DNA from: Candidatus Gastranaerophilales bacterium
GTDB lineage: Bacteria; Cyanobacteriota; Vampirovibrionia; Gastranaerophilales; Gastranaerophilaceae
NCBI GenBank assembly: GCA_944324285.1
Contig: CALUVR010000002.1
Coordinates: forward strand, 62,001-126,000
Direction: 5' to 3'
Length of the DNA: 64,000 nt
In this document: positions 1 through 64,000 of the stretch, one piece after another
How positions within the stretch are numbered: position 1 is the stretch's first letter
How the letters are laid out: each line of letters opens with the position of its first letter
Translations under genes and position numbers: made by a program
The notes under the pieces: generated by a model
What the model saw: only the letters and a program-made list of their open reading frames with translations
What the model was told of the DNA's origin: nothing
The model's database searches: none

Positions 1-939
1 ACCCATAGAGAAGTTATTACAGGAAAAATTGAAAAATCGGACTGTATTTTAGGCGGAAGTGTTTCGCAGATAAAAAAGATAGCCGACAAATTGCAAAATC
101 AGCCGTTCGGCTTGAAGCTTCTCGGGGAAAAACTTGTAGCCGATTATAGAAAGCCGGAAAAAGTTAAAATTATGGGAATTTTAAACGTCACGGATAATTC
201 TTTTTCTGACGGCGGTGAATATCTTGATACAGCAAAAGCTTTTGCGCATGTGAAAGAAATGATTTCTGACGGGGCGGATATAATTGATATAGGTGCAGAA
301 TCGACAAAGCCAGGTTCAGATCCTGTCCCTCCTGACATTCAGCTTCAAAGGCTTTTGCCTGTAATGGAACTTATAAAAAAAGAAAATATGAAAATTCCTG
401 TAAGTATTGATACAAGGAGTGCAGTAGTTGCTGAAAAATTAATTAAAGCCGGTGCCGCGATAATAAACGATGTATCAGGTATGACTTATGATTGGTGTAT
501 GGCTGATGTTATAGCAAAGTATGATGTGCCGGTAATAATTCAGCACTCTAAAGGAACTCCTAAGAATATGCAGGATGCACCTGTTTATAAGCACCTTATG
601 GATGAAATATTCTTTGATTTAAAGCGTCAGATTGAATTTGCTGAAGAAAAAGGAATTTCCAAGAATAAAATAATAGTAGACCCAGGGATAGGATTTGGAA
701 AAACAAGAGAACAAAATTTTGAGATATTAAAAAGGATAGAAGAATTGCGCTTGCTAGATCGTCCGATAATGATAGGCTTATCCAGAAAAAGCCTTCTTGC
801 ACTGCAAGATGAGGATAATATGACAAAAGATATCTTTACGGTAGCATTGAATACTTTAGCTGTAGAGCGCCATGTCGATATAATCCGTGTTCATAATGTA
901 AAATTACACAGAAAACTTCTTAATATGCTGAATAAATAG
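1..939 (+). CDS. folP: Dihydropteroate synthase, 5' truncated by window edge
   Basis: Joins 6-hydroxymethyl-dihydropterin diphosphate to p-aminobenzoate in folate synthesis (cytosol). The reading frame is open to base 1, so the TTG at 91 is not the real start; about 312 codons are visible. The DHPS core begins near codon 57 with MGILNVTDNSFSDGG, followed by GADIIDIGAESTKPGS, INDVSGM, DPGIGFGKT, GLSRKS and the terminal RVHNV. The codons before the core (ITGKIEKSDCILGG, QPFGLKLLGE) match the N-terminal extension of the long, roughly 400-residue DHPS form that I recall from clostridia and delta-proteobacteria. The PTPDSF-type loop reads NVTDNSF, which is usual for that long form. Function is confident; the length of the missing 5' part is unknown. 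Confidence 0.95.
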   Translation, partial: THREVITGKIEKSDCILGGSVSQIKKIADKLQNQPFGLKLLGEKLVADYRKPEKVKIMGILNVTDNSFSDGGEYLDTAKAFAHVKEMISDGADIIDIGAESTKPGSDPVPPDIQLQRLLPVMELIKKENMKIPVSIDTRSAVVAEKLIKAGAAIINDVSGMTYDWCMADVIAKYDVPVIIQHSKGTPKNMQDAPVYKHLMDEIFFDLKRQIEFAEEKGISKNKIIVDPGIGFGKTREQNFEILKRIEELRLLDRPIMIGLSRKSLLALQDEDNMTKDIFTVALNTLAVERHVDIIRVHNVKLHRKLLNMLNK

Positions 940-985
940 CAAAAAATCATTTTGCGGATTTTTAATACATTGGAATTCCGGTCCC

Positions 986-1537
986 ATGATAATCAGAAGT
1001 AAAAATGCAGAGAAATTTATAAGATATTCGGGGAAAAAGCTCAATGCGCCTCAGCAGGCGGTAATAATGGGCGTTTCATCTTTAATGTTTCAACCTTATA
1101 TCAACAGAAAGAATAAGCAGCTAGACGAAGATACTCGTGATATGGCTGTTGCAAGGTCTATCGGAAAAAGTATAACAGGGAATGTTTCTGATTTTGTGAC
1201 GAGGGTTTTTTCAATATTTGCGGTTACAAAATTGTCCAATTATGTTATAAATAGTGTAAAAACTGATGCTGATTTTGTAACGGGAGTAAGCCCGAAATCA
1301 AAACTTGATATATTTACTCCTAATATAAGAGAGGGATTTATTCCTCAGACTCGCAAGGAATTTTTAAAAGACTTTAAATCATATAGAGTTGCAATGGGCG
1401 CGCTTTTGGCAACCGGTCTTTCAGTGTTTGTAAAAACGACAGTCGAACTGCCTGCTACAAAATATTTGACTGATTATTTTTACAAAAGGGAAAAATTAAA
1501 AAAGGAAAAGCATGATAAAACCGACGTTAATAAATAG
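986..1537 (+). CDS. Unrecognised 183-aa protein, possibly membrane-associated
   Basis: I do not recognise this family. The 183-residue product is basic, with two moderately hydrophobic stretches (about residues 65-85, VFSIFAVTKLSNYVI, and 130-150, MGALLATGLSVFV) and a Lys-rich C-terminus. There is no signal peptide. It begins 46 bp after folP and its last 26 bp overlap the next gene, so the two downstream genes are very likely co-transcribed and translationally coupled. The upstream ribosome site is weak. Composition and codon use look like the neighbouring genes, so it is probably a real lineage-restricted gene. Confidence 0.7.
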   Translation: MIIRSKNAEKFIRYSGKKLNAPQQAVIMGVSSLMFQPYINRKNKQLDEDTRDMAVARSIGKSITGNVSDFVTRVFSIFAVTKLSNYVINSVKTDADFVTGVSPKSKLDIFTPNIREGFIPQTRKEFLKDFKSYRVAMGALLATGLSVFVKTTVELPATKYLTDYFYKREKLKKEKHDKTDVNK

Positions 1538-2147
1538 GTTTACGAATACCATATATAAAAAATACGCGAAGGACAGCGGCAAACTTTTAGTTCATGTAGG
1601 AACAGGAGTGACTGCAATTGGGGCGTCGGCGCAGGTGGGGATGCTGCTTGCTGATAAAGATATTCAGGGGCATACGAAAAAATTTCTGGTAAACCAGGAG
1701 ATAATTACATCAGGAACTTGTATTGCTCTGTATTATGGAATTTGCGAAACAACAAGAGTTGCAGTGAATAAAATGATAGAAAAGGGAAAGGTTTTGACTT
1801 CCTCTGCGGCTTCTTGTATTTCTATATTAAATAAAGATAATTCGGATTGTAAACCGGAGGATTGGAAAAAAGTATTTACAAAAGAGGAGATGAAAAAAGG
1901 AATTTCTTTTAATCTTGAGAATATAAAATACACTGAAATATATAACAAAACAAAAGACAGTTTAAAACCGTCGGTTGCGGAGGGTGCTAAAAAGGCGTTA
2001 ACGGTATTTCAGGACTATAAAAACGGAGCGGGAGTTCTTTCTGTTTTGGCGGCCTCAATTTTTGCAGGAAATATAGCAGGCCCTGTTATCGGAAATTTGA
2101 TTGCATCGCTTCCAACAAAGCGTGAAAGCAAAAATGCTGAGGAATAA
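1512..2147 (+). CDS. Unrecognised 211-aa protein with hydrophobic segments
   Basis: No family recognised. The start lies inside the end of the upstream 183-aa gene, preceded by AAAAGGAAAAG, which fits coupled translation. Residues about 25-50 (HVGTGVTAIGASAQVGMLL) and 60-80 are Gly/Ala-rich and hydrophobic, and a third hydrophobic segment lies at 175-200 (GVLSVLAASIFAGNIAGPV), so peripheral or integral membrane association is possible. The middle is charged. The pair looks like a two-gene unit of a lineage-specific membrane-linked protein set. It ends 20 bp before the inverted terminal repeat of the mobile-like element at 2168. Confidence 0.7.
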   Translation: MIKPTLINRFTNTIYKKYAKDSGKLLVHVGTGVTAIGASAQVGMLLADKDIQGHTKKFLVNQEIITSGTCIALYYGICETTRVAVNKMIEKGKVLTSSAASCISILNKDNSDCKPEDWKKVFTKEEMKKGISFNLENIKYTEIYNKTKDSLKPSVAEGAKKALTVFQDYKNGAGVLSVLAASIFAGNIAGPVIGNLIASLPTKRESKNAEE

Positions 2148-2167
2148 GTGAAGCGCTTATTTCAACA

Positions 2168-2808
2168 TAAGGAAATAGTCTAGTGCGCAAAAGACCTTAG
2201 TCTATTTTTATATGGGGCTTGTGCAGCCCCAAACCCCGCACTGACATTCTTTTACTTTTTTGCGATGAAAAGCGTATTGCCGTCAGAGGGCAGAAGCATA
2301 CGCTATGCGTATGCGTGCCCGTTTAACGGCGGCAAGCAAGCTGAAAAAGAATGTCAGCCAAGAAAAAGAAACACGCTTATATTACACGCTGCTACGCAGC
2401 GCAAAGACCAAATGGATGTCGTTAAATGCTAACGCGTTTAACCTTTGAGCCTCACTATTGCACTACGTGCACGTTCGGCGACCTGCCTGTAGCAGTTCTG
2501 AATAAAATCCCCCCTGCCCGCTTTCCATTGGGGGTAAAGTCAAAGCCTCCCTTGTAAAGGGAGGTGGTGCGTAAGCACCGGAGGGTTTTCATGCGAGCGT
2601 GCGGCGTAGCCGCGATAGCGAGCATATAAGGTTGAAGGCTCTGCCTTCAACTACTTCCATTTGATTTTGCGGCGCGAAGCGACGCTGTATACGATTGCGT
2701 TTTTCTCTTTCTTTGGTTCATTTCTTTCTCTTTTAATCGCAATAAAAGAGAAAGAAATGAACATAAAAGAATAGACTAGTGCCTTTTGCGCACTTGACTA
2801 TTTCCTTA
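2168..2808. mobile_element. MITE-like structured element, copy 1 (641 bp)
   Basis: The ends are near-perfect inverted repeats: 2168-2193 and the reverse complement of 2783-2808 match over 26 bp with one mismatch, and weaker pairing continues to about 44 bp. The outermost bases are TA followed by AGGAAATAG, which would fit insertion at a TA target as in IS630/Tc1-like elements. No transposase reading frame is present. The interior is GC-richer than the genome and is a chain of hairpins: GGGGCT/AGCCCC at 2214, a three-part stem at 2277-2335, a CCTCCCTTGTAAAGGGAGG module, TTGAAGGC/GCCTTCAA near 2632, and a perfect 20-bp stem near 2717-2763. A second copy lies at 31244-31776. Confidence 0.75.
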
Positions 2809-2874
2809 GCATTTTACAAATGACGCGGTTTCTAATAAAGTGGAAATATTTTTTTTACGTGTAATAATTAAAGT

Positions 2875-5697
2875 ATGCTAGATAAGATTACGATTAAGGG
2901 TGCTAAGGAACATAACTTAAAAGACGTATCGCTGGAAATTCCGAAAAACGAACTGATTGTTTTTACTGGTGTTTCAGGCTCCGGTAAAAGCTCGCTTGCT
3001 TTTGATACAATTTTTGCGGAAGGGCAAAGACGGTATATTGAAAGTCTTTCTACCTATGCAAGACAGTTTCTTGGTCAGATGGATAAGCCTGATGTTGAAT
3101 ATATAGACGGGCTTTCTCCTGCAATATCTATTGACCAGAAATCCACAAGCAACAACCCGCGATCAACCGTCGGGACGGTTACGGAGATTTATGATTACCT
3201 GAGGCTTTTGTACGCGCGCGTCGGAACCCCTTTTTGTCCCGAGTGCGGTGCAGAGATTAAACCTCAGACGATTGATGAAATAGTTAATAATATACTGAAA
3301 CTTGGAGAAGGCACTAAAATCCAAATTCTTGCACCTATTGCACGAGGCAAAAAAGGCGAGTTCCAGTCAACCTTTGAAGAACTCCGTCAGGAAGGATTTG
3401 TCAGAGTTAAGGTTGACGATGAGATTTGTAATCTGGATGAAGATGAAATTAAACTCAATAAAACCAAAAAGCATAATATTTATGTTGTTGTTGATAGAAT
3501 AGTCGTAAAAGAAAGTGCACAATCACGTATTGCCGACAGTGTCCAGATTGCGTTGAAAAAGGCAGATGGAATAGTAATCGTTGATGTTGTCGGAGATAAG
3601 GAAATTATTTACAGCGAAAAACTTTCCTGCCCTCATTGTAATATAAGTTTTGAAGAATTAGCCCCGAGGATTTTCTCATTTAACGCGCCGTATGGAGCTT
3701 GCGAGCGCTGCGGCGGATTGGGTGCGGATTTTGTGATAGATCCTGATTTAATTGTTCCGGATAGAAAAAAATCACTTAATGACGGAGCAATTTATCCGTG
3801 GTCTAAGACTTCAACATCATACTACGAAGATGTCCTTAAATCTGTTTGTGACCATTACGGTATTGATATGGATAAGCCTTTTGAGGATTTGTCTGACGAA
3901 CATCAGAGCATAATCCTTTATGGAGGTGAAGATATTCTTCCGTTTAGAGTCCAGAAATTCGGCACCCACAGGTACGAAACAAAATACCACAGATATATAG
4001 GCGTAATTCCTTTCCTTGAAAAGCGTTACAATGATTCATCAGGCGAATACTGGCGTGATGAAATCGAAAAATATATGGTGACAACCCCTTGTCCTAAGTG
4101 CGGCGGTGCAAGATTAAAACCTTTTCCGCTTGCGGTCAGAATTAAGGGGAAAAATATATATGAATTTACTCTGATGCCTATAGATGAAGCAATGGATTTT
4201 ATAAACGATTTGTATCTTGAACTCAATGAATACCAGCTTCATATAGCAAAGCAAATTCTTGATGAAATTCGTGCGCGTTTGAGATTTATGTGTGATGTTG
4301 GGCTTTCTTATCTTAACCTTGCCCGCCGTGCAGGAACTCTTTCAGGCGGCGAAGCACAGCGTATCAGGCTCGCAACCCAGATAGGAAGTGGCTTGTCAGG
4401 TGTTTTGTATGTGCTTGATGAACCTTCAATAGGACTTCACCAGAGAGATAACGACAGGCTTATAAAAACCCTTATAAAACTCCGTAACCTTGGAAATACT
4501 TTAATTGTCGTAGAACACGACGAAGATACAATGCGAAATGCCGATTATATCGTTGATATTGGACCTAAAGCAGGTATTAACGGCGGAAAAATTGTTGCTC
4601 AAGGGTCGCTGCAGGATATTATTGATTGCAAAGACTCTCTTACCGGTCAATATCTGAGCGGTGTAAGACAAATTCCTGTTCCTGAAACTGTCCGTGAAGG
4701 CAACGGAAATTTTCTTCACGTTAAAAATGCTTACCTGAATAACCTGAAACATATTGATGTAGATATTCCGCTCGGAAAAATTGTTGTCCTGACAGGGGTT
4801 TCAGGTTCCGGCAAATCAACCCTTATGCAGAGTTTGATTTACGAATACGCAATCCACAAAGTCCGCGGCAGTAAACCGAAACCGCAGGGAGTTGAAGAAA
4901 TTACAGGCTTTGAAAATATTGATAAAGTCATTGACATAGACCAATCCCCGATAGGCAGAACCCCGCGTTCAAACCCTGCCACTTATACCGATGTATTTAC
5001 CCATATAAGAGATTTGTATTCCAAAACAAATGAGGCAAAAGTTCGCGGCTACAAACCAGGACGTTTCAGTTTTAACGTAAAAGGCGGACGATGCGAAGCC
5101 TGCAAAGGCGACGGTGTTAACAAAATCGAAATGAATTTTCTTTCGGATGTATATGTGAAATGCCCTGTATGTAAAGGCAAACGCTATAACAGAGAAACTC
5201 TTGAAGTTAAATATAAAGGAAAAAATATTTCGGAAGTCCTTGATATGAGCGTGAAAGAAGCGCTTGAGTTCTTTGAAAATGTTCCGTCTATCAGAAATAA
5301 ACTTCAAACCCTGTATGACGTAGGGCTTGATTATATTAAACTCGGACAAAGTGCCACAACCCTTTCAGGCGGAGAAGCCCAGAGAATTAAACTAGCCTCG
5401 GAACTTACAAAACGTGCTACAGGGAAAACGCTTTATCTGTTGGATGAGCCATCTGTAGGTCTGCACTGGTATGATCTTGATAAATTGATTAAAATAATTC
5501 AACAGCTTGCAGATCAAGGGAATACAATTCTCATAATTGAACATAACCTTGATTTGATAAAAGTTGCGGATTACATAATTGATTTGGGACCGGAAGGAGG
5601 AAGCTCAGGCGGTGAAGTCGTTGCTACAGGTTCTCCTAAAGAAATAGCTAAAAATAAAAAATCGTTTACGGGACAATACCTGAAAGGTGTTCTATAA
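2875..5697 (+). CDS. uvrA: Excinuclease ABC subunit A
   Basis: Damage-recognition ATPase of nucleotide excision repair; it works as a dimer with UvrB on DNA. The 940-residue length is typical. Walker A motifs GVSGSGKSS (about residues 32-40) and GVSGSGKST (about 641) and two [11 protein letters not shown] signatures are present. Zinc modules are seen at about 252-280 (CPHC...CERCGG) and 740-767 (CEACKGDG...CPVCKG). The UvrA hallmark [14 protein letters not shown] follows the first nucleotide-binding site. No Shine-Dalgarno sequence precedes the ATG; a TAATAA hexamer lies 7 nt upstream, so a very short leader is possible. It stands alone, between the structured element and a secreted-protein pair. 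Confidence 0.97.
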
Positions 5698-5752
5698 ATT
5701 ATAGGATTTTGTATATATATTTCCGCCAAACATACTTAAAAGATAAACATAC

Positions 5753-5817
5753 TGTCATTCCGAACTTGTTTCGGAATCTTACCACCGGCTAGACACTGAA
5801 ACAATTTCAGGGTGACA
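5753..5817. repeat. GTCATTCCGAACTTG-type palindromic repeat
   Basis: About 65 bp downstream of uvrA with an internal hairpin (ATTCCGAA...TTCGGAAT) and a terminal GTCA...TGAC pairing (TGTCATTC to GGGTGACA). It resembles the dispersed palindrome at 35415-35476, where the same layout reads GTCACCCTGAAC...GTTCAGCATGAC. It is probably non-coding and may act as a weak terminator for uvrA. Confidence 0.6.
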
Positions 5818-5868
5818 ATTTTGGTAATTATTTGTGAAATTTGCTACATAAGTCCCAATTTATATATA

Positions 5869-5897
5869 TTGACGCTTTTTGAAAGATATGTTATTAT
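5869..5897 (+). promoter_or_regulatory. Sigma70-type promoter for the secreted pair
   Basis: TTGACG (5869-5874), a 17-bp spacer and TATTAT (5892-5897) form a near-consensus promoter. The predicted start near 5904 leaves a leader of about 30 nt with AGGAG just before the ATG at 5933. Confidence 0.65.
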
Positions 5898-5932
5898 TAA
5901 ATTATATAATGATATCATCAGGAGATTTTTGT

Positions 5933-6550
5933 ATGAAAAAATTTTTATCAGGTATAATAATTGCATTAATGATGGCTTTCGGTCAGTCTGTTCTAGCTAA
6001 AACCGTTCCGGTCGAGGCTATGACATCTTTTTCTGCAAATAACCCTCCTGATACTATGATTGTTAAAGTTAAAAGCAATATTCAGGTAACTGAAGATTTA
6101 GTGCTTTTTGAAAATTTTCTTGTAAGAGGCAAAATTGCAATGCAGAAAAACGGTGCATTTGCTTTTATCCCTTACGCTTATGTAAATATTCATAACGAGG
6201 AAGCTCAGTTCCAGCCGCAAACTTACGGTTCTTTTGCTGGTCTTTTGAATAACGGGCAGGTGGTTCCTGCAAAAGCTCCTTTGACGTTGAATAAAGGTCA
6301 GCTTTTTGTTTTGAATTTTAAAGATGTTAAAAAAGCTGAAAATAATCAGGTTAACCAGAGTCTTTCAGGTACGCCATCAGAGGTTTTGATTGATGTTTTT
6401 GTTCCTGCAACGGAAGAATCTCAACGACCTTTCAGTACGTGGCTGCCTGGTATCCCGAGAACAGATCTCCCGACTATGGATGCTACAAACCGTTATAACC
6501 CTGCTATGCCGTTGAGAAGTATTCTCCAGCAGAGAGAATTTTTAAGATAA
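5933..6550 (+). CDS. Secreted protein, tandem paralogue A (205 aa)
   Basis: Function unknown. I chose the ATG at 5933 because AGGAG lies 8 nt upstream and the product then starts with a clear Sec signal peptide (MKKFLSGIIIALMMAFG, cleavage after SVLA). The mature part opens with VPVEAMTSFSANNPPDTM, which aligns with VQALTDFSTESPANS of the next gene, and both continue into a beta-rich region with alternating hydrophobics. No lipobox, Cys pair or catalytic motif is seen. It is probably periplasmic or an envelope protein. The promoter at 5869 likely drives both genes. Clear as a gene, unknown as to role. Confidence 0.8.
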   Translation: MKKFLSGIIIALMMAFGQSVLAKTVPVEAMTSFSANNPPDTMIVKVKSNIQVTEDLVLFENFLVRGKIAMQKNGAFAFIPYAYVNIHNEEAQFQPQTYGSFAGLLNNGQVVPAKAPLTLNKGQLFVLNFKDVKKAENNQVNQSLSGTPSEVLIDVFVPATEESQRPFSTWLPGIPRTDLPTMDATNRYNPAMPLRSILQQREFLR

Positions 6551-6627
6551 GGCATGAGCTGCAGTTCAAAGCTTTGAAAAAATGCTTAATCTGTAATGTA
6601 GATGTAATGTTAAGAAGGCAGGGTGAT

Positions 6628-7236
6628 ATGAAAAAATATTTAATCAGGGTTGGGGTATTAGCTTTTCTTGTGACAGGGATGTCACCGGCTTTTGCAGATA
6701 GGCTTCATGTGCAGGCATTAACTGATTTTTCGACTGAATCACCTGCCAATAGTATTACCTTTCAGGCACTAGATTCCATAGAACTCAGTCCTGATGTCAA
6801 AATATGGAGCGGTGATGTTGTGGATGCTCATATTCAGGAAATAATTCCGCCAAAGCGCCTTAAAAGGAATGCTTCTTTCAAAATTGTGCCGGTAAGTTAC
6901 ACTGATACTGCTGGTAATAAACATGTAATTAATGACGAATTCATAGGTAAATTTTCCCCGAAATTTGAACTTGATAAAGGTCAGCTTGCGAAAAATACTG
7001 CATTGTCAATCGGTAACCATTTCTTTCAAGGTTTAAGTCTTGGATATCACGCATTAGAGGGTGCGGTTAAAAATGAAGAGGGTAACCGCGTAAAATCAAG
7101 TGTTGTTTCTGTTTACAAAAACTCTCCGCTTTCTTATGTGGAAAACGGTCAGGAGTTAGAAATTAAAGAAGGTGACCTATTTTCATTTACCTTCAAAACG
7201 GGTAATAACGACGATGATGACGAAGATGAGCTTTAG
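6628..7236 (+). CDS. Secreted protein, tandem paralogue B (202 aa)
   Basis: Paralogue of the preceding gene, 77 bp downstream. The ATG at 6628 follows AAGGCAGGG and gives a Sec signal peptide ending SPAFA. The mature N-terminus HVQALTDFSTESP matches the sister protein; the remainder is diverged, with a predicted beta-rich body containing YTDTAGNKHVINDEF. The C-terminus is strikingly acidic (NNDDDDEDEL). A longer frame opens at a TTG at 6574 but has no ribosome site and would bury the signal peptide. It is probably co-transcribed with the first member. Confidence 0.78.
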   Translation: MKKYLIRVGVLAFLVTGMSPAFADRLHVQALTDFSTESPANSITFQALDSIELSPDVKIWSGDVVDAHIQEIIPPKRLKRNASFKIVPVSYTDTAGNKHVINDEFIGKFSPKFELDKGQLAKNTALSIGNHFFQGLSLGYHALEGAVKNEEGNRVKSSVVSVYKNSPLSYVENGQELEIKEGDLFSFTFKTGNNDDDDEDEL

Positions 7237-7251
7237 TAATTCATCTGTTTT

Positions 7252-7398
7252 TTAAGCTTCCACTGCTGCGATTTTTAATTGTCCTTTGCCTTCAAGGATG
7301 ATTTCTTTTTCAGAATTATTATCGTCGATAATTAATTTTGTTTTCGGCGTTTCGTTTTCCGTGAAGGTTTCAATTGATTTAATTTCGATGTTTTTCAT
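7252..7398 (-). CDS. Small 48-aa protein, unrecognised
   Basis: A 48-codon frame on the minus strand with an AAGGAATT ribosome site 6 nt before its ATG. The product begins MKNIEIKSIETFTENETP and ends GQLKIAAVEA; it is Glu/Lys/Ile-rich and strongly hydrophilic, with the alternating pattern of beta strands and no Cys. It lies between the 3' end of the secreted pair and the tsf terminator. The ribosome site, the ordinary codon use and the lack of any other explanation for the spacer support it. A function cannot be assigned. Confidence 0.55.
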   Translation of the reverse strand: MKNIEIKSIETFTENETPKTKLIIDDNNSEKEIILEGKGQLKIAAVEA

Positions 7399-7479
7399 AT
7401 TTAATTCCTTTTGAATATTATAATACCAGATTTAAAAATATTTGCAAGCTGCACTATAAGTACAGGCATAAAGCAAAAA

Positions 7480-7503
7480 GATCCGCCATTAATATAGCGG
7501 ATC
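7480..7503 (-). terminator. Rho-independent terminator after tsf
   Basis: GATCCGC/GCGGATC stem with a 10-nt loop; read on the minus strand it is followed by TTTTTGC. It lies 27 bp beyond the tsf stop codon. Confidence 0.75.
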
Positions 7504-7529
7504 TCTTTGTAAAATTAAAGAAATATTTA

Positions 7530-8393
7530 TTAGCCTTTAACCTGACTCATAACTTCTTCTGCGAAGTTATCCTGACGTTTTTCAAGACCTTCACCAAGAG
7601 TATATCTTGTGAATTTCTGAATAGTCAGTTTACCTTCGATTAATTGTCCTACTGTTACGTCAGGGTTTTTAACGAACGGCTGTTCAAGAAGAACTCTTGA
7701 TGCCATAAGTTTATTTACACGACCTTCAACGATTTTTGCTCTGATATTTTCAGGCTTTTTCTGTAAATCTTCTTTACCCATTTCAATTTCAGTTTCGTGG
7801 TCAATTACTGACTGCGGAATTTCCGCTCTTGAAATAAATTCAGGGGCAGAAGATGCGATGTGCAAGCAAATATCGTTCATTAATTCAGCATCTTGTTTGT
7901 CTGTTTCAATTAAAACGCCGATTTTGCCGTTGTGGATGTAAGTTGCGGTGTTACCTTCATAGCGGACAAATCTTCTGAAAGTGATTTTTTCGCCGATAGA
8001 AGCAATTTTTTCTTTGATAACTTCAGAAATAACTTTACCGCATTTAGGGCAAGTTGAAGCAAGAAGTGCATCAACGTCAGCCGGATTTGATTCAGCGACG
8101 AATTGAGCAAGACCGGAAGCTAATTCTTTAAACTCTTCATTTTTAGCAACGAAGTCTGTTTCGCAGTTAACTTCAACCATAGCGCCGCAAGAATCATTAA
8201 CGAAAGAAGCGATAAGACCTTCTGCCGCAATTCTTCCCATCTTTTTATCAGCGGAAGCCATACCTTTTTGGCGGAGAACTTCCATTGCTTTTTCCATATC
8301 ACCGTCAGTTTCGACGAGTGCTTTTTTAGCATCCATCATACCTGCACCGGTTTTGTCACGGAGTTCCTTAACCATTTGAGCTGTAATATTCAT
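7530..8393 (-). CDS. tsf: Elongation factor Ts
   Basis: Guanine-nucleotide exchange factor that recycles EF-Tu. The N-terminal UBA-like domain and the TDFVAKNEEF signature (about residues 79-88) are present, and the length of 287 is ordinary. It follows rpsB in the classical rpsB-tsf order, 74 bp apart. An unusual detail is a CPKCGK pair near residue 116, between the two core subdomains; a single CxxC cannot bind zinc alone, so its meaning is unclear. The ATG is preceded by AAAAGGAGAG. Confidence 0.97.
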   Translation of the reverse strand: MNITAQMVKELRDKTGAGMMDAKKALVETDGDMEKAMEVLRQKGMASADKKMGRIAAEGLIASFVNDSCGAMVEVNCETDFVAKNEEFKELASGLAQFVAESNPADVDALLASTCPKCGKVISEVIKEKIASIGEKITFRRFVRYEGNTATYIHNGKIGVLIETDKQDAELMNDICLHIASSAPEFISRAEIPQSVIDHETEIEMGKEDLQKKPENIRAKIVEGRVNKLMASRVLLEQPFVKNPDVTVGQLIEGKLTIQKFTRYTLGEGLEKRQDNFAEEVMSQVKG

Positions 8394-8415
8394 TATATTT
8401 CTCTCCTTTTTATAA

Positions 8416-8463
8416 GTGAAGAGTGAAGGGGCGTGAAGTTTTTCAACGTCTTCACTCTTCGCG
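8416..8463. repeat. GTGANNN heptamer hairpin in the rpsB-tsf spacer
   Basis: GTGAAGA GTGAAGG then GTGAAGT faces CTTCACTCTTCGC, giving a 13-bp stem with one wobble-type mismatch. It belongs to a family of heptamer-built hairpins seen again at 49407, 51547 and 52065. Its position between rpsB and tsf suggests it stays in the polycistronic mRNA. Confidence 0.6.
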
Positions 8464-8467
8464 TAAA

Positions 8468-9256
8468 TTATTCTGCAACTGTTTCAGTTTGTTCTTCAAC
8501 TTTTTCTTCAACAACGCCGGCGTCTTCAGCTTTAATTTCTTCAATTTTAGCTTTCTGGTTAGCGTTGTTTTCTTTAAGCTGTTTGCCTTCAAGAACAGCG
8601 TCAGCAAGTTTAGAAGTGATTAATTTGATAGAACGAATAGCATCATCGTTGCCCGGGATTACGTAGTTAATACCGTCAGGGTTAGCGTTTGTATCAGCGA
8701 GGCAGATAACCGGAATACCGAGTTTATTTGCTTCCTGAATAGCGATTAATTCCTTGCCCTGGTCAATGATGAAGATTAAATCAGGCAATCCTCTCATATC
8801 TTTGATACCGCCTAAAGTTTTGCTTAATTTGCCTAATTGTCTGTTCAATTGAGCGATTTCTTTTTTAGGCAGTTTTTCAGCGTGACCTGAAGCTATAAAT
8901 TCTTCAAGTTCTTTCAATTTATTAACGCGCCCTCTGATGGTTTCGAAGTTAGTAAGCATACCGCCCAACCATCTTCTGTTAATGTAATAAGCGCCGGCTC
9001 TTTTTGCTTCTTCTGCAACAACTTCAGCGGCTTGTTTTTTAGTGCCTACAAAAAGGATGTTTTTATTGCGTGCTGCGAATTCTCTGACAACAGCGTAAGC
9101 TTCATCCAACAAGTCGGAAGTTTTGCGTAAATCAATAACGTAAATACCGTTTCTTGCACCGTAAATATACGGTTTCATTTTAGGGTTCCATCTTTGAGTC
9201 TGGTGTCCGAAGTGAACACCTGCTTCTAAAAGTTCAATCATAGATGCTACAGGCAT
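8468..9256 (-). CDS. rpsB: 30S ribosomal protein S2
   Basis: Structural protein of the small subunit, needed for S1 binding. The 262 residues carry the S2 signatures [31 protein letters not shown] and PDLIFIIDQ. The C-terminal about 35 residues are acidic and low-complexity ([15 protein letters not shown]), an extension common in this lineage. AAGGAG precedes the ATG. It is the first gene of the rpsB-tsf operon and has a roughly 170-nt GC-rich leader. Confidence 0.97.
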
Positions 9257-9428
9257 CGTTTTTCTCCTTATGTTAATTGTGTACTACGGGCTAAACCGCC
9301 TCATCCGTAGGCAGTGCGGGCATTTGTTTTCCTAAACTTTGGTCTTATATTATAGACAAGCCCCAGTTTAGAATGTTTCGCCCCAACCCCGGACTAGGGC
9401 AAACCTATCAGGCTGGTGTAACCATTAA
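9257..9428 (-). promoter_or_regulatory. Structured 5' leader of rpsB
   Basis: The leader is much GC-richer than surrounding spacers and has several nested stems when read on the minus strand: CTAAACT (9365-9371) pairs with AGTTTAG (9332-9338) and encloses GTCT/AGAC, and CTACGG (9305-9310) pairs with CCGTAG (9284-9289). A G-rich tract (GGGGTTGGGGC) lies in the 5' half. Autoregulatory S2 leaders are known in gamma-proteobacteria (t44); equivalence here is inference. No match to a riboswitch class was recognised. Confidence 0.5.
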
Positions 9429-9434
9429 TATATT

Positions 9435-9463
9435 ACTATAAACATGCCGTATTGCAAATGTAA
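9435..9463 (-). promoter_or_regulatory. Promoter of rpsB-tsf
   Basis: Reading the minus strand: TTACAT (9463-9458), a 17-bp spacer and TATAGT (9440-9435). It predicts a start near 9428, just before the GC-rich leader begins. Confidence 0.5.
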
Positions 9464-9499
9464 TATTGACTTTTGTAAATAATAAAAATATGAAGAAAT

Positions 9500-9523
9500 G
9501 GCTGACAATTTCAATTGTCAGCC
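9500..9523 (-). terminator. Hairpin after lysS
   Basis: GGCTGACAAT/ATTGTCAGCC stem with a short loop, flanked by TGAAG/CTTCA that extends it. It lies 21 bp past the lysS stop; the downstream U-run is weak on the minus strand (ATTTCTTCATATTTTT). Confidence 0.6.
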
Positions 9524-9544
9524 CTTCAGTTTGTTTTATATTTA

Positions 9545-11044
9545 TTAGTTTTTCTTCTTTAAAGTCGGAAATGCAATAACATCTCTGATTGAAGGGGAAT
9601 TTGTCAACAGCATTACCAGTCTGTCGATACCTACACCCAGTCCGCCCATCGGAGGAGCACCGTGTTCAAGCGCACAGATGTAATCCTCATCAATTGGCAT
9701 TGCTTCTTCATCCCCGTTAGCTTTTGCCTGCATCTGGGCTTCAAATCTCATTCTCTGGTCAATAGGATCAGTCAATTCAGAGAACGCATTTGCAATTTCC
9801 CAGCCGTTAACGCGGGTTTCAAAACGCTCGGTCAAACGTTCGTTATCTCTGTGAACTTTTGCAAGCGGTGATATGTCACGCGGATAATCTATAATATGTA
9901 CAGGTTGAATTAAGTGAGGTTCAACCTTTTCCTCAAAGATTAAATCAATTACCTGTCCCCAGTTGTCGCATTCTTCAGGGTTAATGCCCATAGATTTAGC
10001 TTTTGATTTAGCGTCATCAAGGGTATAGCAGCTTGAAAAATCTACGTCAGTATATTCTTTAATCGCGCCGAGCATGGTTTTTCTGTCCCATGGCGGAGTT
10101 AAATCAATTTCGTTGTCGCCGTATGTAATTTTCATTGTGCCGAGAACTTCCTGCGCAACCGTTGATACAAGATTTTCGGTTAATACCATCATTTCATTAT
10201 AATCAACGTAAGCCTGATAAAGTTCCATCATTGTAAATTCAGGGTTGTGACGGATATCAATCCCTTCATTTCTGAAACTTCTGTTAATTTCAAAAATCTT
10301 TTCGCTCAAACCGCCGACCATAAGTCTTTTCAGATAAAGTTCAGGCGCAATTCTCAGGAACATATCCATATCAAGAGTATTGTGGTGTGTAATGAAAGGT
10401 CTTGCATTTGCGCCGCCTGCCTGCGGGTGAAGCATAGGTGTTTCAACTTCTAAAAATCCCTGTTTTGTTAAATATTCTCTGATTTTTTGGATAATCAAAC
10501 TTCTTGTTCTGAAAGTTTTTCTTACATCTTCATTGACAATCATATCAACGTAGCGCTGACGGTAACGGGTTTCCACATCGGTAAGTCCGTGAAATTTTTC
10601 AGGCAGCGGGAGAAGTGATTTTGATAATAATTTTAATGAAGTGGATTTAATTGAAAGTTCTCCGCGTGGTGTTCTTCTGATTGTACCGGTGAAACCTACG
10701 ATATCGCCGATATCAATAAGTTTTAATATTTTCATTTGCTCTTCTGATAAATTTTCTTTGTGTGAAAATATTTGGATTTTACCTGAAGCATCCATTAAAT
10801 CAATAAACATACCGGTATTTCTGATAGCCATAACACGTCCGGCAACTGAATAAGTATCTTCAGTTTCTTCACCTGCCGGAAGGTCTTTGTATTTTGCCTG
10901 TAAATCCGCAGCGTCAGCGTTTTTGTCAAACACATACGGATATGGGTTAATCCCTTTATCGGCTAAATCAGCAAGTTTTTGAATTCTTGTCTGTCTGATT
11001 TGGTCTATTGCCGAATTCGGCTCATGAACTGTTTGTTGTGTCAT
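9545..11044 (-). CDS. lysS: Lysyl-tRNA synthetase, class II
   Basis: Charges tRNA-Lys. The N-terminal OB-fold (about residues 60-170; SVAGRVMAIRNTGMFIDL) is followed by the class II catalytic core with motif 1 (FLEVETPML), motif 2 (FRNEGIDIRHNPEFTMMELY) and motif 3 (GLGVGIDRLVMLL). The frame extends 12 codons upstream, but the ATG at 11044 has AAGGAATT at a proper distance, giving 499 residues, the usual length. It is monocistronic between terminators. Confidence 0.96.
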   Translation of the reverse strand: MTQQTVHEPNSAIDQIRQTRIQKLADLADKGINPYPYVFDKNADAADLQAKYKDLPAGEETEDTYSVAGRVMAIRNTGMFIDLMDASGKIQIFSHKENLSEEQMKILKLIDIGDIVGFTGTIRRTPRGELSIKSTSLKLLSKSLLPLPEKFHGLTDVETRYRQRYVDMIVNEDVRKTFRTRSLIIQKIREYLTKQGFLEVETPMLHPQAGGANARPFITHHNTLDMDMFLRIAPELYLKRLMVGGLSEKIFEINRSFRNEGIDIRHNPEFTMMELYQAYVDYNEMMVLTENLVSTVAQEVLGTMKITYGDNEIDLTPPWDRKTMLGAIKEYTDVDFSSCYTLDDAKSKAKSMGINPEECDNWGQVIDLIFEEKVEPHLIQPVHIIDYPRDISPLAKVHRDNERLTERFETRVNGWEIANAFSELTDPIDQRMRFEAQMQAKANGDEEAMPIDEDYICALEHGAPPMGGLGVGIDRLVMLLTNSPSIRDVIAFPTLKKKN

Positions 11045-11155
11045 ATTAAATAATTCCTTATATTTTAGTGTAACTCTCAATTAAATAGTAACACAAAAAC
11101 ATAAAATATGTCAGTAAAAAGAAATTTGGCGTATAAACTGTTAAATAGCCAAAAA

Positions 11156-11175
11156 GAGCCTTATTGAAAGGCTCC
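11156..11175 (-). terminator. Rho-independent terminator after pilT
   Basis: GGAGCC/GGCTC hairpin with a 9-nt loop, followed on the minus strand by TTTTTGG. It lies 22 bp beyond the pilT stop. Confidence 0.75.
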
Positions 11176-11196
11176 TTTTCAAAAGTAATATGACAT

Positions 11197-12270
11197 TTAA
11201 ACATTTAACATACGTTTTAATTCATCAGGTCTTGAAGTTTTAGACATAGCATCTTCAAGAGTAATGAGGTTTTGTTTATACAAGCTTGCGAGAGCCATTT
11301 CAAGTGTCTGCATGCCCATACCCTGGTTCATTTGGAGCATAGAATAAATCTGTGCTGCTTTTGCTTCACGGATAAGGTTTGCGATAGCAGGGGTTACAAT
11401 CATAATTTCCTGAGCCATTACACGACCTTTTTTAGTTCCGTCAGGCTGAACTTTAGGCAGAAGAGTCTGTGAAAATACCGCTACCAGAGAGTTTGCGACC
11501 TGTACACGAATTTGTTGCTGCTGACCTTCAGGGAATACGTCAATGATACGGTCAATTGTCTGGGAAGCCGATGAGGTGTGAAGGGTTCCGAATACAAGGT
11601 GACCTGTTTCTGCGGCGGTAAGCGCTAATGCAATGGTTTCGTGGTCACGCATCTCACCTACCAGAATGATGTCAGGGTCTTCACGGAGGGCGGATTTCAG
11701 TGCGTTTGCAAATGATCTTGTATCCATGCCGAGTTCACGCTGGTGGATTATACTTGATTTTGATGTGTGAACAAATTCTATCGGGTCCTCAATTGTCAGA
11801 ATATGTTCCGCTTTTGTCGTATTGATATAGTCAATCATTGCTGCAAGAGTCGTTGATTTACCTGAACCTGTAGGTCCGGTTACAAGGATTAAACCTCTTG
11901 GTTTTTCTGCTGTTGTCCTGACAATTTCAGGAAGCCCGAGTTTTTCAAATGAAGGAACCTGTGATGTAATTGTACGGAAAGCCGCTGCGTAGTTGCCTTT
12001 ATCTTTATAAAAGTTAACCCTGAAACGGCTTAATCCTTCAATACCGTAAGAAAAGTCCAGTTCCCATTCCTGTTCCAGTCGTCTTCTCTGTTCGTTAGAA
12101 AGCATCGGGAAAAGTAGCTTTTCAACATCTTCCGGTGTCAGGGGCGCATAGTCTAATCGTTTTAATTTTCCGTCAACACGGATTGCAGGCGGTAAGTTAC
12201 TTGAAATGTGAAGGTCACTGCCGCCTTGCGTTACTAATTTTTCTAAAAGTTCTGAAATTTCAACTACCAT
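11197..12270 (-). CDS. pilT: Type IV pilus retraction ATPase PilT
   Basis: Hexameric ATPase that depolymerises type IV pili for twitching, located at the inner-membrane pilus base. The 357 residues contain Walker A GPTGSGKST (about 133-141), the Asp box and Walker B (DIILVGEMRD), and the His box TGHLVFGTLHTSSA. The C-terminus has the PilT-type AIANLIREAKAAQIYSMLQ region rather than the longer N-terminal domain of PilB. The small 83-aa gene lies 17 bp upstream, so they form one operon. It makes the five prepilin-like genes in this window plausible substrates of a functional type IV system. Confidence 0.95.
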   Translation of the reverse strand: MVVEISELLEKLVTQGGSDLHISSNLPPAIRVDGKLKRLDYAPLTPEDVEKLLFPMLSNEQRRRLEQEWELDFSYGIEGLSRFRVNFYKDKGNYAAAFRTITSQVPSFEKLGLPEIVRTTAEKPRGLILVTGPTGSGKSTTLAAMIDYINTTKAEHILTIEDPIEFVHTSKSSIIHQRELGMDTRSFANALKSALREDPDIILVGEMRDHETIALALTAAETGHLVFGTLHTSSASQTIDRIIDVFPEGQQQQIRVQVANSLVAVFSQTLLPKVQPDGTKKGRVMAQEIMIVTPAIANLIREAKAAQIYSMLQMNQGMGMQTLEMALASLYKQNLITLEDAMSKTSRPDELKRMLNV

Positions 12271-12287
12271 TTATTTTCTCTCTTTCT

Positions 12288-12539
12288 TTATTCCGAAAAG
12301 TTTAACAGAGCATCGTCATCATTCATTGCGGATTCTATCAGTTTATATGTCATATAAGCGCCAAGCGCCACTGCTTTTGGGTCAAGGTCCGTGTTTTTAG
12401 CTGCTTCTATAATAGCAGTATTTATCTCCGGATTTTCTTCTTTTATGTAGTGTATCATCATTTTACGCCATGCAGGCATATCTTTAAAAATTTCGGAAAA
12501 AGTATTCGCTGCTATCTCTTCTGTAATTATAGGCAACAT
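12288..12539 (-). CDS. Small 83-aa protein upstream of pilT
   Basis: Family not recognised. Largely helical by pattern; the last segment (ALGAYMTYKLIESAMNDDDA) ends in an acidic tail. No signal peptide or membrane segment. AGAGGTC precedes the ATG, and only 17 bp separate it from pilT, so a role linked to pilus retraction is an inference from position alone. It is divergent from recF, sharing the 100-bp region 12540-12640. Confidence 0.65.
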   Translation of the reverse strand: MLPIITEEIAANTFSEIFKDMPAWRKMMIHYIKEENPEINTAIIEAAKNTDLDPKAVALGAYMTYKLIESAMNDDDALLNFSE

Positions 12540-12640
12540 ATTTGACCTCTTATTTTACCATAATCTGATTATAGCGTAGAAATTATTATTTTAGCAAGCC
12601 GCTTAAAAAATAATCATTTGTTTGAAGTATAATAACCTGT

Positions 12641-13744
12641 ATGAGGCTGTTAAACTTAAAACTTGAAAACTACAGAAATTGTAAAAATATCGAATTGGAC
12701 TTAAATTCCGATAAAATTCTCATTATCGGAAAAAATGCGCAGGGAAAAACAAATATTCTGGAAAGTATTTATTTTCTATCAACCCTCAAAAGTCCGCGGA
12801 CTTCTAATAATATAGAGCTTATAAATTTTGATGCTGAAAAAGCGGAGATTGATGCCGAAATTATCAAAGCAGATACTGACGTTGAACTCGGCTATGTTTA
12901 TACAAAAGAAAAGACCCGTGAACTTAAGATAAACAGAGTTAAATCACGTCCGAAAGATTTTAAATCCGTATTAAAAACCGTACTTTTTTCCACAACTGAC
13001 TTGCTCCTTCTCAGAGGAAACCCGTCTGACAGAAGAGATTGGCTTGATAGAGCGATTTCCCAGATTTATCCTGCGTATGATGACAGACTTTCTAAATATG
13101 ACAAAATTCGTATTCAGAAAAACAACTTTTTAAAAGATTTAGCCAAAGGAAATACTCTTGACGAAACCCTGTTGGAAGTTTATAATGAGCAGCTTGTGAT
13201 TACCGGCAGTAATATAATCTTTCTTCGTAAAAAATTCCTTAATGAGATTGAAAGGATTGCCAGAGAAAAACACAGAATTATAAGCGAAACAGAAGAATTA
13301 AAACTAGATTACGACTGTTCATTTCTGAACGGAGAAACCGAACTTGACCAAATTGTAGAAAAATTTAAAGCGTCGCTTGCTGAACGAAGGGTGGAAGAAA
13401 TTCGCCGTTGTCAGGCATGTGTCGGACCGCATAGGGACGATATTATTTTTTATATAAACAAAAATGAAGCAACAAAATTTGCCTCGCAGGGACAGCAAAG
13501 AACTATAGTTCTGGCGCTGAAACTTTCGGAACTTGATATCATTACGGATAAAACAGGGGATGAACCGGTGCTTTTACTTGATGATGTTCTTGCGGAACTC
13601 GACGATATCAGGCAAAATTATCTTTTAAAATCCATAAACGACAGGACGCAGACGGTTATTACATCTGTTGACACAATTCTTTTTGAGGAAGAGTTTTTAA
13701 AAGACGTAAAAATATACAAAATTGAAAACGGTGCGATTAAATAG
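12641..13744 (+). CDS. recF: DNA recombination/repair protein RecF
   Basis: SMC-like ATPase that loads RecA at gaps with RecO and RecR. The 367 residues start with the typical LKLENYRNCKNIEL, Walker A GKNAQGKTN (about 30-38), the RecF-specific RRDWLDRAISQIYPAY, the signature SQGQQRTIVLALKL and Walker B LLLDDVLAELD. It is not next to dnaA, dnaN or gyrB as in many genomes. TATAAT ends 7 nt before the ATG and no Shine-Dalgarno sequence is visible, so the message may be leaderless. Confidence 0.95.
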   Translation: MRLLNLKLENYRNCKNIELDLNSDKILIIGKNAQGKTNILESIYFLSTLKSPRTSNNIELINFDAEKAEIDAEIIKADTDVELGYVYTKEKTRELKINRVKSRPKDFKSVLKTVLFSTTDLLLLRGNPSDRRDWLDRAISQIYPAYDDRLSKYDKIRIQKNNFLKDLAKGNTLDETLLEVYNEQLVITGSNIIFLRKKFLNEIERIAREKHRIISETEELKLDYDCSFLNGETELDQIVEKFKASLAERRVEEIRRCQACVGPHRDDIIFYINKNEATKFASQGQQRTIVLALKLSELDIITDKTGDEPVLLLDDVLAELDDIRQNYLLKSINDRTQTVITSVDTILFEEEFLKDVKIYKIENGAIK

Positions 13745-14248
13745 TTTCCGTATAATAAAATTTGCGGACAAACAAATGTGTAAGCACAATAAAAAATGAA
13801 TACGCCATTTCGGAAGTTTAGAAAAACAGATACAAGCGTTAGCTGCAATGGCATCCTGAACTTATTTCAGCCTTTTGTAGTAAACCGGTTTTTCAAGCTA
13901 TGCGGAATTGAAGAATTGTAGAATTCTTTGACTCTGCGATTGCGGGTCATAGCCTGCAATGACGTTAATCCCATCAGTCTCTCTTTATAGGCATTGTTAA
14001 CTTTTTATTGCAATGAATTTTAAGATTTTTGTCCTCTCTCAAGAGGAGGATAAATTGTACCAATGAAAAGTTAATAAACTTCTTTGCAAAGGGGAAATAA
14101 ACTCTCTGAGATAGTGATAGTCTGATGTGCGATTGTGAATACAGAGAAGGTGACGTGATGATGTAGGTTGGGCATACCTGCCCAACTAAGAGGCTTTCCA
14201 TTATAAGCGGCGTAATATGTTTTCTCCGACAATATATCCATCGGATGT
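13745..14248. other. Gene-free spacer with degraded palindromic repeats
   Basis: About 500 bp without a credible gene. It holds remnants of dispersed repeats: ATCCTGAACTTATTTCAGCC near 13854, a GCGATTGCGGGTCATAGCC...AATGACG stretch near 13938, CCTCTCTCAAGAGGAGG near 14032, and a perfect GTTGGGC/GCCCAAC hairpin at 14167-14186. A 75-codon minus-strand frame here has repeat-like composition and no ribosome site. Confidence 0.5.
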
Positions 14249-14277
14249 TTGCTAAATCCTGAAATATATGCTATAAT
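14249..14277 (+). promoter_or_regulatory. Promoter of the nfeD-slipin operon
   Basis: TTGCTA (14249-14254), a 17-bp spacer and a perfect TATAAT (14272-14277); the ATG follows 31 bp later, with AGGAG in between. Confidence 0.7.
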
Positions 14278-14307
14278 CTTTTTCGTTACAGGAGACAGGA
14301 GTTTTTT

Positions 14308-14736
14308 ATGGTATTATGGCAAATTTATACAATTGCGGGAGTGATTTGCATCATTCTTGAAATGCTGGTTCCTTCAATGTTTTTCTTAAATCTCGCAATT
14401 GCAGGTTTTATTACAGCAGTGATATCTTTATTTATCAACAATGCAGATATCCTCGTAATTGATTTTATTGTATTATCTCTGCTTTCTATATTTTTATTAA
14501 GACCTTTCCTTCTGAGAGCATTAAAGCCTTCTAAGGATAAAGAAACAGGGATTAAGGCGGAATATATCGGAAAGATAGTCAAGGTAACAGAGCCAGTTAC
14601 CAAATATTCCGGAACCATTACAATTTACGACGAACGCTGGGATGCAAGAGTGGAAAATGATGATGAAATCCCTGCCGGGACTGAAGTTCGTATTGTTAAA
14701 AATGACAGTTTAATTATGTATGTAGAAAGGGTGTAA
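14308..14736 (+). CDS. NfeD-like membrane protein
   Basis: Partner of SPFH/stomatin proteins in the cytoplasmic membrane. The 142 residues have three or four hydrophobic segments in the first 75 positions (MVLWQIYTIAGVICIILEML...) and a C-terminal OB-fold domain (about 80-142; IGKIVKVTEP...GTEVRIVKNDSLIMYVERV) typical of the short NfeD1b type without the protease domain. It is followed after 3 bp by the slipin gene, the standard pairing. Two AGGAG-like sites lie ahead of the ATG. Confidence 0.85.
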   Translation: MVLWQIYTIAGVICIILEMLVPSMFFLNLAIAGFITAVISLFINNADILVIDFIVLSLLSIFLLRPFLLRALKPSKDKETGIKAEYIGKIVKVTEPVTKYSGTITIYDERWDARVENDDEIPAGTEVRIVKNDSLIMYVERV

Positions 14737-14739
14737 TGT

Positions 14740-15711
14740 ATGACGATTTTATTATGGATTTTGCTTGTTGCATTAATCATTTATATTGCAAAAGGCGTTT
14801 TAATTGTACAGCAACAGGAAGTTGTTATTATTGAGCGTCTAGGTAAATATGAAAAGACCTTGGAATCAGGTTTGAATTTTATTTTTCCTATTTTGGACGC
14901 TCCGCGCGGAATAGCAAAAAGAGTGACGCAGCGCGGACTTGACGGAACAATTTATTCTTATTCAAAAGAAGTTTCAAGAATAGATTTGAGAGAAACGGTG
15001 TTTGATTTTCCGCGTCAGAACGTAATTACAAAGGATAACGTTACAATTACGATTAACGCGCTTTTGTATTATCAAATAGTAGACGCTAAAAAATCGGTAT
15101 ATGCTATTGCAAATCTTCCTGACGCAATAGAAAAATTGACCCAGACAACCCTGAGAAATCTTGTCGGTCAGCTTGATTTGGATGAAACTCTTGTATCCCG
15201 CGACAAAATTAATCAGGAGTTAAGAGCAATCCTTGACGAAGCCACAAACAAATGGGGTGTAAAAGTTAACAGAGTTGAACTGCAGGATATTATTCCTCCG
15301 ACAGATATTCAAAGCTCAATGGAAAAACAAATGAAAGCGGAAAGAGATAGACGTGCCGCAATCTTAGAGGCAGAAGGTTTGAAAAAATCCGCAATACTTA
15401 AGGCAGAAGGTCAGAAAGAAGCCGCGATTAACCAGGCAGAAGGTGAAAAACAAGCTGCAATTTTAAGGGCAGAAGGTGTTGCGCAGGCTCGTGTAATTGA
15501 AGCTGATGCGGAAAAAGAAGCTATTCAAAGAATTATCAATGCGTTAGCAGATAAAGGTCAGCCTGACAAATACTTGATTGCCATGAAATATCTGGAAACT
15601 CTTTCTGATATTACCGCAGGTGAAAATAATAAAGTTGTTTATATGCCGTATGAAGCAACCGGAATTTTATCTTCAGTCGACGGTATTAAACAGATGTTTG
15701 ATAAGAAGTAG
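14740..15711 (+). CDS. SPFH/stomatin-family membrane protein (QmcA/slipin type)
   Basis: Membrane-scaffold protein with one N-terminal transmembrane helix (about 2-22) and an SPFH domain (VVIIERLGKYEKTLESGLNFIFP onward), then a long helical segment with AEGLKKSAILKAEGQKEAA repeats typical of flotillin-like coiled coils, and a conserved C-terminal region including YLETLSDI. The length of 323 is normal. Located 3 bp after the NfeD gene and ended by a GC-rich terminator, so it is the second gene of a two-gene operon; the pair is thought to organise membrane microdomains. Confidence 0.92.
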   Translation: MTILLWILLVALIIYIAKGVLIVQQQEVVIIERLGKYEKTLESGLNFIFPILDAPRGIAKRVTQRGLDGTIYSYSKEVSRIDLRETVFDFPRQNVITKDNVTITINALLYYQIVDAKKSVYAIANLPDAIEKLTQTTLRNLVGQLDLDETLVSRDKINQELRAILDEATNKWGVKVNRVELQDIIPPTDIQSSMEKQMKAERDRRAAILEAEGLKKSAILKAEGQKEAAINQAEGEKQAAILRAEGVAQARVIEADAEKEAIQRIINALADKGQPDKYLIAMKYLETLSDITAGENNKVVYMPYEATGILSSVDGIKQMFDKK

Positions 15712-15717
15712 TAATAA

Positions 15718-15743
15718 GCGGGGCGAGTATCGCCCCGCCTTTT
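15718..15743 (+). terminator. Terminator of the nfeD-slipin operon
   Basis: GCGGGGCG/CGCCCCGC stem with a 5-nt loop and a CTTTTT tail, 7 bp after the slipin stop. Confidence 0.85.
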
Positions 15744-15789
15744 TAATTAATATGACCTGCGAAAAACTGCGGCACCGGACTTAGAGGAT

Positions 15790-17039
15790 ATGTGGATTAA
15801 GAAACCTGAATTTATTTTTATTATATTTGCCTTATTTTTCGGATTTATGATGATGGCTGTGACCCCTCCGTATAAGGTTCCTGATGAAGAGGCACATCTT
15901 TTAAGGGCGTGTGAAGTTGCTGACGGTATTTTATATAACAAAACTCCTGCAGAAAATGTTCAATGTGATAATTATATCCGTAAAAATATGAAACTAAATC
16001 GACCGGAAGGGGTATATCAGGTTACCGGGTATCCTCCGTTATTGTATTTTGTGTCTGCGCTCGGATTGAAAATCGGTCAAATCTGGGGCGGAAAAATAAT
16101 GTTTTATCTCGGCAGGATTTTTAACTTTTTTGTCTGGATTGCATTAACGGCACTTGCTATAAGAATTACTCCCGTTTTCAAGTGGATTTTTCTTTTTTCT
16201 GCGCTTTTACCTATGTCGCTATATCAGGGAATGTCCTTATCTGCTGATTCTTTTAATAATGCGTTTGCGTTTTTGTTCTTCGCTTATGTGTTTAAACTGA
16301 TTTTCGAGAAAAAGGAAACCTCTAAAAAAGATTTAATTATACTATCTGTGATGTCACTTTTGAGTGCGTTTACCAAAGGGGCGATATATCCGATATTATT
16401 ATTTGTGTTTTTACCGATGAAAAAACATAAATATCTTTTTCTTTAGTGTGTTTCTCTGCGGCGTTTTTATTGATGTCATATTGGGCATCAATTAATTTAC
16501 CTTTTATAAATCCGCCTGCGGATCCTGAATATCATAAGTATTTGCTGCTGCATAATCCGCTGGATTTTATAAGAGAATATATTTTAGCCGTTGTATTTAA
16601 GATTAATTATTATATACGTTCTTGTATAGGTATTTTCGGATGGCTGGATGTCAGATTGTTCCCTTGGGTGTATACTTTGACTGCGGTTGTATTCTTTTCG
16701 CTTTTTATATTTTTACCTGAGAAGAAAGTTTCAGATATTCAGAGAATTTTTGCGTTAACAGTTTTGTTCCTTTTTATGACAATGATGCATGTAATTCTCT
16801 ATATCACTTGGACTCCGCCTGAGTTTGATAAAATTGAAGGTTTTCAGGGAAGGTATTTGATTTCGATTTTGCCTTATGTATTTTTGTTGTTTGCTCAGGG
16901 AAAACAATATGTATCAGAAAAATTTCAGACGAATTATAAAATATTTATTTTAATTTATATGTTTTTGCTTCTCTCGATGTCATGTGTACGGCTTTCGGCA
17001 GCATATTATCCTGCAATTTTTTATCAAATAATGTTATAA
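15790..17039 (+). pseudogene. DUF2142-like polytopic membrane protein, split by a frameshift
   Basis: Two frames (15790-16446 and 16446-17039) together encode one polytopic protein of about 416 residues. The first half carries TPPYKVPDEEAHLLRA, matching the DUF2142 hallmark (loop with DE and H, as in GT-C glycosyltransferase-like proteins); the second continues the hydrophobic helices and ends with GRYLISILPYVFLLF. The break is at CTTTTTCTTTAG: adding one T to the T5 tract at 16436-16440 restores a continuous frame. It may be a real inactivation, a slippage-prone tract or a sequencing/assembly error. RBS AGAGGA precedes the ATG. Expected role: cell-surface polysaccharide assembly (inference). 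Confidence 0.75.
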
Positions 17040-17114
17040 AAATACAAATTTTTAACTTATTTTTTATGTTTTTGGTAAAATAATCTTAGACATTTACTAG
17101 AAAAGGAAGAAAAG

Positions 17115-18893
17115 ATGATTAAAACAAGAATGAAATCGCATAACTGCGGAGAGCTTAATCTGAAAAACCTCGGAGAAGAAGTAGTATTATCGGGTTGGGC
17201 ATCAACAATCCGCGATTTGGGCGGAATTTTGTTTGTGGAATTGAGAGATAGAAGCGGATTTTTCCAGATTGTTGCAAACCCGCAGATTAACCCTGAAGTT
17301 CACAAAGTATTGGAAAAAGTAAGAACGGAATATGTTATTACTGTAAAAGGAAAAGTTTCAAAAAGACCTGAAGAAACTTACAATGAAAAATACCCTACAG
17401 GTCAGGTTGAAATGTATCCGGAAAGTATTGAAATTTTATCTGAAGCAAAAACTTTGCCGTTTGTGCTGGATGATGAAAATGTATCTGAAGATGTACGCTT
17501 AAAATACAGATATCTTGATATAAGACGTGACGCGATGAAGGATAAACTTGTTCTCCGTCATAAAATTGTTCAGGCGGCAAGAAATTATTTAAACAATCTT
17601 GATTTTCTTGAAGTTGAAACTCCTATTTTGATTAAAACAACTCCTGAAGGTGCAAGAGATTATCTTGTTCCGTCCCGTGTTCAGGAAGGTAAATTCTATG
17701 CCCTGCCGCAGTCACCGCAGATTTTTAAACAGTTATTAATGGTAGGCGGTCTGGAAAGATATTATCAGATTGCAAAATGCTTCCGCGACGAGGATCTTCG
17801 TGCAGACAGACAGCCAGAATTCACACAAATTGACCTTGAAATGTCATTTGTTGAACAACAGGATGTTATAAGAGTTGTTGAAGGTCTGATTGTTGATACA
17901 TTTAAGGCTGCAGGCGTTGAAGTTAAACCTCCGTTTGTTCAGATGCCTTGGCAGGAAGCTATGGACAGATTCGGTTCAGATAAACCGGATACGCGTTTCG
18001 GGCTGGAACTCTTTGATATCGGCGATATTATCCTTGAATCAAACTTTGAAATTGTTAAAAATACTCTACTCAACGGAGGTATTGTAAGAGGTATCAGAAT
18101 TCCGGGCGGCGCTAAATATTCAAGAAAAGATATTGATGATATTACAAAACTTGCGGTATCTTTCGGTGCGAAGGCTCTTGCAAATATTATTTACAACGAG
18201 GATGGCACGGCAAAATCTCCTGTCTTGAAATTCGTGACAGAAGAACAGGCAAAAGCTATCCAGAAACGTGCAGGTGCTGAAGCCGGCGATATTATCTTCT
18301 TTGTTGCAGATAAACCGAAACTCGTTTATGACATTATGGGAAGATTAAGACTCCACTTCGGTAAATCTTTAAACTTAATTGACGAAAGTAAACATAACCT
18401 CTTGTGGGTTGTAGATTTTCCTATGTTTGAATGGTCTGATGAAGAAAATAGGTTTATGGCAATGCACCATCCGTTCACATCTCCTTGTATTGAAGATTTG
18501 GACAAACTTAAATCAGGAGATCTCGGCAATGTTAAATCAATTGCCTATGACATTGTTTATAATGGAACTGAACTCGGCGGCGGCAGTGTCAGAATTCATT
18601 CATCGGAAGTTCAATCGGCAATATTTAAGGCTCTCGGTCTAACTGAAGAAGAGGCAAAAGAAAAATTCGGATTTATGGTGAATGCGCTCCAATATGGAAC
18701 CCCTCCTCACGCAGGGCTTGCTATCGGATTGGATAGGTTGGTTGCGCTCCTTGCAAGAACAGATTCAATCCGTGATGTTATTGCATTCCCGAAAAATTCA
18801 GGTGCAAAAGACCTTATGAGCGACGCCCCTGGAGAAGCCTCGCTCCAGCAGTTGAGAGAACTCCATTTGAAAAGCACAGTTACTCATAAGTAA
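17115..18893 (+). CDS. aspS: Aspartyl-tRNA synthetase (bacterial type)
   Basis: Charges tRNA-Asp. An N-terminal OB-fold (VVLSGWASTIRDLGGILFVELRDRSG) is followed by class II motifs: motif 1 FLEVETPIL, motif 2 FRDEDLRADRQPEFTQIDLEMSF, and motif 3 GLAIGLDRLVALL. The GAD insertion domain is present at about residues 290-420, so it is the bacterial rather than archaeal form. Its anticodon class (discriminating or not) cannot be read reliably. AAAAGGAAG precedes the ATG at 17115; a terminator follows. Confidence 0.97.
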   Translation: MIKTRMKSHNCGELNLKNLGEEVVLSGWASTIRDLGGILFVELRDRSGFFQIVANPQINPEVHKVLEKVRTEYVITVKGKVSKRPEETYNEKYPTGQVEMYPESIEILSEAKTLPFVLDDENVSEDVRLKYRYLDIRRDAMKDKLVLRHKIVQAARNYLNNLDFLEVETPILIKTTPEGARDYLVPSRVQEGKFYALPQSPQIFKQLLMVGGLERYYQIAKCFRDEDLRADRQPEFTQIDLEMSFVEQQDVIRVVEGLIVDTFKAAGVEVKPPFVQMPWQEAMDRFGSDKPDTRFGLELFDIGDIILESNFEIVKNTLLNGGIVRGIRIPGGAKYSRKDIDDITKLAVSFGAKALANIIYNEDGTAKSPVLKFVTEEQAKAIQKRAGAEAGDIIFFVADKPKLVYDIMGRLRLHFGKSLNLIDESKHNLLWVVDFPMFEWSDEENRFMAMHHPFTSPCIEDLDKLKSGDLGNVKSIAYDIVYNGTELGGGSVRIHSSEVQSAIFKALGLTEEEAKEKFGFMVNALQYGTPPHAGLAIGLDRLVALLARTDSIRDVIAFPKNSGAKDLMSDAPGEASLQQLRELHLKSTVTHK

Positions 18894-18921
18894 AATTTTA
18901 GGTAACTAAAAAATAAATAAG

Positions 18922-18967
18922 CTCCGCTATTACTCGAAAGAAAAACTTCTGTAACAGCGGAGTTTTT
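18922..18967. terminator. Bidirectional terminator between aspS and the SulP gene
   Basis: CTCCGCTATTAC pairs with GTAACAGCGGAG with one bulge; TTTTTATT follows on the plus strand and an A/T-rich tract on the other, so it can serve both convergent genes. Confidence 0.75.
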
Positions 18968-18985
18968 ATTATAATATTTTTAATT

Positions 18986-20626
18986 TTATTTCCCGTGTTT
19001 TTTGCGTGCTTTTTCAGAAAATGCAGCTTTTGCGAATTCTACGGCTTTTACTTCCGAATAAAATATATGATCCTCTCCTATTTCTTCTATAATCTTATAT
19101 TCCAGAAGCTGTTCGTAGATTTTTTTGTTTTTTAACACAAGAACAAGGTGTATGTGCTGGGATTTTAGTCTGAGTACAATATCTTCAAAAGCAAAAAGTG
19201 CCGAGATATCCAGTTTATCATCAAAATCACAGTTGAGGATTAAGTATCTTGTTCCAAGAAGTTCATCAAACTGGGCGATTAATTGGGTTGCCGAGCCAAA
19301 GAAAAATTGACCGTCGATATGGACGAAACGTATTTTTAGTTTGTAATCCCGTTCAACTTCTTTTTCCAGTTCAATAATATCTTTATCGTAAATTTCGGTA
19401 TGAATGAGCTTAGCCTTATCAGCGGCTTTTTTTGCATATAGAAGCGCTGCAAGAGTAATTCCTGCTCCAACTGCAACGATAAGATTATAAAATACCGTGA
19501 GTAAAAATACTACAATAAGTACGTATTTATCTTCTTTTGAGGCAAGCTTCAGAACTTTTAAAAGTTTAAAATCAATAATGTCATATCCGATTTTAATAAG
19601 AATTCCTGCAAGAACGCAAAGCGGGATTTCAGCGACAAATCCTGAAAATTTAAAAAGTAAAACCAGTAAAACAAGCGGGCAGATTAATGCTGCAATTTTT
19701 GTTGACGCTCCGCTTTTTAGGGCAGCAACTGTTCTCATGGTTGCTGCAGCGCCGGAAAGAGAACCTGTCATCGCACAGATAATATTCCCTAATCCCTGTG
19801 AGGCAAGGAGGGTTCTAGGAGAAAGCTGTGTTTTGGTAAGAGAATTACAAACCAGCCCTGTCAAAAGAGTTTCTGATGATAATATAATCGCAAGCGTAAG
19901 TCCGTAATGCAAATAAGTGATTATATCATGGATATTTGTGTCGGGCAGTCTGAACGCAGGAAGAGCAATTGAAACTTCAGAAATTTTCGGGATATTCAAC
20001 CCCATCTTAATTGAAATGAGAGTGCAAATGATAAGTGCAAGAATTTGGGACGGCAGGTATTTATTGAGCCTCTTTGGAATTCCGAAAACTATCACTATGG
20101 TTAGCAACCCGAGGAGTGCCGCCTGAATATTCATTGTGTGAAGCGACGTCAAAATATGTTCAAGGCTTTCGATTGTATTGGAAAACGGTTTCAGTCCTAA
20201 AAGCGGGTTAAGCTGCATAATTATGATAATGGTTCCGACACCGTTCATAAACCCTGATATTACAGGATATGGAACATATTTGACTATATCGGTTAATTTT
20301 GTGAGAGAAAGTGCCATCTGGATTATGCCTGCCATAAGCATAATCATCAGAACGGAATTAATATCTTTATTGAGGGCATGCATAATTGATGCAATAACAA
20401 TTGCGGAAGGTCCGGTAATTCCGGAAATCATCGGAACTTTAGTCCCGAGGAGTCCTGCGATAAGGCATAAAATTATAGCGCCCCACACCCCGGCGCTTGC
20501 TCCGAATCCTGTCGCAACTCCGAAGGCAAGTGCCTGCGGAAGTGCTATAATTGCGGCATTAATCCCGCCAAATATATCCCCGATAAATATGTTAAACTTT
20601 AATTGAATTTCTTTTGCCGAAATCAT
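18986..20626 (-). CDS. SulP-family anion permease with STAS domain
   Basis: Inner-membrane transporter for sulfate, bicarbonate or another anion; substrate not readable. The 546 residues contain about 11-12 hydrophobic helices starting at GDIFGGINAAIIALPQALAFG, the SulP GITGPSAIVIAS motif, and a second-repeat stretch with GNIICAMTGSLSGAAATMRT. A cytosolic STAS domain covers about residues 435-535 (KIRFVHIDGQFFFGSA...DISALFAFEDIVLRL); it carries an Asp-Ile-Ser where phosphorylatable STAS proteins have a serine. It is a single-gene unit, convergent with aspS. Confidence 0.92.
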   Translation of the reverse strand: MISAKEIQLKFNIFIGDIFGGINAAIIALPQALAFGVATGFGASAGVWGAIILCLIAGLLGTKVPMISGITGPSAIVIASIMHALNKDINSVLMIMLMAGIIQMALSLTKLTDIVKYVPYPVISGFMNGVGTIIIIMQLNPLLGLKPFSNTIESLEHILTSLHTMNIQAALLGLLTIVIVFGIPKRLNKYLPSQILALIICTLISIKMGLNIPKISEVSIALPAFRLPDTNIHDIITYLHYGLTLAIILSSETLLTGLVCNSLTKTQLSPRTLLASQGLGNIICAMTGSLSGAAATMRTVAALKSGASTKIAALICPLVLLVLLFKFSGFVAEIPLCVLAGILIKIGYDIIDFKLLKVLKLASKEDKYVLIVVFLLTVFYNLIVAVGAGITLAALLYAKKAADKAKLIHTEIYDKDIIELEKEVERDYKLKIRFVHIDGQFFFGSATQLIAQFDELLGTRYLILNCDFDDKLDISALFAFEDIVLRLKSQHIHLVLVLKNKKIYEQLLEYKIIEEIGEDHIFYSEVKAVEFAKAAFSEKARKKHGK

Positions 20627-20777
20627 GCTTCTATTTTAGCATAAGAAAAATGAACAATCTTTAATTTATATCGTTATATACATGTGTGTATTTTCACTGT
20701 CTAAAGTAACCGATCTATGAATCTTCATATCTTCCATTAGGAAAATATCATTTACCCCTCGGTATCGCTGATTTTGT

Positions 20778-21128
20778 CTACATCAGCGATACATTTTTTA
20801 AATGTTCTATTTTTAATTCGGGTTTCAGTGTAATCCCTATTACGTCTATTCTAAAATTTTTTATTTTGTTTTCTGTAATGTAATACTGCGCGCCTTTTCT
20901 GATGTTTTCAAATTTTGTCCGCGTAATTGCCTCCATCGGGGTGCCGTAGGTATTTGTGTTGCGTGTTTTTACTTCAACAAAAACAACTGTATTTTTTTGC
21001 TTCGCGATAATATCAATTTCGCAGAATCTGGAGTAGTGCTTGTTGCGTTCAAGAATTTCATAACCGTTTTTTTGCAGGTAACGGCAGGCTAAATCTTCTC
21101 CGGCATTTCCTTTAGTTTTGTTTGTCAT
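20778..21128 (-). CDS. YraN/UPF0102 endonuclease-like protein
   Basis: Small protein of the restriction-endonuclease-like fold, often next to rnhB; precise role unsettled. The signature residues are visible: GNAGEDLACRYLQKNGYEIL, CEIDIIAKQKNTVVFVEVKTR, and a following AITRTKFENI. I chose the ATG at 21128 (116 residues) because it overlaps the queF stop as ATGA, the usual coupled arrangement; a longer frame to 21194 lies wholly inside queF. The stop codon sits in the loop of an 11-bp perfect hairpin (20762-20792). Confidence 0.88.
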   Translation of the reverse strand: MTNKTKGNAGEDLACRYLQKNGYEILERNKHYSRFCEIDIIAKQKNTVVFVEVKTRNTNTYGTPMEAITRTKFENIRKGAQYYITENKIKNFRIDVIGITLKPELKIEHLKNVSLM

Positions 21129-22024
21129 TGTTTTATCCCGCATCTTGCAAATTTTGTTAAATCCATTAACGCTGACGCAAAATCTTTTGAGCAATTAAGG
21201 CTTTGTCGAACAGGCGAAATATCAATCCCGCCTCTTCTTGTGTAGAGTGCACAGACGAATAGTTCATCCTCTTTATCCAGCATGTCATAAATCCGTTTGA
21301 AAATCATTTCGCAGCATTCTTCGTGGAAATGGTATTCCGAACGAAAAGAACAAAGATATTTGACAAGACTTTCTTCTTTTATGTGTTTTTTTGATTTGTA
21401 ATAAATAAACGCGTCGCCAAAGTCAGGCTGGTGGGTAACCCTGCAGTTGGAACGAAGAGAATCAAATGTCAAATAATATTCTTTTTCAGTTTTGCGGTTT
21501 TCAATTTCTATTAATTCAGGTGCTTCTTTGAATGTGTCGATAACTAAATTTTTTTCGTCCACGAAATCCATAATATTTTTAAACCTGTTGAAAATCTCAA
21601 CCCTGGAAGTGTTGTTATCGAGAAAATTCACCCGAACATCAGTCTTTAATTTTTCACTTAAATCTTTTTCAATAAGCTTTTTGCAGATGTGCAGGCAGTC
21701 AATAGTTGTAGCGCCAAAGCGCGACATATTAAAAGAATTCAAATAAAGTTTTAAAGATTTAGATTCCACGAGAAAATCATTGTCGCAGTTGTATTTGAGT
21801 TTCATAACCCTTGTGACAGGAAGTCCATTTTCAGTCATAGCCGAAAATTCGTAAGCCTGCCATACATCAAATCCGATGAAAGGAAGGTTGTTTTTTATAA
21901 TCCCGTAGCGTTCGCGGTTTTCTATTCTTGGAACAGCAACGAGTAAATCAGGGTTATATTCATCGCTTCCTGAAACTTTTTTCCCGAGAAACTTTCCTGC
22001 TATTCTGTCTGTTTGGTTTGTCAT
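21125..22024 (-). CDS. queF: NADPH-dependent 7-cyano-7-deazaguanine reductase
   Basis: Reduces preQ0 to preQ1 in queuosine biosynthesis; tgt at 55811 uses preQ1 downstream. The 299 residues fit the long E. coli-type QueF built of two T-fold halves. Motifs: ESKSLKLYLNSFN (about 87-99, the QueF NADPH-binding signature), the catalytic Cys194 in SNCRVTHQPDFGD, a substrate-binding FHEECCEMIF, and YTRRGGIDISPVR. The QueF signature lies in the N-terminal half and the catalytic Cys in the C-terminal half, as in the bimodular enzyme. It precedes yraN with a 4-bp overlap. Confidence 0.93.
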   Translation of the reverse strand: MTNQTDRIAGKFLGKKVSGSDEYNPDLLVAVPRIENRERYGIIKNNLPFIGFDVWQAYEFSAMTENGLPVTRVMKLKYNCDNDFLVESKSLKLYLNSFNMSRFGATTIDCLHICKKLIEKDLSEKLKTDVRVNFLDNNTSRVEIFNRFKNIMDFVDEKNLVIDTFKEAPELIEIENRKTEKEYYLTFDSLRSNCRVTHQPDFGDAFIYYKSKKHIKEESLVKYLCSFRSEYHFHEECCEMIFKRIYDMLDKEDELFVCALYTRRGGIDISPVRQSLNCSKDFASALMDLTKFARCGIKQ

Positions 22025-22042
22025 AAATCAATTCTAACATAA

Positions 22043-22067
22043 AAAGCCGAAAGTATTTCCGGCTTTT
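22043..22067 (-). terminator. Terminator after the DAACS symporter gene
   Basis: AAAGCCG/CGGCTTT hairpin flanked by A and T runs, 28 bp beyond the symporter stop; symmetric, so it may also insulate queF. Confidence 0.75.
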
Positions 22068-22095
22068 TAAAAATTCTAATTTAGCTATATGTATT

Positions 22096-23418
22096 TTAGG
22101 CAATATCTTCGTAAGCTTTAGGGTTATTCAAAAGGTCGTAGTTGATTTCGTTTTCGTTATCCGCAATAGCTGCAACTACAACCGCGTCTGATGTAACGTT
22201 TACAAGCGTTCTCATCATATCAGTTACCCTTTCTATCGTGAAGAGGAATGCAAATCCTGCAACAAGCTGCTCAGGACTTAATCCCATTCCGTTGAGTATC
22301 AGGGCAATTGTAATCAAACCGGCACCAGGAATTCCTGCACAAGTGGAAGATGCAATGATAGCAAGGAGTGCAATTTCAATTACAAGGAACGGAGTGAGAG
22401 CAACCCCGTACGCCTGAGCGAGGAAGATTACCGCAACTGTCTGCAGTAAGGCTGTTCCATCCATATTTAATGTTGCGCCTAACGGCAATACAAAGCTGGA
22501 AATCTTATGCGAAATACCGCGTTTTTCACAGCAGGCAATTGTTAAAGGCAGTGTTGCTGATGAACTTGCAGTCCCGAAAGCTACCATCATAGCCTCTGCA
22601 ATTGCTGAATATAAAATCCATATATTGACTTTTGAAAAGAATTTCAAGAATAGCGGATACACAACAAACATTTGGAGCATAAATCCGACAGCAAGTATTC
22701 CAAAGTACTTTGAAATACTCATAAAAATATCAATCCCGAAGCTTGAAACAGCAGATGCCGTAAGCGCAAATACGCCGGGTGCAGCAAGGAACATAATCCA
22801 GTCTGTAATCTTCATAGTTGCGGCAAACACTGATTCAAAGAAAGAAACAATCGGACGGTTAACTTCACCGACTTTGGCAAGTGCAATCGCGAATATTAAA
22901 ACAAATACAATTATCGCAACCATATTCCCGTTAGCAAGGGCATTTAGCGGGTTGCTCGGAATAAAGCCGAGGAAGATGTTTAAAATATTACCCTGCTGCT
23001 GCGCCATAGCAGATTCAACTGACGCCTGAACGCCGGCTGCTGTATTTTCTGCTATATAAGGAGCCGCGCCGAGTCCCGGTTTAAATACCAGCGCAAGAAT
23101 TGCACCGATTATGACGGCTGCGACCGTTATTATACCGTAGTATAAAACCATTTTCGAGCCGAATTTCCCGAGTTGTTTATTATCTCCGACACTTGTTATA
23201 CCTATTACAATTGCCGATACGACAAGCGGTATTACAACCATCTGGATTAATCTTATAAATACCTGACCTATAAATGTCAATAATGTTTGTATAAGAGGAA
23301 ATGAGTGTGCGTGTAAAAATATTCCGACCAAAATACCGGCAATTATACCGAAAAATATATGCCAGTTACGTTTAATTCCAAGTCCCAACGCAATCAATAT
23401 CTGCATATGTAGTTTCAT
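22096..23418 (-). CDS. Dicarboxylate/amino acid:cation symporter (DAACS)
   Basis: Inner-membrane Na+ or H+ coupled uptake of glutamate, aspartate or C4-dicarboxylates. The 440 residues contain eight hydrophobic segments, the serine-rich reentrant loop TASSSATLPLTIACCE (about residues 275-290), the NMDG cation-site motif in LGATLNMDGTAL, and IPGAGLITIALIL of the second hairpin. Substrate choice cannot be settled; the arginine that marks acidic amino-acid carriers is not clearly placed, so dicarboxylate is equally possible. Single gene, terminator downstream. Confidence 0.92.
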   Translation of the reverse strand: MKLHMQILIALGLGIKRNWHIFFGIIAGILVGIFLHAHSFPLIQTLLTFIGQVFIRLIQMVVIPLVVSAIVIGITSVGDNKQLGKFGSKMVLYYGIITVAAVIIGAILALVFKPGLGAAPYIAENTAAGVQASVESAMAQQQGNILNIFLGFIPSNPLNALANGNMVAIIVFVLIFAIALAKVGEVNRPIVSFFESVFAATMKITDWIMFLAAPGVFALTASAVSSFGIDIFMSISKYFGILAVGFMLQMFVVYPLFLKFFSKVNIWILYSAIAEAMMVAFGTASSSATLPLTIACCEKRGISHKISSFVLPLGATLNMDGTALLQTVAVIFLAQAYGVALTPFLVIEIALLAIIASSTCAGIPGAGLITIALILNGMGLSPEQLVAGFAFLFTIERVTDMMRTLVNVTSDAVVVAAIADNENEINYDLLNNPKAYEDIA

Positions 23419-23532
23419 ATTCTCTAACCTCTTATTATTCTTCTATTAACCTGTTTATTATAACTTATTAACGCTCAAATATCAAACAAAATTGAATAAA
23501 TCCGCTGAAAAATCAACCGTAAAATGGAGATT

Positions 23533-24117
23533 TTATTTATTGTATTTTTCCATTACTGATTTGTTCACACGTCTATAGACCCTGAACAGAGCAAAAGTAT
23601 CGTCATCACTAAGTGTTGTGGCGTCGTAGGTGTCAGTGCATGCCATAACTCCTTCCTCGGAACTTCCGCATTTAATCCCGAGAGTTCTGCCGATTGCCTC
23701 CAGCGCAATTGCTTTTAATTCAGCGTTTGAATATGGTTTTCCATTCTTATCGTTCAATGCAATAGTTATATCAACGTGAACAAAGTAGCCGTCAGGTCTG
23801 TCGACGGTAAAGTTCGGATTTGCCACATAAGTTTCGCGTAACCTGTAAGGCTTGTCGCCGGACAATTTCTCACTGAATATTACGTTAACATTTGAATTCC
23901 TTTTTGCAACGGTTGTTTTTCTATAAATAAAACGTGCAATAGTTTTTGATTTATTTTTCCATTCATCAAACGCGCTTTTTACAATTAAAGATTCAGGAGC
24001 CTCCGGCGGAAGATATACTGACAGCGGGAAAGCTGACCAGCGCGGCATACTATATGCGAATACGCCGTTTGCACAAAACATTAAAATTCCTAACACTAAC
24101 AACAACTTCTTCATCAT
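23533..24117 (-). CDS. Secreted matrixin-like protein lacking zinc ligands
   Basis: 194 residues with a Sec signal peptide (MMKKLLLVLGILMFCANGVFA). The mature part resembles short M10/matrixin-type metalloproteases: WSAFPLSVYLPP then AFDEWKNKSK...FIYRKTT, a strand region (NVNVIFSE), and finally IALEAIGRTLGIKCGSSEEGVM. In active enzymes the last region reads HExGHxLGxxHS...VM; here the three His ligands are Glu140, Arg144 and Cys150 and the catalytic Glu is Ala141. So the fold appears kept and catalysis lost. Role unknown: a binding or regulatory protein at the envelope is the simplest guess. Domain assignment is by pattern and not by search. Confidence 0.6.
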   Translation of the reverse strand: MMKKLLLVLGILMFCANGVFAYSMPRWSAFPLSVYLPPEAPESLIVKSAFDEWKNKSKTIARFIYRKTTVAKRNSNVNVIFSEKLSGDKPYRLRETYVANPNFTVDRPDGYFVHVDITIALNDKNGKPYSNAELKAIALEAIGRTLGIKCGSSEEGVMACTDTYDATTLSDDDTFALFRVYRRVNKSVMEKYNK

Positions 24118-24295
24118 ATTTATATTAAATCATGAATACAAAAAAAATTGCCTTATACAGATTTTTTATATTAAAAAATGTTAATAATACTCAGTTTATA
24201 CATTTTCTATCTGTAATCCCCCATTAATCAGGTAGAGGTATTGAGTTTTTGTTTTGTTTAAAGTATTCTTTTATTACGTAGATGAGGGAGAAAAT

Positions 24296-25588
24296 ATGCT
24301 TGTATTAGAAAATGTTAAAGAAATTAATGACGTCATAAAAAATATCGCTGAATTTATTCAAAAAGATGAATATGTCCATGTGGATTTTGATGAATACATC
24401 AGAACAATAGGGCGTCAATCTAATAATGCAAGTTTTCAGGCTGCCTGCTTTAACTATATCTTTGAAAGAAGGTTAGGGGAAGAGAGAAAAAGTATTCCTG
24501 ATTTGTATCTTGAAAGACAAAAAGGTTTAAGTGCATCTGCAAAAAAAGTTGTTAAAGCTTTGAAAAAATCTTTATCTTCTGTTTTTGAAATCCATAAAAT
24601 TACAAAAACCGGATTTATTTTATACAATATAATCAATGAAAAAATGTATGAGGTGACGTCGCTTGTCAAAATGACAACTTTCCGAGGAATGGGACCCGGA
24701 CAGTATGTTGTTGCAAGGATTTTTGCTTACGAAAAAGAACATTACCTTTTGGAAATTTCTGGGGTTTTAGCAACAACAAGACGCGATGATGTATATAGGT
24801 TTGCTATTGCAAAAATTATCCAGAATCCAGAGATTGTCTATATTGATAACCCGAAGAAAGCAAAAGAAATTGAAAAAGAAATCAAAGCTACAAATAAAAA
24901 ATTCATTGACTTTTTCGGGGCTGATGAGATAATTACAACGAACAAATTTGCGGATGATGTAATAGGGTTGTTTAATGATTTTGCGGAAGGCGGAGAAAAA
25001 ACTGATTTTTCCGATAAAATCCAGCTTCCTGAAAAATTTCAGTTTTTTAATGTTGCAGAATTCAATAATTCTTATGACAACTTCCTTGAAAATTCTCTTG
25101 GAGGTTTCTCATCGCACAAGGAAACTTACGATGTCGGAATAGTTTACGATGAGGAACTCGGGATGTATGCGGTGCCGTTCTGGGGAACTTTTAATAGAAT
25201 TTTTGAGGCTGATAAGCCATCTGATATTGAAAATTATGATAAATGTATTCAATATTTCTTGTTTAACGATAAATTCTCCGCAAATCTTATTAAACGTGTT
25301 GCAGAAAAACATGAAAATTTCCTGCCTATCGTGAACGGAATTTTGAAAACAGATTATACACTTGAAGAACTGCTTCAAAGATATAAATCTCATTATCTTG
25401 AGCAGAAAATTTATTCTTCTACAACTGTTTTGTATAAATCAAAAGCGTTTTCTAACACACTGGGTATAATTGAAGAGCATGAAGAAAAGCCGAAACTGCC
25501 TGAAGGAATTGACCTTTCAAAAGTAGGGCGTAACGATCCTTGCCCTTGCGGAAGCGGAAAAAAATTCAAAAAATGCCACGGTGCCTGA
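24296..25588 (+). CDS. SEC-C motif protein
   Basis: 430 residues. The only clear domain is a C-terminal SEC-C zinc motif ([20 protein letters not shown]), the same kind of ligand set found at the end of some SecA proteins and stand-alone SEC-C proteins. The rest is charged and largely alpha-helical, with a region about residues 105-185 ([21 protein letters not shown]...[20 protein letters not shown]) suggesting a beta-barrel of OB or SH3-like type. I chose the ATG at 24296 because GAGGGAG precedes it; a TTG at 24254 has none. The window's SecA lacks its own SEC-C tail, so a link to export or ribosome is possible but unproven. Confidence 0.75.
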
Positions 25589-25805
25589 TACAAGACACAG
25601 ATTATTTATAATCTCACGGAATTTTTATAGTCGCTTTTAGGAATATTAGTATAAATCCGATAATTGGTTTACTTTTATCTGTAGCTCAAAATTACACGGC
25701 AACGATTGCCTAAATTGTGTTTAGCTTAAATATTAAGTAGTTGCGGCATTTTAAAAACTTTGCCGGCAATAGCTGGTTAAAATATGGGTTTAAACTGCCG
25801 GTTGC

Positions 25806-26900
25806 CTACACCGCAAATCGAAAATGCACAATATCTCCGTCTTGAACTTCATAATCTTTGCCTTCAAGACGGGTAACCCCTTTTTCTTTGCAGGCATTAT
25901 AAGAACCTAATCTTACAAAATCCTCATACGGTGTAATTTCCGCTCTGATAAATCCTTTCTCAAAATCCGAATGGATAACACCAGCAGCTTGCGGAGCTTT
26001 TGCGCCCGCCGGAATTGTCCAGGCATGAACCTCTTTTTCGCCGGCAGTTATGAAAGTTCTCAAATTCAACAGGTGATATACGTGTTTTATCATTCTGTTA
26101 ATCCCGCTGTCATCAATCCCGAGTTCTTTTAGGTATGCAAGAGATTCTTCCCCGAGTTCAGAGAGTTCTTCTTCTATCTTGGCTGAAATTATAACCATTT
26201 CAGCGCTGTGTTCATCTGCGTATTTTTGAACCTGCGCAGTATAAGCATTACCGCTTTTTAAGTCATTTTCAGATACATTTGCCGCATAAATTACAGGTTT
26301 TGTTGACATTAAATTTAACTGTTTCACAAACGGAATTTCTTCTTCATTAAAATGATCTTTTATATTAATAAAAGTCCCTTGATAAAGGAGTTCAAGAAGT
26401 TTTGTCAGAGCTTTATCTTCAATAACTGCATCTTTATCTCCGCCTTTTGCCTGTTTTGCAATACGTCCCTGTCGTTTTTCTACTGATGCAATATCAGCGA
26501 GTGCAAGTTCTGTATTTATAATTTCAATATCATCAAGCGGATTAACGCGCCCTGCAACATGTATTGTATTCGGGTCATCGAAACATCTTACAACTTGAAT
26601 AATAGCATCTACTTCGCGAATATTGTGAAGAAACTGGTTTCCCAAGCCTTCACCTTTGCTTGCACCTTTAACAAGACCGGCAATATCAACAAATTCAATT
26701 GCTGTCGGGATAATTTCTTTGGAATTGCATAATTTTGCAAGAACATCCAACCTTTCATCCGGAACATTAACAACCCCTACGTTCGGTTCTATAGTACAAA
26801 ACGGATAATTGGCGCTTTGCGCGTTTTTAGCACTTGTCAATGCGTTAAATAAAGTTGATTTTCCTACATTCGGCAGTCCGACAATTCCTGTTCTAAGCAT
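25806..26900 (-). CDS. ychF: Redox-regulated ATPase YchF (OLA1 family)
   Basis: Universally conserved P-loop ATPase of the Obg superfamily that associates with ribosomes. Walker A GLPNVGKST (about residues 8-16), the switch region FCTIEPNVG, the G3 motif DIAGLVKGASKGEGLG and the YchF-specific helical domain are present. The C-terminal TGS domain ends with the characteristic VTRLEGKDYEVQDGDIVHFRFAV. Length 364 is normal. It is the only gene of its unit; the 217-bp spacer behind it (25589-25805) holds no gene I can see. Confidence 0.97.
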   Translation of the reverse strand: MLRTGIVGLPNVGKSTLFNALTSAKNAQSANYPFCTIEPNVGVVNVPDERLDVLAKLCNSKEIIPTAIEFVDIAGLVKGASKGEGLGNQFLHNIREVDAIIQVVRCFDDPNTIHVAGRVNPLDDIEIINTELALADIASVEKRQGRIAKQAKGGDKDAVIEDKALTKLLELLYQGTFINIKDHFNEEEIPFVKQLNLMSTKPVIYAANVSENDLKSGNAYTAQVQKYADEHSAEMVIISAKIEEELSELGEESLAYLKELGIDDSGINRMIKHVYHLLNLRTFITAGEKEVHAWTIPAGAKAPQAAGVIHSDFEKGFIRAEITPYEDFVRLGSYNACKEKGVTRLEGKDYEVQDGDIVHFRFAV

Positions 26901-26972
26901 TTATAATTCCTTTTTTCTTAAATTCCTTTAAGATTATAATAACTCAAACAAAATAATTTTAAAAGGAATAAT

Positions 26973-27695
26973 TTACTTCCACGGATAATCGTCTTTAATC
27001 TGCCAGCCATCCTGCATAATTAAAGCAGCACAGCAAGATGTCGCCCCTGTTGCTCCGCAATTTGTACCATCATATTCTTTAGAACATTTTTTCAAAAGTT
27101 CGTCCCTTGTATACTGTTCACACACTGTTGTAAACACACCGTTTTTAATATATCTTGATTTCTCTCCCCTGCCTATTGTAAGCATAAAATCAAATGTATC
27201 TATCCCAAGTTTATTCTCTCCTTTTTCAGGTCCGTCTATATCTATATATAATGCGTCCGAATACTCCCCTATTCCGCAATGATACGGATGAATGTGAATA
27301 AATGCACCATTTTTCAACCTGAAACTTCCGGACCAGTCGTGCTGGTACATTGGAGCACCGCTTAAAATGGTATACCCTCTCCTGCATTTATATTTTTTAC
27401 ATATCTGTCCTTTTTTCATATCAAATGTTGACATATAAGGTTTAAAATAAGTTGCATACAAAAATTCGAAATCATCTATTTCGTAACGACTGCCTTCCCA
27501 GTCTTTGTAATCAAGCCCGTAATCAACTTTTGCACGTTCCATCGCATTACTTATCAGTGTATAAGTTGTTTTTAACTTCTCCACAGTTACTTTTTTTCTA
27601 TAATTACCAATCAGTCCCGGCAAAGTCATTGCAGCAACAATTCCTATTATCCCCAGTGTAATAAGTACTTCCGCTAATGTGAATCCTTGTCGCAT
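26973..27695 (-). CDS. Class III prepilin-like protein (240 aa)
   Basis: Type IV pilin or pseudopilin. The N-terminus MRQGFTLAEVLITLGIIG has the very short leader and the Gly|Phe cleavage site with Glu at +5 that prepilin peptidase recognises, followed by a hydrophobic helix. The C-terminal domain is Cys-rich (CKKYKC, CSKEYDGTNCGATGATSCC), which would allow disulfide loops. GGAGG sits just before the ATG. It faces the XRE gene at 27836 across a spacer with a 13-bp inverted repeat. Minor pilin is more likely than major because five different versions occur in this window. Confidence 0.9.
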   Translation of the reverse strand: MRQGFTLAEVLITLGIIGIVAAMTLPGLIGNYRKKVTVEKLKTTYTLISNAMERAKVDYGLDYKDWEGSRYEIDDFEFLYATYFKPYMSTFDMKKGQICKKYKCRRGYTILSGAPMYQHDWSGSFRLKNGAFIHIHPYHCGIGEYSDALYIDIDGPEKGENKLGIDTFDFMLTIGRGEKSRYIKNGVFTTVCEQYTRDELLKKCSKEYDGTNCGATGATSCCAALIMQDGWQIKDDYPWK

Positions 27696-27720
27696 TCATC
27701 CTCCACGATAATAGACTTAT

Positions 27721-27765
27721 AAAATATCATTTTTAATAATATTTTATCATGCAAAATGATATTTT
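27721..27765. promoter_or_regulatory. Inverted repeat between prepilin and XRE genes
   Basis: AAAATATCATTTT (27721-27733) and AAAATGATATTTT (27753-27765) are perfect 13-bp inverted arms 19 bp apart. A related 9-mer ATATTTTAT occurs twice in the same spacer. A likely operator for the small XRE protein encoded at 27836; inference from position and symmetry. Confidence 0.5.
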
Positions 27766-27835
27766 TCAATATTTTATCGTTTATTCCAAATTATATTTTA
27801 GTGTTTTGGGCTTTATTATCAAAAAGAGGTAGTTT

Positions 27836-28150
27836 ATGAAACTTAAGCATAATTTTGGCAGACGTATAAAAGAAATTAGGAAGAAAAGAGGTTTTTCGCA
27901 GGAAAAATTGGCAGAGATTGTTGATATTGAACAAAATACTTTAAGCTGCATAGAAACAGGAAATAATTTTTGTTCTGCTGAAACTCTTGAAAAGATTATA
28001 GCGGCGCTTGAGATTGAGCCTTTTGAATTGTTTGATTTCGGACACCAGAAAGATAATGAAACTCTTTTAGTTGAAATAAATAAAATGTTAAAAAGTTCGC
28101 CAGAAAAAATTCCTGAAGTATATAAAATAATCAGAGCCATTGTGAATTAA
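27836..28150 (+). CDS. XRE-family transcriptional regulator (104 aa)
   Basis: DNA-binding protein with a Cro/C1-type helix-turn-helix over about residues 7-62: FGRRIKEIRKKRGFSQEKLAEIVDIEQNTLSCIETGNN. The C-terminal 40 residues (ETLLVEINKMLKSSPEKIPEVYKII) form a predicted helical tail as seen in small repressors. RBS AAGAGG precedes the ATG. It is divergent from a prepilin gene with an inverted repeat between them, so autoregulation and control of the pilin is the natural hypothesis. It is not part of a recognisable toxin-antitoxin pair. Confidence 0.85.
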   Translation: MKLKHNFGRRIKEIRKKRGFSQEKLAEIVDIEQNTLSCIETGNNFCSAETLEKIIAALEIEPFELFDFGHQKDNETLLVEINKMLKSSPEKIPEVYKIIRAIVN

Positions 28151-28278
28151 AACCCTCCGGCGCTTTGCGCCACCTCCCTTACAAGGGAGGTTTAAGACTT
28201 ACCCCCTTTTGCCCATGGGTCTTGGCTATCTGTTGTTAAACCCTCCGGCGCTTTGCGCCACCTCCCTTACAAGGGAGG
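28151..28278. repeat. Two 40-bp palindromic repeat units
   Basis: 28151-28190 and 28239-28278 are identical 40-mers (AACCCTCCGGCGCTTTGCGC... to GGGAGG), each with the GGCGC/GCGCC and CCTCCCTT/AAGGGAGG hairpins. The reverse complement forms the CCTCCCTTGTAAAGGGAGG module inside both structured elements at 2168 and 31244. Positioned between XRE and secA stops, probably REP-like. Confidence 0.8.
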
Positions 28279-28324
28279 CTAAGATCTGACCCCCTTTTGT
28301 AAAGGGGGAATAGAAGGGGATTTT

Positions 28325-30961
28325 CTATACAAGCCCCTCGTCCGGTCCGACAACCTGTATGCCGAATTTCGTTCTGAATAAGTGTTTAACCGTATCACCC
28401 TGAATTTCAAACATCATTTTATTAAATAAGTCATACGCTTCACGTTTGTATTCAATAAGCGGATCTTTCTGTCCGTAAGCACGCAGTCCGATACCTTCAC
28501 GCAACATATCAATATTATGAAGATGGTCAATCCATTTGTTATCCACAACTCGCAAAAGAATATCTTTTTCAAGATTTCTTATCACGTTATCATCGCTGAA
28601 TGCTGTCTGTGGGACAAAGTTTGAATCATATTTTTCCACAACTTCGTTATAAAAATTGATAACTTCTTCTTCGTGATTTCTGTACGCGTCAATAGCGAGT
28701 GTTTTTATCTTATCGTAAATAGCTTCAAACCTTAAACCTTGAACATCTGAAACTGACACACCTGACAATTGTGGAATAACAGAATGCAATTCACGTATCA
28801 TTGTCTGCAAGTCTTCAAATATATATTCTTCAGGATTTTGTTCCGGGGCAATATAGGATTTCAGGAGTCTATCTATTTCTTTTTCAATCATATAGTAAAT
28901 ATCTTCACTGAGGTTATGTCCAAATAGAACTTTGCGGCGCTGTGCGTAGAATTTTTCACGCTGAATATTCATGACATCGTCGTATTCAAGAACGCTTTTT
29001 CTTATATCAAAGTGGTATGTTTCGACTTTCTTTTGAGCAGATTGAATTTGTCTTGTGATAAGCGGGTGTTCGATTGCAATATCTTCTTCGACATTCAATG
29101 CGTTCATAAGACTTGTAATTTTATCTCCGCCGAAAATTCTCATCAAATTATCTTCCAGTGAGAGGAAAAATCTAGTAGACCCCGGGTCACCCTGACGTGC
29201 GGCACGACCTCTGAGCTGGTTATCTATACGGCGTGATTCGTGGCGTTCCGTACCGATTACGTGAAGCCCGCCGGCTTGAACAACTTTTGCGTGCTCTGCT
29301 TCAGTAATCTTTTTAGCGTTTGCCATTGCCTCGTTTTTCTTTTCTTCGTAATCAGGAGTATTTTCTGGCGTAATGCCCTGTCTTTCAAGTTCTTCTTTTG
29401 CCATATATTCAGCGTTACCGCCTAAGAGAATATCTGTTCCGCGACCTGCCATATTAGTTGCAATTGTGACCGCACCGACACGCCCTGCCTGCGCAATTAT
29501 GTATGCTTCTTTTTCGTGGTGTTTAGCATTCAAAACATTATGTTTAATTCCGCGCTGGGTTAAAAGATGCGACACATATTCAGATTTTTCAATGCTGATT
29601 GTACCAACAAGAACAGGACGTCCTATTTTATGCTGCGCAATAATATCTTCCACAACCGCGTTAAATTTCGCCTTTTCGGTTTTATAGATAACATCAGGAT
29701 AATTCTTTCTGATATCAGGTTTGTTGGTCGGAATAGTCGTAACTTCAAGGTTATAAATTTTACCGAATTCTGCTTCTTCCGTCATCGCAGTACCTGTCAT
29801 CCCTGATAATTTCGGGTAAAGTCTGAATAAATTCTGGAAAGTTATACTTGCAAGAGTCTGTGTTTCATCCTGAATTTTGACCCCTTCTTTAGCCTCAATT
29901 GCCTGATGCAGCCCGTCAGACCAGCGGCGACCCTCCATTAAGCGCCCTGTAAATTCATCAACAATCATAATTTCGCCGTTTCTGACAACGTAATCCGTAT
30001 CGCGGATAAAGAGTTCTTTCGCTTTTAAAGCCTGCAGGAGGTGGTGAGCGTACTGAGTATTAATATCAAACAAATCTTTAATCTGTAATAATTCCTGAGC
30101 GTGATCAATGCCGTCTTCTGTCAGAATTACGTTTTTATTTTTTTCATCGACTTCGTAATCTTTATCCTTAGTCAATTGCGGCGCTATTTTTGCCATAAGC
30201 TGATATAGTTCAGCTGATTTATCCAGACGTCCGCTTATGATAAGAGGGGTTCTGGCTTCATCAATCAAAATACTGTCGACTTCATCAATAATCGCATAAT
30301 TGTAAGGTCTTTGAACAAGCGCATCCGGAGATTGAGCCATATTATCACGAAGATAATCAAAACCGAATTCGTTATTGGTGCCATACGTGATATCGCAGTC
30401 GTAAGCGGCTTTTTTAGCGGCAAAATCTTCCATGGAACGTCCGCCGGAAAGAATTACTCCTACTGAAAGCCCGAGAAATTTATAAATTTTTCCCATCCAC
30501 TCGCTGTCACGTTTTGCAAGGTAATCGTTAACAGTAATTACGTGAACGCCCTTGCCGGTTAAAGCGTTCAAATATGCCGGAAGAGTTGCCACAAGGGTTT
30601 TACCTTCACCAGTTCTCATCTCTGCAATATGACCGTTATGCAAAAAATATCCGCCGATTAATTGTACGTCAAAGTGGCGCATATTCAAGACTCTTTTGCC
30701 TGCTTCTCTTACTGTTGCAAAAGCTTCAGGAAGGATTTTATCAAGCGCCTCTTTTTCAAGTTTTCTATCTGTTTTAAAATCCTTTGATGTCGGACGTTTT
30801 GCGAGAATTTCTTTAAATTCATCGGTTTTTGCGCGGAGTTCCGCATCCGTCAATGCCGCAAACTGAGGCTCCAGTGCATTTATATGGTCAACAATCCCCA
30901 TCATGTGTTTAATCTTTTTTTCGTTAGGGTCGCCGAGTATTTTTAATAAAAAATCAAGCAT
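28325..30961 (-). CDS. secA: Preprotein translocase ATPase SecA
   Basis: Motor ATPase of the Sec pathway at the cytoplasmic membrane. The 878 residues contain Walker [11 protein letters not shown] (about 94-103), the DEAD-box [17 protein letters not shown], preprotein-binding and helical-wing domains, and the NMAGRGTDI and [18 protein letters not shown] motifs of the second RecA-like domain. The C-terminus stops at [17 protein letters not shown], so the zinc-binding SEC-C tail of many SecAs is absent. A separate SEC-C protein is encoded at 24296. Single-gene unit. Confidence 0.97.
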
Positions 30962-31069
30962 TATAAAATTTTCCTCTCCAAAGTTGGTATCTTATGCACA
31001 AATTGTAGCATGGACATAAGATTTTTTACAGAAGCTTAAGGAAAAAATAATATTTTAAACATCTATAAT

Positions 31070-31246
31070 ATGATGTCGCTTAATGAATTCGCATTCAAAA
31101 GTCTGCTGTTGACATCAGCAACGCAGAGCCGGATTGAAAACGGACTGGTTGATTTGAAATTTTCAACACTTGTTAAAATTGCTAATGCTTTAAATATTAC
31201 TCCGTCAGAACTGCTGGAAGGTTTTGATTTCAGTTTTAAGCCTTAA
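31070..31246 (+). CDS. Short HTH fragment (58 aa), probably decayed XRE gene
   Basis: A 58-codon frame starting at ATG 31070 or 31073. The product reads like helices 2-5 of an XRE domain: TSATQSRIENGLVDLK... and TLVKIANALNITPSELL. The first helix (usually an I..IR..R...G(L/F) pattern) is missing and the codons upstream run to a stop at 31037 without it, so the domain is incomplete. No Shine-Dalgarno sequence. The stop TAA at 31244-31246 coincides with the first bases of the MITE-like element. It may be a remnant rather than a working regulator. Confidence 0.5.
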   Translation: MMSLNEFAFKSLLLTSATQSRIENGLVDLKFSTLVKIANALNITPSELLEGFDFSFKP

Positions 31247-31776
31247 GGAAACAGACCGGTGCGCAAGTGGCACCGGTCTGTTTTATATATGGGGCTTGTG
31301 CAGCCCCAAGCCCCGCACTGACATTCTTTTTCTTTTTTGCGATGAAAAGCGTGTTGCCGCCAGAGGGCAGAAGCATACGCTATGCGTATGCGTGCCCGTT
31401 TAACGGCGGCAAGCAAGCAGGAGGTGGTGCGAAGCACTGGAGGGTTTTCTTTTTTACCCCTCACCCGCCCGCCAGTCCCCGCCAAAGACGGGGCGGGCAC
31501 CCTCTCCCTCAAGGGGAGAGGGGATATGATTTACCTCCCTTGTAAAGGGAGGTGACGCGTTAGCGCCGGAGTGTTTTCATGCGAGCGTGTGCGCTAGCAC
31601 GATAGCGAGCAAAAGAGGTTGAAGGTAAAGCCTTCAACTGCTTCCATTTGATTCTGCGGCGCACAGCGACGCTGTAATCTTTTGAGTTTTTCTCTTTCTT
31701 TGGTTCATTTCTTTCTCTTTTAATACGCAATAAAAGAGAAAGACTTGTGCCTTTTACGCACTTGACTATTTCCTTA
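31244..31776. mobile_element. MITE-like structured element, copy 2 (533 bp)
   Basis: Same architecture and order of modules as 2168-2808: GGGGCTTGTGCAGCCCC hairpin, ACTGACATTC, three-part stem (31354-31412), CCTCCCTTGTAAAGGGAGG module, GCGAGCGTG, TTGAAGG, TTCCATTTGATT, and a CTCTTTCTTTGGTTC tract. The ends again begin TAAGGAAA and are inverted over about 36 bp with mismatches; the left end also folds on itself (AGACCGGTGC/GCACCGGTCT). Differences from copy 1: an extra ACCCCTCACCCG...GGGGAGAGG block and a deletion near the right end. It carries the TAA stops of both neighbouring reading frames. Confidence 0.75.
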
Positions 31777-33426
31777 CCTTGTAAAAAACTTATTCAAAAG
31801 CACCGGTACATATTTTGCATTTAGTGCAGAAAAATCAAAAATAAATTCGTTTATTCCCGCTTTATACAGAGTATCCACATGTTCAAAATCTTCTAAAATC
31901 CTGTCTTCAAACATGTGCATTCTGCAAAAACCATCGCAGGTGAACGGGTAAATCTTATTCAATGAAGGATCTTTCAAGGCATAGCCGCCGCGGTGACACG
32001 GGGCTTTGCAGGATAATCTTGAAATAATTGCACTGTCATTATTCAACGGGCATAATCCAAGGCTCGGAACCCTTATATTCCCGGCAATTGTATATTTGCG
32101 GTTAGGAATGATGTTCTTTATCTTTTTTACCGTTTTTATGGCGCTTTCCATATCCGTAAAAGATGTAAAATCTATCGCGTCTATCGGAGCAAGATTGTTT
32201 AAACATTTAATCGACATGCTGTTCAATAAATTTATTCCCTGCCCTATCTCTATAGGCATTTCTTCCAAATCGGGATCGTTTATGACAAGCCAAAAATAAC
32301 CTATATTGTTAATTATCAAAGATGACGGTACGGGTTCTGATAATAAAAGCTGTTTCCCGTATTCATAAACTCTGTCGAAATCACGTTCTATTAGTATTCT
32401 CGGAGTGGATAACTGAAAATCTATATTGTATTTAAGGCAGAATTTCTTAACTTTAGTAATAATTTCACTGAAACTGCTTGTCGAAAGGTCGCAGGTAGAG
32501 AGAATTTCGCCATATTCAATCGAATCCACCGGATTAAAACCTATTTTTTTTATGTATTTTTCAAGCTCTTTCAACTGCTCAAGTTCTGAAAGCCGTAAAT
32601 TTATTTTAAAATCATCCGGTTTTTGATATGTAATTTCCTTTTTAATCCGCGGACGCTGAATATCCCATTCAAAGTTTTGGATATTACGGCTGAATTTAAA
32701 ATCCTTGCCCTCTGCCGACACCATATCACCGGAGAAGTGGTTTGTCTGGTAAATACTTTTTCTCACGTGTTTAAACGGCAGTTTCTGGTTTTTGAAGAGT
32801 TTTGGCTTAGCAAGAATTTTTTCAATAAGTTCTATCGCTTCAAGAATTTCCTCCGAATTTGCAAACTTGCCTTTAATTACAACTTTATCAATAGCTTTGG
32901 ATTTTTTTATATCCTCTGCACACCACGGAAGATTATCCGTATCAATCGCAAGAGGCAGATTGGTATACTTTTTAATCTTTGCGATATTCTTCATATAAAT
33001 TTCTTCCGTAATAATGATTTCATCGACTTTGTGGAAATTGCTGATAAAATCAATTCCGGCAATATTATGAATATCAAAATAGGAATCAACAATTACCTTG
33101 AACGGAAGATTGAAAACTTTAATTGCCTCCAGTATTGCGAAACTGTTTATAAAAATTCCGTCAATACCGGCAGTTTTCAGAAATTTCAGCATCTTTTTTA
33201 TCTCAGTGAGATTTTCCTCTGTTATATCGTGCTTGAAATTTATATAAATTCTGCAGTCGTTGCGTTTTGCGGCATCCACAAATTCTTTTACATACTCAAA
33301 GTTGTTATTCAAAAACTTTTTATAATAAACATAATATTCCCTGCAAGATGTGGCTTTTGAAAACGTATCAATATCTTCCGGCTTTTTTACCGGGGACACT
33401 ATCTTAATTTCCTTCATAAAAAACAT
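31774..33426 (-). CDS. U32 peptidase-like Fe-S protein (550 aa)
   Basis: Resembles the peptidase U32 family (YhbU/YegQ/UbiU type), whose members are Fe-S proteins acting in tRNA hydroxylation or ubiquinone chemistry and not generally proven proteases. Support: a TIM-barrel-like N-terminus (FVDAAKRNDCRIYINFKH, DGIFINSFAILEAI), and the C-terminal cysteine set LCPLNNDS, CKAPCHRGGYALKD and FTCDGFCRMHMFE that matches the U32 cluster cysteines and DxxCR pattern. I take the ATG at 33426 because TTAGGA precedes it. The last codon context AGG-TAA lies in the inverted repeat end of the adjacent element. Confident as a gene, less so as to the family. Confidence 0.7.
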   Translation of the reverse strand: MFFMKEIKIVSPVKKPEDIDTFSKATSCREYYVYYKKFLNNNFEYVKEFVDAAKRNDCRIYINFKHDITEENLTEIKKMLKFLKTAGIDGIFINSFAILEAIKVFNLPFKVIVDSYFDIHNIAGIDFISNFHKVDEIIITEEIYMKNIAKIKKYTNLPLAIDTDNLPWCAEDIKKSKAIDKVVIKGKFANSEEILEAIELIEKILAKPKLFKNQKLPFKHVRKSIYQTNHFSGDMVSAEGKDFKFSRNIQNFEWDIQRPRIKKEITYQKPDDFKINLRLSELEQLKELEKYIKKIGFNPVDSIEYGEILSTCDLSTSSFSEIITKVKKFCLKYNIDFQLSTPRILIERDFDRVYEYGKQLLLSEPVPSSLIINNIGYFWLVINDPDLEEMPIEIGQGINLLNSMSIKCLNNLAPIDAIDFTSFTDMESAIKTVKKIKNIIPNRKYTIAGNIRVPSLGLCPLNNDSAIISRLSCKAPCHRGGYALKDPSLNKIYPFTCDGFCRMHMFEDRILEDFEHVDTLYKAGINEFIFDFSALNAKYVPVLLNKFFTR

Positions 33427-33611
33427 TATAAATCCTAACCGTACAAATAAGTCCTCCAAAAAATTTATTTTAACATTTCTTAATGAATAGTGATAATTCG
33501 GGCAATTTTCGTGGAATAAAATACTTAGTATATATATAAGGAATATTTAGGATATTAAATACTTTCTCATAGGAAAAAAGGATATACACACTATTTAGGG
33601 AGGTCATTCAC

Positions 33612-33851
33612 ATGGCAATAGGTGCTGAGGACTACATTGACCAACTGCTGGTCAAAAAATACGCGGATGAAAAGGTTGATAACCACGATAATATGGAATC
33701 AATGGTTGATCCGAATAAGATGATGGGCGCAATGAACGATTACGCCAGTATGTATCGTAATATGATGATGTTAAAGCAGCGTTTAAATATAGCCTGTTAC
33801 GCAGTAAATGCCAAAAACGCCAGATATCAGCGTACACCGCAGGGGTACTAA
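33612..33851 (+). CDS. Met/Tyr-rich 79-aa protein, unrecognised
   Basis: Strong ribosome site (AGGGAGGTC) 6 nt before the ATG. The product is unusually rich in Met (14 of 79) and Tyr, in a helical pattern (NKMMGAMNDYASMYRNMMM). No signal peptide, no membrane segment. It is followed after 55 bp by maf. A short AT-rich promoter-like region precedes it. A real gene by start signal, but function unknown. Confidence 0.75.
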   Translation: MAIGAEDYIDQLLVKKYADEKVDNHDNMESMVDPNKMMGAMNDYASMYRNMMMLKQRLNIACYAVNAKNARYQRTPQGY

Positions 33852-33906
33852 TAAAAAGTTTTGACGTTCTTTGTTTCTGATATAATCAGAAAAAAGGAAC
33901 GGAACT

Positions 33907-34464
33907 ATGGGAAAAATTATCTTGGCGTCTTCTTCTCCCAGAAGACAGGATATCTTAAGACAAAACAATTACAAATTTGAAATCATTCCGTCCCCGTATG
34001 TTGAAGATCATACGAAGACGGATTTTTCTTATGAATTTATAGAAAACCTTGCGGCGAATAAGGCATTAGCAGTTCTACCGCTGGTGAATGAGCCTTGTAA
34101 AATAATAGGGGCAGATACAGTTGTAGTATTAGACGGGAAAATTCTCGGCAAACCCGACGGGGAAAAAGGGGCTGTTGAGATGTTGAAGAAACTTTCAGGA
34201 CGGCGGCATCAGGTCGTAACCTCTGTTGTAGTCGTTGATGCTCCTGATGGCACAATTAGGAAAAAATCAGTTACGAGTGATGTTGAATTTGAAAGCCTTA
34301 CGGATGAACAGATTGCATTTTACGTAAAAAACTTTAAACCGTTTGATAAAGCAGGTTCTTACGGAATACAAGAAATGCCGAAAGGATATATAAAATCTTA
34401 TTCCGGCAGTCTTGAAAATATTATAGGTTTATGCCCTGAGGCTGTTGCGGAACTTTTAAGGTAA
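33907..34464 (+). CDS. maf: Maf-family nucleoside triphosphate pyrophosphatase
   Basis: Hydrolyses modified or canonical NTPs to monophosphates; it is linked to septum inhibition when overproduced. Motifs: LASSSPRRQDILR (about residues 6-18), the SADTVV-like block IIGADTVVVLDGKILGKP, SGRRHQVVTSV, and GSYGIQ at about 158. Length 185 is normal. RBS AAAGGAA. It overlaps the convergent prepilin gene by 9 bp at its 3' end. Confidence 0.95.
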   Translation: MGKIILASSSPRRQDILRQNNYKFEIIPSPYVEDHTKTDFSYEFIENLAANKALAVLPLVNEPCKIIGADTVVVLDGKILGKPDGEKGAVEMLKKLSGRRHQVVTSVVVVDAPDGTIRKKSVTSDVEFESLTDEQIAFYVKNFKPFDKAGSYGIQEMPKGYIKSYSGSLENIIGLCPEAVAELLR

Positions 34465-35278
34465 GGTTTTCCAGTAGCCGTTTTCGCCTGTATCTGGATT
34501 TATATCTGCGATTGCATACCAAGAACACCCAATACCGTTTGCTTTCTGGTTAGATTTTGCACTGCAGGGGTTCCCTGCACGTTCTTTACTATATTCAGTA
34601 TCAAATTCCATACCGTCAAGTTCTTCATCTGTATACAATTTAGATTGTTTATTCCCGACAACTCTGTCCTGTTTATCTGTATACATTACAAAAATATCAT
34701 GCCCGAGTTTGTTAGGCTTTTTCAACCCGTTTGTGTCGACTGTAATATAAAGTTTATGTTCAATAATAGAATACTGCATTAGAGTTCCGTCTTTATTTTT
34801 ATAAACCTGCCAGAGGTTACCGAAACCTGCAATGGCAGACTTCGTTGCCTCCTGTCTGTTATTATAGGTGCGAATTTCATCTGTTCGCTTAATCTGGTAT
34901 TGTGAGTCATACTTATAAGTAGTATCAATTTCTTTTCCAATCCACGCTTTTGTCAACGCTTTATAGCAAGTTTCATTATTTGTATACTCAGAACCGTTAT
35001 AATCAGTACAAAATTCGGTAAAATTACCGACTCCTACATCAGCTTTTGCCGCAAGTACAACCTGCTGTGCTATGTTGTACGACTTTTTAAACTGGCTTTC
35101 GAGAACTTTCCCCTGATAATTTTTAATAAGCTGCGGCAGGGTCATTGCCGCTACAATTCCGATAATTCCAAGTGTAATTAATACTTCGGCTAAAGTGAAT
35201 GCAGTTCTATTATACCGCAGAGAGCTGCAGAAGCCCCCCCCCCCTCTTTGAAATTGACACTATAAGCGGGTTTTGCAT
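34456..35278 (-). CDS. Prepilin gene with G11 tract, out of frame as sequenced
   Basis: The prepilin frame is clear from FTLAEVLITLGIIG through the C-terminal domain (YKALTKAWIG, CSWYAIADINPDTG) to the stop at 34456. The start with ribosome site AAGGAG is at 35278, but after 11 codons it enters a run of eleven G (35234-35244) and then stops at a TAA. With G10 (or G7/G13) the start would read straight into the prepilin: MQNPLIVSISKRGG then FCSSLRYNRTAFTLAEV. Between an in-frame stop upstream and the FTLAEV sequence, no ATG, GTG or TTG exists in the prepilin frame. It could be phase-variable or a sequencing error. Confidence 0.7.
35234..35244. repeat. Homopolymer tract C11/G11 at prepilin 5' end
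   Basis: Eleven C on the plus strand, flanked by AGAAG and TCTTT. The same flanks (AGAAG...TCTT) surround the C12 tract at 58447, also at a prepilin 5' end. Typical of slipped-strand contingency loci. Confidence 0.9.
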
Positions 35279-35391
35279 GGTGTTCTCCTTCTTGAATTGT
35301 TAAAACGACAGTATTAATTTATACTGCCGTTTTATTTTATCATGTATATCCCTTGTAATCAAGAAGTCTATTTTGGGACTTATATAGCAAA

Positions 35392-35499
35392 TTCCACTAA
35401 AAATGGCTAAATTTGTCACCCTGAACTCGTTTCAGGGTCTCACAGTTTTGAGATGCTGAAACAAGTTCAGCATGACAGTATTACGCATATTTAGTGGAA
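35392..35499. repeat. Nested palindrome downstream of the GH13 gene
   Basis: Outer arms TTCCACTAAA (35392-35401) and TTTAGTGGAA (35490-35499) enclose a repeat whose halves GTCACCCTGAACTCGTTTC and GAAACAAGTTCAGCATGAC pair, 35415-35476. Related to the GTCATTCCGAAC repeat at 5753. It probably functions as an end-of-transcript structure. Confidence 0.7.
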
Positions 35500-35517
35500 A
35501 CTTGTATATTATTCCCT

Positions 35518-38500
35518 CTATTTTGCAATTAAAGATAATCTTGAGCCTGTTTCAGCTTTTTTCGTCTGAGCGTACGGGTTTGATACAAAATTATACTGAG
35601 GATTGTATAATTGTCTTGAACGCCCTGAGAATGAAGTCTTATCCGCTGCCATTTTTTTGATTTTTCTAAAGGTTTTTTCGTTTTGAGATGCTGACGGTTT
35701 GATTGCAGACTGAATAGCCTTTAATCTGTCGATATCATCCTGAACGTGTTTAGGCACGTGGTAAAGCACAAGAGTGTTGTCTTTTAGTTCAATCGGTGAT
35801 TTTTCGTCATAATGGGAAATATAATAATGATTGCCTTCCTGTTTTACAACGAATTTTTCATCAGGATTTGCCGCGTTAACAAATTCTGTTCCGCCAGGAA
35901 GCCCCGCTTTCAGACCGCATTTTTCATTATCGTCAAAATCAAGGTTGATACCGCCGATACTTACAGGGTATTTCCCCGGATCGTTATACTGGTCGTAATC
36001 GTGGGTAACCCCTACCGTATTAAATACAGAAATAGCCATTCTGCCGTCAGTGCTGTGTCTTAAGATAGCCGGAAGCTTGATTTCAATATCTTTGCCGTCC
36101 TGATGGAATTTTCCGCCCTGAAGAGGCAGCAGGACAGGTGCACCGTCGTTTAATGCCTGAAGTTCAGGTCGTTTGCGGAGTGACATTATGTTATCAAACT
36201 CAGCCTTATGTTTTTTGATGAAGTCCAAGCCTTCTGTATCATCATCAAGCCATTCGTGGTGAATTACTGAACGGTTTTGCAGATATATATTACGAGTAAG
36301 TTCTTCATAGCCTGTTGAACCTATATCATCCCCTGCGTACATTGTCGGAATACCAGGTAATGCAACAAGGAATTTCATAATCCCGAGCATTTTTGAGATT
36401 GCCGGGTCTATGCACATATAGAATGTTGTTTTCTTTAATTCATCTTCTAATGATTTATTGATTTCCAATCCGTATTTTGTCTTTGCCTGATTTATAACTG
36501 TCTGGATTGTAATATCAAAAGGTCTGGTTCCGAAAGCGTCCGCTTCAAAAGTCTTACCTAGATAGTTTCCGTTCGCAAGATCGCTTATGGAGTGTGCCAG
36601 AGCTTTATAAATTCTATCGCGGTATTCTCCGTCAATGGATTGTTTCTTTTCAAGTTCGCTCAAGGCTCTTCCAAACCCGTTATTCAACGCATCACCCATT
36701 GCTGCCGCTTTTGAGCTTTTTCTCATAAAGTTGAACTTATCAACTTCCTGTTTTTCGACATTTCCGAAAAATCTGTTATTGAATACCCTGAAGGCTTTTT
36801 CTTTTTCCTGATAAGCTTCACTATCTATGCTCATATTGTGAGTATTGGTGTTAAGGTGCGGAGAATAGAACAGTTTGCTGTCAAGAGCCATCATGTGAAG
36901 AGCACGAGGTTTGTCGTGGTTGTCTACAAAGTTGTAAGAGTATATTATGGAATCCAGCGGACCTGAGTGGAGGAAATCCGACCCGTTCTTTTTAAGCAGG
37001 TCATATATTTTTGTTCCCTGGAATACTCCGCGATCCTCATATTTTTCGTAGCTTTTTGAGAAAATTCCGGCAACATCAGTGAAGAAATAATCATAGTTCG
37101 CTGTAGAGGTTACTCCGGTTTCTCGCAGGAACTTCATAATAACATCTTTTTCAAGAAAATATTTATTGGAAGTGTTTCCTGCGCCGGTACCGTATAGAGT
37201 GTTTACATCCGTAATTTCAGCTACTATATAAGAATTAGGATTAACTTCATATATTTTATCTGCGAATTTTTTCCAGAATTCGGTAACCTGCTGCCAGCTT
37301 TTTTCAAAAGGAGTTCGCTTATTCAACAGAGAATCTTTATCTGCGACATCTTTTGCCGCGTCAATTCTCCAGTCTAAACCTGCCTGGGTTCTGTCAACAA
37401 TCATTTCTGCCAGTTTAAAGCTTGCGAGATTAGTCCCTTCAATCATTTTATAGAGTGCCTCTGCAAGAAGTTTTCTATCTTCTTCTTTTATTGCAGGAAT
37501 ACCTTTATGCGTAAGGTCTTTGCCTCTGAGTCTGTTAATGAGAGATAATGCTTCGTCTTCAGGACAGGTAGGATAAATCCCGAGTGCCTGCATTGAGGTT
37601 TTCTTTAATTTTCCGTAATCATACGTAATGCCGCCGTCAGGTTTAATTTTTACCTCTGCATTAGGGAAAAGCCCCTTTATGATTGCAAATTTCGCGATTT
37701 CAGGCGCAATCAGCGGCAGAACATATTTCCCGTATGCACTTGCATTTGAATCCGAATAAAGCTTTTGTTCTCTTGATAATTTTGTATCAAGACGTTTTAA
37801 AATGTCTTGTGCAAAATCGCTCATTTCATGCTCATAAAGTTTATTCATTTTGTTGTAAGCATTTTTGTATTCTTCTGTTAAATGAGGATTGCCCAGTTTC
37901 ATTAATTCAAAACGGGATTGTGCGATTTGAGATTCAGCCGTAGCGCGTTTAGTAAGATAAGGAGAGGCAAATACAGCAGCTATATTATCTCCGAGTTCAA
38001 TTGAGTCAAGAGGAAGTTCCATCATCTTTTGAATGGTTATATCTTTAAAGCTTTCGTCGTTATCTCCGCCTTTAACATTATAAACGCTTTTTAATGCGTG
38101 TCTGATGGCTTTTTCATTTATTGCAAGTTCAGCTGATACAGGCAGTTTGCCGTTTTTAATCTCTTCACGAATTACAGACATAACTTCAGCTGCATCCTTG
38201 GAACCTATATCTTTAAGGGTTTGAGCAACATAAAGGTTCAAAATCTGATTAGTTTTCTTTGTCCAGTATTGCGCTGAAGTGATTGCGTAATCCTTAACTT
38301 CGCAGTTCTTGCGGTGTATCATTTCTTTGTATTCGTTGCGTTTTTCTAAAGGAATATGCTCTTTTGCATACTGAGTATTGTAATTTGAGTATGAATAATT
38401 TAATTTTGCAACGTCAACGTTAGCATCCCAATCTTCTTTGTTGCCTTCAAATTTTTCGTCATAATTGAAGTTTTCAAATTTTGTGAGCACTCTTGTTGCT

Positions 38501-39819
38501 TCATAGGAATCCATCGGGAAGTATTGACCTTCCGGTCTTGAATTATTAAGAGCATTCAGACGTTTAATGTTTGCAAGGTAAGTTTCAGGATCTATTTCAT
38601 GGGAATAGAGGATTACCGTGTCATTATGGGTAACCTTTTTATACGGATTACCCGTATCAAGTTTTGAATATGTTTGCAGTCGTAGAGAATTGCTGTTTTG
38701 TTCTTTTCCTGTAACGAGATCTTGATCTAGAATTTGGATGTAAGTCGGACTCTTAGGGTCGTATTTATCTCCCTGTTCGCCTTTCCCGTTCCATACGGGA
38801 GCCTTTTTCCAGGTAACTTTTCCTGAAGCCTGCTGGGTGAAAATGTACGGAGAGTTGACAACTTTATGTGTGATAAAGTTTTTCTTTTCGCTTAACACTC
38901 CTAACCCCAAAGGTCCTTGATCCAGGTCTGCCCTAAACCAGTTATACGCATAGGATTTTTTGCCCCATTTTAGAACATGCTGGAAATGGATACCCTCAAG
39001 TCCTTCGTTACACAATGCCGCATCGGAAACGAGATTTTTATCTTTTATAAATAACTTTTTCTGTAATGAAGCATAATTATCAATATTCCCGAGGGATTGT
39101 GCAATCTGGAAGAAGTTTTTGCCCCAGTAAGAATGCGGTGTCAAGCTGTCATCAGTTGCAAACGGGGTAAGAAAGATTTTTGAATACTGATCTAATTTTC
39201 CAGCATCGAGGTCGTGTTCAATACCTGCAAGTGAGCCGCCGATTTTATTTGAAAAATGTTTTGTGCTTTTAACGGCGTCTGCATATTTGATATTTGGAAC
39301 AATATTCCCATCTTTATCATAGGCATACATAGCGTTATAGGCATCCGGAATTGCAAGAATACCTCCTCCTCCTCTGGTGCCTCTTGTTCTGCCCGGAGTT
39401 ACCACGTTGAATATCAGGTGTGATTTTGCCCCGTTATTTGTAAAATCTATTATATCCCCTGCATCTACGTCATATTTAAGTGTGTGGTCAGGGTTGTTTT
39501 TAGGGGTAATTCTGTAATGGTATGCAAACGGAGTATCCGAATTCAGGTTATAAGCTTCTGCAAGGTTTATTCTGTTTGGTCCGCACTGTAGCTTTAAAGA
39601 TGTTGTATTTTTATCAAAATTCTTTAATGCGCGGCTGTTTCTGTAGTTCCCGTTGCCGTCATCTTCAACTGCGCATAACTCAAGGTAACAATCATAATTA
39701 TGATCGTCAAATGTATAATTAAACTCGTACATGTTATGTCCGAGGTCTGATTTTACCGGTTTATATCCTTTAAATGCTATGCCCTGCGCGGCATGATTTT
39801 TTTCTAAATTTACTTTCAC
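35518..39819 (-). CDS. Very large GH13 alpha-amylase-like protein (1433 aa)
   Basis: Glycoside hydrolase family 13 protein. The catalytic residues are visible: nucleophile Asp in DWRIDAAKD (about residue 818), acid/base Glu in NSYIVAEITD (about 865), and the third-acid NFVDNHDKPRA (about 965). A loop with MYAGDDIGSTG follows the barrel. The N-terminal part begins FKGYKPVKSDLGHNMYEFNY and looks like a CBM48-type beta-sandwich. No signal peptide, so it is presumably cytosolic, on glycogen or maltodextrin. About 450-500 residues of helical insertion (roughly 400-800) have no parallel in ordinary amylases. The first of two GTGs is too close to AAGGAG; I take the second (39819). Confidence 0.85.
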   Translation of the reverse strand: MKVNLEKNHAAQGIAFKGYKPVKSDLGHNMYEFNYTFDDHNYDCYLELCAVEDDGNGNYRNSRALKNFDKNTTSLKLQCGPNRINLAEAYNLNSDTPFAYHYRITPKNNPDHTLKYDVDAGDIIDFTNNGAKSHLIFNVVTPGRTRGTRGGGGILAIPDAYNAMYAYDKDGNIVPNIKYADAVKSTKHFSNKIGGSLAGIEHDLDAGKLDQYSKIFLTPFATDDSLTPHSYWGKNFFQIAQSLGNIDNYASLQKKLFIKDKNLVSDAALCNEGLEGIHFQHVLKWGKKSYAYNWFRADLDQGPLGLGVLSEKKNFITHKVVNSPYIFTQQASGKVTWKKAPVWNGKGEQGDKYDPKSPTYIQILDQDLVTGKEQNSNSLRLQTYSKLDTGNPYKKVTHNDTVILYSHEIDPETYLANIKRLNALNNSRPEGQYFPMDSYEATRVLTKFENFNYDEKFEGNKEDWDANVDVAKLNYSYSNYNTQYAKEHIPLEKRNEYKEMIHRKNCEVKDYAITSAQYWTKKTNQILNLYVAQTLKDIGSKDAAEVMSVIREEIKNGKLPVSAELAINEKAIRHALKSVYNVKGGDNDESFKDITIQKMMELPLDSIELGDNIAAVFASPYLTKRATAESQIAQSRFELMKLGNPHLTEEYKNAYNKMNKLYEHEMSDFAQDILKRLDTKLSREQKLYSDSNASAYGKYVLPLIAPEIAKFAIIKGLFPNAEVKIKPDGGITYDYGKLKKTSMQALGIYPTCPEDEALSLINRLRGKDLTHKGIPAIKEEDRKLLAEALYKMIEGTNLASFKLAEMIVDRTQAGLDWRIDAAKDVADKDSLLNKRTPFEKSWQQVTEFWKKFADKIYEVNPNSYIVAEITDVNTLYGTGAGNTSNKYFLEKDVIMKFLRETGVTSTANYDYFFTDVAGIFSKSYEKYEDRGVFQGTKIYDLLKKNGSDFLHSGPLDSIIYSYNFVDNHDKPRALHMMALDSKLFYSPHLNTNTHNMSIDSEAYQEKEKAFRVFNNRFFGNVEKQEVDKFNFMRKSSKAAAMGDALNNGFGRALSELEKKQSIDGEYRDRIYKALAHSISDLANGNYLGKTFEADAFGTRPFDITIQTVINQAKTKYGLEINKSLEDELKKTTFYMCIDPAISKMLGIMKFLVALPGIPTMYAGDDIGSTGYEELTRNIYLQNRSVIHHEWLDDDTEGLDFIKKHKAEFDNIMSLRKRPELQALNDGAPVLLPLQGGKFHQDGKDIEIKLPAILRHSTDGRMAISVFNTVGVTHDYDQYNDPGKYPVSIGGINLDFDDNEKCGLKAGLPGGTEFVNAANPDEKFVVKQEGNHYYISHYDEKSPIELKDNTLVLYHVPKHVQDDIDRLKAIQSAIKPSASQNEKTFRKIKKMAADKTSFSGRSRQLYNPQYNFVSNPYAQTKKAETGSRLSLIAK

Positions 39820-39939
39820 AAACACTCCTTACTTCTGACAATATAACAAATGTGAATACAAAAGTTTGCCAAAGGAAACCATTATATTAAGAAATTTTTA
39901 CATAAACAATGTATTAATTAAACAAAACATTACAAATTG

Positions 39940-39967
39940 TTGCTATTATTTTATTTAATTTTATAAT
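39940..39967 (+). promoter_or_regulatory. Promoter of ahcY
   Basis: TTGCTA (39940-39945), a 16-bp spacer and TATAAT (39962-39967). The predicted leader (about 55 nt) contains one hairpin, CCGC...GCGG, and AAGGAG before the start. I checked for a SAH or SAM riboswitch and do not see one. Confidence 0.6.
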
Positions 39968-40004
39968 TTTATTGTTACTCAGCCGCTGGAAAAGTTTGCG
40001 GTGA

Positions 40005-41297
<1,293 letters not shown>

Positions 41298-41359
41298 TAA
41301 CTGAAAAATCCGCCATTTTGTGAGTTTTGTGGTTAAACTAATATTATATTAATAACTTT

Positions 41360-41388
41360 TAATGTCCTCCCCTTGTGGGAGGACATTA
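41360..41388 (+). terminator. Strong hairpin after ahcY
   Basis: TAATGTCCTCCC/GGGAGGACATTA, 12 bp perfect, 5-nt loop. It lacks a good U-run (ATGTATTATTTCC follows), so it may be a processing or stability hairpin. Confidence 0.5.
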
Positions 41389-41468
41389 ATGTATTATTTC
41401 CAATGCACTTTTTATGTAGAATTATTAAATTATCACTTGCGAAAGTAATATTTTTGTGATTTGATAAA

Positions 41469-41545
41469 ATCGGAACGGGTAATTCCTCTTAACCTTGTTC
41501 AAGGGCTGGCGTTCAAGGCGCGGCTGCATTGTTTGTCAGACCGAT
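41469..41545 (+). promoter_or_regulatory. Structured leader of rpsP
   Basis: ATCGG (41469-41473) pairs with CCGAT (41541-41545), closing a GC-rich domain that includes a CCTTG/CAAGG hairpin (41493-41504) and GGCGTTCAAGGCGC. It lies 32 nt before the rpsP start in an otherwise AT-rich spacer. Possible autoregulatory leader; no known class recognised. Confidence 0.4.
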
Positions 41546-41577
41546 AGTTACTGTAAATTTAATAAGGGAATTTAAAA

Positions 41578-41976
41578 ATGTTAAAAATCAGATTAAAAAG
41601 AACAGGTGCTAAAAAATCACCTTCATACAGAATTGTTGTTATTAACTCTGCTTCAAAACGTGAAGGCAGACCAATTCAAGAATTAGGCTATTACAACCCT
41701 AAAACTAAAGTTATGAAATTTGACCTTGCATCTGCGCAAGACTGGGTTAAAAAAGGTGCACAGCCTACCGAAACAGTTCAGTATTTGATGAAAAACTGCA
41801 ACGCTGACGGTACTTTGAACTATCAGAAGAAAGAAACGGTAAAGCTTTCTAAGAAAGCTCAGGCAAAAGCAGCAGCAGAAGCAGAAGCAAAGGCAAAGGC
41901 TGAAGAAGAAGCTAAAGCAGCTGCAGCAGCGGCAGAAGAAGCTGCACCTACAGAAGAAGCATCTGCGGAAGCTTAG
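41578..41976 (+). CDS. rpsP: 30S ribosomal protein S16
   Basis: Small-subunit assembly protein. Residues 1-80 are standard S16: LKIRLKRTGAKKSPSYRIVV, SAQDWVKKGAQPTETVQYLM. Residues about 88-132 are an added tail of Lys, Ala and Glu (KKAQAKAAAEAEAKAKAEEE and so on), presumably a long helix or disordered. It is alone, without the usual rimM-trmD-rplS neighbours, at least in this window. RBS AAGGGAAT. A terminator follows the stop codon. Confidence 0.96.
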   Translation: MLKIRLKRTGAKKSPSYRIVVINSASKREGRPIQELGYYNPKTKVMKFDLASAQDWVKKGAQPTETVQYLMKNCNADGTLNYQKKETVKLSKKAQAKAAAEAEAKAKAEEEAKAAAAAAEEAAPTEEASAEA

Positions 41977-41994
41977 TAAAAATAATTTTTTCAA

Positions 41995-42025
41995 AAAAGA
42001 CCTTACTCAAAGTAAGGTCTTTTTT
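41995..42025. terminator. Terminator of rpsP (bidirectional)
   Basis: AAAAAAGACCTTAC/GTAAGGTCTTTTTT, perfectly symmetrical with a 4-nt loop; also suits the opposing gene ending at 42064. Confidence 0.85.
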
Positions 42026-42063
42026 GTTGGTATTAATATTTGTCTTGTACAAATTTTTAAGAT

Positions 42064-42582
42064 TTACTTTTCAACACATCTGAAAGGCAATTTGGATTTC
42101 TGTTTATTTCGCTTATCACAATTTCCAAATCCCATATAGCAGATATTTGAATTTTCATCATCCACGCTGTCAGCCCAGTAATTAGCGGACTGAAACGGAT
42201 GAATAGCCCCTTCCTGCGCTGCCATCAGCATACTATGAAGTTCTGACGAGGTAGGTAATCTCATTTCTTTTGCCGCGCAAACTGCATTCGCCTCATCCCA
42301 GTTAAGATTTTCCGGATTATCAGATGTTTCGACAGCTATTTCTTCATATTTACAGGCAGGATATGCCCCAAATTTAGAACAAGGAATTTTTACAAGTTCT
42401 ATTTTTTTTATTTTTTTATCTTCAGATAAGGCAGTCTGCTCCGAGGTTTCAGGCGGTACTGCTAATTGTTCCGAGCCGGAATTTTTATTATATTCTTTAG
42501 TCCCTTCTGAACTCTGGATTTCGGCAGCAATTGCAGCTCCGCAGATTAGGATACCAAAACAGACAATCAAAAACTTTTTCAT
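42064..42582 (-). CDS. Secreted DUF1566/Lcl-like protein (172 aa)
   Basis: Starts at the ATG preceded by AAGGAG (42582), giving a Sec signal peptide MKKFLIVCFGILICGAAIAA. After a Ser/Glu-rich linker the C-terminal part (about 95-172) carries a pattern typical of DUF1566/Fibrobacter-type domains: LNWDEANAVCAAKEMRLPT, YWADSVDDENS, CYMGFGNCDKRNKQ and a final FRCV. The Cys pairs (VC, CYMGFGNC, FRC) probably form disulfides outside the cytoplasm. It likely acts at the envelope or is exported. Role unknown. Confidence 0.7.
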   Translation of the reverse strand: MKKFLIVCFGILICGAAIAAEIQSSEGTKEYNKNSGSEQLAVPPETSEQTALSEDKKIKKIELVKIPCSKFGAYPACKYEEIAVETSDNPENLNWDEANAVCAAKEMRLPTSSELHSMLMAAQEGAIHPFQSANYWADSVDDENSNICYMGFGNCDKRNKQKSKLPFRCVEK

Positions 42583-42644
42583 CCTCAACTCCTTTTTAGT
42601 AATCATATCAAAAATTTATAATATGGTCAATTATAAAAAGATGT

Positions 42645-42896
42645 TTATTCATTATCAATCTTTTCAAATATAATTCTGTAACCGAGAATTTCAGCCAAGA
42701 ATTTCAATTCGTCATATCTCATTGAACTGTTAACCAATTTTTGAGAAAGGCTGTGTACTGTATATTTTTTGCCTGATTTTACCGACGCTTCTCGTGCAAG
42801 CTCAGTAAGCGTTAATTTTTCTTTAACCAGTAAAATTTTTAGGTCTTCCCTGACTCCCATATAAATCATTATATGATTTTCAATAAATATTGACAT
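42645..42896 (-). CDS. Small HTH regulator (83 aa)
   Basis: Lambda-repressor-like HTH over about residues 16-75: LKILLVKEKLTLTELAREA, then VHSLSQKLVNSSMRYDELKFLAEILGYRIIFEK, the pattern of short phage-style DNA-binding proteins. Start choice is uncertain (ATGs at residues 1, 10 and 13); none has a good ribosome site. It is divergent from the prepilin gene at 42990 with a perfect 14-bp palindrome between them, the second such arrangement in the window. Confidence 0.75.
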   Translation of the reverse strand: MSIFIENHIMIYMGVREDLKILLVKEKLTLTELAREASVKSGKKYTVHSLSQKLVNSSMRYDELKFLAEILGYRIIFEKIDNE

Positions 42897-42912
42897 CTTT
42901 TGCTAAACATCT

Positions 42913-42944
42913 TATAATATTCAATAAAATTATTGAATATTATA
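42913..42944. promoter_or_regulatory. Perfect palindrome between HTH and prepilin genes
   Basis: TATAATATTCAATA (42913-42926), 4-bp spacer, TATTGAATATTATA (42931-42944). Likely operator of the adjacent HTH protein. Confidence 0.6.
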
Positions 42945-42989
42945 TAAAATTAGATATTATTTTGGCATAAAACTTAATGAGGAAGATAT

Positions 42990-43730
42990 ATGAAAAAAGC
43001 ATTCACACTTGCGGAAGTGTTAATAACTCTTGGGATTATTGGCATAGTTGCGGCAATGACACTCCCGACGCTGGTAGCAAAACACAGGCTTAAAGTATTA
43101 CATACTCAATTTTTAAAAGCCTACAGCGACTTAAATAATGCAGCAAAAAGGTTTGAAGTTAATAACGGAATAACCGTTTATGAATACAGCTCTAACGGAA
43201 GTTCTTCTACTGATACTTTAAAAAAATTTATGGAAGTTTTTATCGGTACAAAATACGGCGGGCGTGTAGGGACGGACTATGATGAAGGGACTACAGGCAG
43301 TTTGTCTTTCGAAAATGCAATAGGTTATACTCCCAAAAACCTCGCCGGTACTCCGCAAAAAACGCATCCATGCGATCAATCAATTATAACAGAGGAAATC
43401 GGCGGAAGATTTTTTTCTATCGATGACAGTGTAAGTAGATATAATCCAGCTCCCGAGTATGGTCCAAAAATATGCGTTGACACAAACGGCAGAAAAGGAC
43501 CAAATATTTATGGTTATGACTGGTTTGTATTTGTATTTACTAAAGAAGGTGCAGTAAAACCTTTTATTGGCGCAACTTTAACAGATATAGGGAAAAATGA
43601 TTTGACTAACCCGGAAAACGCCTGCAGCTATAAATACAATCAGGCAACATATACCTGTGCATATTTTGCGCTAACTGATACAAGCCCTGCTAATCCTGAT
43701 GAAACCTATTGGACAGACTTTTTAAAATAG
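42990..43730 (+). CDS. Class III prepilin-like protein (246 aa)
   Basis: MKKAFTLAEVLITLGIIG: short leader, prepilin peptidase site before Phe, Glu at +5. The 246-residue protein has a variable C-terminal domain (SSTDTLKKFMEVFIGTKYGG, CVDTNGRKGPNIYGYDWFVFVF, a late YKYNQATYTCAYFALTDTSP) with the 'DTNGRKGPN..G.D.F' pattern also present in the poly-G prepilin at 57632 (DVNGKKGPNKWGYDFF). RBS GAGGAAG. It ends one base before the convergent SNF2 gene. Confidence 0.9.
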   Translation: MKKAFTLAEVLITLGIIGIVAAMTLPTLVAKHRLKVLHTQFLKAYSDLNNAAKRFEVNNGITVYEYSSNGSSSTDTLKKFMEVFIGTKYGGRVGTDYDEGTTGSLSFENAIGYTPKNLAGTPQKTHPCDQSIITEEIGGRFFSIDDSVSRYNPAPEYGPKICVDTNGRKGPNIYGYDWFVFVFTKEGAVKPFIGATLTDIGKNDLTNPENACSYKYNQATYTCAYFALTDTSPANPDETYWTDFLK

Positions 43731-43731
43731 T

Positions 43732-46700
43732 TTAATCAGCAGAGAAGATTTCTCTGATATCATCCATTGTGAGGGATTTAACAATATTTCTGTCAACAGA
43801 AATTACGCTGTCAACAAGGTTGCGTTTAACTGTTTTAAGCTTTTGGATTTTTTCTTCAACAGTGTTTTTCGTAATAAGTCTATATACGAACACTTTCTTA
43901 GTCTGACCAATACGGTAAGCACGGTCTGTAGCCTGATCTTCAACAGCAGGGTTCCACCAAGGGTCGTAATGGATTACGTAATCCGCGCCTGTGAGGTTCA
44001 AACCGGTTCCGCCGGCTTTCAAACTGATTAAGAATATCGGAATTTTACTGTTATTAAAGTGTTCAACAGCAGCCTGTCTATCCTTTGTTTTACCTGTCAG
44101 GTATTCATATTCAATGCCTTCGCGCTCAAGCCATCCTTTGATTATATCAAGCATATTGACAAACTGGCTGAACAGTAATACTCTGTGACCTTCAGATATA
44201 ATTTCTTCCAACATTGATTTAAGTTTCTCAAATTTGCCAGACGACATAATGTGTTTAACGTTTTCTTTATCGTAAAGTCTCGGATGGCAGCAGATTTGAC
44301 GCAACCTGAGGAGTGCGGAGAATATTGACAATCTGCTCTTTTCAAGCCCGTTTTGCTCAATACTCTTGAACAATTCTTCTTTTGTACTGTCAAGAACTTG
44401 CAGATAGAAGTCTTTTTGTTCGTCCGTAAGTTCGCAGTATGCAATGTTTTCAACCTTATCAGGAAGATCTTTGGCAACATCGCGTTTCATACGACGAAGG
44501 ATAAACGGATAAATCTGGAGTTTCAAACGTTTTTCTACAGTCTTATCTCCGCGTTCCATAATAGGATTTACATAACGCGCGTTAAATTCTGCAGCAGTCA
44601 ACAGAAATCCCGGCATCAAGAAATCAAACACCGACCACAATTCTTCAAGTTTATTTTCAATCGGAGTGCCTGAAAGTGCAAGTTTGTGGGTTGCTTGCAG
44701 CTGTTTGACAGCCTGCGCTGTCTGGGACATCGCGTTTTTAATATTCTGCGATTCATCAAGAATTACATATCTGAAATTAATATCTTTAAAATGCTTGATA
44801 TCGCGTCTTATGAGTGCGTAGCTTGTAATAACAACGTCGTAATTCGGAATTTCTTTAAATAATGATTTTCTGTCAACTCCGGAGAGTTTAAGACAGCTTA
44901 ATTCCGGCGCAAACTTCTGGATTTCGGATTCCCAGTTAAACACAACGGTTGTCGGACAAATTACGAGAGTCGGTGCAGGACCGTCAACTTCCTTTGCTTT
45001 TTGAAGAACAGTCAATGCCTGCAGGGTTTTTCCAAGCCCCATATCATCTGCTAAGATACCATTTAGACCGTATTTATACATAAACCACAGCCAGCCGTAA
45101 CCTTTCAACTGATATTCACGGAACTCTGCCGTTGCGGTCTTTGGTAATTCCAGCCCATCGTGAGTTGAGAACGTCGACATCTGCTCCCAGAATTTTTCAA
45201 ACCGTTCGCTCAGTACAAGTTCAACATCAAGGTTTTTAAGTTCATTAATCAAACCTGCGCGATAAGTTTTAACCGTGAATTTATTTTCGTCGTTTCTATA
45301 GACATCAAACGAATTGAACGCCCTCATCATTGCGTAAATATTCTGAGCCGGGAATTCAACAAAACCGAGGCTTCTGATACGGCTGTATTTTTCTCCGCTC
45401 TGGATTGTATCATAGACATCATCAAAGTTTATAATTTCTTCGCCTGCACGTCCGTATAACTGGATTTCGAAACTATCCTGAGATTCTTCAGAAAAATCAA
45501 TTTTCGCGCACATTTTGAAAGGTTCATCCATAAGTTTGAAGAAATTCATATCGTCTTTTTCAACAAACTTCCAGCCCTCGCCTGCCTGTTTTATGTAATA
45601 GTTATAAAAATCTATTGCGTTTTCTTTTTCGAGCGCAAGGTTATTGGTCTGCATCGGAACAAACTTACATGCCAGAAGCATATTGTAAGCTTCCTGTTCA
45701 TGCTTATAGTTCCTTTTTATCCAGTAAATAAAATCTTCACCCGGTTTCTTAACTGTTATATAAGGCGACTTGTCACTGGATTTGGAGTATGGTACAACAA
45801 CTCCGTCGTATTCGAATTCCAGAGAGGCTTTCAGTGATTGGTCGTAATCTATTCCGAGAGTCACGATATTCAAAGGCGGACGTTCCTCCAGCATTAATTT
45901 TGAAATGCTTTCATCAATATTTACTTCCATCACTTCGCGTAACTTTGGTAACTCTTCATAGATAAATTTTCCGCCGTCAGAATCTTTCAAATCGGTAAAA
46001 GAGGATTTTAAAAGAGCCTGCGGGATAGATTGCATGGCAATATTCGTCGGGAATATAATATTTTTATAGCGTCCCCACTTGAGATGTCTTGAAAAATATC
46101 TGACTTCTTCCAGAGGATAAACATCATCTTTATCCGGTCTTTTCCATTCAAGAGAAAGCAGGATAGTTCCGCCCTGCGAAACATTTACATTGAGAACTAA
46201 TTTCCATTCTTCATCCGTAAATTTTAATCTCTGTTTTGTTTTTTCGTCCAGAACTTCATCCGCATGAGCCAGAAGTGTGAACATCGGACCGAATTTTGTA
46301 ATCGGAATATCATACCAGCCTGCTTTTTTATCCTGTCTTGAAATCGTCAGCAATTGCTGGAATATTGCAATTTCAACCTTCTGGGAGTTATTGAGTTCAA
46401 AATTAGGGTCCTGTTTTTGAGCTTCAATGAGTGCGCGGAGAATATTCTCAATCTGTCTTACGACCTTTCCGGTTTCTCTTGACATTACGAGAATTGAGAA
46501 GAAATTAGCTTTTCTTTTCGGGTTAAAGTGAAAAATATAGTTCCCTGTCGGAGCTTCTGAAAGCTCGGTGTTCTCATCAGGAAAATCAAACTCCATCCCG
46601 AATTTTGTCTCGAGCCAATCTTCGTAAGCGTGTTCGTCAATTGCTTTTAATCCGACAGCGACAGCATGTTTACACCATTCTTCTTTTAACGGGCAGTTGC

Positions 46701-46905
46701 AGCGGGCTTCAACCTTATTCTTTTTAAAGATTAAATCAGTATTATAATGATCCTGAAAGTTGCCTTTGACCTTTCCCATATAAAAATTCTTTTCAGGATA
46801 GGTATCAAATACCATATCTTTCAGGTGGTATTCGTAGCCTCTGCGCCAGCTTCCGGCAGATGCCCTGTCTTTTATATACTTGTAATTAAATTCTTCAACA
46901 CCCAT
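43732..46905 (-). CDS. SWIM zinc-finger SNF2/RapA-type helicase (1057 aa)
   Basis: ATP-dependent DNA or RNA polymerase remodeller of the bacterial SNF2 group. An N-terminal SWIM finger (CNC...CKH at Cys69, Cys71, Cys78, His80) is followed by a 500-residue middle region, then the helicase core: motif I LADDMGLGKTLQA (about 617), motif II LDESQN, motif III ALSGTPIEN, motif V SLKAGGTGLNLT and motif VI DQATDRAYRIGQ. The same SWIM+SNF2 layout is common in Gram-positives and cyanobacteria. Its substrate is unknown; it stands alone. Confidence 0.93.
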   Translation of the reverse strand: MGVEEFNYKYIKDRASAGSWRRGYEYHLKDMVFDTYPEKNFYMGKVKGNFQDHYNTDLIFKKNKVEARCNCPLKEEWCKHAVAVGLKAIDEHAYEDWLETKFGMEFDFPDENTELSEAPTGNYIFHFNPKRKANFFSILVMSRETGKVVRQIENILRALIEAQKQDPNFELNNSQKVEIAIFQQLLTISRQDKKAGWYDIPITKFGPMFTLLAHADEVLDEKTKQRLKFTDEEWKLVLNVNVSQGGTILLSLEWKRPDKDDVYPLEEVRYFSRHLKWGRYKNIIFPTNIAMQSIPQALLKSSFTDLKDSDGGKFIYEELPKLREVMEVNIDESISKLMLEERPPLNIVTLGIDYDQSLKASLEFEYDGVVVPYSKSSDKSPYITVKKPGEDFIYWIKRNYKHEQEAYNMLLACKFVPMQTNNLALEKENAIDFYNYYIKQAGEGWKFVEKDDMNFFKLMDEPFKMCAKIDFSEESQDSFEIQLYGRAGEEIINFDDVYDTIQSGEKYSRIRSLGFVEFPAQNIYAMMRAFNSFDVYRNDENKFTVKTYRAGLINELKNLDVELVLSERFEKFWEQMSTFSTHDGLELPKTATAEFREYQLKGYGWLWFMYKYGLNGILADDMGLGKTLQALTVLQKAKEVDGPAPTLVICPTTVVFNWESEIQKFAPELSCLKLSGVDRKSLFKEIPNYDVVITSYALIRRDIKHFKDINFRYVILDESQNIKNAMSQTAQAVKQLQATHKLALSGTPIENKLEELWSVFDFLMPGFLLTAAEFNARYVNPIMERGDKTVEKRLKLQIYPFILRRMKRDVAKDLPDKVENIAYCELTDEQKDFYLQVLDSTKEELFKSIEQNGLEKSRLSIFSALLRLRQICCHPRLYDKENVKHIMSSGKFEKLKSMLEEIISEGHRVLLFSQFVNMLDIIKGWLEREGIEYEYLTGKTKDRQAAVEHFNNSKIPIFLISLKAGGTGLNLTGADYVIHYDPWWNPAVEDQATDRAYRIGQTKKVFVYRLITKNTVEEKIQKLKTVKRNLVDSVISVDRNIVKSLTMDDIREIFSAD

Positions 46906-47019
46906 CTATTGGAGTATCTCTTTCCTTCCGTAAAGGTTTAATTACTGATATAGAAAATCTCTATAAGTCCTTTACTGATAATATTATTACATGAATATCC
47001 TAAATATGCAAGCATTTTC

Positions 47020-47478
47020 TTAGCCGACAATGTATTTATGCATACAGAGCGTAAATAAAACTCCGTAAATAGCACCCATTATAACTTCAAACGGAGTATG
47101 CCCTAGGAGTTCTTTTAATTTTCCGCCGATAGCCTGAACGTCATGTTTATAAAAATCTTCCATCATTCTGTTTAAACACGCAGCGGTTTTCCCGGCGGCA
47201 CGTCTGACCCCGGCTGCGTCATACATGGTTACAAGCGCATAGCCGAGTGCAACCGCAAAAATTAACGAATTAAATCCGGCTATTAACCCGACAGAGGTCG
47301 ATAATCCCATAACACCTGCAGAATGAGAACTCGGCATTCCGCCTGTTGTTGTGAATATTTTAAAATTTATTTTGCGTGACTGGATTGTAAAAATTACAAA
47401 TTTTATTACCTGCGCTGTAAATGCAGATAAAAGCCCAATTGCCAGAACTTCATATCCGGTGTTTGCTACTGTTATCAT
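47020..47478 (-). CDS. DUF212 / divergent PAP2-like membrane protein
   Basis: 152-residue integral membrane protein of the YuiD type. It contains the family signature GGMPSSHSAGVMGLST (about residues 46-61) and DAAGVRRAAGK, which correspond to the phosphatase motifs of PAP2 enzymes. Four hydrophobic segments. It starts with no gap after ispA, forming the end of rsgA-ispA-DUF212. A role in lipid or isoprenoid phosphate metabolism is often proposed from this linkage. Confidence 0.88.
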   Translation of the reverse strand: MITVANTGYEVLAIGLLSAFTAQVIKFVIFTIQSRKINFKIFTTTGGMPSSHSAGVMGLSTSVGLIAGFNSLIFAVALGYALVTMYDAAGVRRAAGKTAACLNRMMEDFYKHDVQAIGGKLKELLGHTPFEVIMGAIYGVLFTLCMHKYIVG

Positions 47479-48399
47479 TTATATTCCTACTCTCTTTTTG
47501 ATTCCTGAAATAATTTCGTCAAAAACTTCCGATTTCACATCGAACTTCTTCATAATATCATAACAATCATTTAAAAGGCAAGCCAATTTATTTTTAGATT
47601 CATCCAGCCCGTAAAGCGAAGTATAAGTTAATTTCCCGGCATTTTTATCTTTACCTAAGGTTTTACCCATTTCTTCAAAAGTTGAAATTTCATCAAGAAT
47701 ATCGTCTGCGATCTGGAAAGCGACTCCGAGCGTCTGCCCGAATTCAGTAATACCTTCAAGCTGTGCTTCCGCAGCGTCTGCAATAATTGCACCGGTTCTA
47801 AGCGAAAGTTTAAATAAATCCGCTGTTTTATGCGTATGTATAAAATCAAGCGTTACAGCCCTCGCCCCTTGCGGGAGAGGGTGTCCGAAGGACGGGTGAG
47901 GGGTATTAGTCTTTTCACTCTCAATATCAACAACCTGTCCTGCAATTACGCCATAAGCGCCTGCGGCTTGAAAATATTCTTCCATAATTTTAATAAGTTT
48001 TTCGCTGCCTAAGTGTTTTGAATTTTTTAGAATAATCTGCGGTGCAAAAGTCAAAAGAGCATCCCCTGCAAGAACGGCATTTGCTTCCCCGAAAACTTTA
48101 TGGTTAGTAGGTTTTCCGCGGCGAAAATCGTCGTTATCCATACAAGGTAAATCATCGTGAATAAGAGTCTGAGCATGAAGCATTTCAATTGCGCACGCCG
48201 TCGGAATTGCATCTTCATAATTTCCGCCGAATACGCGGCAGCTTTCAAGACACATTACAGGACGCAGTCTTTTCCCCGGAAGCGTCACTGTATATTTCAT
48301 TGCCTTAAAAATATCCTCCGGATACTGAATAGTCATATATTCATCCAGTTTTTTATCCACAATTTCAATGTAATCATTCATCTTCATGGTCATTTTCAT
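47479..48399 (-). CDS. ispA: Geranylgeranyl/farnesyl diphosphate synthase with repeat insertion
   Basis: Polyprenyl synthase making C15 or C20 diphosphates. Two Asp-rich motifs: DDLPCMDNDD (first) and DDILDE (second), plus GKRLRPVMCLE for substrate binding. In E. coli IspA eight residues separate the GGQxxD strand and the IHRHKT helix; here 21 residues occur (ESE-KTNTPHPSFGHPLPQGARAVT-LDFIH), an insertion of about 13 residues at 47857-47906. RBS AAGGA suits the second ATG (48393); I keep the first. It overlaps rsgA by 26 bp. Confidence 0.93.
   Translation of the reverse strand: MKMTMKMNDYIEIVDKKLDEYMTIQYPEDIFKAMKYTVTLPGKRLRPVMCLESCRVFGGNYEDAIPTACAIEMLHAQTLIHDDLPCMDNDDFRRGKPTNHKVFGEANAVLAGDALLTFAPQIILKNSKHLGSEKLIKIMEEYFQAAGAYGVIAGQVVDIESEKTNTPHPSFGHPLPQGARAVTLDFIHTHKTADLFKLSLRTGAIIADAAEAQLEGITEFGQTLGVAFQIADDILDEISTFEEMGKTLGKDKNAGKLTYTSLYGLDESKNKLACLLNDCYDIMKKFDVKSEVFDEIISGIKKRVGI
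47857..47906. repeat. Palindromic repeat inserted in frame within ispA
   Basis: The stretch contains ACCCCTCACCCG and CACCCTCTCCC...CAAGGGG blocks that also occur intergenically at 31456-31520 in copy 2 of the structured element. In the ispA coding frame it encodes TPHPSFGHPLPQGAR, with no stop. Confidence 0.75.
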
Positions 48400-49378
48400 A
48401 TTCCTTATAAATTTTTTGTTTTAGAGTATTTCTCGCGCTCTGACGTTTCTTTTCGCTTATTTTGGCAAAAGTTTTATTATGTATTGTTTTTTTTGTATGT
48501 TCTTCTTTTTTACCTTCGTATTTGATTTTTTCCTTATATTCCCTCGCCTCATCAATAAATGCAAGATAACTTTCGTAACGGGTTTCATCTATTTTATCAA
48601 TATTATTCAAAACATTACAGCCATCCTCATTTATATGCAGGCAGTCCGAGTATTTGCAGTCGTCTCTGAATTTTGCAATATCGTCAAATAACAAATCCAC
48701 ATCAGCCGGCAGGATAAAGTCAAATTTCACATTACTGAAACCGGGTGTGTCAACTATTCTTGAATTTACATTAATATTAATAATCTCTGAATGGCGGGTT
48801 GTATGGGTTCCTCGCAGAGTTTTTTCACTCACGCTTTTGGTTCTTAAATTAAGATTAGGATTTATTGCATTTATAAGACTTGATTTTCCGACTCCTGAAT
48901 TTCCGCACAAAACGCTCGTTTTGCCCTCAAGAAGTTTTTCAAAATTCTTTATCCCTTTATGTTCGGTTGCCGAGGTGTATGTTATTTTATAACCCAAATT
49001 TTCATATATATTTTTAATTTTATTTTTTAATTGCTTATCCCACTTTAAATCTTCTTTATTGAAACAAAGAACAGCCGGAATATTGTAATACTTTGCAAGC
49101 GCGACATAACGATTTAACTGATGCAAATCCAAATCAGGTTCTTTAAGCGCAGATACAATAATTATCTGGTCAATATTTGCAACGCTCGGGCGTTTGATAA
49201 AATTTTTGCGCGGAATAATTTTTGTAATATGACCGTTATCAAATTCCACAAAATCCCCGACGAGAATTTTTTCTTTTTGCTTTTTCAAAACCTCTCTGAT
49301 TTTGCACTCAAAAGTAACGCCATCAGATACGACGTAATAAAAATCCGAATGAATTTTATAAATTTGACCCTGTGCCAT
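48374..49378 (-). CDS. rsgA: Small ribosomal subunit biogenesis GTPase RsgA
   Basis: Circularly permuted GTPase that helps mature the 30S subunit. Order of motifs is G4-G1-G3: NKED near residue 106, GNSGVGKSSLINA near 160 and DTPGF near 210, followed by a zinc motif CKYSDCLHINEDGC. The N-terminal OB-fold (KIHSDFYYVVSDGVTFEC) binds rRNA. Length 334 with a basic Lys-rich C-terminal extension, longer than E. coli. First gene of the rsgA-ispA-DUF212 unit. Confidence 0.95.
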   Translation of the reverse strand: MAQGQIYKIHSDFYYVVSDGVTFECKIREVLKKQKEKILVGDFVEFDNGHITKIIPRKNFIKRPSVANIDQIIIVSALKEPDLDLHQLNRYVALAKYYNIPAVLCFNKEDLKWDKQLKNKIKNIYENLGYKITYTSATEHKGIKNFEKLLEGKTSVLCGNSGVGKSSLINAINPNLNLRTKSVSEKTLRGTHTTRHSEIININVNSRIVDTPGFSNVKFDFILPADVDLLFDDIAKFRDDCKYSDCLHINEDGCNVLNNIDKIDETRYESYLAFIDEAREYKEKIKYEGKKEEHTKKTIHNKTFAKISEKKRQSARNTLKQKIYKEYENDHEDE

Positions 49379-49406
49379 TACGAAATTATTTTAGCACAAA
49401 AAGAAA

Positions 49407-49750
49407 GTGAGTAGTGAATGGTGAATAGTGAGTGGTTCAATAAAAAATGAATAGTCCATTCACATCTCACGCTTCACCCATCACTTTTCAAAAGGCTGGA
49501 TTGCTTCGGCTAAAAGCCTCGCAATGACAAAAACCTAATCCCCTCTCTATTTGGGAGGAGTCTGTTAATTTATTTTTCATTGCTACCCCTCCTCGAAATC
49601 AAAGATTTCGTTACCTCTCACAAAACGTAACATTTAGTCACCTTTTGTTCTGCAGAGTCTCAAGGGGAGGGTATGAACTTTTCAGCATTTAACCACTTCA
49701 ACCATTAAGCATTTTGTTGAACCACTCACTACTCACCATTCACACTTCAC
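49407..49750. repeat. Composite repeat built of GTGANNN heptamers
   Basis: A 378-bp spacer between rsgA and two tandem genes. Its outer ends, GTGAGTAGTGAATGGTGA (49407 onward) and the reverse complement of the segment ending at 49750, match over about 35 bp. Inside lie further heptamer arms in inverse orientation near 49450-49487 and a GGCTGGATTGCTTCGGC...GCAATGAC repeat. No gene is seen. Confidence 0.7.
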
Positions 49751-49756
49751 TTTTAT

Positions 49757-50344
49757 TTACCCCTGCGGCATTTTGAACTTTTTGTCGTTCTTGATAAAAT
49801 CTGGCACCTGATTTTTTGCCATCTGCATTTTTGCATACTGTTCTTTTAATTTCGCTTTTTCTTCTTCATCAGCATTCTTAGCTTTATCGTTCATTTGTGT
49901 AAGAAGTTCTTTTTCAACCTCGTTGCCCTTTATGTAGACATCCATATCTTTACTCTTTTTGAATGCATTAACGTTGCCTTCATAATTAATCTTCGGGGCT
50001 TTATAAAGAGTGTATAAAAGCGCAATTCCGCCAATTGCAGCCGCAATAAAGCTCAGTGCCGTTCCGACGACAAAAAGATCCTTTTTGGCGCCTTTCAAAC
50101 CTTTGTGATTTTTATTTACATATTTGTTCGCAGCCTGCCCCAAATCTTCTATCACAAAACCGTCATCAAAGAGCTCAAACATAAGCCTAGCGCCGACACC
50201 CAGTCCGCCGACAAAGGTTGCAACCGCAAGATTAGTTTTTTCACCTCGCTTTGAAATCGGGTTTTTAACCTGACTGCCCTGCTTTTTAAACGGACTTTCC
50301 GCAGAGGCAAACGAATATGCGTTATTTAAAGCATCTACACGCAT
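49757..50344 (-). CDS. Tandem paralogue 2, membrane-associated (195 aa)
   Basis: No recognised family. A variable N-terminus (MRVDALNNAYSFASAESPF) is followed by NPISKRGEKTNLAVATFVGG, a hydrophobic segment, a second at about 93-113 (LFVVGTALSFIAAAIGGIA), and a charged C-terminus (KSKDMDVYIKGNEVEKEL). The downstream/upstream neighbour at 50345 carries the same order of elements, so they are paralogues. Two membrane helices are predicted. Its ATG immediately follows the stop of the neighbour (TAAATG). RBS AAAGGGG overlaps that gene's end. Confidence 0.75.
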   Translation of the reverse strand: MRVDALNNAYSFASAESPFKKQGSQVKNPISKRGEKTNLAVATFVGGLGVGARLMFELFDDGFVIEDLGQAANKYVNKNHKGLKGAKKDLFVVGTALSFIAAAIGGIALLYTLYKAPKINYEGNVNAFKKSKDMDVYIKGNEVEKELLTQMNDKAKNADEEEKAKLKEQYAKMQMAKNQVPDFIKNDKKFKMPQG

Positions 50345-50812
50345 TTATACCCCTTTAATCATTACTCCATTTCCATTGTTTGCCATCTGAACAGTTGTGT
50401 AATGATTAATTTTCTGATCAAGAGATACATCTTCATCTTTTACTTCTTTGTCAACCTCTGATAAAATATTTGATTTCAATTCTCTGTCGCGACTGAAAAC
50501 ATCCATTTCTTTTTCTCTTGTAAACGCACGGACTTTTGTATTATAAAGATTTGCGGGTAGTGTCAACAACAAACTAACTGCGCCGAGAACACCTCCGATA
50601 ATTCCGGCTTTTCCCATTCGCATTTTAGTTGCTTTCGGAATAAGAAATGATGCAATTCCGAATGCTGTACCGCCGACAAGGACGCTTGTTCCTACGGATT
50701 GCAACACGGTTAACCCTTTTTCCGTATTTCGGTTAATCGGATTTTCATAATTACCGTTGCTTGAAGCAAAAGACTGTTTAGGACAACAATTGCTGACTGC
50801 TGAAATTCTCAT
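50345..50812 (-). CDS. Tandem paralogue 1, membrane-associated (155 aa)
   Basis: Paralogue of the gene at 49757: SFASSNGNYENPINRNTEKGLT, then hydrophobic TSVLVGGTAFGIASFLIP and GIIGGVLGAVSLLLTLP, then AFTREKEMDVFSRDRELKS, and finally YTTVQMANNG. It ends with a positional match to the sister's KMQMAKNQ. Start at 50812 chosen because AAGGAG lies 8 nt upstream. Together they form a two-gene operon divergent from efp. Unknown role; likely inner membrane. Confidence 0.75.
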   Translation of the reverse strand: MRISAVSNCCPKQSFASSNGNYENPINRNTEKGLTVLQSVGTSVLVGGTAFGIASFLIPKATKMRMGKAGIIGGVLGAVSLLLTLPANLYNTKVRAFTREKEMDVFSRDRELKSNILSEVDKEVKDEDVSLDQKINHYTTVQMANNGNGVMIKGV

Positions 50813-50976
50813 AATATACACTCCTTATGTTTACATTTCTATAATACCCCGTCAAGAAAAATTTTGCTACTTTGTTAATAATAATAACCCGAATTGTAAC
50901 AAATATTTGAAGTTTTAATTGTTTATGGTAATATCAATATACAATAGTATGATTATTATTTTATAAGGGGAAAAAT

Positions 50977-51534
50977 ATGATTTCAGTAAACGATTTAAAA
51001 ACAGGCTTGACGCTTCAATTAGACAACGGATTGTGGTCTGTTGTTGAATTCCTGCACGTTAAACCGGGCAAAGGCGCAGCGTTTGTAAGATCAAAACTTA
51101 AAAACGTTGAAACCGGTCAGGTTGTTGAAAAAACCTTCCGCGCAGGCGAAAAAGTTGCAAAAGCTATGCTCGATAGACGTGAAATGCAATACCTTTACAA
51201 AGAAGGCAGCGAATACGTTATGATGGATAACGAAACTTATGAACAATTACAAATTCCGGAAGCTAATATCGGCGACGGCATTAAATACTTAAAAGAAAAT
51301 ATGGTTGTTCAGGTTCTTATGCACGATAACAGAATTATCGGTGTTGATATTCCGTCACACGTTGAATTGGAAGTTGTTGATACTCCGCCTGCAGAAAAAG
51401 GAAACACTGCTCAAGGCGGTACAAAACCTGCTAAACTGGAAACAGGCGCTGTTGTTAACGTTCCGTTCTTTGTTCAAAACGGTGACGTCATCCGCGTAGA
51501 TACAAGATCTAACGAATACCTCGACAGAGTATAA
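50977..51534 (+). CDS. efp: Elongation factor P
   Basis: Relieves ribosome stalling at polyproline. 185 residues with three beta-barrel domains. The tip loop reads [15 protein letters not shown], with a Lys (KPGKGAA) at the position modified in some bacteria; which modification, if any, cannot be inferred since no epmA/epmB gene is here. The C-terminus contains the family signature [19 protein letters not shown], followed by NEYLDRV. Its RBS is AAGGGG. It is followed after 76 bp by accB, as in many genomes. Confidence 0.96.
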
Positions 51535-51546
51535 TTAAATAATTAA

Positions 51547-51592
51547 GTGAAGGGTGAGGAGTGAAGTGTAAACAACTCTTTTACCCTTCTCA
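51547..51592. repeat. GTGANNN heptamer hairpin between efp and accB
   Basis: GTGAAGG GTGAGGA GTGAAGT on one arm; CTCTTTTACCCTTCTCAT on the other. Lies in the 76-bp spacer efp-accB. Confidence 0.6.
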
Positions 51593-51610
51593 TAAAAAGA
51601 AAGGCACAAT

Positions 51611-52063
51611 ATGAAATTTGATATAGAATACGTTGAAAAATTAGCCAAAGTTTTAGCCGAAAACGAATTAACAGAAATTTCATTAGAAGATGGCGAACAG
51701 GCTATTACATTAAGAAAAGAAGTTGTTGTGGCACCTGCCGCAATTGCTCCTGCAGCAGTTCCTCAAGCAGCACCGGCTGTACAGGCTCCGGCAGCTCCGG
51801 CACCTTCTGCTTCTGAACCTGCAAAAAAAGGTACACCTATTACATCTCCTATGGTAGGAACCTTCTACAGCGCACCTTCCCCTGATGCAAAACCTTTTGT
51901 TGAAGTAGGTCAGACAATTGCTCAGGGCGATGTAGTTTGTATTGTGGAAGCTATGAAATTAATGAACGAAATCGAAGCTGAAATTTCAGGTAAAATCGTT
52001 GAAATTTGTGTTAAAGACGGTCAGCCTGTAGAATTCGGTCAGGTTTTAATGTACGTTGAATAA
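51611..52063 (+). CDS. accB: Biotin carboxyl carrier protein of acetyl-CoA carboxylase
   Basis: Carries CO2 on biotin in the first committed step of fatty-acid synthesis. The biotin-lysine motif [12 protein letters not shown] is at about residues 113-125. An Ala/Pro-rich flexible linker (about 40-75) joins the N-terminal domain to the biotinyl domain. Length 150 is normal. It lies just upstream of accC with a 104-bp spacer containing a heptamer hairpin, so the two are probably co-transcribed. Confidence 0.95.
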
Positions 52064-52064
52064 A

Positions 52065-52124
52065 GTGAGAAGTGAAGGGTGATGAGTGAGTAGTTCGCTT
52101 CACACTTCACGCTTCACACTTCAC
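52065..52124. repeat. GTGANNN heptamer hairpin between accB and accC
   Basis: Left arm GTGAGAA GTGAAGG GTGATGA GTGAGTA; right arm, reversed, GTGAAGT GTGAAGC GTGAAGT GTGAAG. A period-7 layout in each arm of about 27 nt with a short TTCG-like loop. Starts one base after the accB stop codon. Confidence 0.7.
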
Positions 52125-52167
52125 CTTTTCGTAAGAAGTATGAATTTGTTTGAAAAGGGATAGAAAA

Positions 52168-53523
52168 ATGTTTAAAAAAGTATTAATAGCAAACCGCGGC
52201 GAAATTGCGGTAAGAATTATAAGAGCTTGCAGAGAAATAGGAATTCCGACTGTTGCGATTTACTCGCAGGCAGATGCAAATTCCCTTCACGTAAGACTTG
52301 CAACAGAAGCTTATTGTATCGGACCTGCCCAGAGTGCAAAAAGCTATTTGAGTATTCCTGCAATAATTTCCGCAGCCCTTGTGTCAGGCGCAGACGCCAT
52401 CCATCCGGGTTACGGGTTTATGTCTGAAAGAGCCGATTTTGCTGAAATCTGCGAAAAACACGGGATTAAATTCATAGGTCCTACCGCGGAAGCTATGAGA
52501 AAAATGGGGGATAAAGCAACCGCCCGTAAAACAATGATTGAAAATAATGTTCCGGTAACCCCGGGGACAGGAATTTTAAAAACTCCGGAGGAAGTTAAGG
52601 AATTTGCAAAAAAAGCAGGCTATCCGATTATTTTGAAAGCGACGGCAGGCGGCGGCGGCAAAGGTATGAGAATAGTGCGCTCCGATGACGAAGTTGAAAC
52701 AAATATGAGTCTCTGTCAGTCCGAAGCCCAGAATTTCTTTGGAAATCCTGATGTTTATGCAGAAAAATATCTTGAAAATCCTCGTCATATTGAGGTTCAA
52801 ATTCTCGGTGACCAGTATGGAAACGTTGTTCACTTAGGCGAAAGAGATTGTTCAATTCAAAGACGCCACCAGAAATTGCTGGAAGAAGCTCCATCTCCTG
52901 CAATTGACGAAGCTACCCGTAAAGAAATGGGTGCAGCCGCTGTTCGTGCTGCAAAAGCCATTAATTATGAAGGTGCCGGAACTTGCGAATTCCTTCTTGA
53001 CCATGACGGAAAATGGTATTTCATGGAAATGAATACACGTATTCAGGTTGAACACTGTGTTACGGAAATGATTTCCAACGTGGATCTGGTAAGAGAACAA
53101 ATCATGGTTGCAGCAGGCGAAAAACTGGATTTCACTCAGGATGAAATAGTTCTAAGAGGACACGCTATCGAGTGCCGTATAAATGCCGAAAATCCTGCAA
53201 AAGACTTTATGCCTAATCCGGGTCAGATTACGGGCTACGTAACCCCGGGCGGTTTTGGCGTAAGGGTTGATTCTCATGTTTATCAGGATTATTCAATCCC
53301 GCCTTATTACGACTCTATGATAGGCAAACTCATCTGCTGGGGCAGAACGCGTAATGAAGCAAGACGCCGTATGTACCGTGCTTTAAAAGAATACGTTATT
53401 ACAGGTATAGAAACAACAATACCGTTCCATCAATCCATTATTGAGGACCCTGTGTTCATCAGCGGGAACTTCAATACAGGGTTTATAGAAGATTTCTACA
53501 AACGAACGGAAAAGAATTCATAA
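52168..53523 (+). CDS. accC: Biotin carboxylase
   Basis: ATP-grasp enzyme that carboxylates biotin on AccB. 451 residues from the ATG at 52168, preceded by AAAGGGA; a TTG 18 bp upstream is not needed. Signatures: [20 protein letters not shown], the Gly-rich ATP loop [24 protein letters not shown], and [14 protein letters not shown]. The C-terminal ATTIPFHQ region is intact in the form [10 protein letters not shown]. Last gene of the accB-accC unit. Confidence 0.96.
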
Positions 53524-53528
53524 ACATC

Positions 53529-53556
53529 AAAGCCTGAATTTTATTCAGGCTTTTTT
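53529..53556 (+). terminator. Terminator of accBC
   Basis: AAAGCCTGAA/TTCAGGCTTT stem with TTTTTT tail, 6 bp after the accC stop. Confidence 0.9.
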
Positions 53557-53680
53557 AATTTTTTAACCATACGGCTAGTTGCATTTAAGTCATTTTACAA
53601 ATTATAATAAGTACAGAAAATAGTCGATATTGTGACATCTGGCGGTCGACGTCTATCAACGGTTCGCATATATTTTGTTT

Positions 53681-53893
53681 ATGTCAACAGATTTATTAAG
53701 ACGATTTTCGCACAAAATACAAACCCTACGAACCCAGAGAGGCTTGACACAGGAAGGTTTAGCATTAATCTGTAACCTGGATAGAACCTATATAGGACGA
53801 TTGGAAAGAATGGAGCGTTCACCGAGTTTAGGTACTTTGAAAAAACTCGCCGACGGACTTGGAATGTCATTATCAGAACTTTTAGATTTTTAG
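53681..53893 (+). CDS. XRE-family protein resembling R-M controller proteins
   Basis: 70 residues consisting of one XRE HTH: LRTQRGLTQEGLALICNLDRTYIGRLERMERSPSL (written across two helices) and LADGLGMSLSELLDF. The LDRTYIGRLERxxRSPSL pattern is the hallmark of C proteins that regulate restriction-modification genes. No methylase or endonuclease is nearby, so it is orphan here. Start: ATG at 53681 or the TTG at 53675; neither has a clear ribosome site, and a TATATT hexamer lies 6 bp upstream of the ATG. Confidence 0.75.
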   Translation: MSTDLLRRFSHKIQTLRTQRGLTQEGLALICNLDRTYIGRLERMERSPSLGTLKKLADGLGMSLSELLDF

Positions 53894-53930
53894 AGAATAT
53901 TAAAATCTTTTGTAATATAATAAAAGCGAA

Positions 53931-55250
53931 ATGGAAAAGACAATTAAATATTATGCAAAAGAACTTTTAAACATTGCCCTGCCTATTATTATGGGAAACC
54001 TCGGATTTATTCTCATCGGAGCCGGGGATGTTTTGATTGCAGGCAGACATTCTACTGATACGCTTGCTGCCATCAGTATTGCAACAGCCATTACAAATTG
54101 TATTATGACATTCGGGATAGGTTTAATCGCAAGTGTTTCTCCTATTCTTTCCAACATTCGCGGGGAGAAAAAGTCTGCTAAAAAATACTTTTTCCCGACA
54201 ATAAGATTTTCCATGATTTTGGCTTTGATAACAATGTTTTGCGTTCTTGCTGCAATTCCCGCAATTGATTACATGCATTTTGAAGCAAAACTTGTACCTG
54301 ATATAAAAGAATATATGCTTATTACTGCATTTTCAACTTTCGGTGCTTATCTGCATGCCTCTTTGAAGGAATTTTTGCAGGCGTTTGAGATTGTATTTAT
54401 ACCGAATTTGGTGACTGTAATCTGTGTATTTTTGAATGTGACTTTGAATATAATGCTTGTATTCGGCTTCGGTCCAATACCGTCACTGGGCGCAATAGGA
54501 CTGGCTATTGCAAGCTTCATTGTAAGATATTTTATGGGATTTGCGCTGTTGTTTTATTGTCTGGGGTTAATGCGTTTCAGAAATTACCATGACAAACGTT
54601 ACTACAAAAACCTTATGACGATAGGCTTACCGATATCTCTTGCTATTCTTGTTGAATTTATTGCATTTAACAGTATTGCAATACTTATGGGAAGGGTGTC
54701 AGGAGTTTATGCCGCGGCACAGAACCTTATTTGTACCCTTACGACAATATCATTTATGGTTCCGCTTGCGATTTCAAATGCAATAGCTGTCAAAGTCGGA
54801 TTTGCGAACGGCGCTAAAAATTTCAATGAATTAAAAAATTACGCCTTTATAGGCATGTTTATGTGCGTCGGATTTATGCTGTGCAGCGCAGTAATTTTCT
54901 GTTCGTTCCCGCATTTTTTAGTCAGTCTGTTCAGTAAAGATTTAACTCTCATTAAAATTTGCGTGCCTGTATTATATGTAGTTTCGATATTCCAGATTTT
55001 TGACGGGTTGCAGGTTGCACTTGCAGGAATTTACAAAGGCATAAAAAAGACAAAAATCGTATTAATTGCAAACTTTATCGGATACTGGCTGATTTCAATT
55101 CCGCTCGGGTATATGTTAGCGCTAAAACACGGATTTATGCTAAAAGGTTTCTGGTACGGACTTCTTTTTGCGGCAATCGTACTTTGCGCACAGATGCTTT
55201 TAATGCTTTTCAGATACTTAAAAAAACTGAGACTTAAATTTGCCGAATAG
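53931..55250 (+). CDS. MATE-family efflux protein
   Basis: Cation-coupled multidrug or metabolite exporter in the inner membrane. 439 residues with about 12 hydrophobic helices in two repeats; each begins with a MATE-type stretch: IALPIIMGNLGFILIGAGDVLIAG and, in repeat two, IGLPISLAILVEFIAFNSIAILMG. Substrate unknown. It lacks a clear Shine-Dalgarno sequence; TATAAT lies 9 nt before the ATG. It follows an orphan XRE gene by 37 bp, but transcriptional linkage is only inferred. Confidence 0.9.
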   Translation: MEKTIKYYAKELLNIALPIIMGNLGFILIGAGDVLIAGRHSTDTLAAISIATAITNCIMTFGIGLIASVSPILSNIRGEKKSAKKYFFPTIRFSMILALITMFCVLAAIPAIDYMHFEAKLVPDIKEYMLITAFSTFGAYLHASLKEFLQAFEIVFIPNLVTVICVFLNVTLNIMLVFGFGPIPSLGAIGLAIASFIVRYFMGFALLFYCLGLMRFRNYHDKRYYKNLMTIGLPISLAILVEFIAFNSIAILMGRVSGVYAAAQNLICTLTTISFMVPLAISNAIAVKVGFANGAKNFNELKNYAFIGMFMCVGFMLCSAVIFCSFPHFLVSLFSKDLTLIKICVPVLYVVSIFQIFDGLQVALAGIYKGIKKTKIVLIANFIGYWLISIPLGYMLALKHGFMLKGFWYGLLFAAIVLCAQMLLMLFRYLKKLRLKFAE

Positions 55251-55311
55251 GAAAAGAATAGCTTTTTTACTTAATTTATGATACACTTGGTGTATATGGA
55301 GGAAAAACGAC

Positions 55312-55785
55312 ATGCACTCAGAACAAAGAACATTTATTGCCGTTAAGCCCGATGGTGTAAGAAGAGGATTAGTTGGTGAAATAATTTCACGCTTTGAAAA
55401 AAAAGGGTTTAAATTAATCGCAATAAAAATGCTTGATGTTTCACAGGAACAAGCAGAAGCGCATTATGCCGAGCATAAAGGGAAACCTTTCTTCCCGAGA
55501 TTAATTGAGTACATCCAGAGCGGTCCTATTGTAGCTATGGTATGGAAAGGTTATGATGTAATTGCCGGAGCAAGACAGCTTATGGGTTCAACAAACCCGC
55601 TTGATGCTCAGGTTGGTACAATCAGAGCAGATTTGGCACTCGTAAAAGAATATAACGTAGTACACGGTTCAGATTGCGTTGAAAGTGCTGAAAGAGAAAT
55701 CAATATCTACTTTAAGCCGGAAGAACTCTGTGATGAGTATGAAAATATGGCGGAAACAGTTATTGAACAACTGGATGAAGAATAA
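55312..55785 (+). CDS. ndk: Nucleoside diphosphate kinase
   Basis: Transfers phosphate between NTPs and NDPs. [12 protein letters not shown] start region and the active-site His in [16 protein letters not shown] (about residue 119). 157 residues, slightly longer than the 140-150 norm, due to a C-terminal tail. RBS TGGAGG. Tgt follows 25 bp later, suggesting a shared transcript. Confidence 0.97.
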
Positions 55786-55810
55786 ATTTTAAAAACAGGA
55801 TGTGTGAAAA

Positions 55811-56941
55811 ATGATTAGTGATAATGCAAAAGAATATTTTGATTACGAATTAGTTCACACATGCAAGCAAACAGGAGCAAGAGCAGGCGTTTTCAGAACT
55901 CCTCACGGGGTTATAAAAACGCCTATCTTCATGCCGGTCGGAACTAATTCCGCAGTAAAAACTCTGACTTCCGATCAGATTATGGACACAGGCGCTCAGA
56001 TTATGCTTTCAAATTCATACCACCTTTATTTGAGAGCCGGCACGAAATTGATAAAACAATTTGGCGGAATTCATAGCTGGATGAACTGGCATAAACCGGT
56101 TCTGACAGATTCCGGCGGTTTTCAGGTGTTTTCTCTAGCGCATTTGAGAAAAATAACCGAAGACGGCGTTGAATTCCGCGACCCGAAAGACGGGAAAAAA
56201 CATTTTATATCACCTGAAGTCTCAATGGAAATTCAGCAGGACATCGGGGCTGATATTATAATGGCGTTTGATGAATGCGCGCCTTATCCTTGCGATTACA
56301 ATACCGCAAAGGCTGCAATGGAGAGGACTCACCGCTGGCTTGAAAGATGTTTTAAGGCTAAAACAAACCCGCGGCAGGCACTTTTTCCTATAGTACAGGG
56401 CGCATTTTTTGATGATTTAAGGAAAGAAAGCGCAAGGGTAATATCTTCCTATGATGCTGTAGGATACGCAATAGGCGGCGTGAGTGTCGGAGAGCCTGCC
56501 GATATAAAAAATTACTTTACAAAACTCACAGCCCCACTTCTGCCTGAAAATAAACCTCGTTATCTTATGGGAGTCGGAACGCCTGAAGATTTACTCGACG
56601 GAATAAAATACGGGATTGATATGTTCGACTGTGTTTTGCCGACCCGTAACGCACGTCACGGCTCATTCTTTACCTGGGACGGCAAGAAGAATATTAAAAA
56701 CAAACAGTTCTACGATGATGCGGCGCCGCTTGTGGAGGGTTGCGACTGCTATGCCTGCCGTAACCATTCGCGCGCGTATATAAGACACCTCTGGCGCTGT
56801 CAGGAAGCAACAGCTTCGACATTATTATCTATTCATAATATAAAATTCCTTGTGGATTTCTCGCAAAAATGCCGTCAGGCAATCCTTGAGGATATGTTCG
56901 GAGATTTTTATAACGAACATTATTCAAAACTTTTTACTTAA
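55811..56941 (+). CDS. tgt: tRNA-guanine transglycosylase
   Basis: Exchanges guanine-34 for preQ1 in tRNAs with GUN anticodons. Motifs: TDSGGFQVFSL (Asp nucleophile-supporting region about 100), DIIMAFDECAPYP, GGVSVGEP, the nucleophile region GIDMFDCVLPTRNARHG and the zinc ligands CDCYAC...H near 310-350. Length 376 is standard. It closes the queuosine route for which queF lies at 21125. The next gene, a prepilin, begins 19 bp later. Confidence 0.96.
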   Translation: MISDNAKEYFDYELVHTCKQTGARAGVFRTPHGVIKTPIFMPVGTNSAVKTLTSDQIMDTGAQIMLSNSYHLYLRAGTKLIKQFGGIHSWMNWHKPVLTDSGGFQVFSLAHLRKITEDGVEFRDPKDGKKHFISPEVSMEIQQDIGADIIMAFDECAPYPCDYNTAKAAMERTHRWLERCFKAKTNPRQALFPIVQGAFFDDLRKESARVISSYDAVGYAIGGVSVGEPADIKNYFTKLTAPLLPENKPRYLMGVGTPEDLLDGIKYGIDMFDCVLPTRNARHGSFFTWDGKKNIKNKQFYDDAAPLVEGCDCYACRNHSRAYIRHLWRCQEATASTLLSIHNIKFLVDFSQKCRQAILEDMFGDFYNEHYSKLFT

Positions 56942-56960
56942 CTAAAATTTGGAGTGGGTG

Positions 56961-57590
56961 ATGAAAAAATTTAACAGAAAAGGTTTTACTTTAGCAGAAG
57001 TTCTGATAACACTTGGGATTATAGGGGTAGTAGCTGCAATGACTCTTCCTGACCTGAAACTAAAAATGGATGCCAGCGCGAATATCACCAGCTTAAAAAA
57101 GTTTTATACGGAATTTTCTAATGCAACAAATTTGTTAATCAGTGAATATGGCGAACCTGACAGCTGGGGACTTGTGGATAATGACGCAGAGTCTTCTGCG
57201 GCAGTTCTGGATATGTATAAAAAAAGGCTTAATATGACAAGGATATGTCTTGAGGGTGATACAAGCTGTTTTGCATTTCCGGTTTATACATATAAAGGGG
57301 TTGTAAAAATTACGGAAAACGAATACAGCAGCTGGCAGTTGAAAAGTTTTGTTCTGAATAACGGAACGACGGTATTTTTTGATGTAAATAACGGGAATTT
57401 TTCGGTGTTTTTTGATGTAAACGGGTTAAAAAAGCCTAACAGACTGGGGGAGGATGTCTTTGCCTGGGCTGTTAACGGCAAGGGAAGGATTGTCCGTTAT
57501 ACTGATCCTTCGATAACAAGCGGTAATGATGAACCGGATTACAATTATGCGTTCGAGATTATGGAAAACAGCTGGACTAAAAAGTACTAG
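56961..57590 (+). CDS. Class III prepilin-like protein (209 aa)
   Basis: MKKFNRKGFTLAEVLITLGIIG with the standard G|F cleavage site and Glu at +5. The ATG at 56961 has GGAG in front of it; a TTG 12 bp upstream is rejected. It is 20 bp downstream of tgt and convergent with the poly-G prepilin at 57632. The C-terminal domain includes FFDVNGLKKPNRLGEDVFAW, the 'DVNG.K.PN..G.D.F' pattern of its relatives. Confidence 0.9.
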   Translation: MKKFNRKGFTLAEVLITLGIIGVVAAMTLPDLKLKMDASANITSLKKFYTEFSNATNLLISEYGEPDSWGLVDNDAESSAAVLDMYKKRLNMTRICLEGDTSCFAFPVYTYKGVVKITENEYSSWQLKSFVLNNGTTVFFDVNNGNFSVFFDVNGLKKPNRLGEDVFAWAVNGKGRIVRYTDPSITSGNDEPDYNYAFEIMENSWTKKY

Positions 57591-57631
57591 AAATTGGCAC
57601 CTTTGCACAATAAACTAAACTTGTGTACTCA

Positions 57632-58491
57632 TTATTTTTGCATCATTTCTTCGGCAGTATGCCCGCCCTTTTCTATAAGTTCACAGATTCCGGTAAGCCC
57701 GACTGTCATTGATTTTATGTTTTTTCTATATAATGTCAAAAAGAAAAAATCATATCCCCATTTATTGGGTCCCTTTTTACCGTTTACATCCAGTCCAAAT
57801 GTAATAGAATTACCATTATAATTAGGATAATTATAAACGTATAATAAAGACCCGTCACTAAGGTAATAACCTGTCTGCTCACCTATAGGGAAAATACATG
57901 CCGGGTATGCCTCATTTGTTGAACCTCCAGCAGCCAGAACTTCAGCTTTTGTTTTGTAGGTCGGTAAAATATCTTCGCGCGTACAAGCACTTCTATTATG
58001 AAATCCGCATTCTTTTAAAATTTTATACTTAGACAAAACTTTAGTCCAAAACTCCTCACATTCAGTAACGGAAGTATTCCAACCATTAGACATGAAGGCA
58101 TAACATTCATACGCAACTCCGTTTTCCGAATTGACTGAATTAATTGCAGTTTGAAAGTTTGTATAAGATTTCTTAAATTGTGAATATAAAACATGCTGCT
58201 GATATTTGGCAGTCAATGCAGGAAGCGTCATAGCCGCAACTATACCTATTATTCCAAGGGTTATAAGGACTTCAGCTAAGGTAAATGCCAAATTTTTTGA
58301 ACTATATATCAACTGCTTTTCCAGTGCAGATTTTTTAAAATGCTTTCCATCAGATGCTGTGCGATAAAAAATGCTGAACAGACGAATTTTTAACAATTTT
58401 ATTTTACTAATTAGCTTGGCAAACCCCGTGCTAATGCTTAAAGAAGCCCCCCCCCCCCTCTTGGGAATACAGTCATATCAATACTTTTCAT
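57632..58491 (-). CDS. Prepilin gene with G12 tract, out of frame as sequenced
   Basis: The frame with FTLAEVLITLGIIG continues to a stop at 57632, giving an otherwise normal prepilin with DVNGKKGPNKWGYDFF near its C-terminus. A start with AAGGAG lies at 58491 but its frame passes G12 (58447-58458) and hits TAA 3 codons later. G10 or G13 would join it to the prepilin, adding about 60 residues before FTLAEV (MKSIDMTVFPRGGG then SLSISTG...). The only other in-frame start is a TTG (58396) lacking a ribosome site. It follows the same pattern as 34456-35278. Confidence 0.65.
58447..58458. repeat. Homopolymer tract C12/G12 at prepilin 5' end
   Basis: Twelve C on the plus strand flanked by AGAAG and TCTTGGG; compare 35234-35244. 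Its length is 2 mod 3 too long (or 1 too short) for expression of the downstream prepilin from the upstream start. Confidence 0.9.
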
Positions 58492-58533
58492 GGTTTCTCC
58501 TTGTTTTCTTTACTCTCCATATCATTATACCAT

Positions 58534-58565
58534 AAAAAAGACGTACTCGTCAGTACGCCTTTTTT
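58534..58565 (-). terminator. Terminator after hup
   Basis: AAAAAGACGTACT and AGTACGCCTTTTTT surround a CGTC loop; symmetric hairpin with U-tract, 29 bp beyond the hup stop. Confidence 0.8.
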
Positions 58566-58593
58566 CAAACTTGCAAGTTTTAGATTTTAGAAA

Positions 58594-58875
58594 CTATTTT
58601 CCGCCGTTAACAACTGATTTGAATTTTTTACCGGCAGAAAATGCAGGAACTGTTTTAGCAGGGATTTTAATTTCTTTACCTGTTTGAGGGTTTCTGCCAG
58701 TTCTTGCAGATCTTTTTCTAGCTTCAAATGTACCGAAGCCTACTAAAGTTACTTTTTTACCTTTAGCTACAGTTTTTTGTACTGTATCAATCCAAGCACC
58801 GATTACTTCAGATGCTTCTTTTTGTGTAACGTTAGCTTTTTTTGCAACTTCTTGTACTAATTCTTCTTTGTTCAT
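58594..58875 (-). CDS. hup: HU-family DNA-binding protein
   Basis: Nucleoid-associated protein; dimer. 93 residues with MNKEELVQEVAKKANVTQK at the start and the HU arm signature GFGTFEARKRSARTGRNPQTG. The proline that intercalates into DNA is present (GRNPQTG). A well-formed promoter (TTGCGC-N16-TATAAT) and AGAAGGAG ribosome site suggest strong expression. Single-gene unit, divergent from the glycosyltransferase at 59092. Confidence 0.96.
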   Translation of the reverse strand: MNKEELVQEVAKKANVTQKEASEVIGAWIDTVQKTVAKGKKVTLVGFGTFEARKRSARTGRNPQTGKEIKIPAKTVPAFSAGKKFKSVVNGGK

Positions 58876-58906
58876 AATTAAACTCCTTCTTCTTATGTAC
58901 TCCCTT

Positions 58907-58934
58907 ATTATAGCGAATATTTGAATTTGCGCAA
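58907..58934 (-). promoter_or_regulatory. Promoter of hup
   Basis: On the minus strand TTGCGC (58934-58929), 16-bp spacer, TATAAT (58912-58907), about 31 bp before the start codon. Confidence 0.75.
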
Positions 58935-59091
58935 GTGTTTTAACGAAATTTAATATATTTTCCGCTAAAAAACCTCTGTTTGGGGGAGATAAAACAGAAT
59001 TTACTATACAAAAGTTATAAAAAGAATGGCAAAATTCGGGGTTTTTGGTACAATATAATATAGGGACATGGAGGAATAGAGAAGGTATTTT

Positions 59092-60489
59092 ATGAAGGAA
59101 AGAGTAATCCTATTTACAATATTTTTTGGATTAGCGGTATTTATCTATATTTTCCAGAGTTATTTTAATACTGTCTGGGGGCTGGCATTTTTATGTTTAT
59201 GTATGACTATTTATGCGGTTTTTACTAACCTTGCATATAATTTCAAAAAACGTAAATTAAAAAAATACCCGCAGGTAATAAATGAAGATTACAAACCGTT
59301 TGTAACCGTTATGATTCCAGCCCATAACGAAGAAGATGTTATCTCAAATACTGTTGAAAATATTCTTTCAATGAATTATGAAAATTTTGAGGTTATTGTA
59401 ATTGACGACAGAAGCACAGATAATACGGCATCAGTATTAAAAGATTTAGAAAAAAAATATGATAAGGTAAAAGTTCTTATCCGCCAGCAAGGTGCTTTCC
59501 CGGGCAAGTCTGCGGTCTTGAACGACGCATATCAAATGGCGCACGGCGATGCCGTTCTTGTGTTTGATGCTGATGCAACAGTTGAGCCGGACTTTCTTTC
59601 AAAATTAATTCCTGAACTTGAACCGAAAGATGTCGGTGCTGTTCAGGCGAGAAAAGTTATCAGAAACAAAGACCAGAACCTATTGACCAGATGCCAGAAT
59701 AACGAATACACAATGGATACCCATTTTCAAGCAGGCAGGGATTCTGTAAAAGGGGCTGTGGAACTTCGCGGAAATGGTGAACTTATAAAAAGAGAAGCGC
59801 TTGATGATATTGGCGGATGGAATAATTATACGATAGTCGATGACCTTGATATGTCAACAAGGTTACATATAAAAGGATGGGACGTCAGGTTTTGTCCGGA
59901 TGCAGTTGTTTACGAGGAAGGGATTGCCTATCTCTGGCCATTATTCAGGCAGAGAAGAAGATGGCTGGAAGGCACGATAAGACGCTACCTCGAATATTCA
60001 TGGACAGCACTTACATCACCTAAGATGTCTTTCCGTGCTAAATTTGATATGACAGCATATATATCACAATTTATTATGCCGTTGTGGTTTGTCATGGAAC
60101 TGGCAATTAGATCTTTTAAAGTTCTTGCAAAAGACGCTTCCCCTCATACGCTTTATTCATCCATAATCATAGGTCTTGCAATCGGGCTTGGATTTTTCCT
60201 TGCCGCACGTTATGCATTGAGGCGCTACGACTTTATGCTGCGGCTAGACGCAATCTTTGAAGCACTTGAAACATCCGTTTATCTTTTTATAATCTGGTTC
60301 CCGCTTGTATTTTTCATCGGGTTCAAAATTCTCTTCATGAAAAAGGATATGAACTGGGGGAAAACCGCCCACGGACTTGTAAAAGAAGAAGAAGCAAGCA
60401 TAAAGGCTTTTATCAGAAAAGAACTTGAAAGAACGAAAAATTACACAGAAAAACTAAAACAGAAATTGGCTGAAAAAGGAGAAAAATAA
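59092..60489 (+). CDS. Processive family 2 glycosyltransferase (membrane)
   Basis: Polysaccharide synthase of the BcsA/poly-GlcNAc type. Two N-terminal membrane helices, then the GT-A domain: VTVMIPAHNEEDVI, DDRSTD, DADATVEPD, and a VDDLDMS block that supplies the catalytic Asp; the processive motif QRRRW follows (FRQRRRWLEG). Several C-terminal membrane segments. The polymer is unknown. It overlaps the next gene apt by one base (TAATG), so they are co-translated. A TATAAT lies 32 bp before the ATG. Confidence 0.9.
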   Translation: MKERVILFTIFFGLAVFIYIFQSYFNTVWGLAFLCLCMTIYAVFTNLAYNFKKRKLKKYPQVINEDYKPFVTVMIPAHNEEDVISNTVENILSMNYENFEVIVIDDRSTDNTASVLKDLEKKYDKVKVLIRQQGAFPGKSAVLNDAYQMAHGDAVLVFDADATVEPDFLSKLIPELEPKDVGAVQARKVIRNKDQNLLTRCQNNEYTMDTHFQAGRDSVKGAVELRGNGELIKREALDDIGGWNNYTIVDDLDMSTRLHIKGWDVRFCPDAVVYEEGIAYLWPLFRQRRRWLEGTIRRYLEYSWTALTSPKMSFRAKFDMTAYISQFIMPLWFVMELAIRSFKVLAKDASPHTLYSSIIIGLAIGLGFFLAARYALRRYDFMLRLDAIFEALETSVYLFIIWFPLVFFIGFKILFMKKDMNWGKTAHGLVKEEEASIKAFIRKELERTKNYTEKLKQKLAEKGEK

Positions 60490-61019
60490 TGACTGAAGTT
60501 ATTACAAACGTAAAAAATAAAATCAGAGATGTGGTTGATTTCCCGAAAAAAGGGATTATTTTCAGAGATATCACAACAGCCCTTAAAGACGCTGAAACAT
60601 TGAAAATTATGATTGATTATCTTTGCGAACAGTATAAAGATGTAAAAATCGACTATATTGCAGGTATTGAAAGCCGCGGGTTTATCTTTGGAATGCCGAT
60701 GGCTTACAAATTAAACGCCGGTTTTGTTCCTATCAGAAAACCGAACAAACTTCCTGCGGAAACCTATTCTCAGGAATACGAACTTGAATACGGTACTGAT
60801 AAAATAGAAGTTCATAAAGATGCATTTCCGGAAGGGGCAAATGTTTTAATTGTTGATGATCTTCTTGCAACAGGCGGAACTGCTGATGCTGCTTGCAAAC
60901 TCGTTAAAAAGACAGGTGCAAATTTAGTGGGTATTGCGTTTTTAATTGAACTCTGCGACCTTAAAGGTCGTGAAAAACTTGAAGGAAACGGTAAAATAGT
61001 TTCCATGCTTAAATACTAA
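60489..61019 (+). CDS. apt: Adenine phosphoribosyltransferase
   Basis: Salvages adenine to AMP. PRPP-binding motif VLIVDDLLATGGTA (about residues 118-131), substrate-loop FRDITT near 27 and GIESRGFIFG near 60. Length 176 normal. Second gene of a two-gene unit with the glycosyltransferase; the link is translational coupling and there is no obvious biochemical reason for it. Confidence 0.96.
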   Translation: MTEVITNVKNKIRDVVDFPKKGIIFRDITTALKDAETLKIMIDYLCEQYKDVKIDYIAGIESRGFIFGMPMAYKLNAGFVPIRKPNKLPAETYSQEYELEYGTDKIEVHKDAFPEGANVLIVDDLLATGGTADAACKLVKKTGANLVGIAFLIELCDLKGREKLEGNGKIVSMLKY

Positions 61020-61020
61020 A

Positions 61021-61050
61021 AAAAAGCCTCCGATGATTCGGAGGCTTTTT
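61021..61050. terminator. Terminator shared by apt and the DUF4422 gene
   Basis: AAAAAGCCTCCGA/TCGGAGGCTTTTT, near-perfect symmetry with a 4-nt loop; the minus-strand gene ends right on it. Confidence 0.9.
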
Positions 61051-61967
61051 TAAAATCTTAGTTTTATATAAATTGTTAGACTCTTAGGTCTTGAGGATTT
61101 TTTAAACGTCAGACGGGGTACAGGATTTTCAGGGTCTAACTGTACCACCGGAACTTCTTTTATAAATAAGCCCCTTTCATTTACAAGATAATTAAAAAAT
61201 ACATTTGCAATTCTCTCCGCGATAAACCCTTCTATTCTCTGCTGGTAAAGATTACGGCTGCTTCGGTCTGGAATGCGGCGGCTTAATTCAAAAAGCACAT
61301 TAAACATAAATTCAGCATACTCATTAAAAAGTTCTTTTCTCATTATAAACATATTATAAAAATATCCGCGTTTTTGCTCTTTTAGCTTATCGACATAAGG
61401 CGACATTTCAGGATATTTTTCTTTTATTATGTTCATTGCCATATCTAAATCCGCAGCTTTACAATATTTTGCATACTGCTGATAGATTGACAATTCTCCA
61501 AAATCAAGCTTTGCCGGCAAAATCATATCGTATTCTGATAAAAGTTTTTTTATGATTTTTGGCTCAACGCAATATTTTTTCATAACATCAGAATAATCCT
61601 GCGAATTTCCCAACTCTCTGAAATCAAAAATTCTTCTGTAATGCATTAAACCGACAATAGGAGAGGGACAATTCTTCCACATCCAGTAGGTTACGGTTGT
61701 TTCGCAATAAAATCGGTTTTTAGTTGAAATATTATCGCCGGTATTATCGCCAATCATATTTTTCTCGAGCCACTTAAAATTATCAACAGTAATAGCGCCG
61801 TCTTTGGCTGCAGTAAATGCAACATCCCGCCCTGCGTGAATCGGTGTTATAATATTACTTTTGTATATAGTCGACGGTTTATGATAAACCATAAAAAGAT
61901 TAATCTTTTTACTGTTTGCTTTCTGTATTTTAATTTTTTCTTTTATCTTTTTCAAAAAACTGCTCAT
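61050..61967 (-). CDS. DUF4422-domain glycosyltransferase-like protein
   Basis: 305 residues. The N-terminal part (FMVYHKPSTIY... GLMHYRRIF) and the block FYCETTVTYWMWKNC are typical of DUF4422 proteins from capsular polysaccharide clusters. No signal peptide or membrane segments. Catalysis is not demonstrated for the family. It comes after the ricT-like gene with 3 bp spacing (61968-61970) and may belong to the same transcript, though no other capsule genes are next to it. Confidence 0.8.
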   Translation of the reverse strand: MSSFLKKIKEKIKIQKANSKKINLFMVYHKPSTIYKSNIITPIHAGRDVAFTAAKDGAITVDNFKWLEKNMIGDNTGDNISTKNRFYCETTVTYWMWKNCPSPIVGLMHYRRIFDFRELGNSQDYSDVMKKYCVEPKIIKKLLSEYDMILPAKLDFGELSIYQQYAKYCKAADLDMAMNIIKEKYPEMSPYVDKLKEQKRGYFYNMFIMRKELFNEYAEFMFNVLFELSRRIPDRSSRNLYQQRIEGFIAERIANVFFNYLVNERGLFIKEVPVVQLDPENPVPRLTFKKSSRPKSLTIYIKLRF

Positions 61968-61970
61968 TTT

Positions 61971-62894
61971 CTATACATTCCCTGTAGAACTGTTTCTGTC
62001 ATCTTCAAGCTGTCTTATGTCAACGTCACCGTCATCTGCGTATGCGTTATTAATTGGCGGAATATCAATTTCGACATTAACATCCGCATCAACCATTTCA
62101 ATATCACCTTTGGCGAATTCTTTTGTCTTGCCGTCCTCCATTTTGACGGATACCGTACCGTTTAGAAAATGCAGGAAACAGACCTTGCCGAGTCCGTCAG
62201 GTGTCATAACTGAAGACCCGACAGGAGGCATACCTTTTGCTGCGTCAATATAGTTGGAATATTCATACGTAAGGCAGCAGAGAAGCCTTCCACAGGTACC
62301 GGAAATTTTTCCGGGAGCAATTGGCATACCCTGATCTTTTGCAAGTTTCACGTTAATTGTCGCAAATTTTCTCAAAAAAGACGAGCAGCAGAATGGTCGC
62401 CCGCAAAGCCCTACGCCATCCATAATCGAAGTTTCATCACGCACCCCGATATGGCGTAAATCTATTCTCACACGGGTGAATACCTGGGTTAAATCTTTTA
62501 ACAATGCCCTAAAATCGACCCTTTCAGGCGCCGTATAATAAAACGTAATTTTACGTCTGTCAAAGGTAATTCTGCACTGAACAAGGTTCATTGTAAGATT
62601 GTGCTGCCTTACAAGTGCCTGACATTTAAAAAAAGATTCAACCTCTTCTTTTTTTATGTCGTCCAATGTCTGTAAATCTCGCTGGGTGCAAACTCTTATT
62701 AAAGGAAGCGGTTCGGGTTTTTCTTTTGAATCTTCCCAGAGTTTTGAAATCTGAGGGTTGACGAGTTCAACCTTCAAAACTTCTTCGCCTTTATCCGTGC
62801 GGACAATGACAAGCTGTCCTTCTTCTACCTTTACGTTTTCAGGTACATTCAGCGGGTAAAATGTGTTTTTTATATATTTAACTGCATATTTCAT
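61971..62894 (-). CDS. PSP1-domain protein, RicT (YaaT) type
   Basis: 307 residues. Members of this family in Bacillus form the Fe-S Ric complex that guides RNase Y. Cys motifs CGRPFCCSSFL (about residues 164-174) and CGRLLCCLTYEYSNY near 200 match the family. The N-terminal VRTDKGEEVLKVELV region is also conserved. Here it sits 2 bp downstream of gpsA and 3 bp before the DUF4422 gene, so it is probably the middle member of a minus-strand operon. An RNA-processing role is inferred from the Bacillus homologue. Confidence 0.88.
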   Translation of the reverse strand: MKYAVKYIKNTFYPLNVPENVKVEEGQLVIVRTDKGEEVLKVELVNPQISKLWEDSKEKPEPLPLIRVCTQRDLQTLDDIKKEEVESFFKCQALVRQHNLTMNLVQCRITFDRRKITFYYTAPERVDFRALLKDLTQVFTRVRIDLRHIGVRDETSIMDGVGLCGRPFCCSSFLRKFATINVKLAKDQGMPIAPGKISGTCGRLLCCLTYEYSNYIDAAKGMPPVGSSVMTPDGLGKVCFLHFLNGTVSVKMEDGKTKEFAKGDIEMVDADVNVEIDIPPINNAYADDGDVDIRQLEDDRNSSTGNV

Positions 62895-62896
62895 TT

Positions 62897-63898
62897 TTAA
62901 ACGTATCTTTCTTCCTTTTTCAACTTTCTGTTCATTAATTTTTCAAGCAATTCTTTAGGTGTGATATCCGTGTAAACAGCTTCATATATTGCGTTTGAAA
63001 TCGGGACGTCAATTCCTGATTTTTTCGCAAGTTCGCATATAGCTTTTGATGTTTTGACTCCTTCTGCGACAGAGCCGAGTTCATTTAAGATATCATCAAT
63101 TTTTTTGCCTTTTGCAAGCATAGAACCAACCGTATAATTACGCGACATCGGACTTGAGCAGGTAGCAATTAAATCCCCCATTCCGGAAAGTCCGTAGAGG
63201 GTAGAAGGATTTGCACCGAGTGTCAGACTCACGCGGACGATTTCCGCCATTCCGCGGGTCAAAAGAGTTCCTGCGCAATTGTCGCCCAAACCCATCTCGT
63301 GCGCAAAGCCTGACGCTATCGCAATTACGTTTTTCAAACTCCCGCCGAGTTCAACACCTATTACATCATTATTTGTATAAAGTCTGAAACGATTCGGAAC
63401 ATTGCAGGCTTTCTGCACAAATTCAGCAGCTTCCATATCTTCACACGCGACACAGGCTGCGGTTGGTTTTCCTGCAAGAACTTCTTTTGCAAGAGTCGGG
63501 CCTGAAAGAATTGCGAGTTTCTGATCCGGCAGAACATCTTTTATAACCTCGGACATTCTCATCAAGGATGGAAGCTCTATCCCCTTTGAAGCATTCACAA
63601 GAATCTGCTCAGGTTTAATTCCTGCTTTTTTAAGATTTTCGCAGACATTGCGGGTGCCTGATGTTGCAACAACATTCAGTATAATATCAGCGCCATCTAT
63701 CGCCGAGGACAAATCCGATGTAACCTCAACCTTATCAGAAAGCTGAACTTCAAGAGGTTTTGAGGTGTGCTTATTTTTTATCAAATCTTCGGATAAATCC
63801 TGTTCTCTACCCCACACAGTAACATTTTCAAAATTATCCGTCAAAAGCCACGCCAAAGTAAGCCCCCAACATCCTGCACCGATTACCGTTAATTTCAT
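62897..63898 (-). CDS. gpsA: Glycerol-3-phosphate dehydrogenase [NAD(P)+]
   Basis: Makes glycerol-3-phosphate for phospholipids. N-terminal Rossmann motif VIGAGCWGLTLAW, SGPTLAKEV near 135, and the catalytic GVELGGSLKNVIAIASG region near 180, all standard; 333 residues normal. RBS AGGGAG upstream of the ATG. First visible gene of a gpsA-ricT-DUF4422 set, following the 3' end of another gene 13 bp upstream. Confidence 0.96.
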   Translation of the reverse strand: MKLTVIGAGCWGLTLAWLLTDNFENVTVWGREQDLSEDLIKNKHTSKPLEVQLSDKVEVTSDLSSAIDGADIILNVVATSGTRNVCENLKKAGIKPEQILVNASKGIELPSLMRMSEVIKDVLPDQKLAILSGPTLAKEVLAGKPTAACVACEDMEAAEFVQKACNVPNRFRLYTNNDVIGVELGGSLKNVIAIASGFAHEMGLGDNCAGTLLTRGMAEIVRVSLTLGANPSTLYGLSGMGDLIATCSSPMSRNYTVGSMLAKGKKIDDILNELGSVAEGVKTSKAICELAKKSGIDVPISNAIYEAVYTDITPKELLEKLMNRKLKKEERYV

Positions 63899-63911
63899 AA
63901 TTTACTCTCCC

Positions 63912-64000
63912 TTATACCGCAACTCTTGCGTTCATCAGTTTTCTTAACACTCCGCCGTATTTTTTTAATTCTGCACGGGATTCTTCAATATCAAGTCCCA
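63912..64000 (-). CDS. 3' end of a gene cut by the window edge
   Basis: Minus-strand frame open from the window edge to a TAA at 63912-63914; the last 28 residues read GLDIEESRAELKKYGGVLR then KLMNARVAV. Not enough to identify the product. It lies 13 bp upstream of gpsA, so it is probably the preceding operon member. Confidence 0.5.
   Translation of the reverse strand, partial: GLDIEESRAELKKYGGVLRKLMNARVAV

Follow-up and report, generated by a model that had tools for sequence, protein, structure and literature searches.

The locus analysed here raises the question of whether a tract of eleven G, placed between the start codon of a leader and the body of a prepilin so that the two are out of frame, is a switch of that gene, or whether its length is better explained by sequencing error, gene decay or a shift of frame during expression. 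The window (the whole stretch of DNA that was analysed, 64,000 nucleotides) belongs to Candidatus Gastranaerophilales, a group of non-photosynthetic relatives of cyanobacteria, and comes from an assembly of 2.03 Mb that is 99% complete. On the minus strand, the Shine-Dalgarno sequence AAGGAG (35285..35290) precedes an ATG at 35278-35276, from which eleven leader codons are read (ATG CAA AAC CCG CTT ATA GTG TCA ATT TCA AAG), followed by an A and by exactly eleven G (35244-35234); the tract begins 34 nt past the first base of the ATG. On its 3' side the resident frame continues as CTT CTG CAG CTC TCT GCG GTA TAA and ends at the stop codon 35212-35210, and the leader reading frame (35210..35278, minus strand) encodes a peptide of 22 aa, MQNPLIVSISKRGGGLLQLSAV. 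Removal of one G or addition of two (G10 or G13, the ON lengths) makes the leader read MQNPLIVSISKRGGGFCSSLRYNRTA|FTLAEVLITLGIIGIVAAMTLP and opens the frame as far as the stop at 34456; the prepilin body, from FTLAEV to the stop, occupies 34456..35199 on the minus strand and has 247 aa.

The initial annotation had described this start codon, its ribosome site, the eleven codons, the tract and the stop, and had claimed that the prepilin frame needs one G fewer; direct reading agrees on every point. It had also claimed that the prepilin has no start of its own, and the list of candidates is indeed empty: between the upstream in-frame stop and FTLAEV, neither ATG nor GTG nor TTG occurs in the prepilin frame of this gene (L097). 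The first in-frame ATG is at 35145 and, as it sits inside the conserved helix, a start there would entail the loss of the prepilin motif. A downstream start for the prepilin is excluded in the window. Gene callers will miss such genes or cut them short, since the helix holds the only standard start of the prepilin frame. Just upstream of the leader, at 35400-35480 of the window, there is an imperfect palindrome (CTGAACTTGTTTCAG ... CTGAAACGAGTTCAG) that resembles an intergenic repeat element.

Runs of at least nine G are rare in DNA of this composition: dinucleotide-preserving shuffles of the window give about 0.04 expected per window, against 7 overlapping matches found, which derive from two tracts. 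Both tracts are located in prepilin leaders. The second gene (L038), also on the minus strand, has an ATG at 58489..58491 with the Shine-Dalgarno sequence GGAG at 58500-58497, a G12 tract at 58447..58458 whose ON lengths are again G10 and G13, and a body from FTLAEV to the stop of 217 aa (57632..58285), which reaches 16.4 bits with TIGR02532, over the cut-off of 16.3. It is likewise out of frame, so that the window holds two cases and not one.

The assignment of the first gene to the pilins rests on its N-terminus. Its scores fall just under the cut-off for TIGR02532 of NCBIfam (16.0 bits, cut-off 16.3) and below that for Pfam N_methyl (15.1 bits, cut-off 21.2), and the protein has the class III signal [GA]|F-x3-E followed by a hydrophobic helix (A|FTLAEVLITLGIIGIVAAM), which is a long N-terminal helix in the model. 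An AlphaFold2 model based on 19 relatives (pLDDT 86, pTM 0.81) predicts this helix to be 53 residues long and to be followed by a beta sheet. The plausible structural neighbours of the model are FimA, PAK and gonococcal pilins, all of them weak matches (Z 3.4-5.0), and Foldseek alone gave no significant match for it. We take the gene to encode a prepilin whose partner or target is unknown.

The arrangement recurs throughout the source genome. A search with the conserved helix found 78 prepilin N-termini, nearly all with bodies devoid of internal stops; this is an unusually large set of pilin-like genes for 2.03 Mb, and it is scattered over the contigs. The genome has 36 tracts of at least nine G, about 21 of which lie within prepilin leaders, where their place hardly varies: about 27-36 nt downstream of a start codon that has a ribosome site. 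The leader type common to these prepilins is MKTIDMTEF..GGG; prepilins without a tract have ordinary short leaders. Nineteen of the poly-G prepilin leaders have an intact start, and L049 alone among them is in frame (P=0.005 against an expectation of one third). The same leader is also found before a family-2 glycosyltransferase (L034; G9, ON) and before an RgpF-type protein (L048; G11, OFF). In three loci (L042, L043, L046) two FTLAEV-like motifs stand in tandem (e.g. GFTLAEVFSPLSGGKHTPAFTLAEVLITLG), as if the prepilin start had been duplicated.

Beyond this genome, the poly-G leader pattern is present in 54 of the 250 genomes of the family and in 9 of its 36 genera, with as many as about 45 prepilins bearing it in one genome; it was found neither in the 12 genomes taken from the rest of the order nor in about 80 further ones of the phylum. 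Within the genus, 100 leaders comprise 5 that are ON, 84 with one G too many and 11 with one too few. Across the family, 308 leaders from 43 genomes were compared: 23 are in frame, 123 are one G too long and 162 one too short, 92% thus being off by one. Against an expectation of one third ON the deficit has P=2.4e-27, a value to be read with the reservation that leaders are copied and their counts are consequently not independent. The deficit is separately visible in genera g1, g7, g13 and g22, and is not significant in g38 (5/23 ON) and g8 (2/10 ON).

A majority of genes out of frame is also what decaying pseudogenes would give, the silent prepilins being in that case dead copies. Dead genes would gather stops and broken tracts, and the opposite is found: apart from the open bodies of almost all of the 78 prepilins, the segment from the tract to FTLAE contains no stop in the ON frame of any of the 308 leaders, as against 233/308 and 227/308 (about 75%) in the other two frames. 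We therefore give decay hardly any credence. The silent frame is instead under selection to be read and, since it is open and contains almost no start codons (only 6 of the 308 leaders have one between the tract and FTLAE), the tract must be crossed for the protein to be made. The tracts are also kept pure, in that the pattern interrupted by one base gave 3 matches in the 15 genomes holding most of the pure tracts. Two attributes of a phase-variable gene are accordingly found here: a hypermutable repeat in the 5' part of the reading frame (G11, pure across the family) and, as predicted from the sequences of the window and of the 308 leaders, a product decided by tract length.

The resting length differs between genera. 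Leaders of g1 rest at G11 (80/108) and are ON at G10, one G too many being present in 89/108; those of g7 rest at G10 (105/115) and are ON at G11, with one G too few in 103/115; in g22 the resident length is G10 and the ON length G11, in g38 they are G9 and G10. Both signs of shift are also found within single genomes. Opposite directions of this kind argue against two explanations at once. The first is a homopolymer error of sequencing or assembly, by which the true tract would be G10 and the gene simply in frame; the initial annotation had kept it as an alternative. Homopolymers of this length are error-prone and no read data are available, but an error acting in one direction would not give an excess of G in g1 and a shortage in g7 and g22, the bias recurs in 43 assemblies and, even with one length misread, the long tract would still stand in a frame that is required. 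For the family, where the modal tract has a G to spare in one genus and lacks one in another, such an error is very unlikely, and for the window gene we would be greatly surprised by it.

The second explanation is programmed ribosomal frameshifting, in which the poly-G itself would carry ribosomes into the prepilin frame. It would account for the conservation of the tract and for an off-by-one frame that is constant inside a genus, but the shift needed is opposite between genera (an excess of G in g1; a shortage in g7, g22 and g38) and, given both signs within single genomes, a constant direction is lacking; moreover the window leader has no significant structure (z 0.54). We regard frameshifting as very improbable. 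The same folding result bears on a possible ribosome-site hairpin spanning the switch: CTCC is enriched after the tract and, in 43 genomes, pairs with the Shine-Dalgarno sequence of its own leader beyond permuted pairs (z -8.2, or -2.8 within genomes). As shuffled sequences fold just as well as the window leader, this hairpin is not relied upon, and the idea that a leader hairpin hides the ribosome site was dropped for want of support there. No RNA family was found in the leader in Rfam at the gathering threshold.

That the tract changes length in the DNA is indicated by recently copied leaders. In genome G118, two different pilins share a block of 197 bp (97.5% identity) extending from the ribosome site to mature pilin residue 40, whose sole indel is one G, which makes one copy G11 (ON) and the other G10 (OFF). 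A pair in G005 shares 171 bp with one substitution and differs by G12 versus G10, and between G155 and G163 a stretch of 1026 bp is free of substitutions and differs only in two bases where the tract ends. Over five copied blocks, a small and hand-picked sample, indels are concentrated in the tract (Fisher P=2e-4). The copied blocks also show a leader that travels as a module among pilins whose bodies differ.

These pairs also weigh upon transcriptional slippage, in which RNA polymerase would add or drop a G, every cell would make a small fraction of in-frame mRNA and the tract would be a built-in damper of expression and not a genetic switch. Such a process, best documented on A/T runs, fits the uniform resident lengths (G10 in 105/115 leaders of g7, G11 in 80/108 of g1), and either sign of shift would work, with off-by-one as the commonest state; against it, the lengths of the tract in the DNA itself differ between near-identical leaders, ON/OFF pairs included. 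We consider it unlikely as the main explanation; it could add low-level expression and is not excluded without RNA data.

Variation among very close copies is thus observed for sister loci in the family and not for the window locus, for which no raw reads and no second isolate of the species were compared. Only one syntenic orthologue of the window gene was available for a series of lengths (L098 in G011, 76% protein identity), in a different arrangement. The initial annotation had proposed that homologues be searched for a tract of another length: copied leaders do differ by the tract, while the sole syntenic orthologue is also G11. That orthologue keeps its tract and has a downstream start of its own, so that expression there does not depend on the switch. 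Among genome records of named species, the window gene gave one distant match, in Candidatus Scatousia excrementigallinarum, which ends before the leader. In G011, three loci (L098, L118, L125) have the poly-G leader 150-180 nt upstream of FTLAEV, and their prepilins are each provided with a ribosome site and a start; in L098 and L118 the leader would be fused in frame to the prepilin at one other length of the tract, in L125 it would not. A conserved GTGCC...GGCAC-like hairpin lies between leader and prepilin gene.

Our preferred reading, which we hold with good though not full confidence, is that G11 is a putative switch by which slipped-strand mispairing makes a type IV prepilin phase-variable through its leader, the prepilin being one member of a large repertoire that is silent by default. 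Slipped-strand variation had been inferred for this gene by the initial annotation; relatives support it strongly, through the copied leaders and the ON frames open in 308 of 308, and at the window locus itself switching remains inferred and unseen. Ribosomes would start at the ATG 35278 and, with G11, would meet the stop after 22 codons, yielding no pilin; replication slippage to 10 (or 13) G would put the leader in frame with FTLAEV and give the full prepilin. The unit involved is a modular 5' leader composed of a ribosome site, about 10 codons, poly-G, a short spacer and the conserved pilin helix, common to about 20 prepilins here and to dozens in related genomes, and copied between genes. 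With resident tracts almost always one base off the ON length, the repertoire would be OFF by default and rare cells would express single members. Anatomy, dependence on frame, constraint on the ON frame, tract-only differences of copied leaders and the bias towards OFF are read from the genomes; switching in living populations, its rate and its effect on pili are inferred from them, as is the adaptive role, probably a changing of surface contacts or of antigens within the gut.

The oddest feature, and one that counts against the switch, is the striking uniformity of tract lengths within a genus (105/115 G10 in g7): slippage that ran freely would scatter them more. It may be inferred that in each lineage there is a tract length at which G is gained as often as it is lost, with the ON frame one base away. 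Lost mismatch repair was rejected as a cause of slippage, since 12 of the 13 genomes of the genus have mutL; nothing marks the cells as obvious mutators, and slippage is not explained in this way. A broader hypothesis, which we put forward tentatively and would not yet back at even odds, is that a hypermutable modular leader may keep dozens of prepilins silent with the ON length one base from that favoured by replication, that each cell would express by chance at most a few pilins, and that copying of the leader would recruit new members.

Several known systems are similar in part. In Neisseria, the pilus gene pilC has a poly-G tract within its coding sequence, where slippage sets on and off and the tract ranges over G9-20 (PMC5953494); the likeness is a poly-G switch within the frame of a type IV pilus gene. 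PilC, however, is a pilus-tip and biogenesis protein with one or two copies and not a prepilin, whereas here the switch precedes the cleavage site in dozens of paralogous prepilins that are overwhelmingly OFF. As in pilE/pilS of Neisseria, the pilin repertoire exceeds the expressed set and blocks are copied between pilin loci, but ribosome site and switch here belong to each gene separately, no one locus was identified at which expression takes place, and the copied block is the 5' leader with the helix and not the variable part. Gonococcal Opa proteins have CTTCT repeats in the leader-coding part of a surface-protein family, each locus switching separately, and in both respects resemble the present leaders; they differ in the pentanucleotide repeat, in being outer-membrane adhesins and in their fewer loci. 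Opa is listed among the phase-variable genes of Neisseria, and the poly-G phasome of this genus includes glycosyltransferases that modify pilin, with a modal tract length of 9-10 (PMC5953494). The phasomes of Campylobacter and Neisseria are alike in having many poly-G tracts in genes of surface structures, glycosyltransferases among them, while here one shared leader module bears the tract at a fixed position, about 29 nt past the start, and is off by one in 92% of cases.

Genes of type IV pili have been noted in Gastranaerophilales, in a passage without mention of switching (PMC5877343); papers under open licence gave us no account of prepilins that are phase-variable in this lineage. The best-known examples of poly-G phase variation come from a handful of lineages of Proteobacteria, and the present data place it in gut-dwelling non-photosynthetic relatives of cyanobacteria, pointing to a large and previously unreported set of pili that single cells could switch on by chance. 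They also raise the question, testable with existing metagenome reads, of whether resident tract lengths are tuned so that the whole surface repertoire is silent by default.

Other tracts of the source genome lie outside prepilin leaders. In L041 the reading frame of a poly-G leader (G11) has TCATGA at its end and there overlaps the first codon region of a gene that looks fucosyltransferase-like (named by eye, without a Pfam match), and tract length would decide translational coupling to it; the terminal residues of that leader, GFTPLLEAV, resemble a degraded FTLAEV. Poly-G tracts without such a leader are found in L033 (G16), L045, L047, L050, L060, L064 and L065. Moreover, L059, which encodes a repeat protein resembling adhesins, has an internal G12 tract and may be a further surface gene subject to phase variation.
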